From IMG/VR virus record IMGVR_UViG_3300042731_004976, positions 1 to 64,000 of that record: 64,000 bases of DNA; one strand, written 5' to 3'. The stretch comes from a virus. The translations under genes and the position numbers were made by a program. Position 1 is the stretch's first letter, and every line of letters starts with the position of its first letter. The notes under the pieces are model-generated. The model saw only the letters and a program-made list of their open reading frames with translations. It did no database searches and was not told the origin of the DNA. Below, one piece after another: positions 1-64,000 of the stretch.

Positions 1-2
1 CC

Positions 3-179
3 CTGCCCTGCAAGAAGTGCGGAAAGCCCGTAGGAGAAGACGCTGTGCGCTCCTTGGAGCATCTGCGCAAGCTGCGGGGAGAGGACAGGGCTGCGCAGCC
101 GAAGGTCTGTCTTCCGTGCCTGTGGAACACTCTCAGCAGCATGGCCGACGAGGACGAGAACGATGAGCAGCCATCCTAA
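3..179 (+). CDS. Zinc-ribbon protein, 5' end cut by the window
   Basis: The frame is open from the window edge and ends in TAA, leaving 58 residues with no visible start. Two Cys pairs, CKKC near the edge and CLPC about 33 residues later, form a classic zinc ribbon, and the tail is acidic (DEDENDE). A small nucleic-acid- or protein-binding zinc protein is the natural reading, and many similar ones follow in this phage. Target unknown. The next gene overlaps its last 17 bases. Confidence 0.6.
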   Translation: MPCKKCGKPVGEDAVRSLEHLRKLRGEDRAAQPKVCLPCLWNTLSSMADEDENDEQPS

Positions 180-354
180 CCATAGACGTGAACACGACCG
201 TGTGCAGGAACGAGGTCCTCGTTACGAGAGCCCAGATCCGTCTGCTGGGTGCAACTCGACGCATGTAGCCCGAGCCCGTGCGGGTTGGAGGAAGATCAAC
301 CGCCGCAAACGTCGTCGTGAGGAGAACGATCTCACTGACGTGTCCGAGAGCTGA
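163..354 (+). CDS. Small basic hypothetical protein (63 aa)
   Basis: The ATG lies inside the end of the preceding gene after a purine-rich GACGAGGACGAGAACG stretch. The product is rich in Arg and His (KINRRKRRREEN near the C terminus), as in small nucleic-acid-binding phage proteins, but shows no recognisable fold. It ends 2 bases before the next start, consistent with one transcript. Function unknown. Confidence 0.45.
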   Translation: MSSHPNHRREHDRVQERGPRYESPDPSAGCNSTHVARARAGWRKINRRKRRREENDLTDVSES

Positions 355-356
355 AC

Positions 357-641
357 ATGGGGGTTTCGCTCACCCCCATCATCTTCGTGCTGGCTCTCTC
401 GTTGCTAGTGGGTGCGGTGTACACCTCCGTCCTCCTATCGCGCATGGAGCGCGACTTCCGAAAGGTCTGTTGTCTCCTGTTCGAAGCGCGCATCCGAGCT
501 TCCGAAGGTTCAGAGAACGACAAGAACACGCGCATCGTGCGCATGAGGAAGGCCGTCGAGTCTCTGAACATCCCGGAGCTGACGCTCGTCGCGTTGAAGA
601 AGCTACCGAAGGGCGTTCCGTATGAGGAAGAAGCAGCGTAA
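357..641 (+). CDS. Small membrane protein, one N-terminal TM helix
   Basis: Of 94 residues, 5-27 form one hydrophobic segment (TPIIFVLALSLLVGAVYTSV), followed by a charged, helical cytoplasmic-type tail with RMERDFRK. There is no lipobox or clear signal cleavage site, so it is probably an inner-membrane anchored protein. It overlaps the next gene by 20 bases. Function unknown. Confidence 0.6.
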   Translation: MGVSLTPIIFVLALSLLVGAVYTSVLLSRMERDFRKVCCLLFEARIRASEGSENDKNTRIVRMRKAVESLNIPELTLVALKKLPKGVPYEEEAA

Positions 642-1008
642 GAACGAGATCCGGCTATTCGTTTGGGAGCTGGAGTCGATGCCTGAGTACTCGTCGAGTC
701 TTCCTACGGGTCAAGTGCTCTTCAAGATGTGGAGGAGGGCCATCCAAGATCTTCGTACGAGGGCAGTCGTGGCCTGGCAGGCGGGTCAATACGTTCCTTG
801 TCGCATTCCGGGGAACGTTGGGATCCGCTGGTTCGATGTCGTTCTTCGAGCAGGTCCAAAGCCACCCGCGTGGGAGGCTCCTGATTGGAACAACAGAGCG
901 AGATACCAGCGCGAGGGCTTCTACAAGAACCCGTGCGTATGCGGGAACGAAGATCTGGTGGGAGAGCCTCCGAAGTGTCGCCAATGCGGGCGTCGGTATG
1001 CAGTGTGA
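622..1008 (+). CDS. Zinc-ribbon hypothetical protein (128 aa)
   Basis: The N terminus is basic (MRKKQRKNE), the middle is Trp-rich, and the C terminus is a four-Cys ribbon (CVCGNEDL...CRQCGRRY). The start is coupled to the end of the preceding membrane protein gene. Zinc binding is inferred from Cys spacing alone, and no enzyme motif is visible. Confidence 0.6.
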   Translation: MRKKQRKNEIRLFVWELESMPEYSSSLPTGQVLFKMWRRAIQDLRTRAVVAWQAGQYVPCRIPGNVGIRWFDVVLRAGPKPPAWEAPDWNNRARYQREGFYKNPCVCGNEDLVGEPPKCRQCGRRYAV

Positions 1009-1037
1009 GCATGGTTGGAAGAACGAAGGAGACAAGA

Positions 1038-1343
1038 ATGATCCCGATCGGAAAGTGGACGTACAAGGATGTGTGCGGGAACGAGTGGGAAGAGATTCCT
1101 CACGCGGCTTCGAGCATAGGAGTCGTTGCGTGGGAGACGACAGATCCAGATCGTTACTTGGAGTGCGAGATACTGAAGCCGAAGATCTCCTACGACGAAG
1201 AAATGATCTCGTTTCACACGACTGACGACATTCCCCTCGACGCTCTCTTTGCAGTTACTCGACGCGCGCTGGAAGTGCTGGAAGCTGACGAACGCTACGG
1301 CCCGAAGTACGTCAAGTGGCTTCGGGAGAAGCTCTCGATATGA
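1038..1343 (+). CDS. Hypothetical acidic protein (101 aa)
   Basis: The chosen ATG follows a good Shine-Dalgarno (GAAGGAGACAAG). An in-frame ATG at 1011 would add nine residues without such a site. The product (MIPIGKWTYKD...) has no known motif. Its TGA overlaps the next ATG as ATGA. Confidence 0.6.
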   Translation: MIPIGKWTYKDVCGNEWEEIPHAASSIGVVAWETTDPDRYLECEILKPKISYDEEMISFHTTDDIPLDALFAVTRRALEVLEADERYGPKYVKWLREKLSI

Positions 1344-1642
1344 TCCACCTTCTTGTAGGCGGGCGAGTCGCGCAGCCCTGCATGAGCGTTCACGGCCTGC
1401 CCGAAACTTGGCCTTCAGGCCACCAGTGGGTCTCTCTTGCCGACTACGAGCAGGTCACCTGCGACTCCTGCAAGAACGATCCTGATTGGCGTGTCTACAA
1501 CTTCGTCGACACGGCGATCCGAGCGTTGGGCAAGAGCGCTTCTGCCAAAGAGCTTCTGCATCATGTGATGCAGCATCTGTCGCACGGGAGCGTGAACCCG
1601 AGAAATGTTCAGCAGCGCCTGAGAGAGCTGGGGTATGTCTGA
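1340..1642 (+). CDS. Hypothetical protein with Cys pair and helical C terminus
   Basis: The ATGA overlap with the preceding stop sets the start. A CDSC pair sits near residue 46. The last 50 residues (ALGKSASAKELLHHVMQHL...NVQQRLRELGYV) look like a helix-turn-helix or winged-helix unit, but this is weak. The end overlaps the next gene by 8 bases. Confidence 0.6.
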   Translation: MIHLLVGGRVAQPCMSVHGLPETWPSGHQWVSLADYEQVTCDSCKNDPDWRVYNFVDTAIRALGKSASAKELLHHVMQHLSHGSVNPRNVQQRLRELGYV

Positions 1643-1946
1643 TCGCTTCTGGCGCTGGGTGCTGAGTCTCTTGGGTCGTACTCAGAAGTGGATCTACACG
1701 ACACGCTTGAAGCGTCATGTCTGGAAGTCCTTCAACGATACCGTGACTCCGCTCGATGAGTTGGACGACGACCACCTGGCCAACATCCTCCGCAAGCTGA
1801 TTCGGGAAGGTCACGCTTTGGAAGAGCCCCTGTTTCCTTTTCTCCTGGCGGAAGCGCGATCTCGTGAGAGGCCCAACCATCGCTTGAAGAAAGCCCTCCT
1901 GTTCGCGAAGCACACCGAAGAGTACAATCCCCGGTCCCATGCCTGA
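1635..1946 (+). CDS. Hypothetical protein (103 aa)
   Basis: The product is Trp-rich and basic at the N terminus (MSDRFWRWVLSLLGR), possibly amphipathic, then helical and charged. Its start lies within the end of the preceding gene and its end overlaps the next by 8 bases, so translation is probably coupled. No family recognised. Confidence 0.55.
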   Translation: MSDRFWRWVLSLLGRTQKWIYTTRLKRHVWKSFNDTVTPLDELDDDHLANILRKLIREGHALEEPLFPFLLAEARSRERPNHRLKKALLFAKHTEEYNPRSHA

Positions 1947-2211
1947 TCCAGTCCTGTTCGAGAAGAAGCCTTGGCCTTCGCTTCCGAAGGACATCAACGC
2001 GATGTACGTCATCTACGACGACAAGACGCGGGAGTACCCGGGCTATTTCGTCCTGCGCCGCTGGTTCCTGTACGGACGGCAGGAGCTAGCTGAAATACTT
2101 CCCCGTCTCGGATATTCGTTGGAAGACATCCGCGAACACCTACCTCCCGGGAAAGTGCGCCTGGAGCGAGACATCGAGGACAACCCTTCGATAGTCGAGA
2201 TTTGGGTGTGA
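1939..2211 (+). CDS. Hypothetical protein (90 aa)
   Basis: Mixed alpha/beta sequence with many aromatics (YPGYFVLRRWFLYGRQE). It is the last gene of the first operon, and its TGA stands 2 bases before the -35 box of the next promoter. No known motif. Confidence 0.55.
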   Translation: MPDPVLFEKKPWPSLPKDINAMYVIYDDKTREYPGYFVLRRWFLYGRQELAEILPRLGYSLEDIREHLPPGKVRLERDIEDNPSIVEIWV

Positions 2212-2213
2212 CG

Positions 2214-2242
2214 TTGACAATGCCTATCCTTTAGGATAGCGT
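2214..2242 (+). promoter_or_regulatory. Sigma70-type promoter, leaderless type
   Basis: TTGACA (2214-2219), 17-base spacer, TAGCGT (2237-2242). A dyad CTATCC-TTTA-GGATAG (2224-2239) fills the spacer and runs into the -10. The ATG of the next gene is 7 bases beyond the -10, so the mRNA should start at or next to the start codon. Confidence 0.75.
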
Positions 2243-2249
2243 TGTGTGT

Positions 2250-2756
2250 ATGGCTTCTCGTTCCGAGCATGTATCTCCGTTCGACCTGCTCGACCTTCGA
2301 CACATCACCCGCGACTCTTCTAGAGCGGTTTGTCGTGTCCGCATTCAGGCTTCGGACTATCACGACTACGAGTGGATCGTATGCGGCGTTGCCAACCTTC
2401 AGATGGAGAAGCACTTCTGTCGTCTGACCGCGAGAACGAACGCAGGCATCACCGACTTCGAACACGACAGCGCCTATGCGTTGAGCCTTCCTCTAGTAGG
2501 CGTGGAGTTCGAGTTCACGATGAACCATCACAGCCAATTCCGTGCCTGGGTCCGACCGGACGATCTGAGCGACTTCAACGTTCCTCCTCCTGGATATGAT
2601 CCAACGAAGGACGAGAAAGCGGAGAAGTGTAAGCGCTGCAAACCCCGTCACTGGATCGTTCCTGCTTTCGTTCCCCCTCCGAACGGAAAGCTGTTCGACA
2701 AGGTGCGGGGGCGCAAGGTTCAGATCTCCTTTGGGCCCGTGTTCTCGGAGGAGTGA
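2250..2756 (+). CDS. Hypothetical protein (168 aa), leaderless start
   Basis: An in-frame GTG exists at 2244, but it lies at the -10 box, so ATG 2250 is chosen. The predicted transcription start falls at about 2249. Near the C terminus is CKRCKPRHW, a possible half zinc site. Otherwise it is a globular protein of unknown function. Its stop overlaps the ATG of the next gene by one base. Confidence 0.6.
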   Translation: MASRSEHVSPFDLLDLRHITRDSSRAVCRVRIQASDYHDYEWIVCGVANLQMEKHFCRLTARTNAGITDFEHDSAYALSLPLVGVEFEFTMNHHSQFRAWVRPDDLSDFNVPPPGYDPTKDEKAEKCKRCKPRHWIVPAFVPPPNGKLFDKVRGRKVQISFGPVFSEE

Positions 2757-3154
2757 TGGCGTCCGGGCGTAGCTTGGACCTTGTGCTGGTCGTGGAGGTG
2801 ACTCCTTGGGAGCCTCTCGAACCGGACGAGGAAGATGAATGCGAGGGGGAACCCCACTTCGATGCGGAGATAGTCAACATCTCTCCCCGAGGTTTGCACG
2901 AGCACCCCCGGTACGAAAACAGATCGTGCTTCTACTGCGAAGAAGATGTCGACTCTCTCAGTACGCGCTACGTGTGCGACGGTTGCTGGCTTGAGCAGCA
3001 CCTGTCCGATCTCGGTTTGGAGACCTTCATCCAGGACTACGATCTTGACGATGGTTCCGGTGTGCTGGTCGTTGAGGGATTCGTGCAGTGGTGGCGAGAC
3101 TACTTCGGCGAGTACGACGAGGAGTTCCACATTACGAGGAGCCACTGGCTGTGA
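2756..3154 (+). CDS. Acidic zinc-finger hypothetical protein (132 aa)
   Basis: The ATG overlaps the upstream TGA and is preceded by CTCGGAGGAG. The sequence begins with a beta-type segment (LDLVLVVEVTPWE), then an acidic stretch, then CFYCEED...CDGC, which fits a treble-clef or ribbon zinc site at residues 62-82. The C terminus is Trp-, Asp- and Tyr-rich. Function unknown. Confidence 0.6.
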   Translation: MASGRSLDLVLVVEVTPWEPLEPDEEDECEGEPHFDAEIVNISPRGLHEHPRYENRSCFYCEEDVDSLSTRYVCDGCWLEQHLSDLGLETFIQDYDLDDGSGVLVVEGFVQWWRDYFGEYDEEFHITRSHWL

Positions 3155-3405
3155 CACACGAAGTACGAGAAATGGATCTACCCTCAGGACCCTCGACCCT
3201 GAAGCTCATCCTACTGATCCTTATGTCTGACTTCTGCTTCCGTCAGTACACTCGTCAGACCTACGATATGGAGTCGTACTCCTATCGGATCTGGCGCTGG
3301 TGCCACCACACGGAGAGCTACAAGTCGTACAAGCGCTACCTCGTCGAGGACAAGGTTCGCGCGAAGCATTGGCGCTACCTGTTCCGGTTGAAAAATCTTC
3401 CCTGA
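3151..3405 (+). CDS. Small basic, Tyr-rich hypothetical protein
   Basis: A GTGA overlap with the preceding stop suggests the GTG at 3151. ATGs at 3172 and 3223 are in frame and also possible. The second half is unusually rich in Tyr, Arg, Lys and Trp (SYSYRIWRWCHHTESYKSYK), as in small RNA- or DNA-binding proteins. It closes this operon. Confidence 0.5.
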   Translation: MTHEVREMDLPSGPSTLKLILLILMSDFCFRQYTRQTYDMESYSYRIWRWCHHTESYKSYKRYLVEDKVRAKHWRYLFRLKNLP

Positions 3406-3453
3406 TCTGTCAGATCTGGCGTTCCTCCTGCGTCCTCCTCTTAGATCGGGTTC

Positions 3454-3482
3454 TTGACAATCCGAAAAGAAGATGGTACTGC
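3454..3482 (+). promoter_or_regulatory. Sigma70-type promoter, leaderless type
   Basis: TTGACA (3454-3459), 17-base spacer, TACTGC (3477-3482). The likely start codon at 3492 is 9 bases beyond the -10. A second in-frame ATG abuts the -10 at 3483. Confidence 0.65.
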
Positions 3483-3491
3483 ATGAGGAAG

Positions 3492-4772
3492 ATGACAACG
3501 CCTGCTCCTTGGGTTCCCGTAGACCGCTCGGGGAAATCCCAGGCGCCCTTGCTGAACGAAGAGGGACACGATACCGACGAAGGTTCTGGAGATCTCCGGC
3601 ACCGATTCGGTAGGGCTATGATCGATTACGCTAAGGAAGTGCGCGTGAAGAAGGATCCTAAAGCCGAAGTACTCGAAGCGCAGCGCGCTGCTCGCGAGTT
3701 AGTAGCCTTTCGAGAAGGTACTCTGGAGAAGCTCATCACCGGATTGGGTGTGGACGTTCCGTGGATTGGTGAACCCTCGATGCTCGCGATGCTGGGAAAA
3801 CGTAACTACGAGCACAGCCTTCAGAAGGACCCAGATCTCACAGATATCGACGTAGCGCGTGTTCTGATGCATGAGGCTTCGGAACGAGGGGACGACATCG
3901 AAGCAGCCTCGCTTCTTCTGCCCCCCTTCCAGCTCCGAGCTTGCTGGTCTGCGCGTTGGTACCAACAGGCCAAGCCTCGCATAGTTTGGGAACCGCCCGC
4001 CTACGCTGAACAGCTCATGGTCTCTCCCCCTCATCGAGACGTGCTGGAGTACGTGCGGTCTCCGTGGGATGCCTTTCTCTTGGATCTCCCTAGGGACCTG
4101 CTCTACTCCGACAGCCCGAAGAACGGAGAGCGCTGCGAGCTGACCCACGTGCTCGTGCACAATCACGAGAACACAGAGGGGGCGCGCGTTTGGCACTTCA
4201 TGGCTCACGGACCGGGAGGAGTGGAGCTGTGGAGACACGGCGTCAGCACAGATCAACTGGTGCACCCGGAGAAAGACACGTTCTCCGAGCTGTACGCAGG
4301 AAGCATTGCCAACGAAGACGAGTTGACGCTCCAGTACATCGGAAACCTCATCGTGGGGACTTGCTTGACGCTCAGCGATCCCACCAAGTTTCGGGTGGCC
4401 AAGAACACTAAGGCGCGCCGTCGAGGGATTCGAGGAGAGAAGTCCAAGAAGACCAAGACGGTTCCCGCCACGAGGAACTTCGTTGTCGGTGTTCCTGTGA
4501 AGGTTCGCATTCGGGGAGCCATCGAAGAGAGCTACGAGTTGGTTCGGAACCATAAGCGTCGTGGGAAGATCAAGGCGCTACGCTTGGCCTCGTTCGTAGC
4601 AGGCCACTGGAAGAATCAGGCGTACGGTCCGAAGCACTCGCTTCGACGCCCGCAGCATGTCGAGGGATATTGGAGGAACCTCGACAAGGACAACCCGATC
4701 GTTGTCCGGGATCATCTCGTGATGAAGAAGGAGGAGACGTGGGAGACCTCGAAGAAACCGTCGGGAAGCTGA
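3492..4772 (+). CDS. Large hypothetical protein (426 aa)
   Basis: The start is ATG 3492, the usual distance from the promoter -10. The acidic N terminus is followed by mixed alpha/beta sequence. The last 60 residues contain a basic pattern (GHWKNQAYGPKHSLRRPQHV) that resembles a C-terminal signature I recall from hypothetical phage proteins with no assigned role. No catalytic motif is visible. The size and its own strong promoter suggest an early role, but I cannot name it. Confidence 0.65.
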   Translation: MTTPAPWVPVDRSGKSQAPLLNEEGHDTDEGSGDLRHRFGRAMIDYAKEVRVKKDPKAEVLEAQRAARELVAFREGTLEKLITGLGVDVPWIGEPSMLAMLGKRNYEHSLQKDPDLTDIDVARVLMHEASERGDDIEAASLLLPPFQLRACWSARWYQQAKPRIVWEPPAYAEQLMVSPPHRDVLEYVRSPWDAFLLDLPRDLLYSDSPKNGERCELTHVLVHNHENTEGARVWHFMAHGPGGVELWRHGVSTDQLVHPEKDTFSELYAGSIANEDELTLQYIGNLIVGTCLTLSDPTKFRVAKNTKARRRGIRGEKSKKTKTVPATRNFVVGVPVKVRIRGAIEESYELVRNHKRRGKIKALRLASFVAGHWKNQAYGPKHSLRRPQHVEGYWRNLDKDNPIVVRDHLVMKKEETWETSKKPSGS

Positions 4773-4930
4773 GAGCGATCCTGGAGGGAACAGGGGCACC
4801 CGTTGTGGGGGTGGCGGGGAACGGAGCCAGCAACACGATCTTCGTGTATCTGAGCTTCCCCTGGCCCGAAGTCCCCAAAAAAATTGGACCTTACAAGGTC
4901 TACACGGCCCTGCTGACAGTAGGCTCCTGA
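4739..4930 (+). CDS. Small hypothetical protein (63 aa)
   Basis: The GTG is chosen because it follows an excellent Shine-Dalgarno (AAGAAGGAGGAGAC) inside the end of the preceding gene. The product is a small alpha/beta protein with a hydrophobic, Gly-rich core. No family recognised. Confidence 0.6.
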   Translation: MGDLEETVGKLRAILEGTGAPVVGVAGNGASNTIFVYLSFPWPEVPKKIGPYKVYTALLTVGS

Positions 4931-4956
4931 CCAGGATCTCTGATAAGCTACCCGGC

Positions 4957-6045
4957 GTGGACATTCGAGAAACCGTCTCCCGCCTCCGTAAGGACCTCCT
5001 GGAGCTGAGCCCCGGAGAGTCCCCCGAGCAGCATCGTCGTCGCACAGGGCGCTGCCCACCGGGATTTCAGTGGAATGGTACCTCGTGCGGGGAGAAAGCA
5101 GCAGGAGGCGCTCCAGGAACAGAGCCCAAGCCGAAGCTGAAGCCGGGGGGAGGTCCGGCGAAGAAACCCCCACCTCTCCCAAAGTCGAAGCGCAAGGGAC
5201 CCGCGATCGGGAAGACCTACCAACCCCCGAGCGACAAGAAGAAACCAGCACCGGGCTATCGTGCCCCCGCGCCCAAGCCCTCAATCGGTCAGCGTGCCGG
5301 AGGTGCTTTGAAGGCCCTCAAGAACAAAGCCATGTCCATGCTCAGTGCGGCTAAGACAGACGCGAAGGCTGTAGCAAAGGCCGCTAAGGACTGGCATCCG
5401 AAGGTGAAGGCCAAGTTGCAGCGCATGCCCAACGAGACGAAAGCGTTCTTCACCGATCCGGAGTTTCGTCGAGCAGCTTCCCAGACCATGGGAGCGATGG
5501 CGAAACAGGGAGCAAAGAAGCTCGCTAAGCATGCGGTAAACGTTGCGAAGCACGAGGTCCACGAGTTCAAACACGCAGGCGAAGCTCTGAAAACTCTCGC
5601 GAAGACGCGATCCTTCAAGAAGCTCAGCAAAGATCACAAGAAGGCGCTCAGCACTGTCACGAAGCACATGGCGATCACAGCAGCGGCTTCAGCCGCTACT
5701 GCATCGGGACTCGGAATCCCGGCTGCTTTCGCGAAGGGCCTAGCTCGTCACTTTGCGGCGAAGATGGCCGGGCGGGTGTTCGAGAAGCTCCACCTTGGAG
5801 ACGAGATCAGTCACATCTCTCACTTGTTCCACGACGATCAAGGAGACGCCGAGATCGATAGCGCGATGACTCGGGTAGGTGAGTTGCTCGCCCAGGAGTT
5901 TTCCGAACTCGTGACCAGTATGGATCCTTCAGAACTCGAAGCTCTCATGAAGCAGATTCCTGAAGAAGCGCCAGCCGCTCCCAAGGCTGAGACGCGAAGC
6001 CGTCTAGAAAGCCTCGTGCAGGAAGCTCGATTGACAATCGGATAG
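4957..6045 (+). CDS. Lys/Ala-rich protein, possible internal virion protein
   Basis: GTG start, 362 aa. A TAAGCT lies 7 bases upstream and could be a -10 without a good -35. Residues 30-48 hold CPPGFQWNGTSC. Residues 50-110 are Pro/Lys/Gly-rich and disordered. About 115-280 is Ala/Lys-rich and helical, with a hydrophobic patch near 235-255. The tail is acidic and ends in RSRLESLVQEARLTIG. The CPxG...C motif recurs in the structural-module protein at 43867-44700, which hints at a virion role, but this is inference. Confidence 0.6.
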   Translation: MDIRETVSRLRKDLLELSPGESPEQHRRRTGRCPPGFQWNGTSCGEKAAGGAPGTEPKPKLKPGGGPAKKPPPLPKSKRKGPAIGKTYQPPSDKKKPAPGYRAPAPKPSIGQRAGGALKALKNKAMSMLSAAKTDAKAVAKAAKDWHPKVKAKLQRMPNETKAFFTDPEFRRAASQTMGAMAKQGAKKLAKHAVNVAKHEVHEFKHAGEALKTLAKTRSFKKLSKDHKKALSTVTKHMAITAAASAATASGLGIPAAFAKGLARHFAAKMAGRVFEKLHLGDEISHISHLFHDDQGDAEIDSAMTRVGELLAQEFSELVTSMDPSELEALMKQIPEEAPAAPKAETRSRLESLVQEARLTIG

Positions 6046-6059
6046 TCATAGGGTAGCCT
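6031..6059 (+). promoter_or_regulatory. Sigma70-type promoter, leaderless type
   Basis: TTGACA (6031-6036), 17-base spacer, TAGCCT (6054-6059). The -35 lies within the last codons of the upstream gene and its TAG is in the spacer. The GTG start of the next gene is 11 bases after the -10. Confidence 0.7.
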
Positions 6060-6070
6060 CACGGTTCTCC

Positions 6071-6349
6071 GTGACTTCTGACCCATACGCGCACGTCTGT
6101 GGTGGACGCTGGGAACCCTTCGGTACTGGAGGTGCTCGGTACCGTTGTACGCAGTGCTGTGTGATTGGACTCAAGCGTCGGGTCATCGAGGAAAAGGGGA
6201 CGAACCTGATCGATCCGTACAAGTGTGGCGAGACGAACCGTGTTCGAGAAGGAGGCGATGGGTCGCGATGCTCCAAGCCTGCGGTTGCCAAGAACAATCG
6301 GACGTGGATGTGTCACGAGCACAATCGGAGGTACAAGGGGACATCATGA
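6071..6349 (+). CDS. Zinc-binding hypothetical protein (92 aa)
   Basis: GTG start directly downstream of the promoter. CTQCC near residue 26, two further Cys (C52, C67) and CHEH near residue 81 could bind one or two zinc ions. No enzyme motif. It ends in an ATGA overlap with the next gene. Confidence 0.6.
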   Translation: MTSDPYAHVCGGRWEPFGTGGARYRCTQCCVIGLKRRVIEEKGTNLIDPYKCGETNRVREGGDGSRCSKPAVAKNNRTWMCHEHNRRYKGTS

Positions 6350-6624
6350 GATTCCTTTCCCCGCCCCCTCAAGGTTTGGATCTCCGTGAAGCTACTTCGG
6401 AGGAGAAGGCTGCTTTGCAGAGGATCGTATCTTCAGCCAAGGACGAAGTCCTCTGGCGCGGAGAAGACGCCTTGTCTGCATACGCCGACGCTCTTCAAGG
6501 AAAAGTGCTGGAGTTCCTAGGAGACTGCTGGGCAGAGATGCACGGAAACGGGCTCACCGTGATCTTCACTCGCAAGCAACCCGAACCCGACGGCGTTCAC
6601 GTCTGGTACCCACTGAGCCTCTGA
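6346..6624 (+). CDS. Hypothetical protein (92 aa)
   Basis: The start is set by the ATGA overlap. A mixed helical protein (EEKAALQRIVSSAKDEVLW) with a beta-type C terminus (LTVIFTRKQPEPDGVHVW). It is followed by a TGATG overlap. Function unknown. Confidence 0.6.
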   Translation: MRFLSPPPQGLDLREATSEEKAALQRIVSSAKDEVLWRGEDALSAYADALQGKVLEFLGDCWAEMHGNGLTVIFTRKQPEPDGVHVWYPLSL

Positions 6625-6788
6625 TGCCCTCCGAAGATGACATCGCCGAGGAGTTCCAGGAGCAGAGGAAGCTCTTCCGCCCACTCGAAAACAGCAATGC
6701 GAGCATAGACAAGAACGTAGGTTGTATCGGTGGCCTCCTCGTGCTGATGTGGGTCACGCTCCTCGTGATCCTATGGAGGGTTTGGTGA
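6624..6788 (+). CDS. Small single-pass membrane protein (54 aa)
   Basis: The ATG overlaps the previous TGA. The N-terminal 30 residues are polar and charged (MPSEDDIAEEFQEQRKLF) and the last 23 form one hydrophobic helix (IGGLLVLMWVTLLVILW). This is a tail-anchored arrangement with the N terminus probably cytoplasmic. Stop and next start again overlap (TGATG). Function unknown; such peptides can act in lysis control or on host membrane proteins. Confidence 0.65.
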   Translation: MPSEDDIAEEFQEQRKLFRPLENSNASIDKNVGCIGGLLVLMWVTLLVILWRVW

Positions 6789-7231
6789 TGGCTACGATAG
6801 AACAGCTAGAGAAGGAACTCGCACGATCTCAGCAACGGGTCGAAGACTTGCGAAACGTAGGAAAGGCGATCCGAGGTAATCCAGACGCACGAGCTGCTGC
6901 GGAAGCTCTCGAAGCTCGAATCGCGTCCCTGGCGGTGGAGGTAGAGACGGCGGAGAAGAAGATCGTCGAACTGGAAGCTCAGGTCCGGTCCAAGGAAGTG
7001 GAGAGGATCCACGCCGAAGTCACGACGGAGACTTCCGCAGCGCAGAATGTTCAGGAAGTTCTGAACACGTTCGAGGCTCTTCGCGCAAAAGCGCTAGCGA
7101 CTACTGCGGCGACTTCTTCTGGGAAGCGCAGTCTACTGGACATCGAGATTCGAACATGGGCACACCCGTTCGTCGGACGAGCCTTCGACGATTTGAAGAA
7201 GAAGATCGAAGAGGCTCTTGGAGAAACGTGA
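6788..7231 (+). CDS. Coiled-coil protein (147 aa)
   Basis: Residues 1-95 are a near-continuous heptad-rich helix (TIEQLEKELARSQQRVEDL), so the protein probably forms a dimer or trimer. The C terminus is a smaller globular part. It is coupled to the tiny membrane protein upstream by TGATG and to the next gene in the same way. Possibly a scaffold for that membrane protein; this is inference. Confidence 0.65.
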   Translation: MATIEQLEKELARSQQRVEDLRNVGKAIRGNPDARAAAEALEARIASLAVEVETAEKKIVELEAQVRSKEVERIHAEVTTETSAAQNVQEVLNTFEALRAKALATTAATSSGKRSLLDIEIRTWAHPFVGRAFDDLKKKIEEALGET

Positions 7232-7647
7232 TGGCGCGTGATTGGACAGTATTCGTTTTCGTCGGGTCCTACCCTTTCAAGAGGGGTCAGACGCCTCCCG
7301 AACACCTAATCGTGTTCGTGGACGACTCTTACACAAAGGCTCGGGAGCGGTACCACGAGGAGAAAGGTGCGTATCCCGAAGCGCACGGCATGATGAATTT
7401 CGAGGGCTCCTCCAAACAAAAAGCGTGGGACGTGGCTTGCAGATCAGGCTTCGTTGGAACGTACGAGCCCCGAGACCACGACGCTGAGCACGTTGGCCAG
7501 AAGAAGCAGACGCTGGTGATCGCCTTCAAGCAGAGCAAGCCCGCAGTCGATGGTTTGTTCTGCCAGGGGCCTTGCAACACGTACTGCACCTACGTGGAGC
7601 CCAATCAACCCGACGGAGGCTACATCTGCCCCGACTGCCGACCCTAG
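7231..7647 (+). CDS. Hypothetical protein with C-terminal zinc ribbon (138 aa)
   Basis: The TGATG overlap fixes the start. The N terminus is beta-type (DWTVFVFVGSYPF). The last 30 residues contain CQGPCNTYC...YICPDC, a zinc ribbon. It is the last gene of the operon that began at 6071. Confidence 0.6.
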   Translation: MARDWTVFVFVGSYPFKRGQTPPEHLIVFVDDSYTKARERYHEEKGAYPEAHGMMNFEGSSKQKAWDVACRSGFVGTYEPRDHDAEHVGQKKQTLVIAFKQSKPAVDGLFCQGPCNTYCTYVEPNQPDGGYICPDCRP

Positions 7648-7665
7648 ATGGGGAAGAAGGCGTCC

Positions 7666-7694
7666 TAGACAGCTTCTAGGACGTGTACTACATT
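7666..7694 (+). promoter_or_regulatory. Sigma70-type promoter with dyad over the -35
   Basis: TAGACA (7666-7671), 17-base spacer, TACATT (7689-7694). A perfect dyad TCCTAGA-CAGCT-TCTAGGA (7663-7681) covers the -35, a possible operator. The leader is about 60 bases and carries two copies of ACGGACGAAGG (7702-7712 and 7744-7754). Confidence 0.55.
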
Positions 7695-7761
7695 TGCTGA
7701 TACGGACGAAGGTTCAACCTCGCGGTGTTCCCGCGATCATAAAACGGACGAAGGAATGAGC

Positions 7762-8505
7762 ATGCACTCCCAAGGAGGCGCAAGCATGGGACTAAAGTCT
7801 GGAGAGGATCCACGGCTAGTTCTTCCTCGTCACGCGGAACGCGGAGCTATCGAACTCACGTACACTTTGGAGGACATCGCCGCTGCTGCGGGGGTGAACT
7901 ACCAGTCCGTTCGAAAGGCGATCAGCACAGAGCGCCTAGACCCCTCCGACTTGCGTTCGATCTCCGGATACATCGCCACGGCATTGATTCGAAAGAGCAA
8001 GCCGGTATTGAGCGCCGAAGTTCATGGGATCCTTCCGGCACAGCAGCAGGCTTGGTGGCCCGATCGCTGGCCGAAGTTCCAGCTCTACCGCTGTTCCCAC
8101 CCAGGATGCTCGGAGATCTTGTTCGGCCCCGGAGTGTGTGCCGAGCATGGAGGCGATCGGCGTCCTCAGATTCGTTTCGATCCTGATTGGCACATTCAGA
8201 TTCTGCTGGAGAAGGACTACGTTCCCCTGCATCGTCTCATTGCGCAAACGCCCAAGGGATTCCACACGCATCATCGTGATGGCAACCCGTGGAACAACCG
8301 TTGGGAGAACGTGGAGGCTCTCCCTCCGAAGGAGCACGAGAAACGACACCTAGGAGGAATTCTCTCCGCAGAGGTACTTCCCGACCAACCTCCTCGCACG
8401 CCTTTGCGCTCCGAGGTCGGTGGCATGACTAAAGCAGAGCTACAGGCCATCAAGGATACGGCCTACCTCAAAGGGTTGGCGGACGGAAAGGCACGTTCCT
8501 CGTGA
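7762..8505 (+). CDS. HNH endonuclease with N-terminal HTH domain
   Basis: Residues about 30-70 form a helix-turn-helix (LEDIAAAAGVNYQSVRKAI). CSHPGCSEI...CAEH is a small zinc site. Residues about 155-200 are an HNH core (LHRLIAQTPKGFHTHHRDGN...NNRWENVEAL...EHEKRH). Free-standing HNH genes of this kind are usually phage homing or nicking endonucleases. ATG 7762 sits 7 bases after the ACGGACGAAGG motif. ATG 7756 is too close to it, and ATG 7786 has its own AAGGAGG and is a real alternative. Confidence 0.75.
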   Translation: MHSQGGASMGLKSGEDPRLVLPRHAERGAIELTYTLEDIAAAAGVNYQSVRKAISTERLDPSDLRSISGYIATALIRKSKPVLSAEVHGILPAQQQAWWPDRWPKFQLYRCSHPGCSEILFGPGVCAEHGGDRRPQIRFDPDWHIQILLEKDYVPLHRLIAQTPKGFHTHHRDGNPWNNRWENVEALPPKEHEKRHLGGILSAEVLPDQPPRTPLRSEVGGMTKAELQAIKDTAYLKGLADGKARSS

Positions 8506-8621
8506 TTCCCCCCATCCTCTTCAACGTGAGTTGGAAAGCAGTCCCCTGGGAACACAAGACTGCTATCTTTCGGGCCACTGTCGAAGCACATGTAGCTCTC
8601 AACAAGTTTCGCCTCGTGTAG
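8502..8621 (+). CDS. Possible small protein (39 aa)
   Basis: The GTG overlaps the HNH stop as GTGA. The peptide (VIPPILFNVSWKAVPWEHKT...) has normal protein-like composition and continues the overlap habit of this genome. Nothing else supports it. The stop falls in a CTCGTG-TAGTG-CACGAG hairpin (8613-8629). Confidence 0.4.
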   Translation: MIPPILFNVSWKAVPWEHKTAIFRATVEAHVALNKFRLV

Positions 8622-8661
8622 TGCACGAGAGATCAAATACAACGGACGAAGGAGCAAGCAA

Positions 8662-9600
8662 ATGCAATACGGATTCAAAGGTGACGTGAACTACACGGTA
8701 CGTCTTCGTGGCCACAAGGATAGTGGTTGGAAGGGTCGAGAAGACCTTCGAGGTACGGTGCGCTTCACGGGACCTCCACAGAAGCCCACCTACGTGAATT
8801 TCTCGAACCTCCCGTATCTGTTCGAACGGTTCGGTGCAGCAGTGACCCTGTTGGACATGAGCTTCGACCCTTCCGATATGAGCTTCTCGCTCACGCTGGC
8901 CTCTGGAGACGTCATTCACCTACAGCTTCATCGAAAAGACCAGCACCTCCTGGCGCGGGTGGAGGAGGGTCTGTTGGTAGGCAAGGTCACGGGAAAGTCC
9001 AAGTCGAAGCCCAAGAAGGGATTCACGAAGACCGCTGCTGATGTAGGGTCGGCAGCCAAGGCGGCTGCTGCCTACGTGATGGACATCCTCGGAAAGGGGA
9101 AGAAGAAGTTCCTCCCTTCGGGGGAAGAGTTGGCCTACCTCTCCGCTCTGGAGGGAGGAATCCTCCAATCGGACCTCGACTCGGATCGACGTGCGTGCCT
9201 CATGGCTGCGGGTCTCATCCGATGCGCCGTTCGAAATCCAGGAGCAGCTGTCGCTTTCACTCCTCTACCCGCGTGGATGCCCCAAGCTGCGTATGTGAAG
9301 GCTCAGCTCATCGGACTTCTCGCCACTACGGGTTTGGGACGCTTCGCTACCTTCACCGAATGCGCTTTTCGTCTGGATCGCCCAACGGACGGTCCTGAGG
9401 TGTACGAGTTCGTCCGGCTGTCCGAGCAATGGCGTGCTCCGCTTCACTCGTTCAACCTGGACGCAGTGCCCTCTGGTGTCCTGCCCTCGGTAAACGGGGG
9501 CGAGGCTGATTGGGGAACCGCTCTTCGATCTGCGCTCGATCAGAAGGACGCCGAGAACGGTCAAGGTCCCACACCGCTCGACATGAGCACCCTTCAGTAG
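8662..9600 (+). CDS. Hypothetical protein (312 aa)
   Basis: ATG is 9 bases after ACGGACGAAGG (8642-8652). Residues 1-110 are beta-rich (GDVNYTVRLRG...). A basic, Ala-rich linker follows (KSKSKPKKGFTKTAADVG). Residues about 140-310 form a helical globular domain. No catalytic motif is visible. It runs straight into the next gene (TAG, one base, GTG). Confidence 0.6.
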   Translation: MQYGFKGDVNYTVRLRGHKDSGWKGREDLRGTVRFTGPPQKPTYVNFSNLPYLFERFGAAVTLLDMSFDPSDMSFSLTLASGDVIHLQLHRKDQHLLARVEEGLLVGKVTGKSKSKPKKGFTKTAADVGSAAKAAAAYVMDILGKGKKKFLPSGEELAYLSALEGGILQSDLDSDRRACLMAAGLIRCAVRNPGAAVAFTPLPAWMPQAAYVKAQLIGLLATTGLGRFATFTECAFRLDRPTDGPEVYEFVRLSEQWRAPLHSFNLDAVPSGVLPSVNGGEADWGTALRSALDQKDAENGQGPTPLDMSTLQ

Positions 9601-9601
9601 G

Positions 9602-10003
9602 GTGGCTGAGCGCGAGTTCTCTCTTCGGGAGCTGGAGGCCCTAGCGTACCGGGCCGGGGTGGCGGGCATGCGGTTTGCGCATGCTTCCCCTTCCTTGGCT
9701 CGGGCGTATGGGCGTCTGGCGGAGGCTGCTGACGCCCTCCATGCCGTAGAGCTACGAGAACGGGGTCCTGAGGCTTCTTCAGAAGCCTCCGATGACGACC
9801 CCCCGGAAGACCTCGAACTCGGCTCAGGGGAGCCGTCAGAGGACAAGGACGGGGTTCCTGTTCCAGCGCACTTCAAGATACGTCCCAAGGGCGTGAAACG
9901 GACCTGCGGGGCGCCCGGGTGCGGCCTGCCTCAGTGGAAGAGCCCCGGAGGTTGGACTTGCGACAATGGCCATGGGGGTGCCCCGTCCCTGAAAGAGGAT
10001 TGA
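9602..10003 (+). CDS. Zinc-finger hypothetical protein (133 aa)
   Basis: GTG start one base after the upstream stop. The N-terminal 60 residues are helical and Ala/Arg-rich, followed by an acidic linker. The C terminus holds CGAPGCGLP...WTCDNGH, a short zinc knuckle. GC-rich codons (gcggag, gcgggc) stand out slightly from the neighbours. Function unknown. Confidence 0.55.
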   Translation: MAEREFSLRELEALAYRAGVAGMRFAHASPSLARAYGRLAEAADALHAVELRERGPEASSEASDDDPPEDLELGSGEPSEDKDGVPVPAHFKIRPKGVKRTCGAPGCGLPQWKSPGGWTCDNGHGGAPSLKED

Positions 10004-10007
10004 TAGG

Positions 10008-10397
10008 ATGTTCGATACAGTTTCCAACGACGGTCTACTCGTGGCTATCGAGTCCGAGCGCCTGCCTCCGTTGATGCGGACTCCCGAGGGGAAGGTGATC
10101 AGTCGGGAACCGGACGAGGAGAAGTTGGATGCATTGATCGAGGAGTGCGTTCGTCGCGGGATCTACCCAAAAGAGACTTGCCCTGGCAATCCCAACACCC
10201 TCCGTCAGATGGTTCGTGGATACGGCGCCCGGTGGTTCGAGTGGCGGACGGGGCACCTGAACTGCCCTGCCTGCTCCGCTGACCTTCGAGATCTAGAAGC
10301 AGGTCCTCCCTTCTTACGTCAGTGCGGGCGGGTCGAAAACGATCGAGTCGTGGCGTGGGAGTGCCCGGATTGCGGACACTCTTGGTCCGCCGGATAG
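10008..10397 (+). CDS. Zinc-ribbon hypothetical protein (129 aa)
   Basis: ATG follows GAGGATTGATAGG. A mostly helical first part is followed by a zinc ribbon (CPACSADL...WECPDCGHSW) at residues about 86-125. The pattern resembles ribbons of RNA polymerase-associated or nuclease proteins, but no partner can be named. Confidence 0.6.
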   Translation: MFDTVSNDGLLVAIESERLPPLMRTPEGKVISREPDEEKLDALIEECVRRGIYPKETCPGNPNTLRQMVRGYGARWFEWRTGHLNCPACSADLRDLEAGPPFLRQCGRVENDRVVAWECPDCGHSWSAG

Positions 10398-10432
10398 CCC
10401 AGACCCAGCCCATTTCGCAGGGATCCTCAGGG

Positions 10433-10461
10433 TTGAGCCCAGGCCGGCTATCGCGTAGAGT
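10433..10461 (+). promoter_or_regulatory. Sigma70-type promoter with a leader
   Basis: TTGAGC (10433-10438), 17-base spacer, TAGAGT (10456-10461). The leader of about 35 bases includes GGGG-TAAAACT-CCCC and GGGACGGAG before the ATG at 10504. Confidence 0.65.
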
Positions 10462-10503
10462 ACAGGGGTAAAACTCCCCATCCGGGACGGAGATCCGAAA
10501 GCC

Positions 10504-10962
10504 ATGCCCCAACTGACCGAAGAGATGAAGCGCCTCATGGGAATCGCGCCTGCCGGATTCGGCGGTCCTCCTGTTCTCTTTCAGAAGGGAGAGTTCTCCG
10601 AGGGAGGCAAGGCTCCTGTTCGAGAGGTCAAGGAGTTTTCCCCGTTCAAGCCCGAAGAGCCGGTCGAGCTGCACGAGGGGACGATGCGTCTCTTCAAGTC
10701 CGTCAAGGAGCAGATGGCGGCTCTGGAGCGTGCTAGCAAGCTCGTACAGCGCGTGAATGCCTCCATTCTCAGGGACCGCAAGTCGTCGAACGAGTCCCTC
10801 ATGAACGAGCGCTGTCGGGCGGAGATGTACCGACTCGACCAAGAGGTGGCTACGGCCATGGACTCCATTCGAGCTGCTCAGGAAGCTCTGGAGAGCATCC
10901 AGAAGGAGCAGAAGGTCGCGTCCCGTATGGCTCGGGAAGCCCGTCGGCAAGGTCGTCGCTAG
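10504..10962 (+). CDS. Helical/coiled-coil hypothetical protein (152 aa)
   Basis: The N terminus is loosely structured with FGGPPVLF, and residues 60-150 are strongly helical and charged (MAALERASKLVQRVNASIL...), ending in a basic tail (RMAREARRQGRR). It is the only gene between its promoter and the palindrome that starts right after its TAG, so it may be a single-gene transcript. Confidence 0.6.
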   Translation: MPQLTEEMKRLMGIAPAGFGGPPVLFQKGEFSEGGKAPVREVKEFSPFKPEEPVELHEGTMRLFKSVKEQMAALERASKLVQRVNASILRDRKSSNESLMNERCRAEMYRLDQEVATAMDSIRAAQEALESIQKEQKVASRMAREARRQGRR

Positions 10963-10986
10963 ACCCGATGCGTCCATATGGACGCA
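10963..10986 (+). repeat. 24-bp palindromic element, copy 1
   Basis: It starts at the base after a TAG stop. ACCCGA is followed by the 18-bp palindrome TGCGTCCAT/ATGGACGCA (10969-10986). The same 24 bases occur at 56337-56360. A leaderless promoter begins 4 bases downstream. It could be a protein-binding site or a hairpin acting on the preceding mRNA's 3' end. Confidence 0.8.
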
Positions 10987-10989
10987 CTC

Positions 10990-11018
10990 TTGACCATCCT
11001 GCGGCTATCGCATAGCAT
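10990..11018 (+). promoter_or_regulatory. Sigma70-type promoter, leaderless type
   Basis: TTGACC (10990-10995), 17-base spacer, TAGCAT (11013-11018). The GTG start at 11025 is only 6 bases past the -10. Confidence 0.7.
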
Positions 11019-11024
11019 GCCGAA

Positions 11025-11405
11025 GTGTCTGGTTCCTTCGGCGCTCCCGCGTCGTACGTCTACTACGAATCGAGGGAGGCGTTGCCCTCCTGCGCATTCT
11101 GCGAGGGGGAGGGTCAGATCGACGGGCCGTTTCCCCTTCCATGTCCGAAGTGCTTCGGGGGTAAGAAAGACATCGAAGCGCTTCGGATGTACCGAGGTCG
11201 GGGCGTGGTGCGCCGTATGGGCTTGATAGGGGAAGCGAATATTCCGGACGACGTCGAGGTTCTAGAGGAGCAGATCCAAGTCCGAGAGAAGCTCAAGTCT
11301 CAGATGGTGGGCTGGCTCTATCCTTCCGTGTTGACGGACGAGATCGCGAGACTTCGCGAGCGTAGGTTTCGCCTGTTGGAGCAGGCGCGCTTCCGCTCCT
11401 CTTGA
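11025..11405 (+). CDS. DnaJ-type zinc-finger protein (126 aa)
   Basis: GTG start in leaderless position. Residues about 23-45 read CAFCEGEGQ...CPKCFGG, the CxxCxGxG pattern of DnaJ-like zinc fingers. A long charged helix follows (DDVEVLEEQIQVREKLKSQ). No J domain is present, so it is not a full co-chaperone. It might bind proteins or RNA. Confidence 0.6.
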   Translation: MSGSFGAPASYVYYESREALPSCAFCEGEGQIDGPFPLPCPKCFGGKKDIEALRMYRGRGVVRRMGLIGEANIPDDVEVLEEQIQVREKLKSQMVGWLYPSVLTDEIARLRERRFRLLEQARFRSS

Positions 11406-11443
11406 TCGTCTCTGTTCGGAGTCTCTCGGAAATACACAGGGTC

Positions 11444-11472
11444 TTGACAATCCCTATTCAATAGGGTATGGT
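11444..11472 (+). promoter_or_regulatory. Sigma70-type promoter, leaderless type, with dyad
   Basis: TTGACA (11444-11449), 17-base spacer, TATGGT (11467-11472), one of the best matches in the window. The spacer is filled by the perfect dyad CCCTATT-C-AATAGGG (11452-11466), a likely operator. ATG is 8 bases after the -10. Confidence 0.8.
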
Positions 11473-11480
11473 GTAGGGCA

Positions 11481-11777
11481 ATGGAACGCAAAGAAATGCA
11501 GTCGTTTGTCGGCAAGGTTTTGGTGGATGCCTTCAAAGAGGCCAACGTCGTCATGGACGTGGATCACTCCCGGAGGTTGATCCGCGTGCTTCTTCGTGCG
11601 GCGGCTCGCTTGAGCATTGCGTACGGTGTACCGCTTCCTGCACTCGTCGCCGCAGCTACTGCGGAAGCGATGAAAGAGGGGCACACGCAGAACCCGGCGA
11701 TCGTTCCCACACCTGTGCTTCCCAACGAGCCTCATCTGCATCTCGTTCCTGAGAAGGATCCCGACGAGTTGAACTGA
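11481..11777 (+). CDS. Hypothetical protein (98 aa)
   Basis: Leaderless ATG. The first 65 residues are helical (MQSFVGKVLVDAFKEANVVM, then RLIRVLLRAAARLS) and resemble a small helical domain. The C terminus is Pro-rich and loose. It lies 9 bases before the giant phosphatase-fusion gene, so the two are probably co-transcribed. Confidence 0.6.
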   Translation: MERKEMQSFVGKVLVDAFKEANVVMDVDHSRRLIRVLLRAAARLSIAYGVPLPALVAAATAEAMKEGHTQNPAIVPTPVLPNEPHLHLVPEKDPDELN

Positions 11778-11786
11778 GGGGGCGCC

Positions 11787-14783
11787 TTGGCGGGTAAGAT
11801 CCAAATGAGCTTCGAGGCGTTCAAGAACGCACCGAAGCTCTCTAGCGACAAGCCGGAACCATTCGCGTTCAAATCGAAGCCTCCCTTCAAACCTCTTTGG
11901 GAAGTGCAGAAGGCGGACGGTACGGTCCTTTGGACGTTCGCCTCTCAAGCGGAGGCTACGGCCAAGGCGCAGACGATCATGAACTCGTCCGGAGAATACG
12001 TCATGGTCGTTGCTCAACAGGCTACAACCAAGAAACAGACCCCTGTTGAACAAGAGGCGGCTGTTGGAGAGGTGCTCGCAAACGCACTCGAATGGAAAGA
12101 CATCGAGGCCAAAGCGAGCGAGGACTCCGAGCTGGACGCTGACGACAACTTCTCAGAGCTAGCAAAGGGTCTCCTGTCCGACGAGGAGGACTTCGGCGAA
12201 GACACGCCCGAACTCGTTGAGTCGCAGGACCCGGAGGCGGAGCAGATCGCGTTAGCTGCCTTGCAGAAAGAAGAGGAGGAAGCCGAGAGCGACGTCGATG
12301 AAGCGATTCAGACATTGAACAGCCTGACCGCCGACGATGACGATGAGGAAGAAGAATCGAGTGACGTCGATCCCTTCTCTAAAGACGACGCAGATGCGTA
12401 TCCCGAACCAGATCCTCCCGTTCTCTACATGGAGGAGTCCGTAACTTACTGGAGCGTCAAGACTTACTACGAAGGCGCCCTAACGATTTGCTCTGTCTAC
12501 TTTGCGGAGGGTTTGGAGGGAGAGCCGCTTTTCGATCTCGTGAAGCCGTTCGGCTTCGTTGCGCGAGAGCATCCGGTAGCCGAGGATCCTCCGTTCACCG
12601 TGCAGCTAGATGGTATCTATCCGAAAGCCGGGCAGTGCCTCGCTCAAATCTTGGATGCAGAGGAAGGAGGGCTCCTCGTACATCTCGATTCCCTGCTGGT
12701 AGGCGACTTCGAGCTTTGGAAGCAGGATCACGTTCTGGATCTCGATGCTGGCACCGCGTCGGTCTCGCTTACGTTCAACTTGCCCGATAGCTGGTCCTGC
12801 GAAACCGCGGAGGCGGCGGCCAAGTCCCTGTCCTGGATGCCCGAGGGTACGCAGGTATCGATCGAGTCAGAACCTCTCAACAACTCCGAGTCACATCGTC
12901 TCGTCGTTCTGTTGCCTGACTTGGAGACAGGTGTTGCTCCAACGATCACGAGTTCGTTGAAAGGGTTTGCTGCACAACTCAAGAAAGGGAAAGTCAAGTA
13001 CCTCGCCGACGAGTGGAAGAAAAAGGCATTCTCCTCTGTCTCCTTTCCCGGATCGATTCTTTCGGCCGTCATGTCGGGAACGCCGTTGAAGGACGCGCTA
13101 CCTGTACAGGTCTCACTCAAACAACTGAACGATGAGCTGGTTTCGTTGGGATTGCCTCAGCTCCAAGAGGACGGGCAGCTGATCATTGGTGGGGAGACCT
13201 ACACGGTCGTTCCGACTGGAGCGAACCATCAGGTCTTTGCGAAGCCTGCCGGGGAGCCCCTCGCGTACATAGCCGGAGTCGACTACTCCCACAGTCCTGG
13301 CACGGGGACTACGACACAGATCCACGTTCAGGTGTCGGCACCAGGGCTGCTCCCGGCTTTCATGCAGCGCATCCACGCTGACTGGGGTACCGAGGTAATA
13401 GCCGCGGACGCTGAAACGGGAACCAACCATATCAACATAGAGGTAGTCGGGCTCTGGCACGAGCACGAAATCAAGGCGAAGCTGAATCGGTGGGTTTCGG
13501 AGATCCTAGACGAGGTTGATTCCGTAGGGTCCTCGGCTTCGGCCTTAGTACACGATCAAGTCCTCAAAGACATGATCGAGGCTCGGAAGCAAGCACTTCA
13601 GACCATGCTCCTTCCCAAGGGCGTGATGACCAAGTCGTTACTTCTCTCTGAGAAACCAGCCGAGGTCGTTACCAAGTCCAAGAAGAAGTCGGGAGATACC
13701 GTGGCGGAGATCGATATCGCTCCGGCTACGCCCGCGGAGAGTATCGATTTCGAGCTAGAGCTAGCCAAAAAGCCCTCGCCCAAAGAGATCGAGTCTGGGT
13801 TGAAGAAAGCCCTAGGCGAATACGTGTCCGAGGACACGGAGTACTTCAACAAGAAGCTATACGACGCTCTCGGGTTGGCTCCTGGAGGCGAGAACCTGAA
13901 GCACGAGCCTCTTGCAACGGTACGCCTCCATCTCCTACCGACCCCAACGGAGTCCTCCGACTTGGTGTTCTCTTTGGGCTCGGGTCCGAACTCCGACGAG
14001 GACGACGAGCACCCTAGGACGATCGTAGTCGGTGACTTGCATGGGTGTATCGATGAGCTGTACGAGCTGTTGAACGACGTCGGATTCAACCCTGGAATGG
14101 ATCGTCTCATCAGCGTGGGCGACGTCCTAGATCGCGGCCCGAACCCTATCGGCGTTCTGCGCCTCTTCCAAGGACTGGGAGCAGAAGTCGTTCGAGGCAA
14201 CCACGAGGATAAGTACCTCCGCTACTGGAAGCACCTAAAGAAACCAAAGAAGTACCCCAAACCCCACATGACCGCTCGCCACATGGCGATGTTCAAGCAA
14301 CTCACGTTCGAGGACTTCGAGTTCATGGAAACGTGGCCTACGATGATCGACCTCGGCAAGTTCGATCACGTGCACGGGCGCTTCGTTGTTGTTCACGCGG
14401 GGATGGAGCCCGCGTTGCCCGTCAAGGACCAGAACCCGAAACACCTCATGAATACGCGCTGGGTTGACTCCGCAGGTCACTTCCTTGCATGCGAACCAGG
14501 CACGCTCGAAAAGCCCGAAGGAGGAATTCGCTGGACTGCGAAATGGCTTCGAAAGGAGAACGTGATCTACGGACACTCCGTGCGTAGTCTCGAAGATGTC
14601 GTCATCGAGCAAGTCCAGATGAAATCCAAGAGCAACGCCGATGTTTGTGGAACTACGTACGGTCTCGACACCGGCTGCGTCTACGGCGGTAGGCTGTCTG
14701 CTCTCATCCTTCCGGACATGAAAGTGGTCCAAGTACAAGCGCAGAAGCAGTACGTTGCTCCGATCCTGGACCTCGCGGGTTGA
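11787..14783 (+). CDS. 998-aa protein with C-terminal calcineurin-like Ser/Thr phosphatase domain
   Basis: Residues about 744-998 carry the phosphoesterase signatures: GDLHGC, GDVLDRGPN, RGNHED, VVVHAG and YGHS, followed by LDTGCVYGG. This matches the PPP/lambda-phosphatase family, two-metal enzymes that remove phosphate from Ser/Thr/Tyr or act on Ap4A. Free lambda-type phosphatases have about 220 residues. Here 740 extra residues precede it: an N-terminal region, an acidic low-complexity stretch (about 110-215), repeated beta-rich domains (about 215-600), and a Lys-rich linker near 630. The TTG start follows GAGGGGG; ATG 11805 is an alternative. The substrate is unknown. Confidence 0.75.
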   Translation: MAGKIQMSFEAFKNAPKLSSDKPEPFAFKSKPPFKPLWEVQKADGTVLWTFASQAEATAKAQTIMNSSGEYVMVVAQQATTKKQTPVEQEAAVGEVLANALEWKDIEAKASEDSELDADDNFSELAKGLLSDEEDFGEDTPELVESQDPEAEQIALAALQKEEEEAESDVDEAIQTLNSLTADDDDEEEESSDVDPFSKDDADAYPEPDPPVLYMEESVTYWSVKTYYEGALTICSVYFAEGLEGEPLFDLVKPFGFVAREHPVAEDPPFTVQLDGIYPKAGQCLAQILDAEEGGLLVHLDSLLVGDFELWKQDHVLDLDAGTASVSLTFNLPDSWSCETAEAAAKSLSWMPEGTQVSIESEPLNNSESHRLVVLLPDLETGVAPTITSSLKGFAAQLKKGKVKYLADEWKKKAFSSVSFPGSILSAVMSGTPLKDALPVQVSLKQLNDELVSLGLPQLQEDGQLIIGGETYTVVPTGANHQVFAKPAGEPLAYIAGVDYSHSPGTGTTTQIHVQVSAPGLLPAFMQRIHADWGTEVIAADAETGTNHINIEVVGLWHEHEIKAKLNRWVSEILDEVDSVGSSASALVHDQVLKDMIEARKQALQTMLLPKGVMTKSLLLSEKPAEVVTKSKKKSGDTVAEIDIAPATPAESIDFELELAKKPSPKEIESGLKKALGEYVSEDTEYFNKKLYDALGLAPGGENLKHEPLATVRLHLLPTPTESSDLVFSLGSGPNSDEDDEHPRTIVVGDLHGCIDELYELLNDVGFNPGMDRLISVGDVLDRGPNPIGVLRLFQGLGAEVVRGNHEDKYLRYWKHLKKPKKYPKPHMTARHMAMFKQLTFEDFEFMETWPTMIDLGKFDHVHGRFVVVHAGMEPALPVKDQNPKHLMNTRWVDSAGHFLACEPGTLEKPEGGIRWTAKWLRKENVIYGHSVRSLEDVVIEQVQMKSKSNADVCGTTYGLDTGCVYGGRLSALILPDMKVVQVQAQKQYVAPILDLAG

Positions 14784-14808
14784 CTATCGCAACCCCATAC
14801 GATAAAGT
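14780..14808 (+). promoter_or_regulatory. Sigma70-type promoter, leaderless type
   Basis: TTGACT (14780-14785), 17-base spacer, TAAAGT (14803-14808). The TGA of the phosphatase gene is part of the -35. ATG is 9 bases after the -10. Confidence 0.7.
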
Positions 14809-14817
14809 TCGATCTCT

Positions 14818-15114
14818 ATGATTCGTCTCCCTCTCCTTCCTGGAGACCTCGTTGTTCTCGAAGCAGCTCTCTGCGCATACGTCGAGAAGGCGCCGGACAG
14901 GCTGCGTGGTCAAGGCGAGCGCTTGCTAGAGCACGTACGCTCACAGAAGGAAACGGAATCTCCTGTCCTAGGCAACGTGGACTATTCGGCATTGGAAGCT
15001 CGTATGCTGGCGCGTGTCCTGGCTGGGGCTTTGGCCTCTCACCAAGAGGCTATGCAGAGCGAAAGCCCGACCGGACGCCTTCCGAAGGAAGCAGGCGCAC
15101 GTGGACGAGAATAA
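14818..15114 (+). CDS. Helical hypothetical protein (98 aa)
   Basis: Leaderless ATG. Almost entirely helical (GDLVVLEAALCAYVEKAPDR; SALEARMLARVLAGALASH), with a disordered tail. It overlaps the next start by 14 bases. Function unknown. Confidence 0.55.
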   Translation: MIRLPLLPGDLVVLEAALCAYVEKAPDRLRGQGERLLEHVRSQKETESPVLGNVDYSALEARMLARVLAGALASHQEAMQSESPTGRLPKEAGARGRE

Positions 15115-15370
15115 GCTCCGGATCCTTCGGAAGGTCGGGTACCGCTTCCCGCCCACCTGTGGCCGCTGCAAGCACGGGATCTTTCCTCAAAACCAGTGGG
15201 GGACCTGCGGAATCCACAAGTACGAGCACCAGAAGCATACCGGCCCGGCCAGGGCTCTGAGCATCCACATGCTTGGGAGCTGTCCTCAGTTCGAGTCCCA
15301 GGGCGTATCCCTGGGGGCTTACCAGGAGTTCCTCCAGGAGGGGATCAAAAAAGATCCGATCTCCTCTTGA
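15101..15370 (+). CDS. Zinc-binding hypothetical protein (89 aa)
   Basis: The GTG at 15101 is preceded by CGAAGGAAG and gives a compact protein. CGRCKHG, CGIHKYEH and a later CPQF could form one treble-clef-like zinc site. Its TGA lies inside the -35 of the next promoter. Confidence 0.55.
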   Translation: MDENKLRILRKVGYRFPPTCGRCKHGIFPQNQWGTCGIHKYEHQKHTGPARALSIHMLGSCPQFESQGVSLGAYQEFLQEGIKKDPISS

Positions 15371-15395
15371 CCATGCCGTTCTTATGCGATAAGGT
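15367..15395 (+). promoter_or_regulatory. Sigma70-type promoter, leaderless type
   Basis: TTGACC (15367-15372), 17-base spacer, TAAGGT (15390-15395). The upstream TGA is within the -35. ATG 15402 is 6 bases after the -10. Confidence 0.7.
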
Positions 15396-15401
15396 CTAGG
15401 T

Positions 15402-15629
15402 ATGGCATTCAGAGATGGTACTCACCTCAAGTTCTCCGATCACGCCGCTTCGGCGCAGATCGTCGCTCTTTTGGAAGAGGGTCCTCGAACGGCGCGCACT
15501 GTTGCTCAGGCATGCGGTATCCACAGCGGCTATGCCCTGTCCTTGCTTCTTCTGGCAGCTTCCGAGGGCGTTGCTTGTCCTAGGCGCTCTTCAACGGGGT
15601 CCCTCTGCTTCCGTTTGAGGGCGTCGTGA
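15402..15629 (+). CDS. Small winged-helix-like protein (75 aa)
   Basis: Leaderless ATG. The sequence (IVALLEEGPRTARTVAQACG, then a second helix and a short beta wing) matches the layout of a winged helix-turn-helix DNA-binding domain with nothing else attached. It could be a transcription regulator of the phage. The assignment rests on pattern only. Confidence 0.55.
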   Translation: MAFRDGTHLKFSDHAASAQIVALLEEGPRTARTVAQACGIHSGYALSLLLLAASEGVACPRRSSTGSLCFRLRAS

Positions 15630-15751
15630 AGAGGATTGTGCGTCGAATACGTGTCGACGACACGCTCAACGAACGGTCCGCACACCGAAAAGTGTCTACG
15701 GTCTGGATGGATCTCTTACGACAAGGCGTTTTCCGATGCCTAAGTACCTGA
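15626..15751 (+). CDS. Possible small basic protein (41 aa)
   Basis: GTGA overlap with the previous stop and a 16-base overlap with the next start. The composition is basic at the N terminus (VKRIVRRIRVDD) and protein-like. Supported only by position and composition. Confidence 0.4.
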   Translation: MKRIVRRIRVDDTLNERSAHRKVSTVWMDLLRQGVFRCLST

Positions 15752-16200
15752 TCTACGACAAGGCCCAGCAGCTGTACGTCGGCGGGGTTCAAGCCTCGCG
15801 CAGAGTCGCTGAAGAGGTCTCGAAAGAGTTCGGAACCTCCACGTGTGTGGAGACTGCGACCCAAGCTCGCGGTTCGTTCAACAACGACGAGAACGAACTG
15901 TTCTGGATGAACCACACGCAATTCGGCGTGAAGTACAAGTGCAAGGTTTGCTTGAAGGAGCACCTCGGTCGTAGCTACAAGCACGGGCACTGGCCCCGCT
16001 GTCCCCTCGCGGAAGAGCAGAGCAGCAGCCCTCCGGTAGCCAAGCCCATGCCTCTGCGTTCCGCACGGGAGCGTGTAGCTCCCGCCCAGGAGTCTCTGAC
16101 GGACCAGATGCGCCGGGTGCTCTCATGGGCGAACCGCAGCGGTCTCTACGACGCCGCAGACTGGATTCACACCCGATGGAGCGAAGCCGGTGGTCGCTAA
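15736..16200 (+). CDS. Zinc-finger hypothetical protein (154 aa)
   Basis: Residues 1-50 are a small alpha/beta unit. CKVCLKEHL...HGHWPRCPL near residues 74-95 is a probable zinc finger (C2HC). A Pro/Ser linker follows, then a helical C terminus (DQMRRVLSWANRSGLYDAAD). The end overlaps the next gene by 11 bases. Confidence 0.55.
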   Translation: MPKYLIYDKAQQLYVGGVQASRRVAEEVSKEFGTSTCVETATQARGSFNNDENELFWMNHTQFGVKYKCKVCLKEHLGRSYKHGHWPRCPLAEEQSSSPPVAKPMPLRSARERVAPAQESLTDQMRRVLSWANRSGLYDAADWIHTRWSEAGGR

Positions 16201-16510
16201 CCCTGTACCCGAGGAGTGGAGTCAGCGTGCTCCCCGTCTGCGTACCATCGCAACGTGGATCAACGAGCGCACGCGCATGAAGGCCGAGGTGGAGCGGAGC
16301 TTCACGAGCACCGATCGACAGATCCCAGGAACCCGCCTTCGCCATGTAGGGAAGGGACGTTCGGGCAACAGACTGATCGTTCGAGACCTCGGGGCTGAGG
16401 TTCTTCGTCACGACTCCTCCGGAACGTATCGCCAGAACAGTGAAGTGGTGTGGTGGCTGCGCGGCTACCTCGCGAAGAACCCAAAAGCCGTGAAGCAGCG
16501 ATCAGCCTAA
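16190..16510 (+). CDS. Hypothetical basic protein (106 aa)
   Basis: GTG start within the end of the preceding gene. Basic, mixed alpha/beta (RTIATWINERTRMKAEVER; GNRLIVRDLGAEVLRHD). It is the last gene before the 160-base gap that holds the next promoter. No family recognised. Confidence 0.5.
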   Translation: MVANPVPEEWSQRAPRLRTIATWINERTRMKAEVERSFTSTDRQIPGTRLRHVGKGRSGNRLIVRDLGAEVLRHDSSGTYRQNSEVVWWLRGYLAKNPKAVKQRSA

Positions 16511-16582
16511 ATACGGTCGCATCCCCTTCCAGATGCGAAGAAAACCCTAGCAAAGACGACTACATAACCCCGATCTTTCCCG

Positions 16583-16611
16583 TTGACATTGGAGATCCTT
16601 GCGGTTACTCT
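16583..16611 (+). promoter_or_regulatory. Sigma70-type promoter with a leader
   Basis: TTGACA (16583-16588), 17-base spacer, TACTCT (16606-16611). The leader of about 55 bases ends with CCGAAGGAGCTG before ATG 16672. The initial leader TTCTGAGGTAA also occurs upstream of the gene at 31930. Confidence 0.7.
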
Positions 16612-16671
16612 ACTTCTGAGGTAAGTGCTCGATCTCGGTAGAACCCAAGGGTCCGAAGGAGCTGAAAAGAG

Positions 16672-17685
16672 ATGATCCGAGAGACAACGAAGCGTCAAGT
16701 AGAACCCGAGGGAGGTTTCTACCGCGAGGTGACGATCGCCCTGGAGCAACACTTTCACGACAACACGAAGAAGCCGATCAAGACCGTCGAGAAGGGTCGG
16801 ACGCCCGGCCGACTTTTTCGCAAAGCGAACCCTGGTGAGACGCCCAGCACTCAGCTAATGGACGCATCTTCCTTCGACGTTCTGGCCCTGGTCGAAGTAG
16901 AAGAGCAACCCCAACCCAAGACTGCGGCCAAGGCGAAAGCCAAAGCCAAGGAACCACAACCACAACAACCGGACGCCGAAGAGGAAGAAGCCGACGCAGA
17001 GGAAGGGGCTGACGAAGCCCTTGCGGAAGCAGAAGCCTCCGAGGACACAGAAGACGAATCGACACCCGAGGACGACACATCGGACGAGGACGAGCCCGAA
17101 GCTGCTGAGGAAGCCGAGGAAGCCGACGAAGAGTCGGAAGAGCCGGAGGCAGACGAGGACGAGACTGCGGACGAGTCGGACGAAGAAGACGAGGAGTCGG
17201 ACGATACAACGGACGCAGGAACAGACAACGAGGACGACATGGCCAAGAAGAAGACCAAGAAGACCACCAAGAAGACCACCAAGAAGGCAGCAGCCAAGAA
17301 GAAGGCAGCTCCGAAGAAGGCCGCCAAGAAGAAGGCTGCGCCCAAGAAGGCAGCCAAGAAGGCAGCCAAGAAGGCAGCCAAGAAGGCAAGCGCCTCGGGC
17401 GAGGCCGCGTTGAGCGGACAGTCCGGACCTCCGGTGGACCTCTCGAAGAAGAAGGTCAACCCGAAGGAGAAGAAGGTGATGGAGGCTCTCAACCACGGCA
17501 AGGGTCCGCAGAAGATCCTCGACATCGGTTCGGACGCCTTCAAGAGTGCCACCAAGGCTCAGCAGAACTCGTGGACACGAAACAGCCTCCGTCGGCTGGT
17601 GCGCGGTGGGCTCGTCGAGCAGGTTGCCCGGGGAACCTACAAGCTCACGGACAAGGGCAAGAAGTTCAAGCCGGCTGACGCCTGA
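16672..17685 (+). CDS. Acidic / histone H1-like / winged-helix protein (337 aa)
   Basis: Four regions are visible: 1-85 globular; about 90-188 almost pure Glu/Asp/Ala; about 190-240 a KKAAPKKAAKKKAAPKKAAK-type repeat like histone H1 or bacterial Hc1/AlgP tails; and about 265-337 a winged helix (LVRGGLVEQVARGTYKLTDK). The basic part should bind DNA strongly and the acidic part could mask it. Lying just before the DNA polymerase gene, it may organise or protect phage DNA. ATG 17239 starts exactly at the basic part and could give a second, H1-like product. Confidence 0.7.
   Translation: MIRETTKRQVEPEGGFYREVTIALEQHFHDNTKKPIKTVEKGRTPGRLFRKANPGETPSTQLMDASSFDVLALVEVEEQPQPKTAAKAKAKAKEPQPQQPDAEEEEADAEEGADEALAEAEASEDTEDESTPEDDTSDEDEPEAAEEAEEADEESEEPEADEDETADESDEEDEESDDTTDAGTDNEDDMAKKKTKKTTKKTTKKAAAKKKAAPKKAAKKKAAPKKAAKKAAKKAAKKASASGEAALSGQSGPPVDLSKKKVNPKEKKVMEALNHGKGPQKILDIGSDAFKSATKAQQNSWTRNSLRRLVRGGLVEQVARGTYKLTDKGKKFKPADA
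17251..17394 (+). repeat. Tandem Lys/Ala codon repeats
   Basis: Imperfect repeats inside the coding region, with the 12-base unit AAGAAGGCAGCC repeated in tandem from about 17345 to 17390 and related KKTT/KKAA units before it. Such repeats can change in length by slippage. Confidence 0.8.
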
Positions 17686-17691
17686 ATCTCG

Positions 17692-17711
17692 GTACTCGAA
17701 TGATCGAGTAC
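17692..17711 (+). promoter_or_regulatory. Hairpin with the polymerase start codon in its loop
   Basis: Perfect 8-bp dyad GTACTCGA / TCGAGTAC with the 4-base loop ATGA, whose ATG is the polymerase start codon. No Shine-Dalgarno is evident nearby. It may control translation of the polymerase. Confidence 0.6.
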
Positions 17712-20465
17712 GAGGTGGTCGACTCGCCCGCGGTCTTACCCAAGATCGCGGGCGAGATCGCTGAAGCTGAAGCAGTCGGTCTCGACATCGAGACGACGGC
17801 GTACAAGCCCCAGCACGGACACATCCGTCTGGTGCAGATCAACACCCTCAAGGGTGTGTACGTCATCGACCTCTTCAAGACGAAAACTCTCGATCCCGTG
17901 ACGGAGGCTTTGGCGGGCCCCGCCGTGAAAATCGTTCAGGCGGGAGTTTTCGAACAACTGTGGTTCCTCGCAAAGTACGACTGCATCTTGTGGCCGTTGT
18001 TCGACACGCACCGTGCGAGCGCGATGATCCACAACGGGAAGAACCTCGGGCACAACCTCTACGATATCTACCTTAGGGAATTGGGAGTTTCCCCGGAAGC
18101 GCCAGACCTTGGAGGCTCTGACTGGAGCGGGCACCTCACCGACGCCCAGTACAAGTACGCTGCGGAGGACGTTGTCCACCTACCAGCACTACGGCAGTCC
18201 CTCAAGCCGAAGCTGGCTAAGGCAGGACTGAATCGTATCGCGCTGCTGGAGTTCGGAGCCATCCTTGGAGAAGCCGAGATGAAGCGCAACGGCTTCCCTC
18301 TCAACAAGGACCGATGGCTCGCGCTCGCGCGAGACAACAAGGAGAAGGCGGAGAAGATCCGCTCCCAGTTGGATCTGATGCTCCCGCATCCTAGCGGACA
18401 GGTTTCGCTCCCTGGGATGTCTTCGGGTTTCAACCTGAACTCGACCCAGCAGCTACAGAAGAGCTTCAAGCGCTTGGGTATCGACTTGACGAGCACAGCG
18501 GAGAACGTGCTCGGTATGATCGCATCGAAGCACCCCTCGATTCCGAAGTTGATGGAGTACAAGAAGGTCTCCAAGAGGGTCAGCTCTTTCGGTCCGGACT
18601 ACCTCAAGCACTTAGATGAGGCGACCGGCCGCATTCATTGTGACTACTGGCCGCTTACGGGAGCAGGTCGCTACTCGTGCAGCGATCCCAACCTTCAACA
18701 GATCCCTCGTACGAAGGACTTTCGCGGTTGCTTTGCCCCTGGTGAGGGAAAGACCTTCGTAGTCTGCGACTACGGTCAGATCGAGCTTCGCATCGCTGCG
18801 GAGATTACCGGAGACAAAACGCTTCGAGGCATCTACGTGAAAGGGGAGGACGCGCATCAGCGCACGGCGTCCCTGGTGTCGAACGTTCCGTTCGATCAAG
18901 TCAGTAAGGAGCAACGGCAAGCAGCGAAGCCCGTGAACTTCGGACTCATCTACGGACTGGGTTGGGAGAAGTTGATCATCTACTCCCAGGTATCGTACGG
19001 CGTTACCCTGACGGAGGGGCAAGCCAAGAAGTTCATCAAACGCTACTTCGAAGCCTATCCGGCGGTGCGTGCGTGGCATGATCGTGCCCTTAGAGATGGG
19101 CAGCGGACGCACATGGCCCGTACGTTGTGGGGGCGTCTTCGTTACCTCGATCCCGAGAAAAGCCGCAATGAGTTCTTCAATTGCGTGGATGACGAAACGG
19201 AAGCGCTCACCCGCCGAGGGTGGGTTTCCGGATTCGATCTCAACCTCGACGACGAACTGTTGACCAAAAACCCAGACACAGGAGAGCTGGAGTGGCAGCG
19301 CATGACGGCTCTGAAACGCTTCCCCGATCACGAGGGAGAGGTTTGGGAGTTCCGCAATAGGAGCTTCAGTGCTGTAACTACGCCCGATCACCGCTGGTTG
19401 GTGTACAACAAGATCAGTAAGCGAGACGAAGAACGAGTATCGAAGGACCTCTCGCAGTGGGGTGACCATAGGATTCATCGCACGGGACACTTCCGTGGCG
19501 CTTCTCGAAAAGAAGTTACAGACGACTTCGTGGAACTGGTTGGTTGGTTTCTCACAGACGGATCTGGTTTCTTGTCAGGAACGAACAAGACGAGAGACAC
19601 TGCGAATCTGTACCAAAGTGCTCGCGCGAACCCGCACAAGGTCGCTGAGATAGATCGGCTCTTGGAGAATAGTCCGGAGTGGTTGACTGGCCGGTACGAG
19701 TACGGGGAGTCCAACAACTTCCAGGTCACGTGGCGCTTGGAAGAGAAAATCTCCGAAGAACTACGTACGCTGTTTCCCTCCCGCCAGTTGACCGTGGACT
19801 TTCTGGGGCGTCTGACACGTCCGCAACTAGATCTTCTTCTCCACACCATGATGGCTGGAGACGGCCACGTTGAGGACAGCGGTAAGCGGACATTCTGTTG
19901 CGGAGAGGATCGTATAGATCAGAAGGAGGCTTTCCAGATCTTGTGCACCCTTTGCGGGTATGCTTCTTCGAGTAGGCTTCGTGACTTCCGGAAGTACCCT
20001 CCGGGCGTTTCTGCGAAGATGCAGAACTCACCCAAGCGGGGGAAAGCTTGGTACGTGACGATACTTCGGAGAGACAAGGTTAAGATCCAAAGGGACCACG
20101 TAACCGTTTCGCACCGGAAAGTTCCTGTTTGGTGTCCCATCGTTCCGAACACGTTCTTTGTCGCTCGGCGAGAGGGTCAGGTATACATCACCGGGAACAC
20201 CCCCGTGCAGGGAACGGGAGCAGACGGGCTCAAAAGATCCTTGCCTCTTGTGTACCATCGACTGCGCCAATTCGGTGAACAGGCGCGCATGGTTCACATG
20301 GTCCACGACGAAATCGTTGTCGAGGTAGACGATCATCCAGATCTGGTTACGGCGGTGAAGCACGAGCTGGAACAGGGCATGATCGAGGGAATTCAGCCTA
20401 TGTTGCCGCATGTTCCTGTGGAGGCCGAAGCGGCCTCGGGACCTAGTTGGGCAGAGGCGAAGTAG
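17700..20465 (+). CDS. polA-like: Family A DNA polymerase with 3'-5' exonuclease, interrupted by an intein
   Basis: The spliced product would have about 582 residues: a DEDDy 3'-5' exonuclease (GLDIETT at 27-33, YAAED near 154) and a polymerase domain with motif A DYGQIELR (near 358), motif B KPVNFGLIYG (near 409) and motif C VHDE after the intein. There is no 5'-3' exonuclease domain, as in T7-type polymerases. It is the likely replicative enzyme. A 339-residue intein sits between FFN and TPVQGTGADG, just before a conserved motif near the active site. The start codon lies in a hairpin loop. Confidence 0.92.
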   Translation: MIEYEVVDSPAVLPKIAGEIAEAEAVGLDIETTAYKPQHGHIRLVQINTLKGVYVIDLFKTKTLDPVTEALAGPAVKIVQAGVFEQLWFLAKYDCILWPLFDTHRASAMIHNGKNLGHNLYDIYLRELGVSPEAPDLGGSDWSGHLTDAQYKYAAEDVVHLPALRQSLKPKLAKAGLNRIALLEFGAILGEAEMKRNGFPLNKDRWLALARDNKEKAEKIRSQLDLMLPHPSGQVSLPGMSSGFNLNSTQQLQKSFKRLGIDLTSTAENVLGMIASKHPSIPKLMEYKKVSKRVSSFGPDYLKHLDEATGRIHCDYWPLTGAGRYSCSDPNLQQIPRTKDFRGCFAPGEGKTFVVCDYGQIELRIAAEITGDKTLRGIYVKGEDAHQRTASLVSNVPFDQVSKEQRQAAKPVNFGLIYGLGWEKLIIYSQVSYGVTLTEGQAKKFIKRYFEAYPAVRAWHDRALRDGQRTHMARTLWGRLRYLDPEKSRNEFFNCVDDETEALTRRGWVSGFDLNLDDELLTKNPDTGELEWQRMTALKRFPDHEGEVWEFRNRSFSAVTTPDHRWLVYNKISKRDEERVSKDLSQWGDHRIHRTGHFRGASRKEVTDDFVELVGWFLTDGSGFLSGTNKTRDTANLYQSARANPHKVAEIDRLLENSPEWLTGRYEYGESNNFQVTWRLEEKISEELRTLFPSRQLTVDFLGRLTRPQLDLLLHTMMAGDGHVEDSGKRTFCCGEDRIDQKEAFQILCTLCGYASSSRLRDFRKYPPGVSAKMQNSPKRGKAWYVTILRRDKVKIQRDHVTVSHRKVPVWCPIVPNTFFVARREGQVYITGNTPVQGTGADGLKRSLPLVYHRLRQFGEQARMVHMVHDEIVVEVDDHPDLVTAVKHELEQGMIEGIQPMLPHVPVEAEAASGPSWAEAK
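19182..20198 (+). mobile_element. Intein with LAGLIDADG homing endonuclease
   Basis: It begins with Cys (CVDDETEALTRRGW, block A) and ends VYITGN before a Thr +1 residue. TTPDHRWLV is block B. LVGWFLTDGSG and LLLHTMMAGDG are the two LAGLIDADG motifs, so the homing endonuclease looks intact. Block F is VWCPIVPNTFFVARREG. The residue before the final Asn is Gly instead of the usual His, a variant I recall from other phage inteins. Length 1017 bases, frame kept. Confidence 0.9.
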
Positions 20466-20499
20466 GCGTACCAGGTAGAAGTGCGTTACACTGGGATCC

Positions 20500-21327
20500 G
20501 TGGCTGTCACCAAGAAGAAGAGGAAACAGCGCAAGCCGGCCTTTCGGACTAGCAACCCCAACAGAGATCCGCGTTTCGCACGTCTCAAGGCCCTCGCCTG
20601 CTTCGACCAAATCAAGCCAATGTTGCTCGCTGGACACTCCTGCCCGAAGGTAGCCGAGTGGATTCAGGAGGAGCAGAAGGAGCTGGAAGACGCCTCGCGC
20701 GAAGGTATTGTCACGCTGCTCCGACGCTATCGGGAGTCCTTCTCGGACGCTGAGCTGATCCAAGAGCGGATGCCCCAAGTCTTCGAAGAAGCGAAGACTC
20801 GGGTACACGAGTCCCTCGATGAGTTGGCGGAGCTGGAGGATCTATACCGTCTCCAGAAAGAGCGCGTCATGATCGATGTGGCTCTGGAAAGAAAGTTCAG
20901 CAAGCTGCTTCCATCCAACACGCAAGAGATTCGAGCCGCGCGCGAGATCCTCAGCACCATCGCCGAACTGAAGATGGACCTAGGACTTCATGATCGCAAG
21001 CTCGGTACAGTAGACGTGGATGCAAAGATAGAAGCTACGCTCATCGCCAAGCACGGGGACTCTCGTTTGGCGAAGACGCTGGCAAATCCTCAGCAACGGC
21101 AGCGTCTCTTGGGTATAGCGAAGCTCATGGCCAAGCGTGCCGGTCGAGAGGACGAACCTGTCGAGGTGATCGACGTTCCTGGGGAAGCTACGGACATCCA
21201 AGCTTCTCCAGAAGAATCTCCCGTCGTCGTAGACGTGTCCGCTTCGAACGAGACGGAGGAAGAAGAGACTCCTCCCTCCGACGTTTCCTCTTCAGGCTAC
21301 CCCGGTGCGGAGGGCGTGTCCCCATGA
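20500..21327 (+). CDS. Putative small terminase subunit
   Basis: GTG start 7 bases after TACACT, a possible -10 without a good -35. The first 85 residues are basic then helical (CPKVAEWIQEEQKELEDASR) like a DNA-binding domain, followed by a long helical region and an acidic disordered tail. It overlaps the large terminase gene by ATGA, the usual place for the small subunit that recognises the packaging site. Function is inferred from position and architecture. Confidence 0.55.
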   Translation: MAVTKKKRKQRKPAFRTSNPNRDPRFARLKALACFDQIKPMLLAGHSCPKVAEWIQEEQKELEDASREGIVTLLRRYRESFSDAELIQERMPQVFEEAKTRVHESLDELAELEDLYRLQKERVMIDVALERKFSKLLPSNTQEIRAAREILSTIAELKMDLGLHDRKLGTVDVDAKIEATLIAKHGDSRLAKTLANPQQRQRLLGIAKLMAKRAGREDEPVEVIDVPGEATDIQASPEESPVVVDVSASNETEEEETPPSDVSSSGYPGAEGVSP

Positions 21328-23414
21328 TCATTGAAAAGGGTGGGAGGGCTCGGAGTTTTCGAACTCTTGAGGAAGAGGACGCAGCTCTGAAGAAGGAACT
21401 GGAATCGCTTACTCCAGACGAGCGCGATGCCCTCATGCTCATGCTCTCAGAGCTAGAAGAAGAAAAGCAAGACGGCGAGCAGACCCTGATAGATCTCGTT
21501 TCTGAAGCTGAGTACAAGCACGCGATCGTTGACATCGAGACCTTCATCAAGGATCCCTACTACCTGGGGAACACGTGCGAAGCGCTGTACGATCAGCACG
21601 TCATCGACCTAAAAGAACTGTTTAGCGGCGGCTACCAAGAAGCGATCTGGACTGGCGCAATCGGGTACGGAAAGACCTTCGTCGCGTCCGTAGCTGTTGC
21701 ACGGGTCATCTATGAGATCTCGTGCTTGAAGGATCCACACCGATCCTTCGGCGTCGCTCCGGGGTCCAACATTTCCCTCGTCTGCCTTTCCGTAAACGAG
21801 GGCCTCGCGATGAAGGTGGCCTTCGAGAATATCGCGACCAAGCTCAAGGCGAGCCCCTACTTCCAAGAGAACTTTCCGTTCAAGGAGACGAAGAAGGAGT
21901 TCCGTTTTCCCAACAGCGTCTGGTTGGCTGCGCGAGCTACAACCGACACGTCTGTTCTCGGCTTGAACGTGATCAGCGGTCTCCTCGACGAGACCAACTT
22001 CATGGACAAGGGACGAGCGGACGCTCGCTTCGGGTCTGTGGATCACGCAGAAACCATCTATGCCGGCATGCGACGTCGTATGAAGTCTCGTTTCGAGCGA
22101 CGGGGGAAGCTGCCCGGCATGTTGTTTCTCGTGTCGTCGAAGACAACCACGGATGACTTTACCTCTCGACGTATTCGAGAGTCTAAAGACGATCCGACTG
22201 TCTTTGTTAGGGACTACTCCCTATGGGACGTCAAGCCAGAGGAGTACTACAGCGCGGATAAGTTCCTCGTCATCTGCGGAAATGAGCAGGTTCATTCACG
22301 CATCATCGACAAGGAAGAAGAAGAGGTCTTCCGAAAACAGATGGACGATCTTCCGGACGGCATCACCGTAGTAGATGTTCCGGAGGACTTCCGTCTCGAC
22401 TTCGAAAGGGACATTGAGGGAGCGATCCGCGACATCGCGGGGATGAGTACGGTTGCGATCAGCCCCTTCATTCAACGAAGAGAGCGCCTCGTTCCTTGGG
22501 ACAAGCACCCGGGCCATCCGTTCTCCGTGGAGGTCTGGGATCCGTCAAAGCCAGGCAACTTCGTCTGGGAGCGCATGGTCATGGAGGTGGAGGAGACGGA
22601 CTTCAGTGGGTACTCCCACAAGAAGCTTCGTCCTATAGTCAATCCTACGGCTGCGCGTCACATTCACATTGACCCGGCCTACCGAAAGGACCGCGTGGGA
22701 TTCTGCATGGGCCACGTAGCGGACTGGACTGACGTAACCCGTCGCACTGAAGACGGTGCGGTGTACCAGGAGCGCGCGCCCATCTTCCACATCGACGTCA
22801 TCTTGCAGATCGTTCCTCCCGTAGGAGATGAGATCGTCCTAGGGGACATTCGACGTCTCGTCTATCAGCTAGCGGATCACGGTTACATCATCACTGGGGT
22901 GTCAATGGACACCTGGCAGTCGGTTGATGCCCTTCAGCAGCTCAAGGCCAAGGGGTTCAACTCAGAACACCTATCTGTCGATACTCAGATGGATCCGTAT
23001 AACTGCGTGAAGGATGCCTTCTACGAAGGCCGAGTTCGGATCTATGACTACGCGCCGGTCTTCAAGGAGCTTCGGGCTCTGGAGAAGGACGAGAAGAGGA
23101 ACAAGGTCGATCACCCTCCCAAGGGCAGCAAGGACGTCAGCGATGCCCTTGCTGGGTGCCTATTCAAGCTGAAGATGCGCAATGCTCGTCAACCTCTTCC
23201 GATAATGCGAGGTCTGTCGTACTCTCCAGATGCTTGGATGGACGAGCAACTTCAGCACTCCATGGCCCTACATCAAGGTTCCAACCGCGGTGAAGACGGC
23301 CGCTACTACCCGGGTCTGGCGACTCGGGGAGGAGTGCCGCAGGGGATGCTTCCTCCATTCCTTGGGGGAGGTAGTGGTTCGAACGACGATGACGGGGGCT
23401 GGTCTCCGTTGTGA
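21324..23414 (+). CDS. terL: Terminase large subunit (ATPase-nuclease)
   Basis: 696 residues. Walker A GAIGYGKT at 111-118 and a Walker B-type ISGLLDETNF near 215. The RNase H-like nuclease domain has HIHIDPAYRKDRVGF near 445, GVSMDTWQSVDA and the final acidic DVSDALAG. It is the motor that pumps DNA into proheads through the portal and cuts the concatemer. The C-terminal 60 residues are Gly/Ser/Asp-rich and loose. The portal gene follows after two small genes. Confidence 0.92.
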   Translation: MIIEKGGRARSFRTLEEEDAALKKELESLTPDERDALMLMLSELEEEKQDGEQTLIDLVSEAEYKHAIVDIETFIKDPYYLGNTCEALYDQHVIDLKELFSGGYQEAIWTGAIGYGKTFVASVAVARVIYEISCLKDPHRSFGVAPGSNISLVCLSVNEGLAMKVAFENIATKLKASPYFQENFPFKETKKEFRFPNSVWLAARATTDTSVLGLNVISGLLDETNFMDKGRADARFGSVDHAETIYAGMRRRMKSRFERRGKLPGMLFLVSSKTTTDDFTSRRIRESKDDPTVFVRDYSLWDVKPEEYYSADKFLVICGNEQVHSRIIDKEEEEVFRKQMDDLPDGITVVDVPEDFRLDFERDIEGAIRDIAGMSTVAISPFIQRRERLVPWDKHPGHPFSVEVWDPSKPGNFVWERMVMEVEETDFSGYSHKKLRPIVNPTAARHIHIDPAYRKDRVGFCMGHVADWTDVTRRTEDGAVYQERAPIFHIDVILQIVPPVGDEIVLGDIRRLVYQLADHGYIITGVSMDTWQSVDALQQLKAKGFNSEHLSVDTQMDPYNCVKDAFYEGRVRIYDYAPVFKELRALEKDEKRNKVDHPPKGSKDVSDALAGCLFKLKMRNARQPLPIMRGLSYSPDAWMDEQLQHSMALHQGSNRGEDGRYYPGLATRGGVPQGMLPPFLGGGSGSNDDDGGWSPL

Positions 23415-23444
23415 ACGGGACTGGTTCCAGGTAAGAGAGGATCG

Positions 23445-23801
23445 ATGGCCCACCTAGCGCAACAGATCGAAGACCTCCGCATTCTGATGCTGGAGCCTCC
23501 GTGGGTCGACTTCGTGCGGCTTACGCGCATGGTCGACTCGATGGCAGACTCTCCTGAGCTGGAGGTTCTCAACAACGACGAGATCCGAGCCTTTCAGGGG
23601 TTCAGGATCACTCTCCATCGAAGTGCGCAGATGGAGCCAGACATGATGGTCAAGCATGTCTTGGCGCACTGGCGAGGATCCAACGGTGTGGTCGAACAAG
23701 CGATTCGCAAACTATCGATCGGACCGGAAGCTGTGGCTTGTATCGGTCGCTTTCGTCACGGTCCCTACACCGACCAGGTGAGTTACGGAACCCTGACGTG
23801 A
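23445..23801 (+). CDS. Hypothetical protein between terminase and portal (118 aa)
   Basis: ATG after AAGAGAGGATCG. Helical protein (HLAQQIEDLRILMLEPPWVD). It is joined to the next gene by a GTGA overlap. Its place between TerL and portal suggests a packaging or head-assembly role, but nothing in the sequence identifies one. Confidence 0.6.
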   Translation: MAHLAQQIEDLRILMLEPPWVDFVRLTRMVDSMADSPELEVLNNDEIRAFQGFRITLHRSAQMEPDMMVKHVLAHWRGSNGVVEQAIRKLSIGPEAVACIGRFRHGPYTDQVSYGTLT

Positions 23802-24145
23802 AGGACACTGCGCGCGCCGTTGCCGAAGATTTGGAAAAGGTGTTCGGCCTCTCCGAGGGCCCTGTCAACACAGGGACCGTTTTGACGTTGCCGTCTACCA
23901 TTTCTAGGGAGCAGGCCCTGCGTGCTGCGCACACCTGTCCTTTGGACGCAGTCTTCCGAGACTTGGGAGCTGTTCTCGCTCGTGAGCTTGGGAACGAGCT
24001 ACTTTCGGCCAACCTGCGCCCAGCAGACTACGCCGAGTTCGGAGACATCATCCCCGTTCTTCGGGATCGCCTCGTTCGCGCGCTCATGGCGGATCCCTCT
24101 AAGCTTGCTTCCTCCGTCGAAACCCATTTGCGCATGCGTGGATAG
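23798..24145 (+). CDS. Hypothetical helical protein (115 aa)
   Basis: GTG at the GTGA overlap is preferred over an upstream in-frame ATG at 23738 that would overlap the previous gene by 64 bases. Helical sequence (DTARAVAEDLEKVFGLSEG; VLRDRLVRALMADPSKLASS). It ends 9 bases before the portal start. Role unknown. Confidence 0.55.
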   Translation: MKDTARAVAEDLEKVFGLSEGPVNTGTVLTLPSTISREQALRAAHTCPLDAVFRDLGAVLARELGNELLSANLRPADYAEFGDIIPVLRDRLVRALMADPSKLASSVETHLRMRG

Positions 24146-24154
24146 GACTGAATC

Positions 24155-25918
24155 GTGGGGTTCTTCACTGGAGTAGCGGATCGCATTCGCCAAGCGTGGA
24201 TTCAGGACAAGGAGTCCGTTCCGCTTCAGTTGGCGAAGGGCGCAGCCATGGCCGGGCTTCCGCAGTCTGGCTACGATCTCCTCCAAGCGTACGGATACGA
24301 TGTCCTAGGCGACTATCTTCGCCTCGAACAAGATCTCCTTTCTCGCTACGTTGACTACGAGGAGATGGATGACTACCCGGAAATCGCTGCCGCGGTAGAC
24401 ATCTTCGCAGACGACTCCACGCAGCCCGACACTCAGATCAATCGTACGGTCTGGGTGACGTCTCCAGACAAGAACATCCAAAACGCGCTCAACGAACTGT
24501 TTCAGAAGCGGTTGCGGATCGACGAAGAGATTTGGGAGATCGCCCGTACACTGGTCAAGTACGGCAACGACTACGAAGAAGTGCTTGTCACTCCTCAGGG
24601 TGTGATGGGTCTCAACTTCCTCCCTCCTCCTACGGTACGTCGTATCGAAGGTCCGAGAGGAGAGCTGTTTGGGTTCATTCAGGACTTTCAAGGCCGTTTT
24701 GGGTACTCACCCGAAGAGTTCAAGAACGTGCTCGCTCGTCGGACCGCTGCTCTACAGGGTAGAGGCCAAGATAGCTACGGCATGCAAATGGACCCAACGC
24801 TCAATGCGTTGGAAGACTGGGAGGTGGTGCACTTCCGTCTACGTGGGAAGCATCGCCGGAGCATCTATGGGTTCTCTGCGTTGGAGGCGGCTAGATGGAT
24901 CTTCAAGCGCCTCATCCTCCTCGAAGATTCGGCGATCATCTATCGTCTTCAGCGCGCTCCTGAACGCTTCGCCTTTTACGTAGATGTTGGGGACCTGCCC
25001 CCTGCCGAAGCGTTGGCGTATGTCAACAGAGTTCGACAGCAGTACAAAAAGCGCAAGTACGTCAACCCGAGTACGGGCAAGCTCGACCTGAAGTTCGACC
25101 CTCTCTCTCAGGATGAGGACTTCTTCCTGCCTTCTCGTCAAGGGCAAGACGGTACCCGAGTAGACGTCCTGGCCGGTCCGCAATGGCAGCACATGGAAGA
25201 CATCGAGTACTTCCAGAACAAGCTGTTCAGTGCGATGAAGATCCCGAAGGCGTACCTTGCTCAGGATGAGAATACTGCTCGTGCGGTCCTCTCGACCGAG
25301 GACGTTCGCTTCGCGCGTTCCGTGCTGCGTATCCAGCGAGAGCTGCAAAACGGCTTGCGCAAGGTAGCCCGCATCCACTTGGCTGCTATCGGACTCGATC
25401 CTCACAAGGCCGATTACGATATCCACATGACTGTCCCCAGCTCCATTTTCGAGTTGGCTCAGTTGGAGGTCCGAAACGCACGTGCGGACCTGGCAGGGCG
25501 TATGAAGGAGTTCATGCCCTTCTACTGGATCTACAAGCGCATCTTCTCGCTCAGCGACGATGAGATCCAGGTCCTTACCAAGCAGAGGGAAGAGGACGTT
25601 CTCAACGAGGCCCTGTGGGGAGCTAAGGCAGAGGCAGCGGCTCAGAAACTGGCCCAGGGCGGAGAACAACAAGCAATGCCCGTGGCTTCGGGAAAGAGAG
25701 AACTCGGAGCCTCCAGAAAGATCATCGTTCCCGGACAGGTTTCGAGGGGCGGGGCCCGCGGTATTTCCGAGCGGGAGCTGATGGCGGGGTACTCCAAAGA
25801 GGTGGAGAAACGGCTCGACGACAAGCTAGATCGCCTTCTGAAGGGGGATCGGCAGTTGGAGGGGGCGCTTCGAGAGCTTGGGGACTTCGTTCAGGTGCTG
25901 GCAAGATCTCATCGGTAA
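24155..25918 (+). CDS. Portal protein (T4 gp20-like)
   Basis: GTG start, 587 aa. The N-terminal pattern LRLEQDLLSRYVDYEEMDDY then PEIAAAVDIFADDS is typical of T4-type portals. YFQNKLFSAMKIPKAYL and ARAVLSTEDVRFARSVLRIQ are the conserved crown/wing segments. The dodecameric portal forms the DNA entry channel at one capsid vertex and docks TerL, then the neck. Its position before core, protease and capsid genes fits. Confidence 0.88.
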   Translation: MGFFTGVADRIRQAWIQDKESVPLQLAKGAAMAGLPQSGYDLLQAYGYDVLGDYLRLEQDLLSRYVDYEEMDDYPEIAAAVDIFADDSTQPDTQINRTVWVTSPDKNIQNALNELFQKRLRIDEEIWEIARTLVKYGNDYEEVLVTPQGVMGLNFLPPPTVRRIEGPRGELFGFIQDFQGRFGYSPEEFKNVLARRTAALQGRGQDSYGMQMDPTLNALEDWEVVHFRLRGKHRRSIYGFSALEAARWIFKRLILLEDSAIIYRLQRAPERFAFYVDVGDLPPAEALAYVNRVRQQYKKRKYVNPSTGKLDLKFDPLSQDEDFFLPSRQGQDGTRVDVLAGPQWQHMEDIEYFQNKLFSAMKIPKAYLAQDENTARAVLSTEDVRFARSVLRIQRELQNGLRKVARIHLAAIGLDPHKADYDIHMTVPSSIFELAQLEVRNARADLAGRMKEFMPFYWIYKRIFSLSDDEIQVLTKQREEDVLNEALWGAKAEAAAQKLAQGGEQQAMPVASGKRELGASRKIIVPGQVSRGGARGISERELMAGYSKEVEKRLDDKLDRLLKGDRQLEGALRELGDFVQVLARSHR

Positions 25919-25934
25919 AACATCGATCTCTGTG

Positions 25935-25964
25935 TTGACACCCGTAGAAGCTGACGGGTAGTTT
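25935..25964 (+). promoter_or_regulatory. Promoter with dyad, short leader
   Basis: TTGACA (25935-25940), 18-base spacer, TAGTTT (25959-25964). Dyad ACCCGT-AGAAGCTG-ACGGGT (25940-25959). GTG 25978 lies 13 bases after the -10 with GGAGG between, so there is at most a very short leader. Confidence 0.6.
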
Positions 25965-25977
25965 TGGAGGACCCCCT

Positions 25978-26919
25978 GTGACGACCAAGTACTTCGTTCC
26001 GATCTCAGAGATCCGCAAGCTTGCTGAAGGCAGCTTCGAACAGACGGCCGTCACTTTGAGCCAGGTGGTGGAAAACTCCTCAAAGCAGATCTTCGGAGAA
26101 GATGTTGTCTGTGAGTTGATCGGAACTTTTCCAGACACTGCTTTGGTTCTCAGCGAAAACGGCGACGTGGCGCGTATTCGCTGGTCCCGTAACGAACAAG
26201 GGAATCCGCAGATTACGGGTCACGAACCTGTGAAGGTTTCTCGTTACTCTTCGGAGAATCGGGGAGACTACGTTCGTCAGGAAGTCCGTCGCGCGGTTCG
26301 CTCTTGGATGGAGGGCCGCGTGGATGAGGCCAAGGGCATCATCGCGGAGGTGGCTCCTTACGCTGTGGGTGCTCCCTCCCAGGATCCCTCAAAGGTGGTC
26401 GAAGCGCTCGCCGTGGAGCTGAAGGCCCCTCGCCCCTGGAGAGTTCTACTTCAGTCCCGAAGCGAGCAGATTCGTCCGATGGTGGGGGAAGCGGCCATCA
26501 GGAAGATCGAAGAAGAGAAGGTTGCCCCGAAATATGGGCCTCTTTACAACGGTCGCCTCGCCGAGTCTGAGATCCTGAGCTACCGCGATCTGGTTGAAGG
26601 GGACTTCGTCTACCTCACTACACGAGTAGGCGCCCTGAAGGATCTCGTCGAGTCGAGTTACGACGCCGTAAGATCTGTGGTACGTTCTGAGGAGTTGAAA
26701 GAGGAGGAAGCGATCAAAGTGTTCGTAACCTTCTCAGAAGATCTGATTGCTGATCTTCGACGACTCCAAAAGATCGTGTCCGAAGCAACGACCCAAATTT
26801 CAAAGCTCGACAGCCTTGGAAAACTCCACGACACTATCGTGGAGCACGAAGCAGACTATGCAGTTGCCAGTCGGTTCGTCGAAGCGATGTCCAGTCGGCT
26901 ACTCGAAGCCATGAAGTAG
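25978..26919 (+). CDS. Putative head-module protein (313 aa)
   Basis: GTG start after TTGGAGGACCCCCT. Residues 1-85 are a beta-rich unit (CELIGTFPDTALVLSENGDV). Residues about 90-313 are mostly helical with a late coiled-coil stretch. It lies between portal and core/protease genes and is followed at once by the acidic core-like gene, so it is probably made with the prohead. I do not recognise the family. Confidence 0.6.
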   Translation: MTTKYFVPISEIRKLAEGSFEQTAVTLSQVVENSSKQIFGEDVVCELIGTFPDTALVLSENGDVARIRWSRNEQGNPQITGHEPVKVSRYSSENRGDYVRQEVRRAVRSWMEGRVDEAKGIIAEVAPYAVGAPSQDPSKVVEALAVELKAPRPWRVLLQSRSEQIRPMVGEAAIRKIEEEKVAPKYGPLYNGRLAESEILSYRDLVEGDFVYLTTRVGALKDLVESSYDAVRSVVRSEELKEEEAIKVFVTFSEDLIADLRRLQKIVSEATTQISKLDSLGKLHDTIVEHEADYAVASRFVEAMSSRLLEAMK

Positions 26920-26928
26920 GAGAACAAG

Positions 26929-28230
26929 ATGAGCGCTCTCAGGCACCCGGTTGTGATCACCTCCCTCCAAGAGGACATGCGACGCATCGGCCTTTCTCCG
27001 AAGGGTGAGGCCGCAGATGATGTGCCTTACGGCAACGAACCCGAAGAGCCCGGTCCCGATCCCGAGGCCGATGGCGGCAACCCGCAAGAGGGTGAAGGCG
27101 AGGGGGACGTAGATCCCGAAGCCCCGGCTTCTCAGACCGAACAGGACAACGGAGACGACGACGGCGAAGAAGACGAGCCGCCCAAGGATGCACAGGACGA
27201 AGCTCGTGCTCTCGTTCGTCAGCATGCTCAGGGCTGGATCGCTCAGCACGCTCCCATCGGTCCCGGTCCTGTCGGTGCTCAGTCCGAGAGCCGTCGAGGC
27301 CGGGGCAAGAGAGGCGGCAAGAACCTCACCGAGGGCAAGAAGGGTGGCAAGGGCAAGCCTGCCAAGCGCACTCCCTTCCGCAAGCCGGTGAACGAGTCTC
27401 GGGCTCAGCGCGTCTATCGCCTGTCGAGGGGCAAGATCTTCGAGAGTGCTCCCGCTCCGAAGCTGGCCGGTGCTTCGAAGACCAACAGTCTCCTCCATGA
27501 GGTGGCTTCCATCATCGGAGACATTCAGCGCACGAAGAAGGTCGAGCACATCAAGGGCTTCGCGAACATCGCGGTCATCGCCGAGATGCTCTCCCGCCGT
27601 TTCGCTTCGATCGGAATGGGTCTCGCCGAGGGCAGCATCTACCGAGTCAGTGGTGAGATGAAGCGCATCTCGGAGCAGGCTTCCGACATGGCCATCGGTC
27701 TCGATGGTGGTGATGACGAGGAGCAGCCCACGGAGCAAGATGCCCCGATGGGTGGAGGAGACGACGCTCAGGTCGATGACCTGTTCAAGAAGCTGATGGC
27801 GAAGCTTCTCGATGCGCTCCAGCTCTACAACGACGTCACGGGCAAGTCCGACAACGAGGTGGCTCCGGACGACGGTCGTCTACCTCCCGACATGGAGCCT
27901 CAGGAGGGCGACGAGAACCCGGACGACAACGATGACGAAGAGCCATCGGACGATGCGGGTTCCGATGCCATCGACGACTTCGATGGTGGCGACCTGGGCG
28001 GTGACGAGGAGCCGTCCGGTGACGAGGAGCCGTCCGATGACGAGCCTTCGGGAGACGAAGGCGAGGGAGACGACGACGAGGAGCAGGAGGAGAGCACCGA
28101 TGCTTCTCCCTACGGAGATCCTGCCAACGGCGACGAGCCCGAGAACGAATCTCGCGATCGGGTGTATCACGAGGTGCTTCGGGCGATGCGCGGGGGAAAA
28201 GCAGAATCCCGGCAGGGGAGGCGCCGGTAG
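26929..28230 (+). CDS. Very acidic putative prohead core protein (433 aa)
   Basis: Long Glu/Asp/Pro/Gly runs at residues 25-85 and 260-415 enclose a basic patch (RRGRGKRGGKNL near 125) and a conserved-looking helical domain at about 145-235 (RVYRLSRGKIFESAPAPKLA; AVIAEMLSRRFASIGMGL). In T4 the small acidic core proteins gp67/gp68 are encoded between portal and protease, and this gene has the same place. A scaffold-core role is inferred from that. The basic C terminus is AESRQGRRR. Confidence 0.6.
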   Translation: MSALRHPVVITSLQEDMRRIGLSPKGEAADDVPYGNEPEEPGPDPEADGGNPQEGEGEGDVDPEAPASQTEQDNGDDDGEEDEPPKDAQDEARALVRQHAQGWIAQHAPIGPGPVGAQSESRRGRGKRGGKNLTEGKKGGKGKPAKRTPFRKPVNESRAQRVYRLSRGKIFESAPAPKLAGASKTNSLLHEVASIIGDIQRTKKVEHIKGFANIAVIAEMLSRRFASIGMGLAEGSIYRVSGEMKRISEQASDMAIGLDGGDDEEQPTEQDAPMGGGDDAQVDDLFKKLMAKLLDALQLYNDVTGKSDNEVAPDDGRLPPDMEPQEGDENPDDNDDEEPSDDAGSDAIDDFDGGDLGGDEEPSGDEEPSDDEPSGDEGEGDDDEEQEESTDASPYGDPANGDEPENESRDRVYHEVLRAMRGGKAESRQGRRR

Positions 28231-28292
28231 ATGAAGCTTGGCGGCTTCGACGAACTGCATATTCGTCGGGCCGCCGTGAAACCTTCGGGTTC

Positions 28293-28418
28293 GTGAAGAG
28301 AGAGATCAATCCTCTCGCAAGGAAGATGAGGAAGCACAGGAAGGACTTCAAGAGCGCGTTCGGTGCCAACCTCACCTTCACTCCCTTCAAGGGTAACTTT
28401 CGCTGGCGATTCCACTGA
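28293..28418 (+). CDS. Small basic protein before the protease (41 aa)
   Basis: GTG start. The peptide is strongly basic and aromatic (KRKEINPLARKMRKHRKDF-like, then TFTPFKGNFRWRFH). A 21-codon reading frame (28231-28296) precedes it, starting right after the core-protein stop and joined to it by a GTGA overlap. Small basic core or DNA-associated head peptides are plausible here, but unproven. Confidence 0.5.
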   Translation: MKREINPLARKMRKHRKDFKSAFGANLTFTPFKGNFRWRFH

Positions 28419-28434
28419 TTCGAAATCAACCCCG

Positions 28435-30108
28435 ATGACCAAGAAAAAGATCACAGAAGCCTACGTTCCGAAGCCGGGACAGAAGCTATTGGTCGACTCC
28501 TTGCCGATCTCGCTACAACTCGTCGAAGACGGGATGTCAGGCGGCAAGCTCATGGTTCGAGGGGAGTTTGCAAGATCAGACATCGCCACCGAGAACAAGC
28601 GGGTCTATCCCCGATCTCTGTGGGAGCGTGAAATCCGAAGGCTCAACAACTCGATGCAGGAGAGGAAGCTCTTCGGCGAGTTGGACCATCCGAACGATGG
28701 GACGACGAAGCTCACCCGAGCGTCCCACATCATCACTGCGATGGAAGTTGGTCAGGACGGTACGGTCATGGGTGAAGCGGAGGTCTTGGACACCGCTCGC
28801 GGCAAAGACCTCAAGGCCATGCTCTCCGCAGGTTGCAAGGTGGGCGTCAGTTCGCGTGGCTACGGGTCCACTCGAACGAACGACAAGGGGTCGGAGGTGG
28901 TCCAGGAGGACTACAACCTCGTGACCTTCGACTTCGTTGCGGAGCCGGCAGACAGCACCGCTTACCCGGAAGTGTACAGCGAAAACGCGCCGACCCCGGC
29001 TCCGGAACAGCGGGTCAGCGAGAACAGGGAGAACGACATGGGAACCCAGGCTCAGCGAGAAGCCGATCAGGAGAAGGCCAAGGCATTTGCCGCTGCTGTT
29101 CAAGCAGAAGCCGAGGGGAGCAGCCCCGAGGATCTGGCGAAGCAGTTCGAAGCCGACATCCTGAACAACCTCGGGAAGCTCTCCGCAGAGGCACGTGAAC
29201 GCATCCGTGCTGAAATGCTGGCAGATCCGGCTGTGGGCCGCGCCAAGGAAGCGGTCGAAGCCATCAAGACCGTTCTTCGTCCGTTCGTCCTTCCGGAGGA
29301 CGTCGAGACCGTGGTGAAGCAGAAGGACGAGGAGATCGCTCGCTTGCACTCAGCACTCAAGGAGCGCGATCTCAAGATCCACGACTACGAGCAGCAGACC
29401 GAGCAGCTCGCTACCCTCGCTCGTCAGGCCGGGTTCAAGTACTTCACAGAGCGTGCTCTCAGCGGGAATCCCGACAAGAAGACCATCATCGAGTCTCTCG
29501 GTGACATGACGCAGTTCGAAAACGCCGAGGCCCTCAAGGCTGCGGTGGGCGAAATCGTCGAGTCCTTCAAGCAGCGTCGTGCTGCGGAAAAGAAAGCTCG
29601 TGCTCTCGCGGAGCAGAAGGAGAACGAGCGTCGGAAGGCTCAGGCTGCTGCCGATGCACGTGCCAAGGCTGCGGAAGAAGCCGTTCGCAGGGAGCGCGAC
29701 CAGCTCCAGGAGGCCCTCGAAAAGTCTCTGGAGTCGCACAAGCAGTTGGCCGTGCAGCTCTTTGCGGAGCGTCGTTTGGCAACGCACCCCAATCGCGGGG
29801 AGCTGAACGTACTCATGGAGCGAGTACAGCCGAAGACGAAGGAAGAGGTCGAGGCGATCATCGAAGAGCACGATCGCCTCAACGAGGAGCGTCGAGATCC
29901 AGATCAACTCGAAGCGGTTCGATCGCGAGTGCGTGAGGCCACGAAGGGCGGATCGGGAAGTACACCTTTGAACGAGGAGAGACCTTCCCCTCGATCGAGA
30001 GGTGTGACAGACTACAACGGTCTTGGTATCGATCTCGGCACTCTCAAGCAACTCAGCGGCATCGGACGAAATGGCGCTCCCGCACTTCCGCGGGGAGCCA
30101 AGAACTAG
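28435..30108 (+). CDS. Prohead protease fused to scaffold-like domain (557 aa)
   Basis: Residues 1-200 match T4 gp21-type serine proteases: GELDHP with the catalytic His at 85, and VGVSSRG with Ser at 139/140. Residues about 200-500 are Glu/Lys/Ala-rich coiled coil (READQEKAKAFAAAVQAEAE), typical of a scaffold. T4 has separate protease (gp21) and scaffold (gp22) genes; here they form one frame. ATG 29038 follows AACAGGGAGAACGAC and would give the scaffold alone. The start 28435 is chosen by similarity, with only a weak ribosome site. The capsid gene follows. Confidence 0.82.
   Translation: MTKKKITEAYVPKPGQKLLVDSLPISLQLVEDGMSGGKLMVRGEFARSDIATENKRVYPRSLWEREIRRLNNSMQERKLFGELDHPNDGTTKLTRASHIITAMEVGQDGTVMGEAEVLDTARGKDLKAMLSAGCKVGVSSRGYGSTRTNDKGSEVVQEDYNLVTFDFVAEPADSTAYPEVYSENAPTPAPEQRVSENRENDMGTQAQREADQEKAKAFAAAVQAEAEGSSPEDLAKQFEADILNNLGKLSAEARERIRAEMLADPAVGRAKEAVEAIKTVLRPFVLPEDVETVVKQKDEEIARLHSALKERDLKIHDYEQQTEQLATLARQAGFKYFTERALSGNPDKKTIIESLGDMTQFENAEALKAAVGEIVESFKQRRAAEKKARALAEQKENERRKAQAAADARAKAAEEAVRRERDQLQEALEKSLESHKQLAVQLFAERRLATHPNRGELNVLMERVQPKTKEEVEAIIEEHDRLNEERRDPDQLEAVRSRVREATKGGSGSTPLNEERPSPRSRGVTDYNGLGIDLGTLKQLSGIGRNGAPALPRGAKN
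29022..29040 (+). promoter_or_regulatory. Possible internal ribosome site for a separate scaffold product
   Basis: AGAACAGGGAGAACGACATG in frame inside the protease gene, exactly where the coiled-coil part begins (MGTQAQREADQEK). Nested scaffold genes of this kind are known in lambda (C/Nu3). Confidence 0.45.
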
Positions 30109-30180
30109 GGCTTAGGGCAGATCAGAAAACTCCCTAGCGCCTCTCGGGCGCAAACGAGAACGAGAGAAGGAGAACAAATC

Positions 30181-31689
30181 ATGGGAACGGAAGCACGGCA
30201 GATTCTCAACGAGGATGCCAAGCGTACGGTAGCCGACAAGAGCTACGTTGGTGCGTTGGTTCGCAAGTGGGGTGAGTTCCTCGAAGGGATGCCCGACCGA
30301 ACCGATCAGGATCGCTACACGCTCGGCGTGACTGCGGTTCTGATGGAGAACGAGTCTCAGTACCTCCAGGGGCTGAACGAGGAGACGCGGACGGTCAACG
30401 TCGGCAGCTTCACGAAGTTCATCTTCCCGGTGCTGCGTCGAGTTTTCCCGAACCTCATCGCCAACGAGATCGTCTCGGTTCAGCCGATGACAGCTCCGGT
30501 CGGTGCGGTCTTCTTCCTCGACTACATCTACGGAACGACGAAGGGTCAGACGACGCAGGGGAACATCTTCCCCCGCGACTTCGATCGGGACTACTCGTCC
30601 GAGTTCATCAATGGTGAGCCTCTCGCCACGGGTGACGGCACCAACTTCGGTGGTGGTGGCGCTGCTCTCGGTGCGACGCTGGCCTTCCAGCCGGTGCGTC
30701 AGTTGGATGCAAGCCGCGGCTTCAGTGTCGTGGTTCGGGAGCTGGCTTCGGACGGTTCGACCGTTCAGGAAGCAACCGACGACGGGACGGGTGGTTTCAC
30801 CTTCAGCCCGACGGGCGGCAGCGTTGCGGGTAACATCAACTACTCGAACGGTGCTCTGACGGCGTTCAAGTTCCAGAACGTTCCGGCGAGCGGAAACGCC
30901 ATCAAGGTCTACTACTTCTACGACGGGGAGCTGAACACCAGGGTTCCGCAGATCAACCTCGACGTGAAGAAGAGCCCTGTGGAGGCGGTGCCCCGTCGAC
31001 TCAAGGCTCTGTGGTCGGCCGAGGCGGCGGAAGACCTCCGTGCGTTCCACGGTGTGGATGCCGAGACCGAGATGGTCTCTGCCATCGCCCAGGAGATCGC
31101 GCTGGAGATCGACCGTGAGATCATTCAGGATCTCTTCGCAAACTCCACCAGCACCACGTCCACGTTCGACCGAGTCCCGCCCGCGGGCATCAACGAGCTG
31201 GACCACCTGCGTGCCCTCATCACGCAGATCAGCACGGTGTCGAACCTCATCCACAAGAAGACGCTGCGTGCGCCGGCCAACTGGATCGTCACCTCCCCCG
31301 AGGTGTCGGCTCTGCTGACCCAGCTCACGACCCACGGCGACTTCCGTCCTCTGTGGGTGTCCGGTGGCGAGAGCCCCTACGGCCCCGTGGACATGCCGCG
31401 TCCTCTGACGCAGCACGGTCAGTTCTCGATCTACAAGACGGGAACGCTGATGAACAAGTGGCTCGTGTACGAAGACCCGTTCTTCACGCGCGACCAGATG
31501 CTCATCGGCCTCAAGGGCGCGAGCTACCTCGACAGCGGGTTCGTGTGGGCTCCGTACATCCCGCTCCAGGTCACTCCGACGTTCCTCGATCCGAACGACT
31601 TCTCCTTCCGCAAGGGTCTCCGTACCCGTTACGCGAAGAAGATGCTTCGGCCCGAGTTCTACGGAAGCCTGCGCATCCTGAACCTCTGA
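30181..31689 (+). CDS. Major capsid protein (T4 gp23-like fold)
   Basis: 502 aa after a strong AGAGAAGGAGAACAAATC. The N-terminal helix, TKFIFPVLRRVFPNLIANEI, then LDYIYGTTKGQT, and the C-terminal LKGASYLDSGFVWAPYIPLQ are typical of T4-type HK97-fold capsid proteins. An inserted beta domain at about 180-265 (VAGNINYSNGALTAFKF...KVYYFYDGE) probably projects from the capsid surface. Codon use is GC-rich and regular, as expected for the most abundant protein. Two hairpins follow the stop. Confidence 0.9.
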   Translation: MGTEARQILNEDAKRTVADKSYVGALVRKWGEFLEGMPDRTDQDRYTLGVTAVLMENESQYLQGLNEETRTVNVGSFTKFIFPVLRRVFPNLIANEIVSVQPMTAPVGAVFFLDYIYGTTKGQTTQGNIFPRDFDRDYSSEFINGEPLATGDGTNFGGGGAALGATLAFQPVRQLDASRGFSVVVRELASDGSTVQEATDDGTGGFTFSPTGGSVAGNINYSNGALTAFKFQNVPASGNAIKVYYFYDGELNTRVPQINLDVKKSPVEAVPRRLKALWSAEAAEDLRAFHGVDAETEMVSAIAQEIALEIDREIIQDLFANSTSTTSTFDRVPPAGINELDHLRALITQISTVSNLIHKKTLRAPANWIVTSPEVSALLTQLTTHGDFRPLWVSGGESPYGPVDMPRPLTQHGQFSIYKTGTLMNKWLVYEDPFFTRDQMLIGLKGASYLDSGFVWAPYIPLQVTPTFLDPNDFSFRKGLRTRYAKKMLRPEFYGSLRILNL

Positions 31690-31702
31690 GCGAGGTTCGT
31701 CT

Positions 31703-31742
31703 CCCGGCTCGGTTTCTCTTCTTCTCCTGTGGCCGAGCCGGG
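31703..31742 (+). terminator. Stem-loop after the capsid gene
   Basis: 10-bp arms CCCGGCTCGG (31703-31712) and CCGAGCCGGG (31733-31742) with a pyrimidine-rich 20-base loop. There is no U-tract after it, so it may protect the 3' end or pause transcription instead of terminating. Confidence 0.55.
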
Positions 31743-31780
31743 AAGCGTGCAGCTTGAAGAGTTCTCCGTTCTCGTTGTCG

Positions 31781-31809
31781 GCCACCACATCCTCTTGGGG
31801 TGTGGTGGC
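31781..31809 (+). terminator. Second stem-loop after the capsid gene
   Basis: 9-bp arms GCCACCACA (31781-31789) and TGTGGTGGC (31801-31809), 11-base loop, no U-tract. It lies in the 240-base gap between capsid and the next gene. The rest of that gap holds a weak -10-like TACAGT (31878-31883) and the leader motif ACGGACGGAGG (31915-31925). Confidence 0.5.
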
Positions 31810-31929
31810 TTGACGTTTGTGCCTCCACAAGCGATCCCTGTTCCACACATGAAGGGACGGGGATTCCCTTTCCATGTTACAGTTCTGAGGTAACGTCCCG
31901 CGTGGACGTATCCAACGGACGGAGGTTTG

Positions 31930-32337
31930 ATGACGACGGCTGCGGAAATAGAGAACGAGCTGGCTTCTTTGGGTTTGGACGACAGTCCTGAAGACTCCAT
32001 CGAAGAACCCTCCCCTGAGGATCCCGAGGGAGCCCCTGTGGAGACACCCCCCTTCGTGAATACCGAAGGCGCTCCAGCGGAGGAACCTGTGGTGGTTCAA
32101 ACGAACGCGAAGCCTCTGGACGTGGCCCGTACGCTGGTGGCAGCTCTGGATCGTCTACAAGGCTACGTTGCGGAGGTTAGGGACGCTGCTCAAGCTCTTT
32201 GCGACGTGTTGGACCCATCGTCCAACGGCGTGTCAGAAACTGCTCAGGAGCCCACTCCTGAGCCCCCAACAGAGGTTCTAGACGAACCCACGGACGAAGG
32301 AGACGACGAGGATGCCTCGGTACCGCAAGAGCGCTGA
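31930..32337 (+). CDS. Acidic hypothetical head-module protein (135 aa)
   Basis: ATG 4 bases after ACGGACGGAGG. Glu/Pro-rich ends flank a helical middle (DVARTLVAALDRLQGYVAEV). It overlaps the next gene by 26 bases. Expressed after the capsid protein, it is probably a minor head or assembly protein. No family recognised. Confidence 0.6.
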   Translation: MTTAAEIENELASLGLDDSPEDSIEEPSPEDPEGAPVETPPFVNTEGAPAEEPVVVQTNAKPLDVARTLVAALDRLQGYVAEVRDAAQALCDVLDPSSNGVSETAQEPTPEPPTEVLDEPTDEGDDEDASVPQER

Positions 32338-32764
32338 CAAGGACGTAGTGATCATTCCCGGGGTGGGTCGGGTAGCTCCCGGACAAATCCTCGATGGGCT
32401 GGAGTATCAGCGTTTCGCTGACCTTGGGCTACTCGAAGAGATCAAGGGCGCGGCTCCGCCTCAGCCCGTTACCTCACTTCCGAAAGAAGTGAAGGTCCAG
32501 AAGGGCGTAACAGTGTCGGTGCCGGATCCTGTGCCCGTCATAGCTCCCGACATTCAAGAGATTTCTCCACCAAAGTCCTCTGGTGTCGAGATTCCGGACA
32601 CGTCTGAGATCGAAGATCCAGACCTTCGTAGGGGCTGGAAGACGGACGAAGAGAAGGACGTCGGAGAGCCCGATGAGGTCCCAGAGGAGACGGACGACTC
32701 CGAAGAGGCTAAGCTGAAGAAGCGAGCCGAGGTCCGGCGGAAAGGATCGAGGAAGAAGAAATGA
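32312..32764 (+). CDS. Hypothetical head-module protein (150 aa)
   Basis: Residues 1-45 (VVIIPGVGRVAPGQILDGLE) form a small beta unit often seen in phage head-tail proteins. The rest is a Pro/Glu-rich, then Lys-rich tail (KKRAEVRRKGSRKKK). It is joined to the next gene by an ATGA overlap. A similar beta-plus-charged-tail protein is encoded at 37719. Confidence 0.6.
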   Translation: MPRYRKSADKDVVIIPGVGRVAPGQILDGLEYQRFADLGLLEEIKGAAPPQPVTSLPKEVKVQKGVTVSVPDPVPVIAPDIQEISPPKSSGVEIPDTSEIEDPDLRRGWKTDEEKDVGEPDEVPEETDDSEEAKLKKRAEVRRKGSRKKK

Positions 32765-32958
32765 ACTGTCCCAAGTGCAACGCGCCGGGCTTGATCGTGG
32801 AATCGAGTTCGGACGGTAAGACTCGACACATCAAGTGCAACTCTTGCGGGCTCAACGAGGTGAAGGACGTGCAGGGTCGATCCCTCTTGACGGAGGTACC
32901 TACGAGCCCCCACCTTCAGAGTACACCCGGAGGTCGCCAGCTTCTGACCGAGGGGTGA
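32761..32958 (+). CDS. Zinc-ribbon protein in the head module (65 aa)
   Basis: MNCPKCNAPG...IKCNSCGL is a textbook four-Cys zinc ribbon of about 30 residues, followed by a short tail. ATGA overlap with the previous stop. It might be a small regulator or assembly factor expressed with head genes. Target unknown. Confidence 0.65.
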   Translation: MNCPKCNAPGLIVESSSDGKTRHIKCNSCGLNEVKDVQGRSLLTEVPTSPHLQSTPGGRQLLTEG

Positions 32959-32982
32959 AAATAGCCCCTTGGAGACGAAGCC

Positions 32983-33753
32983 ATGGGAAATCCTACCAAC
33001 GCCGGGAATCTGACATCCGAAGGACCGTTTCAGTCGAGACAGTTCGACTTGGACACGTTCACCGATTGGATTCTCCGCCGCCTGGGGGCTCCCTTCTTCA
33101 AGGTCGAACTCACGTGCGAGCACGTCCACGAGGCTATCGAGGGGGCTATCCGTTGGTTCGCTGCCAAGAAGGGGGTCTTCAAGTTCGGCACGATCCCCAT
33201 CCAACCAGGACGGGTCGAATACCAACTTGCTGATGAAGTGGACATCGTTCTCGACGTAGCCTTCCGCGCGCCGCAGAGCGACATCAGCCTTATCTTCTCT
33301 CCGTATCTCCTATTGGACGAGAAGGTCCCGTACGACGTCTTCGCTGCCCCTCAGAGCGTTGGGCTCTACTCCAGCTACGTGCAGACGTTGCAGTACATCG
33401 AGACGGCAAAGCGCATTCTAGGAGCTGAGCTGGATTGGGAACAAAGAGGACGCTGCTTGTTCGTGTCCCCCACGCCCCGCCAAGCTTCGGTCGCCTTCCT
33501 CGAAGTCAAGAGCAGCAAGTTCAATTACAACGAGCTGCCGGAACGGGATGCGTATCTGATCCGTCAGTACGCTCTGGCTTGGGCGATGCGCGATTTGGGC
33601 ATGGTGCGTGGGAAGTTTTCTTCGTTCCCTGGTGCCCAAGGCGACCAGACGTTGAACGCAGACTACCTCCTGAGCGAGTCGAAGGACATGTTCGAAAAGC
33701 TCAACGAGGAGATCATTCTCACTGGGTACCCCATGAAGTTTGCGGTGGGTTAG
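32983..33753 (+). CDS. Neck protein (T4 gp13-like)
   Basis: 256 aa after AGACGAAGCC. The pattern FTDWILRRLGAPFFKVELTC, then VHEAIEGAIRWFAAKKGVF, with RDAYLIRQYALAWAMRDLGM later, matches T4-type neck proteins that sit below the portal and let the tail attach. It is followed directly by a hairpin and an inserted endonuclease gene. Confidence 0.7.
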   Translation: MGNPTNAGNLTSEGPFQSRQFDLDTFTDWILRRLGAPFFKVELTCEHVHEAIEGAIRWFAAKKGVFKFGTIPIQPGRVEYQLADEVDIVLDVAFRAPQSDISLIFSPYLLLDEKVPYDVFAAPQSVGLYSSYVQTLQYIETAKRILGAELDWEQRGRCLFVSPTPRQASVAFLEVKSSKFNYNELPERDAYLIRQYALAWAMRDLGMVRGKFSSFPGAQGDQTLNADYLLSESKDMFEKLNEEIILTGYPMKFAVG

Positions 33754-33773
33754 GGCATACTATGAAGTATGCC
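33754..33773 (+). promoter_or_regulatory. Hairpin covering the start of the inserted endonuclease gene
   Basis: Perfect 8-bp arms GGCATACT / AGTATGCC with loop ATGA, beginning at the base after the neck gene's TAG. The right arm contains the ATG (33769) of the nuclease gene. Such structures keep T4 homing endonucleases silent on read-through mRNA. Confidence 0.55.
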
Positions 33774-34281
33774 ATACGCCGATCCTGAGAAAGCAAGAGC
33801 CTACCGTCGTGAGTGGAAGAAGAGCCCAGAACAAAGAGCCAAAGCAGCGAAGCGTGCTCGCGAGCGCTATGCTGAGGACTCAGAATTCCGGGAGCGGAAC
33901 AAGGCCGCAGCGCGTCGATACCAGCAGGAGAATCCTCTCTCACCTGAGGAAGTCGAGAAGCGTAACAAGAAAAATGCAAAGCTCATTCGAGCCTCTCAAC
34001 TCAGGCGCCTCTATGGAATCACGGTGGAGGACTACCAGCGCCTATTTGCCAAGCAGAAAGGTTGCTGCGCGATCTGCGGTTCGAAGGAACCACGTCGAAC
34101 AGGCAGGAAACACTTGTGCGTGGATCATTGCCACGAAACCGGCAAAGTTAGGGGACTTCTCTGCGACCCATGCAACAACGGGTTTGGTCGATTTGGCGAC
34201 GACCCTCAACTTCTCAAGAGGGCAGTAGCCTACCTGGAACGCTATGACCAAAAAGAATTGCTGTCCCCCGAGTCCTCGTGA
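33769..34281 (+). CDS. Endonuclease VII-type HNH nuclease (probable homing gene)
   Basis: 170 aa. The N-terminal 75 residues are a basic helix (KARAYRREWKKSPEQRAK). The C terminus has CCAICG (99-104), VDHCHETGKVRGLLC (118-132) and CDPCNNGFG, the zinc/His-Me core of recombination endonuclease VII relatives. In T4 the true enzyme resolves DNA junctions during packaging, while many stand-alone relatives are mobile genes. Its insertion between two neck genes, 37-base overlap with the next gene and lack of a Shine-Dalgarno favour a mobile one. Confidence 0.8.
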   Translation: MPYADPEKARAYRREWKKSPEQRAKAAKRARERYAEDSEFRERNKAAARRYQQENPLSPEEVEKRNKKNAKLIRASQLRRLYGITVEDYQRLFAKQKGCCAICGSKEPRRTGRKHLCVDHCHETGKVRGLLCDPCNNGFGRFGDDPQLLKRAVAYLERYDQKELLSPESS

Positions 34282-34843
34282 CTGCCTTCCGTGCTTGAAC
34301 ATGCCGAAGCGCATCGAAGGGACGTGCGACTTCGATCTATCCGCGGAGAACGAAGACCTGTTCGCCTGTTGGAACCAGGAGCACACGGATGTGTCGGGCA
34401 CTACCGTGGACTACTGGGTGCAGGATCTCATCAACTCGAAGCTAGATCCGCTATACAACGAACCGGAGCTTCGTGTGTGGGCCGGACCGTTTCGCTTCAA
34501 GGCGTTCTTGGAATGGCCTGAGAAGACGTTCGAGACGCGAGAAGAAGGTGCTCGGGCTCTCTGGGAGACACAGATCTACGTGCCCCGTCTCAGCATCGAA
34601 GAATCCAACCTCCCGGGGTTCCCTCGGGAAGGAGACGTCGCGCGCATCTGGCAGATCCCCTTCTTCGACCAGTACGCTCAGGGCGTAGACTTCAACATTC
34701 CTGGGGCTGGATACTACTTCGACGTGATCAACGTCAACGAGGATGGACACGCTCTCGACAACTTCGAGTTCACTCGCTTCAAGCTCACCCTCAAGCGTCG
34801 CACGGAGTTTACGCCCGAGCGCCGTGTTCTCAACCAGACGTAG
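34244..34843 (+). CDS. Putative neck/head-completion protein (199 aa)
   Basis: Residues after about 20 (RIEGTCDFDLSAENEDLFAC...VYFDV-type beta sheets, FEFTRFKLTLKRRTEFTPER) look like a head-tail joining protein and its place next to the neck gene agrees. The N terminus (MTKKNCCPPSPRDCLPC) overlaps the nuclease gene by 38 bases. ATG 34302 is an alternative start, and the overlap may have arisen when the nuclease gene was inserted. The exact role is inferred. Confidence 0.55.
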   Translation: MTKKNCCPPSPRDCLPCLNMPKRIEGTCDFDLSAENEDLFACWNQEHTDVSGTTVDYWVQDLINSKLDPLYNEPELRVWAGPFRFKAFLEWPEKTFETREEGARALWETQIYVPRLSIEESNLPGFPREGDVARIWQIPFFDQYAQGVDFNIPGAGYYFDVINVNEDGHALDNFEFTRFKLTLKRRTEFTPERRVLNQT

Positions 34844-34855
34844 GAGATCGAAAGA

Positions 34856-35140
34856 ATGGCTAAGAAGCAAATCGTCGAGGAGGCGTGGCCTCACGGGAGG
34901 CGTCGTGTCTTGAAAGAAGAGGACACAATGGATGCGGCCTCTCAGAAGATCGTTCAGCAGATCGCTCTCGGAGCGAAGGCTGCGGGACTACTCGACACCG
35001 AGAATCCTTTGGAGGACACGATGTTCGTTCTTCGCGACATCGTTCGTCATCCGAACGCTCTGAAGATGGAACTGAAGAAGATGGCGAAGTCCGGTAGTCG
35101 CGCGGCTCAGACTCTGCGAACGGTTCGCAAGGAGATCTGA
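34856..35140 (+). CDS. Helical structural-module protein (94 aa)
   Basis: ATG after TAGGAGATCGAAAGA. The first 25 residues are basic; the rest is helical (MDAASQKIVQQIALGAKAAG), with an in-frame ATG at 34928. It resembles small virion or chaperone proteins only in a general way. Function unknown. Confidence 0.55.
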   Translation: MAKKQIVEEAWPHGRRRVLKEEDTMDAASQKIVQQIALGAKAAGLLDTENPLEDTMFVLRDIVRHPNALKMELKKMAKSGSRAAQTLRTVRKEI

Positions 35141-35143
35141 GCG

Positions 35144-35659
35144 TTGCCCATCACTACCGAGATGATGCAAGCAGCTGCTGCTGGCGGCCTCTCGGTAGTG
35201 TGTGCTTCCTGCGAACGTTACTGGGAAGCCCGGGAGAAGGGTATCCAAGGGGATCGATGCCTGGCTACGGACGGCTGTGGTTCTCCCCTGGCTCGTGGAA
35301 CATTCCACGAGTACCGAGGTCCCATGACTCCCGAAATGATGAAGCGCTGTTGCTTCGTCTGTGGTTCCCCCTCCGTGAAGGGTCTACGAGCTACCGGAAG
35401 TCCGCGTGTCATCGGAGTATGTGCCGAGCACTTTGCGTGGATGAACGATCCCGAAATGCGAAACCCGCTACCGTCTCAGGTTACTTCCAAACCGAAACGG
35501 AACTACCTCGACATCGATCCCAAGGTCCTGAACGGACACAAGCTGCCCTCGGAAAAATCTCTCCTGGGGACGATGCTCAAGACCGAAAAGGAGTGGGCGG
35601 ACAAGGACGGGGTCGAGTTCGACGCCATCCGCTTCCTTGGTCTGAAGCATGAGCATTGA
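35144..35659 (+). CDS. Cys-rich structural-module protein (171 aa)
   Basis: TTG start after AAGGAGATCTGAGCG. CASCERYW, CLATDGC and CCFVCGS with a later CAEH supply enough ligands for two zinc ions. A C-terminal helix follows (SEKSLLGTMLKTEKEWADKD). It overlaps the next gene by 11 bases. No family recognised. Confidence 0.6.
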   Translation: MPITTEMMQAAAAGGLSVVCASCERYWEAREKGIQGDRCLATDGCGSPLARGTFHEYRGPMTPEMMKRCCFVCGSPSVKGLRATGSPRVIGVCAEHFAWMNDPEMRNPLPSQVTSKPKRNYLDIDPKVLNGHKLPSEKSLLGTMLKTEKEWADKDGVEFDAIRFLGLKHEH

Positions 35660-36485
35660 CGTTCGAGTCCGCAGTCCGCAGGCGGGCAACCTAGACAAGC
35701 TGCTCCGGGAATGGCCGAAGCGACTGGAGCACGTCAAGGCGCAGCTCACTTACCTCGCAACCGAGTACGTACACGAGGAGATTCAGAGTCGGATCCCAAA
35801 CGATCAGGAGTACGGGAGTTATCGACGAGGGTTGACCTTCTCCAGGGTAATGGGGACCGGGAAGGACGTCGTCTATGCAGTACATATCAACCCGAAGAGC
35901 ACCAAAGTCCGGAAAATAGAGGCGAAAAATACGCTCCTCTACGTCAAAGCAAAGAGACGATCTCGAAGGACTCCTCCGGAGATCGCTGTTCTGGAGCGCT
36001 ACAATCCGTGGACTGTCCGTACTTTGCCCTTCGCGCCCAACAAGCGCTGGGCGATCGTAGTTTCTCAGAAGGCAAATCCCACCACCGTTGCGAAGGTGGA
36101 GGCTAAAAGGCAGCACCAACGGCCTGAATGGAGGCGCGCCCTGACCGAAGTCGGCGTCCGAACCATCAAAAAAGATCAGGGGATCAAGCTGTCCAAGAAG
36201 CTCGAAGCACTTCCCGATGTAGCTCTGGACGGTATTCGGCTAGAATTCGGTCTCGGTAATAGAGCAGAGCCTCACTGGCGACCTGCTATCCTAGGTCTCA
36301 GGAAGACCTTCTTCCGGAGACTGTTACGAACACGAAGAGGCAAGGAACTGATCGCAGCGCTCACAAACTCTCGCTTCAAGAAATGGACGAAGTGGCCTAA
36401 GAGGATGAGAGGAAAACTCCGCGCGGGCGAGGCGAAGAAGTTCGTAGGATTCCAGAAGCGCCTCGGCATACGGGGACAGAAGTAA
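35649..36485 (+). CDS. Putative tail-completion or minor structural protein (278 aa)
   Basis: The N-terminal segment (LDKLLREWPKRLEHVKAQLT...YVHEEIQSRIP) resembles HK97 gp10-type tail-completion proteins, which join head and tail. The C terminus is strongly basic (RRLLRTRRGKEL; KKWTKWPKRMRGKLR). Position between neck and sheath genes agrees. Similarity is moderate. Confidence 0.5.
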   Translation: MSIDVRVRSPQAGNLDKLLREWPKRLEHVKAQLTYLATEYVHEEIQSRIPNDQEYGSYRRGLTFSRVMGTGKDVVYAVHINPKSTKVRKIEAKNTLLYVKAKRRSRRTPPEIAVLERYNPWTVRTLPFAPNKRWAIVVSQKANPTTVAKVEAKRQHQRPEWRRALTEVGVRTIKKDQGIKLSKKLEALPDVALDGIRLEFGLGNRAEPHWRPAILGLRKTFFRRLLRTRRGKELIAALTNSRFKKWTKWPKRMRGKLRAGEAKKFVGFQKRLGIRGQK

Positions 36486-36497
36486 GGAGAACGATCG

Positions 36498-36908
36498 ATG
36501 AACAACCGGATCAATGCGGTACTCGAAAACATCCGAGCGACCATGGAAGGCGAGGGCGACGACGCCACTGCTTACGGTCCTTCGGTTTCCGGAGACGTTG
36601 GAGGTGCAACGAACGCCGATGCTGAGGCAGGTGCCGGCGGAGCGGTGAACCCGAGCGATGTCAGCAACACGCTCGACCTCTACCTCTCGGAGATCTCCGA
36701 CCTCCTCACCCTGGAGTACGGCAAGAACGAGAACGAAGCGATGAACTTCGTGTTCAGTGCAGCTTCGGCTCTCGCTCGTGAAGGCGTCATTCCCGAGGTT
36801 CCGAGCGACAGCGCTACGGACGACGAGGTGGCTCAGTGGCTCGGCAAGGCCAAGAGCGTCCAGTTCGCGTCCCACGTGCTGAACCGCGCTCGTGAGATGA
36901 GCAAGTAG
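36498..36908 (+). CDS. Hypothetical structural-module protein (136 aa)
   Basis: ATG after GTAAGGAGAACGATCG. A Gly/Ala/Asp-rich N terminus is followed by a helical domain (LDLYLSEISDLLTLEYGKNE). Its start (MNNRINAVLENIRATMEGEG) resembles the short helical terminal segments of other virion-type proteins here. Role unknown. Confidence 0.6.
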   Translation: MNNRINAVLENIRATMEGEGDDATAYGPSVSGDVGGATNADAEAGAGGAVNPSDVSNTLDLYLSEISDLLTLEYGKNENEAMNFVFSAASALAREGVIPEVPSDSATDDEVAQWLGKAKSVQFASHVLNRAREMSK

Positions 36909-36927
36909 GGGGTAACACCAGGGCCCC

Positions 36928-37707
36928 ATGGCTCAGGAGCTACCCACCCTATCGCCTGTAGAACGGGCACGCTTAGTCGCTCGACGCTTCGGTGCTGAGC
37001 GACAAGGGCGGGTGACCATCCGAGACTTCGACCAAGGAATGGTCGAGACCCTTGGTGCTTGTGTCTACCCAGACCTCTCGGTCCCGGACAACCAGCGGTA
37101 CTGGTTGAAACTCGACGGCATTGATCCCCCTCCGGGAAAGCCGGGCGTCCTCGTGACGTTCAGCTTCCCGGAGGCCGAGTTCAAATCGTACGTCGTTCCT
37201 CTCGTACTCTTCCGTAGGGACGATATCTCGCCAGCGAACGAGCGATGGCACTCCGTTGGGCACGAAGGGTACCGGGCTCCAGCCCCCGACGCCAACAAGG
37301 TGATCGTTCCGAATACAGCTCCCGCCAGTGTCGCTGGCAAGACTGGGTACGATCGCGTTGAGGTGGGCCTAGCACCCATCCCCTTCGATATCACCTACAC
37401 GATCTCGATCTTCTGTCATTACCGCGGAGCCATCGGGCAACGTGGGCAGGTGAATTCGATCCTGGGACATGTCCTCCGGATCTTCCCGCCGTATGGGAAG
37501 GTTTACGTGAAGGACGACATCGGAGACTACCGCGGGTACTACACCTTCACGGAGTCGACTTCCGTTCTGGACGAACACCCCGAAGTTGCGGAGCGCATAA
37601 TCGGTTTTGGTGTAACCGTTCGTGTTGAGGCTGAACTCGATCTATCGGAACCGACGATCCACAGAACAGTCACTCAACCATTGACCGTCAACCTCAAGCA
37701 ACTGTAA
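36928..37707 (+). CDS. Putative tail terminator/completion protein (259 aa)
   Basis: Beta-rich protein (GVLVTFSFPEAEFKSYVVPL; ITYTISIFCHYRGAIGQRGQ) with LRIFPPYGKVYVKDDIGDYR in the middle. It lies a little upstream of the sheath gene, where myoviruses commonly encode the protein that caps tail tube and sheath. The role is inferred from position and fold type only. Confidence 0.5.
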   Translation: MAQELPTLSPVERARLVARRFGAERQGRVTIRDFDQGMVETLGACVYPDLSVPDNQRYWLKLDGIDPPPGKPGVLVTFSFPEAEFKSYVVPLVLFRRDDISPANERWHSVGHEGYRAPAPDANKVIVPNTAPASVAGKTGYDRVEVGLAPIPFDITYTISIFCHYRGAIGQRGQVNSILGHVLRIFPPYGKVYVKDDIGDYRGYYTFTESTSVLDEHPEVAERIIGFGVTVRVEAELDLSEPTIHRTVTQPLTVNLKQL

Positions 37708-37718
37708 GGTGGTGACAG

Positions 37719-38051
37719 ATGGGCAGGTACTTCAACAAAGGACGCGGCAGTCTTCCTCTGACTCTGAGTGATGGGAAGTCCGTCTCCGTACCTGGCAATT
37801 CTTGGATCGTCCTCGAAGGACGTGACGAAACGACCGCAAGCGTGCGGCGTGCTGTTCGGAAGGAGCAACTCTTCCAGCAGATCGCAAAGAAGCAGCCTGC
37901 GGCTTCAGCAACGAAGAAGACAGAGGTGAAGACCACGGCAACTCCTGCCGGGGAAGAGGCTCCTGCGGATACCGCAGCCGAGGAGTCGAAGCCTACAGAA
38001 GCGGCACCGAAGAAAGCGCGGCGCAGCCGTGCTCGCGCAACAGCCGAGTAG
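37719..38051 (+). CDS. Small protein with beta domain and charged tail (110 aa)
   Basis: Residues 1-45 (GRGSLPLTLSDGKSVSVPGN) are a small beta unit with a disordered Lys/Ala/Glu tail ending in KKARRSRARATAE. This architecture repeats that of the gene at 32312. ATG after AAGGTGGTGACAG. Located just before the sheath. Role unknown. Confidence 0.6.
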   Translation: MGRYFNKGRGSLPLTLSDGKSVSVPGNSWIVLEGRDETTASVRRAVRKEQLFQQIAKKQPAASATKKTEVKTTATPAGEEAPADTAAEESKPTEAAPKKARRSRARATAE

Positions 38052-38085
38052 TTCGTAGGTTTCCAAAAAACCCAGGAGGTAGACC

Positions 38086-41000
38086 GTGGCAGAATTTCTG
38101 AGCCCGGGAGTTTTCATCGAGGAAGTCCCGTCGACAGTCCAGACCATTGCGGCTGTCTCCACCTCGAACTTGGGGATCATCGGTTTCACGACCAAGGGTC
38201 CGGTGGACGAGGCGACGCTGGTCACTTCTCCGGATCAGTTCTTCCGAACCTTCGGAGAGCTGTCCCCCGATACCTTCACGGGTCTCTCGGTTCTGGCCTT
38301 CTTCGCCAACGGTGGTCGTCGAGCCTTCGTGGTTCGTGTCGTTCCAAGCGATGCGGTCACTGCCGATGCCGACCTTCAGAGCAAGACCTACTCGCAGCAA
38401 ATCGAGACGGGTGACGGGTCCACAGTCAACTTCACGAAGACCGATCTCAACACCACGCTCAAGGTGAACGGGGGTCTGTCCCCGATCATCGCCTACAACG
38501 GTCTGGCCAACGCCGGTATCCTTCTCCAGTGGCGTTCTGCTGGCGCAGCGATTGCTGCGGAGCGGGTGAAGGACATCACGGACGGTACCACGGATCTCGA
38601 CCTGGTCGACAGCCAGGCGGAGTACGGGTTCACCATCGATCCCACGCAGCTTCCCGCCCTCGCCGAAGAGGACTGGGAGCAGCTCGCCGTCGTTCCGGGT
38701 ACGGTCACCCTCTCGTTCGATCCGGACGGTGGTGGTGCACGCACTCTCGTCCTGGCCAATCCCACTTCTGGATCGGTATCCTCCACCCCAGGGGACGGAG
38801 CCACGACCGACTCCGAGACGGTTGTGGTCTTCGACTACGCTACGGGACGTGGATCCATTCTCTTCGGTGCTTCCGACATCAACGATGTGCCCGATGCCTC
38901 CGTGGTCGCAGCGTCTCTGACACTCGCCTACACCCCGACGACAACTTCGCGTCAGGCTCGGGACGATGGTTCCGGGAACATCATTCAGATCACAACGAGC
39001 ACGATCGATGCCGGTGGTACCAACACCATCGACTACAACGACGGTTCCTACGACTTCGACACTACGGTGGGGGCCACCCCTCACGACGGTGCGCCCATTC
39101 TGGCGACGTACTTCATCGAAGCGTTCGACCTGAACCCCGTCTCTCCCGGCGAGTGGGCGAACAACATCAAGCTCCAGGTGCAGGGCAACGCGAACTACTT
39201 CGATGCGTCTACGCAGACGTACACGAAGTTCGACGTCAACGTCACGGAGTTGAACTCGCAGAGTGGTCTCTTCGAGGTCGTCGAGTCCTACGAAGCCCTC
39301 GACTTCTCGGATTCAAGCGCCGTCGACTACTTCGTCGATGTCATCAACGAGCTGTCCGACCTGATCGAAGTCACGTCTCCCGCAGGGGACGAGGCTCCTG
39401 GTACCCTCAACGGGCGCTCGGTGACTCAGGAGATCGGTGCTGGCGGAGCCAACTTCACCCCGGCAACCTTCGGTGCTGTGGATCTCCTCGGAGATGACCT
39501 TCGAGACCAAGGCTTCGCCATTGGGCCTCGGAGCGTCGTTCTCACGGCAACCGACAAGGGTCTCGCTGCAACGGGAACCATCACCACGGTGGCGGAAGCA
39601 AGCCTCATCGATGGCGAGACCTTCACGCTCGACGACGGTGTGAACCCGGCCATCACCTTCGAGTTCGATGTCGGAGGCGGTGGTGTAGTTGCAGGCAACG
39701 TGGCGGTAGTCATTGCTGCCATGGACACGGCGGACGTTGTCCGGGATGCCATCATTACTGCGGTCAACGGTGAGGCTGCTGCTGGCAACATCCTCATTCG
39801 TGCCGCAGACGGTGGTGCCGCGACTGTCGACCTCACCCACGCTCGTACGGGTGTGGTGGGCAACCAGGCCATCACGGACACGGTGGCCGATGCAGGCTTC
39901 GTTGTCGTAGGCATGGCCGGCGGTACTGCCGACACCACGCTCACCGTCAACGATGATGGTACGGGTGCTCTCACGGGGGATATCGATCCGACCTACGCCA
40001 CTACGGTGACGGTGTCGGGTACGGACATTCCCCCGAACGAGATCAACTACGCGCTAGGCTGGGCGAACTTCCAGTTCAACACGACCAACGGTCTCAAGGG
40101 CGGAACGCTCGTGGAAGCGGCCTTCTACACCGACCCCGAGGAATCCGTTCGGGAAGACCAGTTCGGCGACACCGACAAGCAGTTCACGGATACGGCTGCT
40201 GTTCCCGTGGATCACTACGCTGCCGGCTCCGACGGAACCTTCACGTCGAGCACGTACTCCAGGACGCAGTTCTCGGATCCGACTCTCCAGTCGGGCGACC
40301 GTGGTCTCTATGCCCTGAACAAGGTCGACGAGATCATGCAGGTCATCATCCCGGACTTCGCGGGTGATGTGACGGTGACAGGAGATCTTCTCGACTACGC
40401 CGCTGCACGAGCTGCTCTGCCCTCGGGTGGAGACCGCTTCATCATCCTGGCGGTTCCCGTGGGATCCGATGCTCAGGAGGCGGTGGACTGGTTCCGTTTC
40501 GACCTGGGACGGTTTAGCAAGTTCGCGGCTCTCTACTGGCCTTGGATTCGGGTTGCCGATCCTCTGGCGGACGGGCGACCGCTGCTCATGCCGCCTCTGG
40601 GCCACGTTGCAGGTGTCTACGCACGTACCGACACGACTCGAAACGTGGGCAAGGCCCCTGGTGGTACCGTGGACGGTGCTCTCAACTTCCTGATCGGTCT
40701 GGAAACGGAACCGACACAGGGGGATCGAAACTTCGTCTACCCGAACAAGATCAACCCGCTCATTTCCAGCCCGCAGACGGGTCTGGCGGTGTGGGGTGTC
40801 CGTACCATCGCCATCGAAAGCGAGTGGCGATACATCCAAGCACGTCGGCTCTTCATGTTCTTGGAGAAGTCGGTGTTCAACGCCACCGGGTGGATCGTCT
40901 TCGAGAACAACGGTCCTGGCCTCTGGTCTCGCATCAAGGGTCAGCTCGATGGCTTCCTCTCGAACCTCTTCAACGAGGGGCTGTTCTTCGGGGCTTCGCC

Positions 41001-41151
41001 TACCGATGCGTACTTCGTCGTCGTGGACGAGACCAACAACGATGCGGCTTCCATCGAAGCAGGTCAGGTCATCATCGACATCGGAGTCGCCCCGAACCGC
41101 CCGGCGGAGTTCGTTCGCTTCCGCTTCCAGCAGAAGACGATCTCAGGCTAG
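38086..41151 (+). CDS. Tail sheath protein with large inserted domains (1021 aa)
   Basis: GTG start after CCAGGAGGTAGACC. The N terminus (FLSPGVFIEEVPSTVQTIAA) and C terminus (WRYIQARRLFMFLEKSVFNA...GWIVFENNGPGLW...RFQQKTISG) are classic contractile sheath signatures. The family usually has 400-700 residues. Between about 100 and 700 lie several beta modules, including a domain at about 485-625 (IDGETFTLDDGVNPAITFEF) of a type I associate with bacterial and phage surface proteins. These should decorate the outside of the sheath. The sheath contracts to drive the tube through the envelope. Confidence 0.9.
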   Translation: MAEFLSPGVFIEEVPSTVQTIAAVSTSNLGIIGFTTKGPVDEATLVTSPDQFFRTFGELSPDTFTGLSVLAFFANGGRRAFVVRVVPSDAVTADADLQSKTYSQQIETGDGSTVNFTKTDLNTTLKVNGGLSPIIAYNGLANAGILLQWRSAGAAIAAERVKDITDGTTDLDLVDSQAEYGFTIDPTQLPALAEEDWEQLAVVPGTVTLSFDPDGGGARTLVLANPTSGSVSSTPGDGATTDSETVVVFDYATGRGSILFGASDINDVPDASVVAASLTLAYTPTTTSRQARDDGSGNIIQITTSTIDAGGTNTIDYNDGSYDFDTTVGATPHDGAPILATYFIEAFDLNPVSPGEWANNIKLQVQGNANYFDASTQTYTKFDVNVTELNSQSGLFEVVESYEALDFSDSSAVDYFVDVINELSDLIEVTSPAGDEAPGTLNGRSVTQEIGAGGANFTPATFGAVDLLGDDLRDQGFAIGPRSVVLTATDKGLAATGTITTVAEASLIDGETFTLDDGVNPAITFEFDVGGGGVVAGNVAVVIAAMDTADVVRDAIITAVNGEAAAGNILIRAADGGAATVDLTHARTGVVGNQAITDTVADAGFVVVGMAGGTADTTLTVNDDGTGALTGDIDPTYATTVTVSGTDIPPNEINYALGWANFQFNTTNGLKGGTLVEAAFYTDPEESVREDQFGDTDKQFTDTAAVPVDHYAAGSDGTFTSSTYSRTQFSDPTLQSGDRGLYALNKVDEIMQVIIPDFAGDVTVTGDLLDYAAARAALPSGGDRFIILAVPVGSDAQEAVDWFRFDLGRFSKFAALYWPWIRVADPLADGRPLLMPPLGHVAGVYARTDTTRNVGKAPGGTVDGALNFLIGLETEPTQGDRNFVYPNKINPLISSPQTGLAVWGVRTIAIESEWRYIQARRLFMFLEKSVFNATGWIVFENNGPGLWSRIKGQLDGFLSNLFNEGLFFGASPTDAYFVVVDETNNDAASIEAGQVIIDIGVAPNRPAEFVRFRFQQKTISG

Positions 41152-41179
41152 CCTCGCTCACGAATGAAGGAGTAGATCA

Positions 41180-41548
41180 ATGCAAGTTACGTTCACGAAT
41201 GCATCGGGAGACGACCTCTTCCTTTCGCAGCTGTACCGCAACCTCGCTGCCGGCGAGTCGCTCACCACGAGCCGTACTCCCCTCGACATCGACGGAGACC
41301 AGGCACTCAAGGCTCTCATCGAAGCAGGTGACATCACCATCTCGGCAGTCACCGAGGCTGGTGACACCATCTACTTCGCTCGAATCGCGGGTTCCGACGC
41401 TCTCGTGCCTCTGGCGGTCTACGATGATGCAGGACGTCCGGATCCCACAGCGGTTCCGGCTGGTACTGCCATCTTCAACTCGGATGACGGCTTTCCGAAC
41501 TACAGCGACGGCACCAACTGGGTCGACGCTGCCGGCGTAACCACCTGA
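41180..41548 (+). CDS. Putative virion decoration protein, copy 1 (122 aa)
   Basis: ATG after AATGAAGGAGTAGATCA. The first 60 residues (VTFTNASGDDLFLSQLYRNL, AGESLTTSRTPLD, ALIEAGDITISAV) align with the start of the gene at 41645, so the two are paralogues. The rest is a small beta domain. Its position beside sheath and tube, and the beta fold, suggest a surface or tail protein. Confidence 0.6.
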   Translation: MQVTFTNASGDDLFLSQLYRNLAAGESLTTSRTPLDIDGDQALKALIEAGDITISAVTEAGDTIYFARIAGSDALVPLAVYDDAGRPDPTAVPAGTAIFNSDDGFPNYSDGTNWVDAAGVTT

Positions 41549-41549
41549 T

Positions 41550-41576
41550 GGGGCTCTTGAGCCCCTGAAGGGGCTC
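41550..41576 (+). repeat. Three-arm element forming alternative hairpins
   Basis: GGGGCTC (41550-41556), TT, GAGCCCC (41559-41565), TGAA, GGGGCTC (41570-41576). The middle arm can pair with either side, so two mutually exclusive 7-bp hairpins are possible. It begins 2 bases after a TGA. Confidence 0.7.
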
Positions 41577-41601
41577 ATGCTAGAACGGACGACTTGGACG
41601 C

Positions 41602-41620
41602 TCAGCGCAAGCTGCGCTGA
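41602..41620 (+). repeat. Perfect 8-bp hairpin before the second paralogue
   Basis: TCAGCGCA / TGCGCTGA with loop AGC, followed by ACGGACGGAGG (41627-41637) and the ATG. There is no U-tract. It may be a processing or stability element between the two paralogous genes. Confidence 0.65.
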
Positions 41621-41644
41621 AATCTCACGGACGGAGGCCCCATC

Positions 41645-42256
41645 ATGGCACAGCTGACGATCACGAACATCTCCACGGAACGCAAGTACCTAGGGGATCT
41701 CTACACTAGCGTCGAGCCTGGATCTTCGATCGAGGTGACGAGGTCCGCTGCGGACCTTCCCCAGATGACTGCCTTGCAGAAGGCAGTGGCAGATGGAGAC
41801 TTGACACTCTCGGTGGCCTACTCCGCTGAAGAGGCTGCGTCGGGCCTCCATTTGCCTCCATCTGTTGTCGAGGCAGGAGACATCGCACCCGTAGCTGGGT
41901 CGAATCCAGCTTCCGGTCTCGTGACGATTTTCTCCTCCTTTGCGGCAGGTGGTGGGGGAAGTGCAGATGACGTGGAGATCTTCCCGGCAGGAGCGCTCCC
42001 CTTCAAGTTCCGCGTTCTCGATTTCCTCGTCTACGTGGCCACTGCTGTGGGAGCCTCCACGATCGAAGCCAGGGACGAAGCCGGAGGTGCCGGAAACGTG
42101 CTGGCTTCAGCAGATTCGGCAACGACTGGTCGACAGACGAACGCCGAGACGGTCACAGGGGTCGCCGACCCTGGATCAACCAAGGGACTCTTCCTACGAC
42201 GATCTGACAGTGGAGTGGCTGGTGAAGCCGTTCTGATCGTTAGGCCCGAGTTGTAG
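41645..42256 (+). CDS. Putative virion decoration protein, copy 2 (203 aa)
   Basis: ATG 7 bases after ACGGACGGAGG. Residues 1-60 (LTITNISTERKYLGDLYTSV, SIEVTRSAADLP) repeat the start of the preceding protein, followed by a longer C-terminal beta domain (FKFRVLDFLVYVATAVGAST ... GNVLASADSATT). The C-terminal part looks like a trimerising or receptor-type beta domain. Function is inferred from position. Confidence 0.6.
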   Translation: MAQLTITNISTERKYLGDLYTSVEPGSSIEVTRSAADLPQMTALQKAVADGDLTLSVAYSAEEAASGLHLPPSVVEAGDIAPVAGSNPASGLVTIFSSFAAGGGGSADDVEIFPAGALPFKFRVLDFLVYVATAVGASTIEARDEAGGAGNVLASADSATTGRQTNAETVTGVADPGSTKGLFLRRSDSGVAGEAVLIVRPEL

Positions 42257-42316
42257 GAGGCTGGAAAACTCCCGAGTACTACGCTAGAGTCGAGGTAACT
42301 CCAAGGAGGAGCGCAC

Positions 42317-42898
42317 ATGGTTCGTCCCGTATCTCAAGACTTCCTGCACTCGATGCGCTTCCACGTATCTGTGTTGGGTACCAACGCCGCGGGTTACCTC
42401 CAAGGAGGTGGTCGTGACGTAGGGACCAAGCCAGAGGCAGGATTTTCGGCATGCTCCACGCCCGAAGCTTCGCTCGAAGCGGTGGAGTACAAGGAAGGAA
42501 ACTTCGTCTACACCCGCAAGTACGCTGGCGTACCGACTGTCTCGGACATCACCATGTCCCGAGGCGTCGCTCGTCAGGATTCGTCCTTCTGGGGTTGGAT
42601 GAAGGCTGCCATCGAAGGCGGTCCCATCGCAGGCACAGGCACGTATCGCGAAGACATCCAGATCAGCCACTACCACCGAGATCGATTCTTGGAGGCGACG
42701 GTTCCGACCGTTCCCACCACGATCATCGACATCGGAAGCAGTGGTCCCGAGCCGGGTCGTCGCTACACGTGTCGCGAGTGCTTCCCCATCCGTCACAAGA
42801 CGGCTGCGGACCTCGATGCCACGGCGTCCGAGATCTCCATCATGGAGCTGGACGTCTCGATGGAATACTTCGAGGTCGAAGAGATCGCTCCCCCGTGA
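42317..42898 (+). CDS. Tail tube protein 1 (T4 gp19-like)
   Basis: ATG after a strong AAGGAGGAGCGCAC. KEGNFVYTRKYAGVPTVSDI, then TMSRGVARQDSSFWGWMKAA and a final ELDVSMEYFEVEEI are the standard pattern of contractile-tail tube proteins. It polymerises into the inner tube through which DNA passes. A paralogue follows directly. Confidence 0.82.
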   Translation: MVRPVSQDFLHSMRFHVSVLGTNAAGYLQGGGRDVGTKPEAGFSACSTPEASLEAVEYKEGNFVYTRKYAGVPTVSDITMSRGVARQDSSFWGWMKAAIEGGPIAGTGTYREDIQISHYHRDRFLEATVPTVPTTIIDIGSSGPEPGRRYTCRECFPIRHKTAADLDATASEISIMELDVSMEYFEVEEIAPP

Positions 42899-42938
42899 TT
42901 CAGAGCCAACGCCTCCTGCGTAGGCAATAGGAGGACGC

Positions 42939-43658
42939 ATGGCTCGAAATCCGATCTCGGACTACCTCCAGGTCTACTCCTTCTGGTTGATGGACCTGGG
43001 GCCTATCGACACAGTCGCTCTACCCATCCTGACTCCGCTCTTTGGGTTCAGCTCCATCACTGCACCCGAAATGGTGATGGAGACTCAGGACATCCCCGAG
43101 GGCAACTGGTACTTCGACCGCAAGGTCTTGAAGCGGGGTTCCATCTCGAACGTCACCCTCTCGCAGGGGGTGACGTTTTTCAATTCCGACTTCTACCGTT
43201 GGATGATCGCTGGAGTCACAGGCGATACGGCTGCGGTCAACAGCTCGTCTTTCATCCCCTTCCTTCAGATCGGTGGTCCGACGTACCGTCGCAACTTACT
43301 ATTGATCCAGTACTTCGCGCATACGACTTTCGGAGCGCAAGGAGGCATCAGCGCGGTAGTTGCGCAGTCTACCTTGACCGCGGGTATCGCCGCTTCTGCT
43401 GCTGGTCTGGAAGGCGCTTCTACTGCGGGACTCGTCGTTTCTGGTGCCATTGCGGGAGGAGCTGCTGCGCTCGGAGCCCTCAATGTAGGTCCTTTCGAGT
43501 TTGCTGCTCGCGTTCCCGCACGTGCGTGGATTCTGAAAGGCTGCATACCTGTTCGGTATAGGCCTTCGTCCGATTTCGATGCACTATCAGGGACTGTTTC
43601 TGTGGCCGAACTAGAGTTGGCCATGGAAATGTTCGAAGAAGTGGCATTGACAGCATGA
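42939..43658 (+). CDS. Tail tube protein 2, paralogue with inserted Ala/Gly segment (239 aa)
   Basis: PEGNWYFDRKVLKRGSISNV, TLSQGVTFFNSDFYRWMIAG and the final ELELAMEMFEEVAL match the preceding tube protein. Residues about 135-185 are a hydrophobic Ala/Gly-rich insert (AGLEGASTAGLVVSGAIAGG) absent from it. It could form a distinct ring, for example at one end of the tube or in contact with the tape measure, or a membrane-inserting tip. This is inference. Confidence 0.7.
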   Translation: MARNPISDYLQVYSFWLMDLGPIDTVALPILTPLFGFSSITAPEMVMETQDIPEGNWYFDRKVLKRGSISNVTLSQGVTFFNSDFYRWMIAGVTGDTAAVNSSSFIPFLQIGGPTYRRNLLLIQYFAHTTFGAQGGISAVVAQSTLTAGIAASAAGLEGASTAGLVVSGAIAGGAAALGALNVGPFEFAARVPARAWILKGCIPVRYRPSSDFDALSGTVSVAELELAMEMFEEVALTA

Positions 43659-43678
43659 TCGGATGAAGGAGAAAATAC

Positions 43679-43855
43679 ATGGGAGAGATGACAGAGTTGA
43701 ACCCGAACGATCCCCCCTCCACCCTCGAAGAGCTGAGCCTTCTGGCAGGCTCCCGTGGATCTGTGATCTTGTCTCGTGCTCCACAGCACGACGAGTTCGG
43801 AGTGGAAATGCGCATGGAGCCTTCCCCGTGCGCTGAGGAGCACAAAGCTCTCTGA
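43679..43855 (+). CDS. Small acidic protein (58 aa)
   Basis: ATG follows the strong GGATGAAGGAGAAAATAC. The product (MGEMTELNPNDPPSTLEELS...) is acidic and mostly unstructured and ends 11 bases before the next start. In many phages a small assembly-chaperone gene follows the tube gene, but no frameshift site is seen here and the role is unknown. Confidence 0.6.
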   Translation: MGEMTELNPNDPPSTLEELSLLAGSRGSVILSRAPQHDEFGVEMRMEPSPCAEEHKAL

Positions 43856-43866
43856 AGGAGGTCCGT

Positions 43867-44700
43867 GTGTCCTTTGCCCGATCCCAATTGAGTTCCCGTA
43901 TGGAAAGCGCTCGCCGCAAGCGTCACGAACAGACGACTTCGGGGAACGCAGGTGCCATACCGGGTCGGCCCCTCGGTCCTCCTCTGACGCCCCTGTTTCC
44001 CAAACAGGACGACGAGGAAGACGATTGGGAAGAGTGCGAGGAGTGCACGGAGGCCCGAGAGGGCGACGTCGCCGAGATGGAGGTTCCTTTCGACATCGGC
44101 GACGTTGTCCTCTTCGGGAAGTACAAGAACAAGCGGGGAAAGATTCTGAGCTTCGGGACCAACGACCGGGGTCAACCAGTCGTGGAGATCGAGCCTGTTC
44201 CCAAAGGCCGGAAGCAGAACAAGACCCTCGGGCTGTACAAGGTCTGGACCTCCGAGGAAGTCCTGGCGGACTGCTGGGAGAGGATGGTCACCGTGGGGCC
44301 CCCTGACGAGTGGTCTGGAGGCGTTGCGTCCTCCATGGCAGCGGAGGAGCGCCAAGTACTCCAAAGGGCCTGGGAGAGCCTCTCAGAGGCCCAGAAAGGG
44401 CAGCTCCAGCAAGAATGGCAGGACGAGGTGGAGGAGGCCGCTCCGCGGCGCGTCAAGAAGCGCAAGCCCCGCAGCGGTGCTCGGAAGCTGGTCAAGGTCT
44501 GTCCGACCGGAATGCACATCAAGGGTGGACGTTGCTCCCGGGTTCCTCGGTCCCAGCTTGCCAAGATGCGTCGCAAGAAGAAGAAATGGCGCCGAAGCGG
44601 AGCTGGGAAGCGGAGCGCCAAGCGGAGCGCCATGTACAAGAGACGCTTCGGAGAAGCGCTGGAGGGATTCATCGCCGAAGGTCGGGATCTCCTGGAGTGA
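43867..44700 (+). CDS. Putative internal or head-associated protein (277 aa)
   Basis: GTG after TGAAGGAGGTCCGT. An acidic part near 50-75 precedes a beta barrel like a KOW/SH3 unit (FDIGDVVLFGKYKNKRGKIL) at about 78-125. Helices follow, and a strongly basic C terminus contains CPTGMHIKGGRC and ends EALEGFIAEGRDLLE. The CPxG...C motif is shared with the protein at 4957-6045. The GC-rich codon choice (gaggag, ctg) differs from the neighbours. Confidence 0.6.
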   Translation: MSFARSQLSSRMESARRKRHEQTTSGNAGAIPGRPLGPPLTPLFPKQDDEEDDWEECEECTEAREGDVAEMEVPFDIGDVVLFGKYKNKRGKILSFGTNDRGQPVVEIEPVPKGRKQNKTLGLYKVWTSEEVLADCWERMVTVGPPDEWSGGVASSMAAEERQVLQRAWESLSEAQKGQLQQEWQDEVEEAAPRRVKKRKPRSGARKLVKVCPTGMHIKGGRCSRVPRSQLAKMRRKKKKWRRSGAGKRSAKRSAMYKRRFGEALEGFIAEGRDLLE

Positions 44701-44706
44701 AATCCC

Positions 44707-45630
44707 ATGCCCATTCACAAGGTCAAAGGGGGGTGGAAGTGGGGCAAGCACGGCAAGGTCTACCGCTCCCGTAAGAAGGCAGCAAAGCAGGCAGCGGCTG
44801 CCTACGCCCATGGGTACAAGGAGGATCTGGGAGACCTTGTTGCCGAAGCACACGCCATTCTCGAAGGCGTGTCAGTCAAGTACGACACCAAGGCAGTCGA
44901 AGGTCTGTTGGACGACCTGATCGACTCCCTTCTGGACCGGACAGCTGCTGGCAAGTCCGAGTACTCGAAGCAGGATGCGGCCAAGGATCGAACGCACTAC
45001 GTTCGGGAGCTGAAAAAGAGTGCCGAGAAGATCGGCAGACTCATGACGAGTGCTGCGGGACGCATTCCGACGTGGACGGGATCGAAGATCGCGGTGAAGC
45101 TGCTTCCTCTCTCCAGCAGTTTCGGAGACACCTTCATGACTGACGAGGGGGACGTCACCGACTTCGCCGAGATCAGTGTCTTCAAGAAATCCGAGAACAA
45201 CGCTCCCTCGTTCACCTATTTCGGAGGAACGACGGTGGACGATGTTCTCGATGCAGGCGACTCCGACTTCTTTGGGGACCCAGAGGTGGAGCAGGACTAC
45301 TTCGCTCTCGTCAATGAGATCCGCAACCCGGGGAAGTCCAAGCGCGAGGGCGAGAAGGTCATCCGTCTGTTCACGGCGCGCCCGTCAAAGGATCGGCAAC
45401 AGTTCCAGAGGTCCAAAACGCTGCCCTCCAACCTGTTCCTCACAACGAGCGAAGACGAGGCAGAGGGCTACGCCCGCGATTTCGGTTCGAGGGACATCTG
45501 GGTGGTTCGCATCAAGAAGAAGCACCTCGTGCAGACGTTGGACACACCACGCGCGAAGAACTACCAAACGTTCGGAGCCGGGGGAAAGGTCCCTGTTGAG
45601 GCTATGGACCTGGTAGCCCCTGGGAATTGA
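44707..45630 (+). CDS. Putative virion protein with ADP-ribosyltransferase-like C terminus (307 aa)
   Basis: Residues 1-40 (IHKVKGGWKWGKHGKVYRSR, then KKAAKQAAAAYAHGYKE) form a motif I recall from phage head-associated proteins. The middle is helical. Residues about 215-307 (VIRLFTARPSKD, NLFLTTSEDEAEGYARDFGS, then IWVVRIKKKHL) follow the order of an ART fold: Arg-start strand, STS/TTS-like strand, helix, beta strand. A clear catalytic Glu cannot be assigned. If correct, it might be injected and modify host proteins. An ADP-ribosylglycohydrolase is encoded at 57790. Confidence 0.5.
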   Translation: MPIHKVKGGWKWGKHGKVYRSRKKAAKQAAAAYAHGYKEDLGDLVAEAHAILEGVSVKYDTKAVEGLLDDLIDSLLDRTAAGKSEYSKQDAAKDRTHYVRELKKSAEKIGRLMTSAAGRIPTWTGSKIAVKLLPLSSSFGDTFMTDEGDVTDFAEISVFKKSENNAPSFTYFGGTTVDDVLDAGDSDFFGDPEVEQDYFALVNEIRNPGKSKREGEKVIRLFTARPSKDRQQFQRSKTLPSNLFLTTSEDEAEGYARDFGSRDIWVVRIKKKHLVQTLDTPRAKNYQTFGAGGKVPVEAMDLVAPGN

Positions 45631-45655
45631 CTATTCTCAGTACCCCTGGTATCTC
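45627..45655 (+). promoter_or_regulatory. Sigma70-type promoter, leaderless type
   Basis: TTGACT (45627-45632), 17-base spacer, TATCTC (45650-45655). The TGA of the preceding gene is inside the -35. ATG is 8 bases after the -10. It marks the switch from virion genes back to early-type genes. Confidence 0.65.
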
Positions 45656-45663
45656 GAATTCCG

Positions 45664-45888
45664 ATGGCGAAGGCGAAAGCCCTGTCTCTTGCGGCGTGGT
45701 TGAAGCGTTACGATGCTCGGTGCGTGGGTCTCCGCTACGACCCGGATACGAAGAGACACGTGGTAACAGTTCAGATCGAACGAGAGATCCCGAAAGACGT
45801 GCTCGTGTCCCCCGAGGATGAGGACGCGCACAGCGGAAATGCGACACGCAAGCACCTGCTCTTTCCCTTCGCTGAACCTGAGGCTTGA
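45664..45888 (+). CDS. Hypothetical protein (74 aa)
   Basis: Leaderless ATG. The basic N terminus (AKAKALSLAAWLKRYDARCV) is followed by a short beta part. Its stop is inside the next promoter's -35, so it is a one-gene unit. Function unknown. Confidence 0.6.
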   Translation: MAKAKALSLAAWLKRYDARCVGLRYDPDTKRHVVTVQIEREIPKDVLVSPEDEDAHSGNATRKHLLFPFAEPEA

Positions 45889-45913
45889 CAATCGTGAGGC
45901 TGTAGCATAGCCT
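45885..45913 (+). promoter_or_regulatory. Sigma70-type promoter, leaderless type, with dyad
   Basis: TTGACA (45885-45890), 17-base spacer, TAGCCT (45908-45913). Dyad GAGGCT-GTAGCAT-AGCCTC (45896-45914) spans spacer and -10. TTG start 9 bases after the -10; the upstream TGA is in the -35. Confidence 0.75.
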
Positions 45914-45922
45914 CCGCGAGCA

Positions 45923-46330
45923 TTGGCCTCGTTCATTCAGCTCGACTTCGCGAAGGAGCGTGCGGAGCAGATCCGTACCTTCGCTGAGAACCCCGACAAC
46001 TGGTACCGCGCGTTTCAGAGCAGTGCGAAGGTTCCGGGGTTGCATGACGAGTACGTCTTGGAATCTGGGACGATACGCGCCGTGTTCTCGTGGACGCTCG
46101 TCCCGGACGGCGACATCTTTCGACAGATGACCGTGTCGTCGAAGAATCCAGGTAAGTGGGCCCAACCGCTTATCGTCTGGACGTTGGCGCACTACTTCGG
46201 CTTCACGGGAGCCACGACCAACGAGCATGACTTGGTCGAAGAGGCGGCTTCCTCTTGGCAAGTTCAGATGGTCGAGGAAGAGAGCTGCGTCATGGTCGTT
46301 GAAAAGGTCGAGGAAGAAGCACCCACGTGA
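45923..46330 (+). CDS. Hypothetical protein (135 aa), leaderless TTG start
   Basis: The TTG is the first in-frame start after the promoter and lies at the usual distance. The product is globular with many aromatics (DNWYRAFQSSAKVPGLHDEY) and an acidic end. The next gene starts 14 bases after its stop. No family recognised. Confidence 0.55.
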   Translation: MASFIQLDFAKERAEQIRTFAENPDNWYRAFQSSAKVPGLHDEYVLESGTIRAVFSWTLVPDGDIFRQMTVSSKNPGKWAQPLIVWTLAHYFGFTGATTNEHDLVEEAASSWQVQMVEEESCVMVVEKVEEEAPT

Positions 46331-46343
46331 AGATCTGCGTCCC

Positions 46344-46649
46344 GTGATCTACTACACACTCTACCCACACATCGTGGAGAAGGTCAGAGAACGCCTTCGT
46401 GACTACGGCCGCATCCACGGCTCCGAGGTTCGCGATCTCTTCATTAGACACAGCTCCGCTGCGGTAGACGATCACGCAGAACGGCTCCTAACCGAGATGG
46501 TCGAATCCGGGGAGCTGAAAGTCTTCGGCGGTCCGGCCCCGACACACAGCCAGGCAGCGTTCATCGGCCTCCAGTACTCGCAAAAAGCCTACAAGGACGC
46601 TGGATGGGCTCCCGGGCTCAAGGAGCACTTCTACTACGAGACCGCCTAG
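46344..46649 (+). CDS. Possible winged-helix protein (101 aa)
   Basis: GTG chosen because it begins the conserved-looking part (VIYYTLYPHIVEKVRERLRD); no good ribosome site is seen. The pattern of three helices and a wing (GRIHGSEVRDLF ... ERLLTEMVESGELKVFGGP) fits a winged-helix DNA-binding domain. Target unknown. Confidence 0.5.
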   Translation: MIYYTLYPHIVEKVRERLRDYGRIHGSEVRDLFIRHSSAAVDDHAERLLTEMVESGELKVFGGPAPTHSQAAFIGLQYSQKAYKDAGWAPGLKEHFYYETA

Positions 46650-46663
46650 GCTACCCTTGGAGA

Positions 46664-47002
46664 ATGAAGATCATCGAGGGCTTGGAACTGGATCCCGGCG
46701 AGTTTCACACCCAGGTGCGGGGCTTGCGCCATCTGCCAAGGCTCTTCGAGCAAGACGAAGAGCCTAGCGCTGCGGTACGAGCAAAGCAGGCCCGTCAGGT
46801 GATTTCCGACCGATTGAAAGACGCCGAGGGATCCGGAGACTTCGGTATCGGAGGAGGGGACGAAGTCGTCTACGTCAACGTCCAGCCGGAGGATACTCAC
46901 GAGTACGGTATCCAGCTCAACATGATCGCCCGCGAGTTGGGTTACTCGATTCGAGCCGAGCCAAGTGGTGAAGGGGTGCGGTATGTCCTCACCCGGCGCT
47001 GA
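46664..47002 (+). CDS. Hypothetical protein (112 aa)
   Basis: ATG after CCTTGGAGA. Residues 1-60 are helical (RLFEQDEEPSAAVRAKQARQ) and 65-112 are alpha/beta (EVVYVNVQPEDTHEYG). It overlaps the next gene by 20 bases. Function unknown. Confidence 0.55.
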   Translation: MKIIEGLELDPGEFHTQVRGLRHLPRLFEQDEEPSAAVRAKQARQVISDRLKDAEGSGDFGIGGGDEVVYVNVQPEDTHEYGIQLNMIARELGYSIRAEPSGEGVRYVLTRR

Positions 47003-47243
47003 GCCCCCGCTAGTCGGTTACGTCTACGGACACCTGGAATGCGAGCCGGACGCGCCTCCAAAGCACATGATCTTGGAGATCGAAAAGGATCCCGAGAGCC
47101 CTGGTTACCGCGTGAAGAAGGTGCTCGCGTCAGCCGAAACCCTGTCCCTCGCACTCGAACGCTACGAAGCGTTGAACCGCGACGATGATATGCCCTCGGA
47201 CCTCTCGTACGCAACGGTGGTGAGGTTCCAAGCGCAGCCTTGA
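46983..47243 (+). CDS. Hypothetical protein (86 aa)
   Basis: ATG after GTGAAGGGGTGCGGT, preferred over GTG 46965. A small alpha/beta protein (LVGYVYGHLECEPDAPPKHM). Its TGA lies in the -35 of the next promoter. Confidence 0.55.
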   Translation: MSSPGAEPPLVGYVYGHLECEPDAPPKHMILEIEKDPESPGYRVKKVLASAETLSLALERYEALNRDDDMPSDLSYATVVRFQAQP

Positions 47244-47269
47244 CAATCCCATACCGTACCTGATATGGT
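47240..47269 (+). promoter_or_regulatory. Sigma70-type promoter, leaderless type, with partial dyad
   Basis: TTGACA (47240-47245), 18-base spacer, TATGGT (47264-47269). Dyad CCATA / TATGG (47249-47268). ATG 9 bases after the -10. Upstream TGA inside the -35. Confidence 0.75.
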
Positions 47270-47278
47270 TCTGGTTTG

Positions 47279-47581
47279 ATGTCAGAACGTGTCTGGGTTC
47301 CGTACGCTCCTTTTCAAGGAGGGCTTACACCAAGCCCGATACGACGGAGGTTTGTTGTGGCGACTCCTGAAAAAGTAGAGCACGCAGAGCTACGTCAACT
47401 ACTGAAGCGCTTGGAACAGGTCTCTGGCTCTGCTGCCTCTGAGATCCGGATGGCTGCCGATGTGCTCTCCGAAATGGAGGGTGAAGAGGAAGCGGATATG
47501 TCTCGGGAGCTAGCCGACGACCTGGCTTCAACCGTGAGCGATACCATTGCAGCGGTCAACCGTCTGCTGGACGGGAAGTGA
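47279..47581 (+). CDS. Helical hypothetical protein (100 aa)
   Basis: Leaderless ATG. The N terminus is loose, then helical throughout (LRQLLKRLEQVSGSAASEIR). It starts the operon that leads into the RtcB-Nudix-lysin genes. Function unknown. Confidence 0.6.
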   Translation: MSERVWVPYAPFQGGLTPSPIRRRFVVATPEKVEHAELRQLLKRLEQVSGSAASEIRMAADVLSEMEGEEEADMSRELADDLASTVSDTIAAVNRLLDGK

Positions 47582-47582
47582 C

Positions 47583-47981
47583 GTGGTCTTCGTTACCGCA
47601 GATCAACTGCTGCTCCATGCGGTAGGAGACTATCTCCTCCAGTCGCACTGGATGGCTACGGCCAAGACCTCTCGCAAGACGGCGGCTCTGGCTCACGCGC
47701 TCGTATACACAGGACCCTTCTGGTTCCTCACCCAGTCGTGGGCCGCGCTCCTCTTCATCTTCGGCACGCACTTCGTGATCGATCACTGGCGCCTTGCTCG
47801 TTACGTGTGCTGGTCCAAGAACTTCTTGGCGCCTCCGGGCGAATGGCCTGCGTCTTGGAAGAAGTGCTCGGCTACGGGGTACGATCCCAGCTTGCCGGCT
47901 TGGTTGGCGATCTGGTTGATGATCATCGCCGACAACACGATGCACATCATCTGTAATGCGGCGGCCCTCCGATGGTTCTGA
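47583..47981 (+). CDS. DUF3307-like integral membrane protein (132 aa)
   Basis: GTG start one base after the preceding stop. DQLLLHAVGDYLLQSHWMAT, ALAHALVYTGPFWFL and FIFGTHFVIDHWRL carry the His/Asp pattern of DUF3307, a family of small membrane proteins also found in phages. Three to four TM segments (about 3-15, 36-60, 60-75, 110-128). Biochemical role not established. Confidence 0.65.
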   Translation: MVFVTADQLLLHAVGDYLLQSHWMATAKTSRKTAALAHALVYTGPFWFLTQSWAALLFIFGTHFVIDHWRLARYVCWSKNFLAPPGEWPASWKKCSATGYDPSLPAWLAIWLMIIADNTMHIICNAAALRWF

Positions 47982-48559
47982 ACGTACGCGACGAATTCAA
48001 AGGGTCTCCAGCCTCTGGAGCCGAGATCATGAGCGAAGTGAAGACATGGCGGTACAGTCTCCCAGGTCAGAAGGAGCCGTACGATAGCTGGACGATCGCG
48101 TTAATCGATTCGACGGGTTGCGTGGCGATCCTCTCTGACTACGGAGACTGGTGCTACCGTTGGTCCACGCCAAACACAGGCCATGAGGACTTCCGCGAGT
48201 TCTTCATCGGCATCGATGCGAGCTACGCCGCGCGCAAGCTAGCCAACGAGAGTGATCGAAACCAGTTCGACGGAGAGGCCACGAGGAAGCGTATTCGTCA
48301 GGACATCCTGAGAGACCGTCGCGCGCGTGCCTGCTCTGCGGATTGGGCTCGCCAAGAGTGGGACCTCGTGGATGTGATCGAGGATGACCACGAGTGCTCT
48401 TTCAGTGCATTTCTGGCAGAGACCTCCATCGAAGATGCTTTCGAGTACGCGATCACCAGGATGGGGCGCGGCTTGACACACTGGGTTCACGTGTCACTAC
48501 CTCGGCTACAACAACTGATTCGAGAGGAGCTGGCGAGCGAAGCCGGCGAAACGTTATGA
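47972..48559 (+). CDS. Hypothetical protein (195 aa)
   Basis: ATG 47972 overlaps the previous gene by 10 bases. ATG 48029 has a better ribosome site (CTCTGGAGCCGAGATC) and would give 176 aa. The core (TWRYSLPGQKEPYDSWTIAL, then DYGDWCYRW) is of a type I associate with hypothetical phage proteins without known function. It overlaps RtcB by ATGA. Confidence 0.6.
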   Translation: MVLNVRDEFKGSPASGAEIMSEVKTWRYSLPGQKEPYDSWTIALIDSTGCVAILSDYGDWCYRWSTPNTGHEDFREFFIGIDASYAARKLANESDRNQFDGEATRKRIRQDILRDRRARACSADWARQEWDLVDVIEDDHECSFSAFLAETSIEDAFEYAITRMGRGLTHWVHVSLPRLQQLIREELASEAGETL

Positions 48560-49962
48560 GCTTCAAGTACCAAGCGATCAAGCACGGAGACAGCCACTAC
48601 GTATTGCCGAAGATCGGCGACATGCGAGTGGAGGCCCACGCCTTTCTTTCCGATGCTCTCTATGAGTCGTCAGATGAGGGCCTGTGGAACCAGCTTGCGA
48701 GCGGAGCTTCCTACGAGGGTGTCATCGGAGCCTACGTCATGCCCGACACGCACCTGGGCTTCGGAGTTCCGGTAGGTAGCGTCATCGTCACCGAGAACAC
48801 CATCATCCAGGCAGGCTCCGGCTACGACATCTCGTGCGGCGTCGTCTACATGAAGGTTCCGGGGCTCAAAGCCCGAGGCGTGCGTGGCTGGTACGATCGC
48901 GAGCGCTGGATTCGAGAAGTCGAGAAGCGGGTAGCTACGGGTGTGGGTTCCAACCGCCCCAAGCTGATGCCCAAGTTCTCGGTGAAGAAGAGCGACGAGA
49001 TCTTCCACCAGGGGGCCAAGGCTCTCGGAGTCTCGGCTGATGTGTGTGAACGCCAGTTCATCGAGGTCCCCAGCGATACAGATCCTTCGAGGATCGAGAA
49101 GGCCTACGCAAAGTCCCTCGATCAGCTCGGAAGCGTGGGAGGGGGAAATCACTTCGTCGAGATGCAAGTCGATCGCGACACGGGCGAGGTCTTCGTCATG
49201 GTTCACTGCGGCTCCCGCGGCTATGGCTGGCAGGTCGCCAACCACTTCTTCTACGAGGGTGCGCTTGCTCGCGGTCTTCCCACGAATCGCCGAGAGGACT
49301 CGTGGCTCTACGCAGACGAGCCCCTCGGGAAGGACTACTGGGCCCTTCACAACACGGCTGCCAACTACGCCGTGGCCAACCGACACATCATCGTTCGTGG
49401 CGTCCAGGAGGCCCTCCAGGAGGTTTTCGGGGTTGAGGGTGAGGTCTACTACGAGATCAGCCACAACCTCGTGCAGGAGGAGACTCTGGTCCTCCCCGAC
49501 GGGACTCAGAAGAAAGGCTTCGTGCACAGGAAGGGCGCGACACGTGCGTTCCCGGCCGGACACCCGGACTTGAAGGGTACGAAGTGGGAGTCCACGGGGC
49601 ACCCCTGTCTGATTCCCGGCTCGATGTACGAGGGGGCAGCGATCCTCTTTCCGAAGCAAGGCGCCTACAAGTCTGGGTGCTCCGTCAACCACGGTTCTGG
49701 TCGTCTCATGGCTCGGGGAAAAGCACGGAAGACCCTCGGGCACAAGCAGGCACGCATCGACGAGGAGATGCGTACGGTCAAGCGTACATTCAACGGTGTT
49801 CAGATCGAAGGGATTGTCGGAAACACCAAGAAGACCCCCATCGACGAGTGTGGGCACGTCTACAAGGATCTGGACGAGGTGCTTGCTGTCCTGGAGGACA
49901 ACGGCATCGCAGAGGTGCGCCACCGGCTCTATCCGGTGGCCAACATCAAGGGAACGGACTGA
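48556..49962 (+). CDS. rtcB: RtcB-type RNA ligase (468 aa)
   Basis: All the metal and GTP-binding signatures are present: SGYDISCG (Asp/Cys), GGGNHFVE, MVHCGSRG, EISHN and the guanylylated His of NHGSGRLMARGK. RtcB joins RNA 2',3'-cyclic phosphate or 3'-phosphate ends to 5'-OH ends using GTP and Mn2+. In a phage it could repair tRNAs cut by host anticodon nucleases. It starts by ATGA overlap and is joined to the Nudix gene by TGATG, so the two are co-translated. Confidence 0.92.
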   Translation: MSFKYQAIKHGDSHYVLPKIGDMRVEAHAFLSDALYESSDEGLWNQLASGASYEGVIGAYVMPDTHLGFGVPVGSVIVTENTIIQAGSGYDISCGVVYMKVPGLKARGVRGWYDRERWIREVEKRVATGVGSNRPKLMPKFSVKKSDEIFHQGAKALGVSADVCERQFIEVPSDTDPSRIEKAYAKSLDQLGSVGGGNHFVEMQVDRDTGEVFVMVHCGSRGYGWQVANHFFYEGALARGLPTNRREDSWLYADEPLGKDYWALHNTAANYAVANRHIIVRGVQEALQEVFGVEGEVYYEISHNLVQEETLVLPDGTQKKGFVHRKGATRAFPAGHPDLKGTKWESTGHPCLIPGSMYEGAAILFPKQGAYKSGCSVNHGSGRLMARGKARKTLGHKQARIDEEMRTVKRTFNGVQIEGIVGNTKKTPIDECGHVYKDLDEVLAVLEDNGIAEVRHRLYPVANIKGTD

Positions 49963-50567
49963 TGAACGGGGAAGCGAAGGAAGAGGAATGTAAGAAGCGC
50001 GGTTGGTTCTGCCAAGACGGCTACGGACCTCACCGACGCTGGGGTTCCTTTTGCCCCTGTCCCCCAAACGCTCCAGAGGCGATGCCAGACTTCAATCGCT
50101 TGGCTCACTTCAAGAGGACAGGTCGAGACGACCTGTACGAGGGCTGTGAGCGTCAGTACATGAAGAAGATCACTGCTGCGGTCGCCATCATCACGCAAGA
50201 AGAGAACGGCAAGACGAAGATCTTGGGCGTGTCTCGGAAGGACGACCACGAAGCATGGGGACTCCCTGGAGGATCCATCGAAGAAGGCGAAACCCCCGAA
50301 GACGCCATGGTGCGTGAGGTACGAGAGGAAACAGGGCTGATCGTCTCCGAGGCTCGGAAGGTGTTCGTACGCATCGACGACTGGGGCGTTGCTGCTGCTG
50401 CGTTCGAGGTTCTGGAATGTTTCGGGGAGCCGCGCACGGTCGAGCAGGGCCTGGTCCGATGGCTCGACCTCAACGAGCTGATTGAAGAAAAGGCTCCTTT
50501 CCGAGAGTACAACGCCCGGCTATTCCACCGTCTCGGCTGGATGGTAGACTCGGGAGCATGTCCCTAG
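49962..50567 (+). CDS. Nudix hydrolase with N-terminal Cys-rich part (201 aa)
   Basis: Residues 103-125 form a complete Nudix box (GGSIEEGETPEDAMVREV, then REETGL). Such enzymes cleave nucleoside diphosphate compounds (NTPs, NAD, ADP-ribose, RNA caps). The first 60 residues hold five Cys (CKKRGWFCQ, CPCPPNAP), which is not usual for the family and may bind zinc or set the substrate. It is coupled to RtcB upstream and overlaps the lysin downstream by 10 bases. Substrate unknown. Confidence 0.85.
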   Translation: MNGEAKEEECKKRGWFCQDGYGPHRRWGSFCPCPPNAPEAMPDFNRLAHFKRTGRDDLYEGCERQYMKKITAAVAIITQEENGKTKILGVSRKDDHEAWGLPGGSIEEGETPEDAMVREVREETGLIVSEARKVFVRIDDWGVAAAAFEVLECFGEPRTVEQGLVRWLDLNELIEEKAPFREYNARLFHRLGWMVDSGACP

Positions 50568-51913
50568 ACAGCTACCAGGATCGAATCAAGTGGGGCTCGT
50601 ACTCGAAGTACGAAGGTCCCTGGACCAAGGGAGTTTTCCACTTCAACGTTGGAGACAACCCAGACTTCACACGCAAGCAGCTCGCTGTCCTTACTGCTAC
50701 CGAAGGTGGGCGATACGGCGCGATCAACATGTACGATCGCTGCATCGTCTCCGTTGGTTTGATCCAGTGGTGCGAAGCGGCCAACTTGTACCTCGTGAGC
50801 AAAATGCTCGGGCGCATCGCGGCTGCGGGCAACTACGAAACGCTTCGTGCCTACATCAAGATGATCGGCCCGGATGCGGACTTCCGAAAGAATTCCAGAG
50901 ACCAGTGGCGTTTCTTCCTCGAAGAGAAGGAAGTCGACTCGAAGGCACTGCAACGGGAGCTATTCTTCGCCGGAGGCTCCGGGCTCAGAGGACAGTGGAC
51001 TAAGGAGCAACGAACCCACGCTGAGCGTGTGTGTGCTCTCCTCAGCATGATGTGGCAAGAGCCGTCATTTCGAAAGGCTCAGGAGGACTACACGGGAGAG
51101 CGCTTGCTCGGTTTCGCGATGGCGAAGTCGAAAAAGATCCTGTTTCCAGAAAACTTCCCGACTGGGGGTTGGGACGGCGCTCTTCGGGCCGCGTTCACAT
51201 CCTTCGCTGCCAACCTTCCCGCCGTGGCGGATGAACACTTTCGTATTGCTTACGAGAAGGCGGGAGACGCCTCCATCGAAGACCTGACGATTGAAGCTCT
51301 TCGCGAGATGACCTTCGGCCCTGGTATCTCGATCTACCCTCATCGCTACAATGCCATCCGCCCTGTCTTGGAGAAGCAGTTCGGCATCGATCTCCCCGAT
51401 TTCGCCAAGGAGCTGGAGCAGTTCGAGTACCAAAATCCTTGGGCCGAGCTGTATCCAACGGTAGCTCACTTTCAGACAGCTCTGCTGGAGTTGGGCATCT
51501 ACGATCTAGGCCCTAGCGGGGCAGACAACAAGATGGGGAAGCTCACCAAGGCAGCCATCGCTCAGTTCGAGGAGGATCACAATCTACCTGTGGATGGCAA
51601 ACCTGACCGCAAGTTCGCCGAAGCCCTTCGCGACGCGGTCAACGAAGCACGTGAAAACGGTCTTGCTGCCAACGCCAGCACCGACGTGGAAGAAGAAGTT
51701 CCGGAGGAGGACCCCTTCGACGCTCCGGATCCAGACGTTCCCGACGTGATGTCCATTCCGGACCCAAGACCCCCGGGAGACGGACATAGTACCCCTCCCC
51801 CTCCAACAAGCGAACCTGTACCAAAGAAGTCGTCGGGGGCTGCCAAGACCACAGGCATCGTGGTATTCGTGGTGGGCTTGCTCGGAGCGCTATGGAAGCT
51901 CTTCAGTGAGTAG
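50558..51913 (+). CDS. Endolysin-like protein with peptidoglycan-binding domain and C-terminal TM helix (451 aa)
   Basis: The N-terminal domain (about 30-290, with VLTATEGGRYGAINMYDRCI holding E49 and D60) looks like a muramidase- or chitosanase-type glycosidase. Residues about 300-360 (FQTALLELGIYDLGPSG...KAAIAQFEEDHNLPVDGKPD) are a PG_binding_1 repeat. A Pro/Asp-rich linker leads to a TM helix at 430-447 (TGIVVFVVGLLGALWKLF). Endolysins rarely end in a membrane anchor, so it may be virion-associated or membrane-held until lysis. The catalytic class is an inference. Confidence 0.65.
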   Translation: MSLDSYQDRIKWGSYSKYEGPWTKGVFHFNVGDNPDFTRKQLAVLTATEGGRYGAINMYDRCIVSVGLIQWCEAANLYLVSKMLGRIAAAGNYETLRAYIKMIGPDADFRKNSRDQWRFFLEEKEVDSKALQRELFFAGGSGLRGQWTKEQRTHAERVCALLSMMWQEPSFRKAQEDYTGERLLGFAMAKSKKILFPENFPTGGWDGALRAAFTSFAANLPAVADEHFRIAYEKAGDASIEDLTIEALREMTFGPGISIYPHRYNAIRPVLEKQFGIDLPDFAKELEQFEYQNPWAELYPTVAHFQTALLELGIYDLGPSGADNKMGKLTKAAIAQFEEDHNLPVDGKPDRKFAEALRDAVNEARENGLAANASTDVEEEVPEEDPFDAPDPDVPDVMSIPDPRPPGDGHSTPPPPTSEPVPKKSSGAAKTTGIVVFVVGLLGALWKLFSE

Positions 51914-51929
51914 CGAAAGGACGATGGAC

Positions 51930-52232
51930 ATGAGCACGGACGCCAAGGATCTGAGGAACGAAAACGATCGCGTACAGCTTCTCCAAAACCTGTACGGGAT
52001 GATTGGCGAGGTGAATAGCGCGGCGTACTTCGCTGCCCAGTTCGCAAAGGCGACTCTCGAAGGAGCTACTCCTCAGAGCGTCAAGACCAGCGGTCCTGAC
52101 TACAACGTGTTGAAGTTGGGGTTGCAGGCTCTAGAGGCCGCAACGGCGGCGGCCGTGGCGATTAACGATCTGAGCGAGAAAGCGGTTCGCCTTTCTCAGG
52201 AGATTCGGAATGGGCAACAACTCAACGAGTAA
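51930..52232 (+). CDS. Helical hypothetical protein (100 aa)
   Basis: ATG 51930 is 8 bases after AAAGGA; ATG 51924 and GTG 51906 are also in frame. All-helical and Ala-rich (NSAAYFAAQFAKATLEGATP; LEAATAAAVAINDLSEKAVR). It lies between lysin and methyltransferase genes. Function unknown. Confidence 0.55.
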   Translation: MSTDAKDLRNENDRVQLLQNLYGMIGEVNSAAYFAAQFAKATLEGATPQSVKTSGPDYNVLKLGLQALEAATAAAVAINDLSEKAVRLSQEIRNGQQLNE

Positions 52233-52374
52233 CTTCGAGGAGTACCTGAAGTCCGACCCAAGAGCAGTAGAGCGCTTGAATCAGGTCTGCGACGTTCCGG
52301 AGAGTGTCGATGGCGAAAGCACACGCCCGCCCGCCCCGCGAAAAAAAGAAAGCACCCCCGCTCGACCCGAGTAA
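52210..52374 (+). CDS. Small protein overlapping the methyltransferase start (54 aa)
   Basis: ATG after the strong TCAGGAGATTCGGA. The product (GNNSTSNFEEYLKSDPRAVE...) has a short helix and a Pro/Lys tail. Its last 65 bases overlap the methyltransferase gene in another frame, so the tail codons serve both genes. Confidence 0.5.
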   Translation: MGNNSTSNFEEYLKSDPRAVERLNQVCDVPESVDGESTRPPAPRKKESTPARPE

Positions 52375-53506
52375 CAGGATCTTTTCGGGTCCTTGTCTGA
52401 ACCACCTGCGTCTCTTCCCTGACAACAGCATAGATGCCGTTGTCATGGATCCTCCGTACGGCTTGGGTACGAAGGAGCCGACGCTAGACGAGATCCTCGC
52501 GTACCTACAGGGAGCGGACCTCGATACAGGCGGGGATTTCATGAGCACGGATTGGGAGATCCCGTCCGTACTCGTATGGCGAGAGCTGTACCGAGTTCTC
52601 AAACCCGGAGGGTACGTGCTGACGTTCGGAGGGACTCGAACGTGGGACTTGATCAGCTTGGGTGCGCGAGCAGCGAGTTTCGAGTATCGAGACTCGATCC
52701 CGAACATCTTCCCCGACCTTCCTGGCTTCCTGTGGCTCTACGCCCAGGGACGAGCCAAGATGAGCTTGGCGAACACGCTCGCAAAGAAAGCCACCAAGGA
52801 AGAACAAGAGGCGTGGAAGGGGCTCGACGTTGGGCTGAAGCCTGCTTGGGAACCGATCTTGATGTATCGCAAACCTCTCGAAGGTTCGATACTCGACAAC
52901 CTACGGAAGTGGGGTACCGGAGCACTCAACATCGACGGTACGCGGGTCTTCACTGATTGGAATGAGCCCGACCGCTCTGACAGTTGGAAGCGTAGCGGGC
53001 ACACTAAGAAGCCGGATGCGAAGAAGATCGCAGCTCCTCCGGGACAGGGCATCAACCTACATCCGCTCGGCAGGTGGCCTCCAAACGTAATCTTCGTTCA
53101 CGCTCCCGAATGCAAAGAGATCGATGCGGCTTCGGAGAAATGGAAATGCGCTCCGGGGTGTCCCGTAGAGGACCTCGACGAGGGCACACGCAGGTTCTTT
53201 CCACGGCTACCTCCCTTCCAGTACGAGGGCAAAGTGAGCCGGAAGGAAGCGACCCTAGATGGGGAGCTGAAGAACGATCACTTGACCAAGAAGCCCGTGG
53301 CCGTGATGAAGCGGTTGGTTACTCTTGTTACCCCTCCCGCTGGGTTGGTCCTAGACCCTTACTGCGGATCTGGGTCGACGCTTCACGCCGCCGTCGAGGC
53401 AGGCTTCCGGTTCTGTGGTATTGAGAAGGATCCGGAGTCGTTCAAGACGTCCGTGAAGCGAATTCAACTGGTGGCTGCCCGTCAGGGGCGCATCTGGAAA
53501 CAGTAG
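52310..53506 (+). CDS. DNA methyltransferase, N4/N6 amino class (398 aa)
   Basis: Catalytic motif IV DPPY is at 47-50 and the S-adenosylmethionine motif DPYCGSGSTLHA near 348, so the order is catalytic first, as in beta-class N4-cytosine/N6-adenine enzymes. VWRELYRVLKPGGYVLTFGG and the final GIEKDPES are also typical. It probably protects phage DNA from host restriction. No partner restriction enzyme is seen. The recognition site cannot be read from sequence. ATG 52310 (after GGAGAG) is preferred to GTG 52304. Confidence 0.88.
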   Translation: MAKAHARPPREKKKAPPLDPSNRIFSGPCLNHLRLFPDNSIDAVVMDPPYGLGTKEPTLDEILAYLQGADLDTGGDFMSTDWEIPSVLVWRELYRVLKPGGYVLTFGGTRTWDLISLGARAASFEYRDSIPNIFPDLPGFLWLYAQGRAKMSLANTLAKKATKEEQEAWKGLDVGLKPAWEPILMYRKPLEGSILDNLRKWGTGALNIDGTRVFTDWNEPDRSDSWKRSGHTKKPDAKKIAAPPGQGINLHPLGRWPPNVIFVHAPECKEIDAASEKWKCAPGCPVEDLDEGTRRFFPRLPPFQYEGKVSRKEATLDGELKNDHLTKKPVAVMKRLVTLVTPPAGLVLDPYCGSGSTLHAAVEAGFRFCGIEKDPESFKTSVKRIQLVAARQGRIWKQ

Positions 53507-53519
53507 GAGGCAGCAGAAG

Positions 53520-53723
53520 ATGAAGGGCTTCCCCATACACACGAAATCCGACGAAGGACCAAAAGTCGAGCCGAATCGCTATCAACGCCGTGCGCAAGCT
53601 GCCTTGGATCGGAAGGAGCACCGCAAGACGGTCAAGGCGTTGGAACGTCAGGCGAAGGTCGCTTACGAACGAACACGGTTGGTCTCAAAGGAGGAGGCTG
53701 AAACCGACTACGACTTCGGGTAA
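53520..53723 (+). CDS. Small basic protein (67 aa)
   Basis: ATG after AGTAGGAGGCAGCAGAAG. Strongly basic helix (RRAQAALDRKEHRKTVKALE) with an acidic end. Possibly nucleic-acid binding. The next gene starts 5 bases downstream. Confidence 0.6.
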   Translation: MKGFPIHTKSDEGPKVEPNRYQRRAQAALDRKEHRKTVKALERQAKVAYERTRLVSKEEAETDYDFG

Positions 53724-53728
53724 CCTGT

Positions 53729-54100
53729 ATGCCCATGCACGCCCTTGCATCAGCTGCCGACTCCGGAGGGGGAGCTGTCGATGGGATCTCGGAGCTAGCC
53801 AAGCAAGGGGTCCTAGGGCTCGTAGCCAGTCTTCTCATCCTCGCGCTCATTTGGGTCACGAAGAACTGGAAGACTTCGATGGAAGATCGTCTTGCAGACG
53901 CCAAGGGCTACGGTGCAGATCTCAAGGCTATCAACGACGCGGCTACAAATCTCGTCGTCGAAACGAACAGATCGTCAGACGCGCTACGCACCACGTGCGT
54001 GGAGTTGAAGGCCGATGTGACAGGGACCAAAGAAGAACTGGGGAAGCTTCGCGAAAGACAGGCGGAGTTCATTGCAGCCGCAAAAGGACTCAACGGGTGA
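53729..54100 (+). CDS. Putative holin or membrane protein, one TM and coiled coil (123 aa)
   Basis: Residues 27-46 form one TM helix (GVLGLVASLLILALIWVTKN), followed by a charged helical tail with heptads (VELKADVTGTKEELGKLRER). Topology and position close to the lysin suggest a holin or lysis regulator. GTGA coupling to the next gene. Not proven. Confidence 0.5.
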   Translation: MPMHALASAADSGGGAVDGISELAKQGVLGLVASLLILALIWVTKNWKTSMEDRLADAKGYGADLKAINDAATNLVVETNRSSDALRTTCVELKADVTGTKEELGKLRERQAEFIAAAKGLNG

Positions 54101-54348
54101 TCGCCATGAGTTTCGCTTCCTGGTTCAAGGATTGGCTTACCCTGGGTTCACGCTCCAACGATGTGATCCGAGAGTTGGAAGAGCAGCGGCGGCGCGCTGC
54201 GGCAGTGAGGATGGATATGGAACGCGCCGCAGGCGATCAAGCGGACCGCCGGACGAAAATGCGTGCTACATTCCATCCGGAGGAAGCTGATGACGGACAA
54301 AAGATCAAAATCCCCCACCGACCCGAGTTCAAGTCCTCCGCAGGATGA
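54097..54348 (+). CDS. Small basic amphipathic protein (83 aa)
   Basis: GTG 54097 has AAAAGGA at 8 bases and a GTGA overlap; ATG 54106 is the alternative. Residues 5-15 (FASWFKDWLTLG) are amphipathic, followed by a basic helix (IRELEEQRRRAAAVRMDMER). It overlaps the next gene by 59 bases. Possibly membrane-associated and linked with the lysis cluster. Unknown. Confidence 0.5.
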   Translation: MIAMSFASWFKDWLTLGSRSNDVIRELEEQRRRAAAVRMDMERAAGDQADRRTKMRATFHPEEADDGQKIKIPHRPEFKSSAG

Positions 54349-55243
54349 ATCCGCCTCGAAGATCGAATCGGTACCGTCCCAGAAAGCCTCTTCCGTATCC
54401 GGATCACATCGTTTCGATCTGAGCAAGACGTTGAGCACGAGTGTCGCTGCGGAGAGCATCGCCTCCGGCAAGAAGACTATGACGGAGCGCGCAGAAGAGA
54501 AGGCCAAGACCGTCATGCCTATGCCAAAGCCTATCAGAGGGGCTCCGGTTGCAGTTCCCGCGAGCCCTCCTCCGCCGGACGAGAAAGCTCCCAAGGAGGA
54601 TCGAGTCTCTCTCGTCGAGTCCGGAGAAGAAGATGCGACGCAGGGGATGAACACGTTCACGCACTACGCGGACACGATCACTGACGCACTCTTTTACATC
54701 ATCGGAGTTTTCGACAAGGCTACCGCAAGGATCAACCTCGGGGTTGGACTGCTGTTCCTAGTAGTGGCTGGTCAGTCTGTTCTCCTCTACCGCTTCGAAG
54801 GTGCACTCGCTGACCAGAAGATAGATCGAAAGAAGAACAAAGAGCTTCTCGTTGAGCTTCAGAAGCTCAAAGACGAGTTGGTGACGGTGAAGACCGACGC
54901 GAAAGAAACCAAAGAGAGTGTGGCCGAGGTCAAGGAAGCCGCAGATCAAAAAGCAAACATCGACATCGAGGTCGATGAGACGGGCGCTGCGAAGGTTGTG
55001 ATTCTTCCGAAGACGTACAAGGCGAAGGTAACCGAGGCGAAGAAGTCCAAAGCGTCCAAGAAGCGCAAGTCGTCCTCCTCCTTCTCAGCACCTCCTGCCC
55101 CGAAGCCTGCTCATAAGGTGGTGGAAGCTCCGTCACCGAAGGCTATCGAGATTCCGCTGAAGCTGCCTCCGGGAGCGCGTGTGGTAGACGCGCCCGAGTC
55201 TGTCGTTCAGCCGCCGATGGCGGAAAAAACGCCGAAGAAGTAG
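54290..55243 (+). CDS. Membrane protein with long disordered and coiled-coil parts (317 aa)
   Basis: ATG after a perfect CCGGAGGAAGCTG. Residues 1-120 are disordered (Ser/Pro/Lys). One TM helix lies at about 155-177 (INLGVGLLFLVVAGQSVLLY). A coiled coil follows (185-235, KKNKELLVELQKLKDELVTV) and a Lys/Pro-rich C terminus. Its form resembles envelope-spanning phage proteins (spanin-like or TonB-like linker), but no lipobox is present. The last gene before a promoter. Confidence 0.55.
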   Translation: MTDKRSKSPTDPSSSPPQDESASKIESVPSQKASSVSGSHRFDLSKTLSTSVAAESIASGKKTMTERAEEKAKTVMPMPKPIRGAPVAVPASPPPPDEKAPKEDRVSLVESGEEDATQGMNTFTHYADTITDALFYIIGVFDKATARINLGVGLLFLVVAGQSVLLYRFEGALADQKIDRKKNKELLVELQKLKDELVTVKTDAKETKESVAEVKEAADQKANIDIEVDETGAAKVVILPKTYKAKVTEAKKSKASKKRKSSSSFSAPPAPKPAHKVVEAPSPKAIEIPLKLPPGARVVDAPESVVQPPMAEKTPKK

Positions 55244-55248
55244 CCCCA

Positions 55249-55277
55249 TTGGCTATCCGATAAGTATGTGATAGCTT
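55249..55277 (+). promoter_or_regulatory. Sigma70-type promoter, leaderless type
   Basis: TTGGCT (55249-55254), 17-base spacer, TAGCTT (55272-55277). ATG 55288 is 10 bases after the -10. The upstream stop TAG is 5 bases before the -35. Confidence 0.6.
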
Positions 55278-55287
55278 CCGGCAACAC

Positions 55288-55785
55288 ATGCCGCAAGCTG
55301 GTTTCACAAGCGCTCCGGTTTTGACTCCCGAGGCGATCGATGAGGTCGAGATGTGGGCGCAAGCCGCCCTGGAAGACGATCCCGACGACGCTCTCGCGAA
55401 GATCTCCCTTGCTCTCGTTCAGGAGAACAGGGAGCTACGCATGTTTCTTCATAGAGATGCGGACGGTCAGCTATCGATCTTGCAGAAGGTTCAGCTTGAG
55501 AACGAGCGCTTGGAGAAGAAGCTGCGCGACCAGGAAGATATTATCGGGCGTCGATCCAAGGAACTTCGGGAGAAGAGCCAAGAGCTGAGCGGGTTGAAAC
55601 AGCGTTTGGATCGCTACACGAAGATCCTACACAAGGTAGAGGTCCTGTTGCACATCGCTCGAACGCGCATGGCGGATGACGGCAGCATCGACCACGGAGG
55701 TCCGGAAGAGATCGGACGCCTCATGGGGTTGGTGGAGAAAGAGTACGACAGAGTGGCAGAACAACAGCAAGGGCCTCAGGGATGA
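55288..55785 (+). CDS. Coiled-coil protein (165 aa)
   Basis: Leaderless ATG. Residues about 45-115 form a long coiled coil (LQKVQLENERLEKKLRDQED). Acidic N terminus. ATGA overlap with the dCTP deaminase gene. Role unknown. Confidence 0.6.
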   Translation: MPQAGFTSAPVLTPEAIDEVEMWAQAALEDDPDDALAKISLALVQENRELRMFLHRDADGQLSILQKVQLENERLEKKLRDQEDIIGRRSKELREKSQELSGLKQRLDRYTKILHKVEVLLHIARTRMADDGSIDHGGPEEIGRLMGLVEKEYDRVAEQQQGPQG

Positions 55786-56336
55786 TTCTATCAGACGGTG
55801 ACATCGAGACTCGCTTGGAGAGCGGAGACCTCGTCATACACCCCTTGATCAATTCCAAGTTACAGGTCCAACCAGCGAGTGTGGACCTTCGACTCGACAA
55901 GAACTTCATACGGGTGCGCAAGTCGCACGTTGGGGTGATTGACTTGGCCGATCCCGTTCAGGAGCTGGACCGCGTCACCACTGAAGACTCCTTCGTAATC
56001 GAGCCGTGGGAGTTCGTGCTCGCTTCTACTGCGGAAACGATTCGCATGCCCAACGATCTTGTGGGGCGTGTCGAGGGACGCAGTAGCTTAGGTCGCTTGG
56101 GTCTCATCATCCACGTCACCGCAGGTTTCGTGGACCCGGGATTCGAGGGACAGATCACATTGGAGATGACGAACTTCAATCCTTCGCCTCTTCGACTTCA
56201 CGTCGGTATGCGAGTCTGTCAGCTCTCGCTGGAGCAGATGACGAGCCCGGCCAAGCGCCCCTACGGAAAAGAACGAGGCAGCAAGTACATCGGAGAGGCT
56301 GCGGTGGGCGCAGTCCCCTCGCGGTACCGGCCCTGA
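55782..56336 (+). CDS. dcd: dCTP deaminase (184 aa)
   Basis: QPASVDLRL near residue 30, VEGRSSLGRLGLIIHVTAGF and DPGFEGQITLEM (catalytic Glu) are the family signatures. The usual Dcd length is about 190. It deaminates dCTP to dUTP (bifunctional forms make dUMP), feeding dTTP synthesis. The palindromic element starts at the base after its stop, so it may be the last gene of this transcript. Confidence 0.9.
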   Translation: MILSDGDIETRLESGDLVIHPLINSKLQVQPASVDLRLDKNFIRVRKSHVGVIDLADPVQELDRVTTEDSFVIEPWEFVLASTAETIRMPNDLVGRVEGRSSLGRLGLIIHVTAGFVDPGFEGQITLEMTNFNPSPLRLHVGMRVCQLSLEQMTSPAKRPYGKERGSKYIGEAAVGAVPSRYRP

Positions 56337-56362
56337 ACCCGATGCGTCCATATGGACGCATC
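56337..56362 (+). repeat. 24-bp palindromic element, copy 2
   Basis: The 24 bases 56337-56360 equal 10963-10986. Here the palindrome is longer, a perfect 22 bp (56341-56362, arms GATGCGTCCAT / ATGGACGCATC). It starts right after a TGA. ACGGACGGAGG and a GTG start follow. Confidence 0.85.
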
Positions 56363-56380
56363 CCACGGACGGAGGAATAG

Positions 56381-57055
56381 GTGAGCCGGTTCTTTCTCGA
56401 CACTGAATTCATCGAAGACGGACAAACCATCGAGTTGATCTCCATCGGAGTCGTTTCGGACGATGGCCATGAGCTGTATCTCTGCAACAGCGATTGCGAT
56501 CTCTCGCGTTCCGGTGATTGGGTACGCGCTCATGTGTTGCCTCACCTGCCGGAGAAGAAGTGGGAGCTACGGAAAGATCCGTGGTTTTCGATGATGCGTC
56601 GTCACAAGGACGCTGGGCATTGCTACTACCTGTCATCACGCCAGTGTAGTCGGGCTCACCTAGTTCGGCCTGCCTACGGAGAAGCGGAGATAGTTCCAAA
56701 GCCTCTGCTGCCCTGGGCGACGAAGCTCGACTTGAGATCGCACTTGTGCGCCTTCATCCAGGAACACACCCCGAAGGGGAACCGTCCCGAGTTCTGGATG
56801 TACCACGGCGCCTACGACTGGGTTGTCGTCTGTCAGCTCTTCGGACGCATGATCGATCTCCCTAGCGGTTGGCCGCACCACTTCATGGACCTGAAGCAAT
56901 TCGCAGTCATGTCCGGAAACGAGCGCCTGATCGAGCAACCCATTCCGAAGCACCACGCCTTGCAGGATGCGCACTGGGTCCGGGACGCCTACCTCGATTG
57001 CTTGAAGCGTGATGCCCAGAAGATGCTCGACTGGGTGAGAATGCAGGAAGCGTGA
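56381..57055 (+). CDS. DEDDh 3'-5' exonuclease (224 aa)
   Basis: GTG 5 bases after ACGGACGGAGG. FLDTEFIEDG (Exo I), YHGAYDWVVV (Exo II) and KHHALQDAHWVRDAY (Exo III, DEDDh type) are present and in order, as in RNase T/oligoribonuclease-type enzymes. It may degrade short RNA or DNA. Residues about 60-115 form a longer insert than in RNase T. GTGA overlap with the next gene. Confidence 0.82.
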   Translation: MSRFFLDTEFIEDGQTIELISIGVVSDDGHELYLCNSDCDLSRSGDWVRAHVLPHLPEKKWELRKDPWFSMMRRHKDAGHCYYLSSRQCSRAHLVRPAYGEAEIVPKPLLPWATKLDLRSHLCAFIQEHTPKGNRPEFWMYHGAYDWVVVCQLFGRMIDLPSGWPHHFMDLKQFAVMSGNERLIEQPIPKHHALQDAHWVRDAYLDCLKRDAQKMLDWVRMQEA

Positions 57056-57456
57056 TCGTCTACATTCGGCAATTTCGAATGGAGCAGTCAGCGATGTCTG
57101 CTTACAGTAGCTACATGGGTCCGGGCCCGGTCACGATAGAGATAGAGCTGGTGGCAGAGGGTTCGGAGGGCTACGAAGACCTGAAACACCACGGTCCCTT
57201 CATCTTGGAGCCCTTGAACAAGCATACCCAGAGACGCGAGGCGCCTCGTCCCGAGACACTCGCTCCGTCGAACGCTACGATGGCGAATCCGGAGATGCTC
57301 GCTGTCGATACTCCCTCGCCTACCGAGGCGCAGGCCGAAGCCGATCAAGAAAGGATGCATCGTATGACGACGCCATACGAAGAAGACTATCAATGGTCAG
57401 GATGTCCTGACTGCAACACCAAACCCTGCTGCTGTGCACTGCCGGATCTATTCTGA
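57052..57456 (+). CDS. Hypothetical protein with Cys-rich tail (134 aa)
   Basis: GTG overlaps the exonuclease stop; ATG 57079 is an alternative. The middle is Pro/Glu-rich. The C terminus has CPDCNTKPCCC, a possible metal site. TGATG overlap with the next gene. Confidence 0.5.
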   Translation: MIVYIRQFRMEQSAMSAYSSYMGPGPVTIEIELVAEGSEGYEDLKHHGPFILEPLNKHTQRREAPRPETLAPSNATMANPEMLAVDTPSPTEAQAEADQERMHRMTTPYEEDYQWSGCPDCNTKPCCCALPDLF

Positions 57457-57755
57457 TGGGCCTATTCGACTACATCGACATGTTGATGACTGAGGAACAG
57501 GCGCAGGAGTGCGCCAAGTCGGGTGTGATCTACACGCCGTACGTCCCTCTCCAGGTCTCCAAGGTCATGATCAAAACCACCGTCACCCTCCACCTCGAAG
57601 AGTGTGACTGTCCTGCGTGTTGTCCCTATCACGTAGCAGCACGCCGGCATCCGTACGGACCCGGGCAGGTACTCTCAGTCTCCCTAGCCGATGGCGAATC
57701 TCCTCCAAAGGGCTGGAAACGGGTACCAAAAGATCCGAACAGTTCTCTTCCTTGA
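57456..57755 (+). CDS. Hypothetical Cys/His-containing protein (99 aa)
   Basis: ATG by TGATG overlap. ECDCPACCPYHVAARRH near residue 50 gives four Cys and two His for a metal site. Its TGA forms part of the next promoter's -35. Confidence 0.55.
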   Translation: MGLFDYIDMLMTEEQAQECAKSGVIYTPYVPLQVSKVMIKTTVTLHLEECDCPACCPYHVAARRHPYGPGQVLSVSLADGESPPKGWKRVPKDPNSSLP

Positions 57756-57780
57756 CAATTCCAAAGATATACGGTAGGGT
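57752..57780 (+). promoter_or_regulatory. Sigma70-type promoter, leaderless type
   Basis: TTGACA (57752-57757), 17-base spacer, TAGGGT (57775-57780). ATG 57790 is 9 bases after the -10. Upstream TGA in the -35. Confidence 0.75.
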
Positions 57781-57789
57781 CAGATCACT

Positions 57790-58731
57790 ATGAATGAAGA
57801 GACCCTCCGCGACCGTCGACTTGGGACCATTCTCGCCGGAGCTATCGGCGATGCCCTCGGACACCCGACCGAGTTCATGTCCCTGTCCTCGATCTACGAG
57901 AAGTACGGGGTGGATGGCGTTCAGGGCTTCTCTCTCTGGCGGAAGGACCCCGAGACGGGCAAGGAGTACTCCCCCTACACCGACGACACCCAGATGGCGG
58001 AGGTGGTCCTCCGAACCATCCTGAGTGCCCAGTTGGCCGACTTGGACGAGGAGCACATGTTCGAGAAGATGGCTGAGGGCTTCGTGGAGTGGGCCAGAAA
58101 CCCCCAGGGAGGCCACAGAGCGCCCGGAGGAGCCTGTATGAGCGGTTGCCGGGCCCTGGGCAGCGGAGTGCCCTGGAGAGAGGCTGGAGGCCCCTCTGCG
58201 GGCGGCTGTGGGTCGGTCATGCGCTGCTACCCCTTTGGGCTCTTCTTCGAGCCGGACGAGGCGGAGAGGCTGGCCGTGGCGCACTCGGCCATGACCCATC
58301 GGGACCCCATCGCGCTGGCTGCCTGTGCCGCCATGGCGAGGGGGGTGGCCCTCAACCTGAGGGACGTCCCCGTGGACGAGGTCATCCAGGAGATGATCGC
58401 TGCTGCGGCGCGTTATAGCGAGCAGACGGCTGAGATGATGACGGATGCTTGGGAGCAGGCCAAGGCCGGGACTCACGCGGACGTGGTGCTCTCTCGGTAC
58501 GAGGGCTGGGCAGCCCATGATGCCATCGCTGCGACGGTCTACCTGTTCGCCTGCTTCCCCGAGGATCCCAAGGGAGCCATGCTCCGCGGCGTGACCAGCA
58601 AGGGGGACTCCGACTCCCTGGGAACGCTTGCTGGGGCCATCGTGGCCTCGCGTACGGGGCTCAAGTCCCTTCCCGAGGACTTGGTCCGAGACGTCGAGCG
58701 CTCGGAGGTCTTCCTGAGCATTCTCGACTGA
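57790..58731 (+). CDS. ADP-ribosylglycohydrolase (DraG/ADPRH family, 313 aa)
   Basis: AGAIGDALGHPTEF (16-29), SPYTDDTQMA (61-70) and GDSDSLGTLAGAI (near 277) are the metal-binding motifs of the family. These enzymes remove ADP-ribose from proteins or nucleic acids. In a phage this could undo host ADP-ribosylation defence or balance a phage transferase. Codons in the middle (58080-58400) are clearly more GC-rich than in neighbouring genes, which suggests recent acquisition. It has its own strong promoter. Confidence 0.9.
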   Translation: MNEETLRDRRLGTILAGAIGDALGHPTEFMSLSSIYEKYGVDGVQGFSLWRKDPETGKEYSPYTDDTQMAEVVLRTILSAQLADLDEEHMFEKMAEGFVEWARNPQGGHRAPGGACMSGCRALGSGVPWREAGGPSAGGCGSVMRCYPFGLFFEPDEAERLAVAHSAMTHRDPIALAACAAMARGVALNLRDVPVDEVIQEMIAAAARYSEQTAEMMTDAWEQAKAGTHADVVLSRYEGWAAHDAIAATVYLFACFPEDPKGAMLRGVTSKGDSDSLGTLAGAIVASRTGLKSLPEDLVRDVERSEVFLSILD

Positions 58732-58741
58732 GACCTCTCCC

Positions 58742-59023
58742 GTGAGCGCTGTGGTCTTGAAAGACGAACGCTTCAAGCGTGTGCGCGCCTTCGACGCAGA
58801 TCCCGAGGTCTACCTGAACGGGATGCTGCTTCACGAAGGCATCGACTACTCATGGCTGGAGGGCGACCGCTTGCAGATAGGACCCCTGCCCGTCATAGAG
58901 TCGGACTTCCTCGCGCTGCAACCGAAGAATCTGATCACAAAGAAGTACATCGCAGAAGAGTCGATCAGCCTCGTGGTCATGGAAGTAGAGGAGAGAGATC
59001 TCCTCACTCCGGAGGTCGGTTGA
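58742..59023 (+). CDS. Hypothetical protein (93 aa)
   Basis: GTG after GAGACCTCTCCC. Beta-rich (DPEVYLNGMLLHEGIDYSWL; LQIGPLPVIESDFLAL), resembling short beta repeats of phage structural proteins. TGATG overlap with the next gene. Unknown. Confidence 0.55.
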   Translation: MSAVVLKDERFKRVRAFDADPEVYLNGMLLHEGIDYSWLEGDRLQIGPLPVIESDFLALQPKNLITKKYIAEESISLVVMEVEERDLLTPEVG

Positions 59024-59262
59024 TGACCGTTCCGAAAGTCGCTGACTACTTCCTCGTAGGAACACTCGACGAGCAATTCGTCGTGAACGCCCCGTCGCTT
59101 TCTGGGAAGCGAGAGAAGCTCGACTTTACCTGGCACGCGAGTCTCGCTTGGCACTTTCTGGATCGGCGACAGGCGGACGGGTTCATTCGAGATCATCCAG
59201 AACACAAGCTCGTACGATACCTATACGAGACTTGCACTTCCTTCGATGGATACCCCCGATGA
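59023..59262 (+). CDS. Hypothetical protein (79 aa)
   Basis: ATG after TCCGGAGGTCGGT. Small alpha/beta protein (KVADYFLVGTLDEQFVVNAP; HASLAWHFLDRRQADGFIRD). Joined to the HNH gene by ATGA. Unknown. Confidence 0.55.
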   Translation: MTVPKVADYFLVGTLDEQFVVNAPSLSGKREKLDFTWHASLAWHFLDRRQADGFIRDHPEHKLVRYLYETCTSFDGYPR

Positions 59263-59861
59263 AGCTCGACGACGTGAACCTTCTCCAGTTCGGAAACACG
59301 GTGCAACTCGTGGGGGCGATCTGGCAGGGCGAGGGCAAGACGTACCTCTGCATGTTCCCCGGCGAAGAGGTGCCTCGGGGCGAAGTTCGAGGAGTCGAGT
59401 TCCTCGACACAAGCCTCTTGGAAATGGATGCGGACGACTGGCAGCGCTTCCTTCGTCAGACCGACCTCATGGAGACCGAGGTGCTGGTCCAAGCAAAGGA
59501 CGGCACCACGACGAAGGCTATCCTTCGAAAGAGCGCTAGGCAGATCGATCAGGTCGTGTCATGGCGTGTGTTTCGTAGAGACGACTACACCTGTCGCTAC
59601 TGCGGCAAGGATGACGCGCCTCTGACTGTGGACCACCTCGTGCTTTGGGAAGAGGGCGGACCGAGCACCGAAGAGAACATGATCGCTGCGTGCAAGAAGT
59701 GCAATCGCAAGCGAGGCAACAAGCAGCTCGCGGAGTGGTTGACAGATCCCTACTTCCTTCGGATCAGTGAAGGGCTTTCAGCTTCTCAGCGGGGAGCACT
59801 ACACGCGCTCGTACCGAAGCTCGATTCTATCCCTCGCATGAAGCACAAGAGGTCTCGGTGA
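59259..59861 (+). CDS. HNH endonuclease (200 aa)
   Basis: Residues about 105-155 hold CRYCGKDDAPLTVDHLVLWE, ENMIAACKKCNRKRGNK, a complete HNH core with four zinc Cys. The N-terminal 90 residues form a beta-rich unit (VQLVGAIWQGEGKTYLCMFP) with no known DNA-binding motif. ATGA overlaps on both sides tie it into the operon, which is not typical for a freshly inserted homing gene. It may serve in packaging, recombination or host DNA breakdown. Confidence 0.8.
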   Translation: MKLDDVNLLQFGNTVQLVGAIWQGEGKTYLCMFPGEEVPRGEVRGVEFLDTSLLEMDADDWQRFLRQTDLMETEVLVQAKDGTTTKAILRKSARQIDQVVSWRVFRRDDYTCRYCGKDDAPLTVDHLVLWEEGGPSTEENMIAACKKCNRKRGNKQLAEWLTDPYFLRISEGLSASQRGALHALVPKLDSIPRMKHKRSR

Positions 59862-60172
59862 CTCCTGACGTAGCAGAGCGCACGATCGCAATACTCGTGG
59901 TGCTGGTCGTAGTACTATCCGGTCTCGCCGTCGTTACCTGCATCTTTTGGAGTCGTGCACTACGGGAACTGAGTGCTGCTCGACTTCGAGCAGATCTAGC
60001 CGAGATCGATCGAGACTACGCCGAAGGGAAGGCTGAGAGAGCCGAAGAGCGCGTGAAGCATGCCGAGGTCATGAGAGAGTACTCTCGACAACGCGCAGCG
60101 ATACTACATGCGCTACTAGATCCTAGTTCCGTAACCATTGAGGTACGTCCCCGTGACGAAAAGCCCAACTGA
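59858..60172 (+). CDS. Single-pass membrane protein with helical tail (104 aa)
   Basis: GTG by overlap with the HNH stop. TM helix at 9-31 (IAILVVLVVVLSGLAVVTCI), then a long charged helix (LAEIDRDYAEGKAERAEERV). Rz-like in form (N-terminal anchor plus coiled coil), so an i-spanin is possible, but it lies far from the lysin. Unknown. Confidence 0.55.
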   Translation: MTPDVAERTIAILVVLVVVLSGLAVVTCIFWSRALRELSAARLRADLAEIDRDYAEGKAERAEERVKHAEVMREYSRQRAAILHALLDPSSVTIEVRPRDEKPN

Positions 60173-60195
60173 GCTAGAGCGCAGAAAGGAAGCCC

Positions 60196-60420
60196 GTGGC
60201 CAAGCGACTACCTAAGCTCCCGCAGATCCGCGTCGTATGCTACGCGATGGACGGCGAGGAGATCAGCGATAGCGTCATCACGCTGGACAAGAGGGTGCTG
60301 AACAAGAAGCTCAGGCCACTCGACTTGTTCTACATTCTGAGTAGCGCGGGCGAGAAAGGTTCCGATCTAGTGACCTCCGCTTTCGAGTCTCTCATGACCC
60401 GTATGGGGATGCTCAAGTGA
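60196..60420 (+). CDS. Hypothetical protein (74 aa)
   Basis: GTG after CAGAAAGGAAGCCC. Short alpha/beta protein (RVVCYAMDGEEISDSVITLD). GTGA overlap with the next gene. Unknown. Confidence 0.55.
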   Translation: MAKRLPKLPQIRVVCYAMDGEEISDSVITLDKRVLNKKLRPLDLFYILSSAGEKGSDLVTSAFESLMTRMGMLK

Positions 60421-60650
60421 TCTGTCCCTGCTGCTCTGCTCCTGCGATACGGACTCCGTTCCAGGACAAGTTCGAGGACGACGAGGAGGTCTTCTACTAT
60501 CTCGCGGCAGATCGCGACAGTTCCGCCGAGGTGTACGATGGAGATGTCGAGCGCTGGGAGTGCACGATGGACAAGGGACACGTGTTCTACTTGTCGACTG
60601 GTGCGGATGAGGAAGACGATGAGGACGAAAGAAGAGAGGACGCAGAGTAG
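60417..60650 (+). CDS. Zinc-ribbon acidic protein (77 aa)
   Basis: GTG by overlap. CPCC at residues 3-6 and a later Cys and His (WECTMDKGH) suggest a small metal site. Acidic tail (DEEDDEDERREDAE). Four bases separate it from the next gene. Unknown. Confidence 0.55.
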   Translation: MICPCCSAPAIRTPFQDKFEDDEEVFYYLAADRDSSAEVYDGDVERWECTMDKGHVFYLSTGADEEDDEDERREDAE

Positions 60651-60653
60651 AAC

Positions 60654-61442
60654 ATGTCAAAGCTGATCATGAAGCACCGCTGCTGGTGCGGGAGCACGGA
60701 ATTCGAGATACCCGGGCCCGGGGAGGTCGTCTGCAAAAAGTGCTCTCGGGAACACGCCTACCAGGTCTTCTTCGCTGATGAAGAAGATCTGGTCTGCGCC
60801 TACTGCGACAAGCCGGCCAACTACGTGGCTTTGATCCCTTCAGTCTCCTTGTACGTGTGTGAGCAGCACAAGGACCGAACCGCGACATCGTGCCTAGTAC
60901 CTGTAGATGGTACGACGGCTCCCGACGGCACAGGTGGCTTTGCCTCTGAAGAAGCATCGAGCCCTGCCAGCGCTTCTCAGTCAACAGCGTCGAAAGCGGA
61001 CGAGAAGGGCCTCAAGTTGAGCCACCGACTCATCCTGCGCTTCGTCATGGAGTACGGGCGCTCGTTGAAAGCCTTCACTCGCTTGGAAGGATCTACAGAG
61101 CTAGCTACCATCGTGAACGAAGGGACGGTTCTGGCAGCGATCGGAGATTTGCTCGTGCTGGGTATGCGTATCGCAGAGCGACTCGGTTCTCCTAAGGAGG
61201 TGAGCGCCTACTTGGACGCGCACGAGGACGAGGACATAGAGCAGATTGCTCGCAGCAGGGAACAGCATTACCACCAAGCTCAGGAGATGCTGCACGAACG
61301 TATCAAGGGACAGGTTGAGGAGGTGCTTCTACGAGGAGATCCGTGCGCGAAGTGCGGGGCTCCCACGTGTCTCCAGTGCAAGACCTGCCACAGGTGCGAA
61401 GAGGCCAAGATCGAAGCCGCCAAGAAAGAGCAGCTCAACTGA
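60654..61442 (+). CDS. Multi-zinc-ribbon protein (262 aa)
   Basis: CWCGSTEF...CKKC (11-30) and CAYC...CEQH (48-72) form two ribbons at the N terminus. A Ser/Ala linker and a helical domain (about 118-225) follow. The C terminus has CAKCGAPTCLQCKTCHRC (about 232-249). It is directly coupled (TGATG) to the QueC-like gene and may assist it, though the partner role is speculative. Confidence 0.6.
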   Translation: MSKLIMKHRCWCGSTEFEIPGPGEVVCKKCSREHAYQVFFADEEDLVCAYCDKPANYVALIPSVSLYVCEQHKDRTATSCLVPVDGTTAPDGTGGFASEEASSPASASQSTASKADEKGLKLSHRLILRFVMEYGRSLKAFTRLEGSTELATIVNEGTVLAAIGDLLVLGMRIAERLGSPKEVSAYLDAHEDEDIEQIARSREQHYHQAQEMLHERIKGQVEEVLLRGDPCAKCGAPTCLQCKTCHRCEEAKIEAAKKEQLN

Positions 61443-62218
61443 TGAGCCAGGAAGTCGTGATCTGGTCGGGAGGTGCGGACTCTACGTATCTCCTCCACAA
61501 GCTGCTGACGAATTCGACGCAGCACTGGCCTGTGATCGCCTTGAGCATCGACAAGCACACCCAGCTGCATCAGGGACTTCTTGAAAAGCAGCGCGAAGCT
61601 CGCGAGAACTACAAGGCTTTCGTCAAGAAGAAGCACGTCGGATTCTTGAAACACCGCGTCGTGCGAGTTGAGACAGACGCGGCTCTCGACATAGGCAGTC
61701 AAGTAGCTCTCTGGATCTCCTCGCTGGTTCCGTACGTAGGCAAGGGACAGGAGCTGAACTTCGGCTACATTCGGGGAGACACCTTCTGGCACGAACGTAG
61801 GCACGCCGTAGCCATGATCGAAGCGATCCACTCTATCCACTACTACCCCAATGACGAAAAGATCACAGTCAAGTACCCCATCGAGTGGATGCAGAAACAC
61901 GAAGTTCTGGAGGGGTTGAAGAAGTTCGGTGTCCCGAACAAGTGTTGGTGGTCATGCGAGAAGCCCGAGAACGGAAAGGCGTGCGGTAGATGCGACAAGT
62001 GCTTGGAGCTGGAAGTCGGTCGCTTCGTGCTCAACGGGTCGAGAACCTATCGTCGGATAAACAAGCCAGGGAAGCTGTTGACGAAAGCCGTAGATGCCGA
62101 CGTGAAGCAAGCGCCTCAGCTAGACAAGGACTTCCAAAAGAAAAACGAGCCTGCGGTTCTAGGCGTCGGTCGCTCCATAGCCAAGAAGCGCAGCGCCAAG
62201 AGGAAGCGCAAGTCCTAG
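61442..62218 (+). CDS. QueC-like PP-loop enzyme (258 aa)
   Basis: The N terminus has the PP-loop WSGGADSTYLL (residues 8-18). The C terminus has WWSCEKPENGKACGRCDKC, the zinc-binding pattern of 7-cyano-7-deazaguanine synthase (QueC). QueC makes preQ0; phage relatives serve DNA modification with 7-deazaguanines. A basic tail (KKRSAKRKRKS) is added. No other preQ0 gene (FolE, QueD, QueE) or transglycosylase is in the window, so another substrate is possible. Confidence 0.7.
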   Translation: MSQEVVIWSGGADSTYLLHKLLTNSTQHWPVIALSIDKHTQLHQGLLEKQREARENYKAFVKKKHVGFLKHRVVRVETDAALDIGSQVALWISSLVPYVGKGQELNFGYIRGDTFWHERRHAVAMIEAIHSIHYYPNDEKITVKYPIEWMQKHEVLEGLKKFGVPNKCWWSCEKPENGKACGRCDKCLELEVGRFVLNGSRTYRRINKPGKLLTKAVDADVKQAPQLDKDFQKKNEPAVLGVGRSIAKKRSAKRKRKS

Positions 62219-62298
62219 TACGGAAGTGCTACGTTCTCCTTGTCCATGCTCACCGAGATCTAGTCGATGCTGCTCGCTCTTGCCATCTACAGGTTGCC

Positions 62299-62535
62299 TT
62301 GAGCCCTCCGCCCGTCGAATGGCTGCCCGACGATCAGAGATGGCGGGCGCGTCTCGGACACGTGCACGCCGTGATCTACCGGATGGGTACTCGCTACACG
62401 TGGGAGGTCTGGAGGGACGACGATTCCGAGGAGCCCTGCGCTACGTGGGCTCCAGAGATTCCTGTGGACCTTGGAGGAGCAAAGAAAGGCGCGGAGATAG
62501 CTCTACGTCGCGCCTTCATGATCCCCAAACGCTAG
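62299..62535 (+). CDS. Possible small protein with TTG start (78 aa)
   Basis: The frame from TTG 62299 gives a protein-like sequence (SPPPVEWLPDDQRWRARLGH...YTWEVWRDDDSEEP). TACAGG 5 bases before could be a -10, without a good -35. The 80 bases between the QueC-like gene and this start show nothing else. Its end overlaps the convergent lipoprotein gene by 4 bases. Confidence 0.45.
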   Translation: MSPPPVEWLPDDQRWRARLGHVHAVIYRMGTRYTWEVWRDDDSEEPCATWAPEIPVDLGGAKKGAEIALRRAFMIPKR

Positions 62536-62861
62536 CGGCAGCGTACGTGCTCGGTTGTCGAGAACAGCATGCCGAACTCGCCGCTTCCCAACTCGCAGTC
62601 CTGGTTGAGGGGCTCGCACTCGACCCAAGCAGAGAACGAGCTACACGGCGGTTGAGGGCACCGATTCCCGTGGGACTCGCTGAGGAGTTTCGAGAGCGTC
62701 TTCTCGCAATCCGCCTTGTCGACGGAACAGTGATCCTCCGCAGCATGATCCTCGGTGATGCTCTTGCAAAGAAGCTCTGGCTTCTCGGCCTCCTTGCAGG
62801 AAGAGAACAGAATCCCAACCAAGAACAGTACGGCGAGGGCTCGGAGCTTCATGCGGTGCAT
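62532..62861 (-). CDS. Cys-rich lipoprotein, minus strand (109 aa)
   Basis: The start MHRMKLRALAVLFLVGILFS is a signal peptide and LFSSC is a lipobox, so the mature protein should be lipidated at that Cys and held on the outer leaflet of a membrane. About nine more Cys follow (HCSVDKADC, RCPQPPC), which suggests disulphides and an envelope location. Phage lipoproteins act as superinfection blockers or outer spanins. ATG 62852 is an equally good start. It is one of three minus-strand genes. Confidence 0.65.
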   Translation of the reverse strand: MHRMKLRALAVLFLVGILFSSCKEAEKPELLCKSITEDHAAEDHCSVDKADCEKTLSKLLSESHGNRCPQPPCSSFSAWVECEPLNQDCELGSGEFGMLFSTTEHVRCR

Positions 62862-62898
62862 GGTACCGTACTCACTACAGCAGGGCAAAGGACTAGGG

Positions 62899-63153
62899 AT
62901 GCTTCCTAGAACCGCGTTCGTTTTCACCTGCCGGGGCTGCGGCGAAGACGTGCTTCCCGCAGACGTTTGGGAACTTCAAGCGCTCAACGCGCAGTACCGA
63001 CCTACTGCTCTCAGGCTGCTCTCTTCTCTGCTGGACACCAACGCTAAGCGTGGGGTGCACCTGAAGCTCGTTAAGAAACCCGTAGGAAAGAGGATCAAGA
63101 TTGTTCGGGAGTGTTGCGGTCCTGTTGTGGAATCCCGCAAGGTAGTGTCTTGA
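62899..63153 (+). CDS. Small Cys-containing hypothetical protein (84 aa)
   Basis: ATG after GCAAAGGACTAGGG. TCRGCGED near residue 10 and ECCG near 71 make a four-Cys zinc site likely. It is divergent from the lipoprotein gene (37-base gap) and convergent with the next minus gene, the stops being one base apart. Confidence 0.55.
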   Translation: MLPRTAFVFTCRGCGEDVLPADVWELQALNAQYRPTALRLLSSLLDTNAKRGVHLKLVKKPVGKRIKIVRECCGPVVESRKVVS

Positions 63154-63154
63154 T

Positions 63155-63430
63155 CTACGTGCGATTTCTTCTGGGCACGTCTGCAATCACGTCGAGGTCC
63201 TCTGGCACGCCCTTGGTTCGGACTTCGCCCCCTTGAGGCCCCTGCCAGATGTACGTCATCGGTTCCCCGGGGCCGTTCCACTCGGTCTTCTTGAGCTTCC
63301 CCCTGAACTTACGCCCGCCGTGCGTGAAGCTGACTTCGGCATCTACGCTGATCCGAGGCTTCCGTTTCTCCAAGAGAGTTTTCGCAGACTCGACCATTTG
63401 CATGCCCTCGCGTACAGCGGCTCTATCCAT
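63155..63430 (-). CDS. Hypothetical protein, minus strand (91 aa)
   Basis: Start at the ATG preceded by CCAGGATC on the minus strand. The N terminus is helical (VREGMQMVESAKTLLEKRKP) and the C terminus beta-rich (DAEVSFTHGGRKFRGKLKKT), like a small SH3-type barrel. It follows the minus gene at 63445 after 14 bases, so both share a transcript. Unknown. Confidence 0.55.
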   Translation of the reverse strand: MDRAAVREGMQMVESAKTLLEKRKPRISVDAEVSFTHGGRKFRGKLKKTEWNGPGEPMTYIWQGPQGGEVRTKGVPEDLDVIADVPRRNRT

Positions 63431-63444
63431 GATCCTGGATACTA

Positions 63445-64000
63445 TCACGGTTCCTCCGAATAGACCTGACGAAGTATTCGTAGGTGCTCCGCATCTATCT
63501 GCCTCTCGGGGTGAGGCGTGAGAGCTACCTGCCGATCGATCATTTCTCCCCACGATCCCCAGATGCTCGGATCTGACGCACCTGCGTAAAGTGCCACGTC
63601 TGCTGCATAGAAAGCAGCGGGCTTGGTTTTTCCTCGGGCGGCAGCAGCGGCGCTCCTGTAGGCAGCATCACATGCTCGTACGGCGTTAGCGATCACTCGT
63701 CGATCGTCGTCTGTGAATCCTGAGCGTAACCGTTGGGCCAGCGCACGTGCCGTCTTCGAAGTCTGGGAAGCGCTCTCGCGGTCCTCCGTGATCGGCAATT
63801 CTTCTAGCTTCGGTACCTCGTCGTACAACCCCGCAGAGCGTAGTGCTCGGGGAGCCCCGACACGGCATGCCCAGTCCACAGCCAGAAAACTCCTGAGCTG
63901 CTCGTTATGTTTTGTGGATCTCGTGCCCAAGAAGGAACCGAGCCTGGGTAGGAAGATCTCGTGTCGGATGCGGTCTGGGATGATCCGTCCAGCGTTCGCT
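63445..64000 (-). CDS. Hypothetical protein, minus strand, 5' end beyond the window
   Basis: The frame is open to the window edge (NAGRIIPDRIRHEIFLPRLG is the visible N-terminal part), so at least 184 residues. Arg/Ala-rich helices (RALAQRLRSGFTDDDRRVIA; AVRACDAAYRSAAAAARGKT) and a Tyr/Trp-rich stretch. No known motif. It starts or continues a reverse-strand operon. Confidence 0.6.
   Translation of the reverse strand, partial: ANAGRIIPDRIRHEIFLPRLGSFLGTRSTKHNEQLRSFLAVDWACRVGAPRALRSAGLYDEVPKLEELPITEDRESASQTSKTARALAQRLRSGFTDDDRRVIANAVRACDAAYRSAAAAARGKTKPAAFYAADVALYAGASDPSIWGSWGEMIDRQVALTPHPERQIDAEHLRILRQVYSEEP

Follow-up and report, generated by a model that had tools for sequence, protein, structure and literature searches.

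Dispersed palindromes that serve a ParB-family protein are known from chromosomes and plasmids. The parS sites of ParB are palindromes of 14 to 16 bp with a central CG, and many phages encode ParB-like "nuclease" proteins, whose role is mostly unknown. Among other short dispersed elements, the stoperators of phage L5 are asymmetric 13-bp sequences, and the PeSL cassettes of T4-type phages reportedly place an early promoter beside a stem-loop terminator. KorB of plasmid RK2 is a ParB-family clamp that is loaded at OB operators and acts on promoters at a distance (PMC11790492), RacA is a MerR-like winged-helix protein that binds as a symmetric dimer to scattered GC-rich palindromes (PMC5859096; PDB 5i41, 5i44), and phage proteins with the ParB-CTPase fold are diverse and often of unknown function (2025 survey, PMC12704722). 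In the part of the literature that we searched, we found no report of a phage-wide set of palindromes with phage-specific words at gene junctions. The analysis presented here describes such a set and suggests that the palindrome is where a phage DNA-binding protein lands, probably one of the ParB/Noc-like type.

The DNA analyzed (here called the window) consists of bases 1 to 64000 of a 167,992-base IMG/VR virus record. This record encodes a tail sheath as well as capsid, portal, and protease proteins of the T4 type, and it therefore belongs to a large myovirus; searches with the window alone and for the nearest DNA found no cultured phage similar at the DNA level. A preliminary description of the window had reported a 24-base sequence present in two identical copies, each starting directly after a stop codon, with a perfect 22-bp palindrome at the second copy. 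We confirmed the identity of positions 10963-10986 and 56337-56360, which share the word ACCCGATGCGTCCATATGGACGCA, the stop codons in front of them (TAG at 10960-10962 and TGA at 56334-56336), and the 22-bp palindrome (Table 1). The palindromes of copies 1 and 2 are the longest two perfect palindromes in the window, and a search with the 22-mer at up to three mismatches gave 2 matches in the window versus 0 in 100 shuffles. A putative variant copy with a 5-nucleotide center lies in the junction downstream of the major capsid gene, where relatives carry a regular copy. The window also contains a further exact 16-base repeat, CGACCCTAGATGGGGA, at 7639-7654 and 53250-53265, and tandem 12-base repeats (17254-17373) within a gene that encodes a repeat protein rich in Lys and Ala and immediately precedes the DNA polymerase gene.

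Table 1. Palindrome copies, neighboring features, and candidate binding proteins (window positions unless marked as genome positions)
Feature	Position	Strand	Description
Gene upstream of copy 1	10504..10962	+	152 aa; no PHROG hit; ends 6 bases before copy 1
Palindrome copy 1	10969..10986	.	18 bp, TGCGTCCATATGGACGCA; within the 24-base repeat 10963-10986
Promoter-like sequence	10990..11018	+	TTGACC-17-TAGCAT; consensus match only; follows copy 1 and precedes its downstream gene
Gene downstream of copy 1	11025..11405	+	126 aa; no PHROG hit; GTG start; possibly leaderless
Major capsid protein gene	30181..31689	+	phrog_138, E 5.3e-70; query for finding relatives
Putative variant copy	31893..31909	.	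ACGTCC-CGCGT-GGACGT, 5-nt center
dCTP deaminase-like gene	55782..56336	+	phrog_1663, E 4.6e-52; ends 6 bases before the copy 2 core
Palindrome copy 2	56341..56362	.	22-bp perfect palindrome, GATGCGTCCATATGGACGCATC; overlaps the 24-base repeat 56337-56360
Shine-Dalgarno-type leader	56367..56377	+	ACGGACGGAGG; directly after copy 2
RNase H-like gene downstream of copy 2	56381..57055	+	phrog_2259, E 5.7e-44
ParB/Noc/KorB-like protein gene	genome 71882-72676 (outside window)	-	264 aa; PF02195; phrog_26387 "ParB-like partition nuclease"
Tandem MerR-like winged-helix protein gene	genome 78490-79317	-	two wHTH domains in one chain; basic N-terminal region

The element had been described as repeated once, which holds inside the window but not for the complete record, where we found eight copies with zero to two mismatches. 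The exact 18-mer occurs at 10969, 56343, 90842, 101466, and 163420, copies with one mismatch each lie at 126214 and 144362, and one with two mismatches lies at 161277, while a reversed control pattern had no match in the same 168 kb. All eight copies are intergenic, as judged with a simple custom gene caller whose start positions are approximate, and all occupy junctions not shared with the relatives studied. A promoter-like TTGAC motif adjoins four of the eight, and such a motif is in any case present in 20 of the 76 junctions that are 60 bp or longer. The earlier statement that each copy precedes a new expression signal is thus borne out for a promoter at only half of the genome copies; copy 2 has no promoter-like match behind it. 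Near-identical promoter-like stretches (TTGACAAT..TAG.GTATAGGGTA) follow two palindromes, at about 161297 and 163465 of the genome; the first of these stretches contains the inverted repeat CCCTA-N5-TAGGG, a possible operator. Across IMG/VR, the exact 18-mer was present in one extra contig, whose sample of origin also yielded a contig in which the capsid protein is identical. Matches to the core 14-mer in that database were mostly single copies in unrelated phages, and we discarded them as chance matches or other palindromes.

The search of the genome and its relatives proposed in the preliminary description showed that the relatives carry their own versions of the word. The capsid protein query returned 35 related loci, and in the contigs that we fetched and scanned each relative had its own repeated palindrome, with variants that include TGCGTCCATGTGGACGTA, TACGTCCATGTGGACGTA, and TGCGACCATGTGGTCGCA; no site of the tested forms was found in G046 or G049. 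The words are GCGACC-AYRT-GGTCGC in G010, GGACC-ACGT-GGTCC in G015 and G029, GGACC-RTAY-GGTCC in G012 and G053, CCGCCC-GTAC-GGGCGG in G022 (13 copies), and GGTACC-GTGC-GGTACC in G008, and the most frequent logic shared among words is arm-CC-RYRY-GG-arm. Words with a 3-nucleotide center, of the general form GCGACC-ANT-GGTCGC, were found in G048 (GCGACC-AAT-GGTCGC, 9 sites) and G047 (GCGACC-AGT-GGTCGC), and G045 has GCGTCC-AAT-GGACGC. Thus, a short palindrome is present in many copies over one replicon in the phage of the record (8 in 168 kb) as well as in G022 and G048. Over 2.3 Mb, CC-RYRY-GG palindromes are 11 times denser in intergenic DNA (92 sites in 0.25 Mb) than within genes (69 sites in 2.06 Mb). 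The corresponding enrichment is 5.5-fold for AC-RYRY-GT, on small numbers (11 and 16 sites), and 2.3-fold for TA arms with other centers, TA-RYRY is represented by only 2 sites, and the remaining classes of arm and center are below 2-fold. Some lineages have a low site density, and a phylogenetic profile of the proteins of site-bearing versus site-poor phages was void because the "site-poor" G047 and G048 carry sites with a 3-nucleotide center. Two other repeats were seen in these contigs: in the first 900 bases of a fetched stretch of G022, a regular intergenic repeat with TCTCGGAATTCCAAAGATCCGAGCATC at a spacing of about 78 bases and about 25 copies in the contig, and an intergenic 10-mer, TCAAGAGCAA / TTGCTCTTGA, possibly part of a promoter, with 13 copies in G048 and 5 in G045.

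The sites also have preferred positions within intergenic DNA. Between codirectional genes, 38 of 81 sites begin no more than 12 bases past a stop codon, compared to the 10% that random intergenic placement would give, and 31 of 81 end 8 to 25 bases ahead of a start codon, compared to 13% for such placement. On average, each kb of intergenic DNA contains 0.48 sites at codirectional, 0.55 at convergent, and 0.09 at divergent junctions. Sites often lie only 11 to 20 bases before the start codon and abut the Shine-Dalgarno sequence, which leaves too little space for a new promoter. One and the same junction can be filled by different words in up to eight lineages, with the sequence tracking each phage's own word: such sites follow the gene for a 264- to 270-aa protein (G010, G022, G037, G044, G047, G050, G051, and G054), the terminase gene (G006, G008, G022, G029, G035, G037, and G039), and the capsid gene (G004, G010, G029, G045, G047, and G048). 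This is seen most clearly when G048:2308 is compared with G045:71588, where nearly identical flanks surround GACCATTGGTC and GTCCAATGGAC, respectively. The change between these words is symmetric, from GACC/GGTC to GTCC/GGAC, and is the same at each phage's other sites. The view that the palindrome is a defined functional site is therefore well supported by the eight genome copies, the relatives' own versions, and the junctions kept across lineages.

With moderate confidence, we regard the palindrome as a double-stranded DNA site for a symmetric dimer, present as about eight loading sites, with the phage's own ParB/Noc/KorB-like protein as the putative binder. This protein, found in 8 of 10 contigs, has an N-terminal ParB_N domain of the CTPase fold (PF02195, 46.3 bits versus a cutoff of 26.3) and no hit to Pfam HTH_ParB. 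In its AlphaFold model (pLDDT 78, pTM 0.48), this domain is followed by predicted helices that can be aligned to the DNA-binding domain found in Noc, ParB, and KorB. In Foldseek, the model aligned to Noc 7nfu (NTD plus DBD) over 228 columns (E 5.3e-9; TM 0.39/0.46, rmsd 13.8), and alignments to ParB and KorB likewise extend past the N-terminal domain. The TM-scores are low, at 0.3 to 0.4 of the query, which the orientation of the modeled domains may explain. Residues G62, G63, H65, R66, and N102 are invariant, so that GG-E/A-HR and LN stand in place of the CTP motifs GERR and EN (ENxxR). For a ParA partner we used PF13614 alone, which matched 0 of 7 contigs and 14 of 14 control genomes. Three of 261 columns of the ParB-like protein separate CG-ACC from GG-ACC words, two of them neighbors in the predicted recognition helix; since such columns abound elsewhere (185 of 4730 in other proteins), this result is only suggestive, and no column of the ParB-like protein tracks the GTCC/GACC difference. 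Residue-word scans over all shared proteins were rejected as the sole means of identifying the binder because kinship confounds them too strongly. A 1326-aa protein encoded beside the ParB-like gene was considered as the terminase and rejected. The large terminase gene lies in the window at 21324-23414; its product has no PHROG or Pfam hit and was recognized by its 35% identity to the corresponding protein in Stenotrophomonas phage DLP5.

Homologues of the ParB-like protein also occur in cultured phages, among them DLP05_107 of DLP5 and gp23 of RcTiptonus (predicted sites TGCAATCAATTGCA or TGCAATCGATTGCA). Four of five such phages examined have strongly repeated palindromes with other words: CAATCGATTG in RcTiptonus (17 copies versus 0.06 expected), TGCAA-N4-TTGCA in DLP5 (17 copies), TTGCA-N6-TGCAA in PG28 (11 copies), and a palindrome with 7 copies in RHph_Y1_11, where shuffled sequences gave maxima of 2 to 5. 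The fifth, Arthrobacter phage KellEzio, has a homologue and no repeated palindrome in 50 kb. When the public gene coordinates of DLP5 are applied, 5 of the 17 sites fall in gaps between annotated genes; four of the five begin 0 to 4 bases past a stop codon, and two of those end 10 to 11 bases ahead of a start codon with AGGAG between. A word that occurs four times or more was present in 14 of the 28 distant contigs that encode a ParB-like protein versus 2 of 30 control loci, which were shorter (mean 11 kb) and unmatched in composition; in nearer relatives the sites were too sparse for this test. In four cultured phages, including RcTiptonus, the ParB-like gene is followed by a gene for a small unknown protein and then by the large terminase gene, and this position two genes before the terminase makes a link to packaging possible. 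From these correlations at the sequence level we infer that the ParB-like protein binds the palindromes.

An unlikely contender for the same sites is the tandem MerR-like protein, which would bind them in an architectural or regulatory, RacA-like role. Its gene is kept in many site-bearing relatives, it has MerR-type profile hits, the first wHTH domain of its model resembles CadR and RacA 5i44 (E about 0.02), and its residue 119 is Lys in 3 of 3 GTCC phages and Arg in 9 of 11 GACC phages. However, two GACC phages break this Lys/Arg rule, and the gene was not found in the site-bearing G040, G041, G042, G008, G025, and G053, whose contigs are incomplete (one is 110 kb). Among cultured phages, moreover, weak matches were confined to Vibrio phages, with none in RcTiptonus, DLP5, or RHph_Y1_11.

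We also weighed an RNA element, that is, a PeSL-like hairpin at mRNA ends or before Shine-Dalgarno sequences that would end, cut, or protect transcripts, and consider it rather improbable. Both window copies are predicted to form stable hairpins as RNA (-12.8 and -16.3 kcal/mol; z -4.6 and -5.4), and the location immediately behind stop codons, the presence of sites at convergent and their near absence from divergent junctions, and the TTGAC motif after half of the genome copies would suit such an element. A transcript hairpin should favor G-U pairs, but the outer arm pairs of the relatives (4 to 8 from the center, in the orientation of transcription) comprise 33 G-U and 34 A-C combinations, and the center has no polarity (9 ATGT versus 11 ACAT). 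Stems are just 4 bp long in some relatives, one half-site is often GNCC and lacks a pairing partner in G040 and G041, copies 1 and 2 have no U-tract or terminator-like match, the palindrome has no match in Rfam, and canonical U-tract terminators stand apart, ahead of the post-capsid palindrome. Taken together, these features argue for a double-stranded DNA site rather than a terminator. The parity of G-U and A-C, the unpolar center, and the unpaired half-sites support a site read by a dimer, with a weight that is limited by the sites' shared ancestry. Of the functions listed in the preliminary description, the transcript end is thus not supported, the 11- to 20-base gaps before start codons also speaking against it, and a regulator or replication-type site is retained in the broad sense of a probable protein-binding DNA site.

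It is likewise improbable that the sites serve another phage or host protein, such as a global repressor, a roadblock like the L5 stoperators, or a host nucleoid protein. Dispersed, intergenic, lineage-specific sites would suit a repressor with many operators. Against this, the sites avoid divergent promoter regions, no L5-type stoperator was found, no site lies near the two candidate regulator genes, and the 18-mer occurs in bacterial genomes at about the level of chance (three single matches). A mobile or recombination-spread repeat with no bound factor is hardly credible, since the copies, though near-identical within the genome, share no flanks outside the palindrome, and the same junctions are filled by different words across lineages.

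If the ParB-like protein is the binder, a dimer would recognize the two half-sites and load at every palindrome, and it may, by analogy, act as a clamp on the surrounding DNA. The effect would be to mark or organize the phage DNA or to moderate local transcription, and protein and word would have changed together in every phage lineage. Because no ParA was found, classical partition is unlikely, and Noc/KorB-like local or long-range action would be the likeliest mode. We propose only tentatively that a whole group of tailed phages has a ParA-less Noc/KorB-like clamp and loading palindromes spread over the genome, in which the word evolves with the protein and each phage marks its own DNA. If so, such self-marking could serve, for example, in packaging, in DNA organization, or against silencing by relatives. 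The predicted sites in the cultured phages RcTiptonus, DLP5, PG28, and RHph_Y1_11 make the proposal directly testable, and the words (GACC, GTCC, GCCC, and TGCAAT, with 3- and 4-nucleotide centers) would provide natural specificity variants for studies of protein-DNA recognition.

Compared to known systems, the phage sites resemble the L5 stoperators in being many short intergenic sites in one phage but do not match their 13-bp asymmetric consensus. Like the PeSL cassettes, they are short symmetric elements of a T4-like myovirus, some of them close to early-type promoter-like motifs, whereas most of them lack a promoter and their symmetry is at the DNA level. The likeness to RacA concerns the rival MerR-like protein, whose chain has two winged helices. 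With ParB-parS, the phage shares the ParB_N domain and a palindromic site of similar length with a central CG; in contrast, the window contains no parS-like TGTTTCACGTGAAACA at up to three mismatches, no ParA was found, and the phage sites are spread rather than clustered. KorB aligns structurally with the phage protein, but its OB operator is a 13-bp sequence like TTTAGCSGCTAAA, from which the phage sites differ, and these shun divergent promoter regions. Noc and its binding sites, which act in nucleoid occlusion in Bacillus (PDB 7nfu, 7ol9), are alike in having a ParB-type protein with no ParA partner, scattered short palindromes, and a central CG/YR step, and it is Noc that the phage protein matches best in structure. 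The phage differs from this system in its word, its viral genome, and its altered nucleotide motifs, and a block of division has no support here. If the proposed reading is correct, the palindromes would be a dispersed, phage-specific counterpart of the parS, Noc, and KorB sites.
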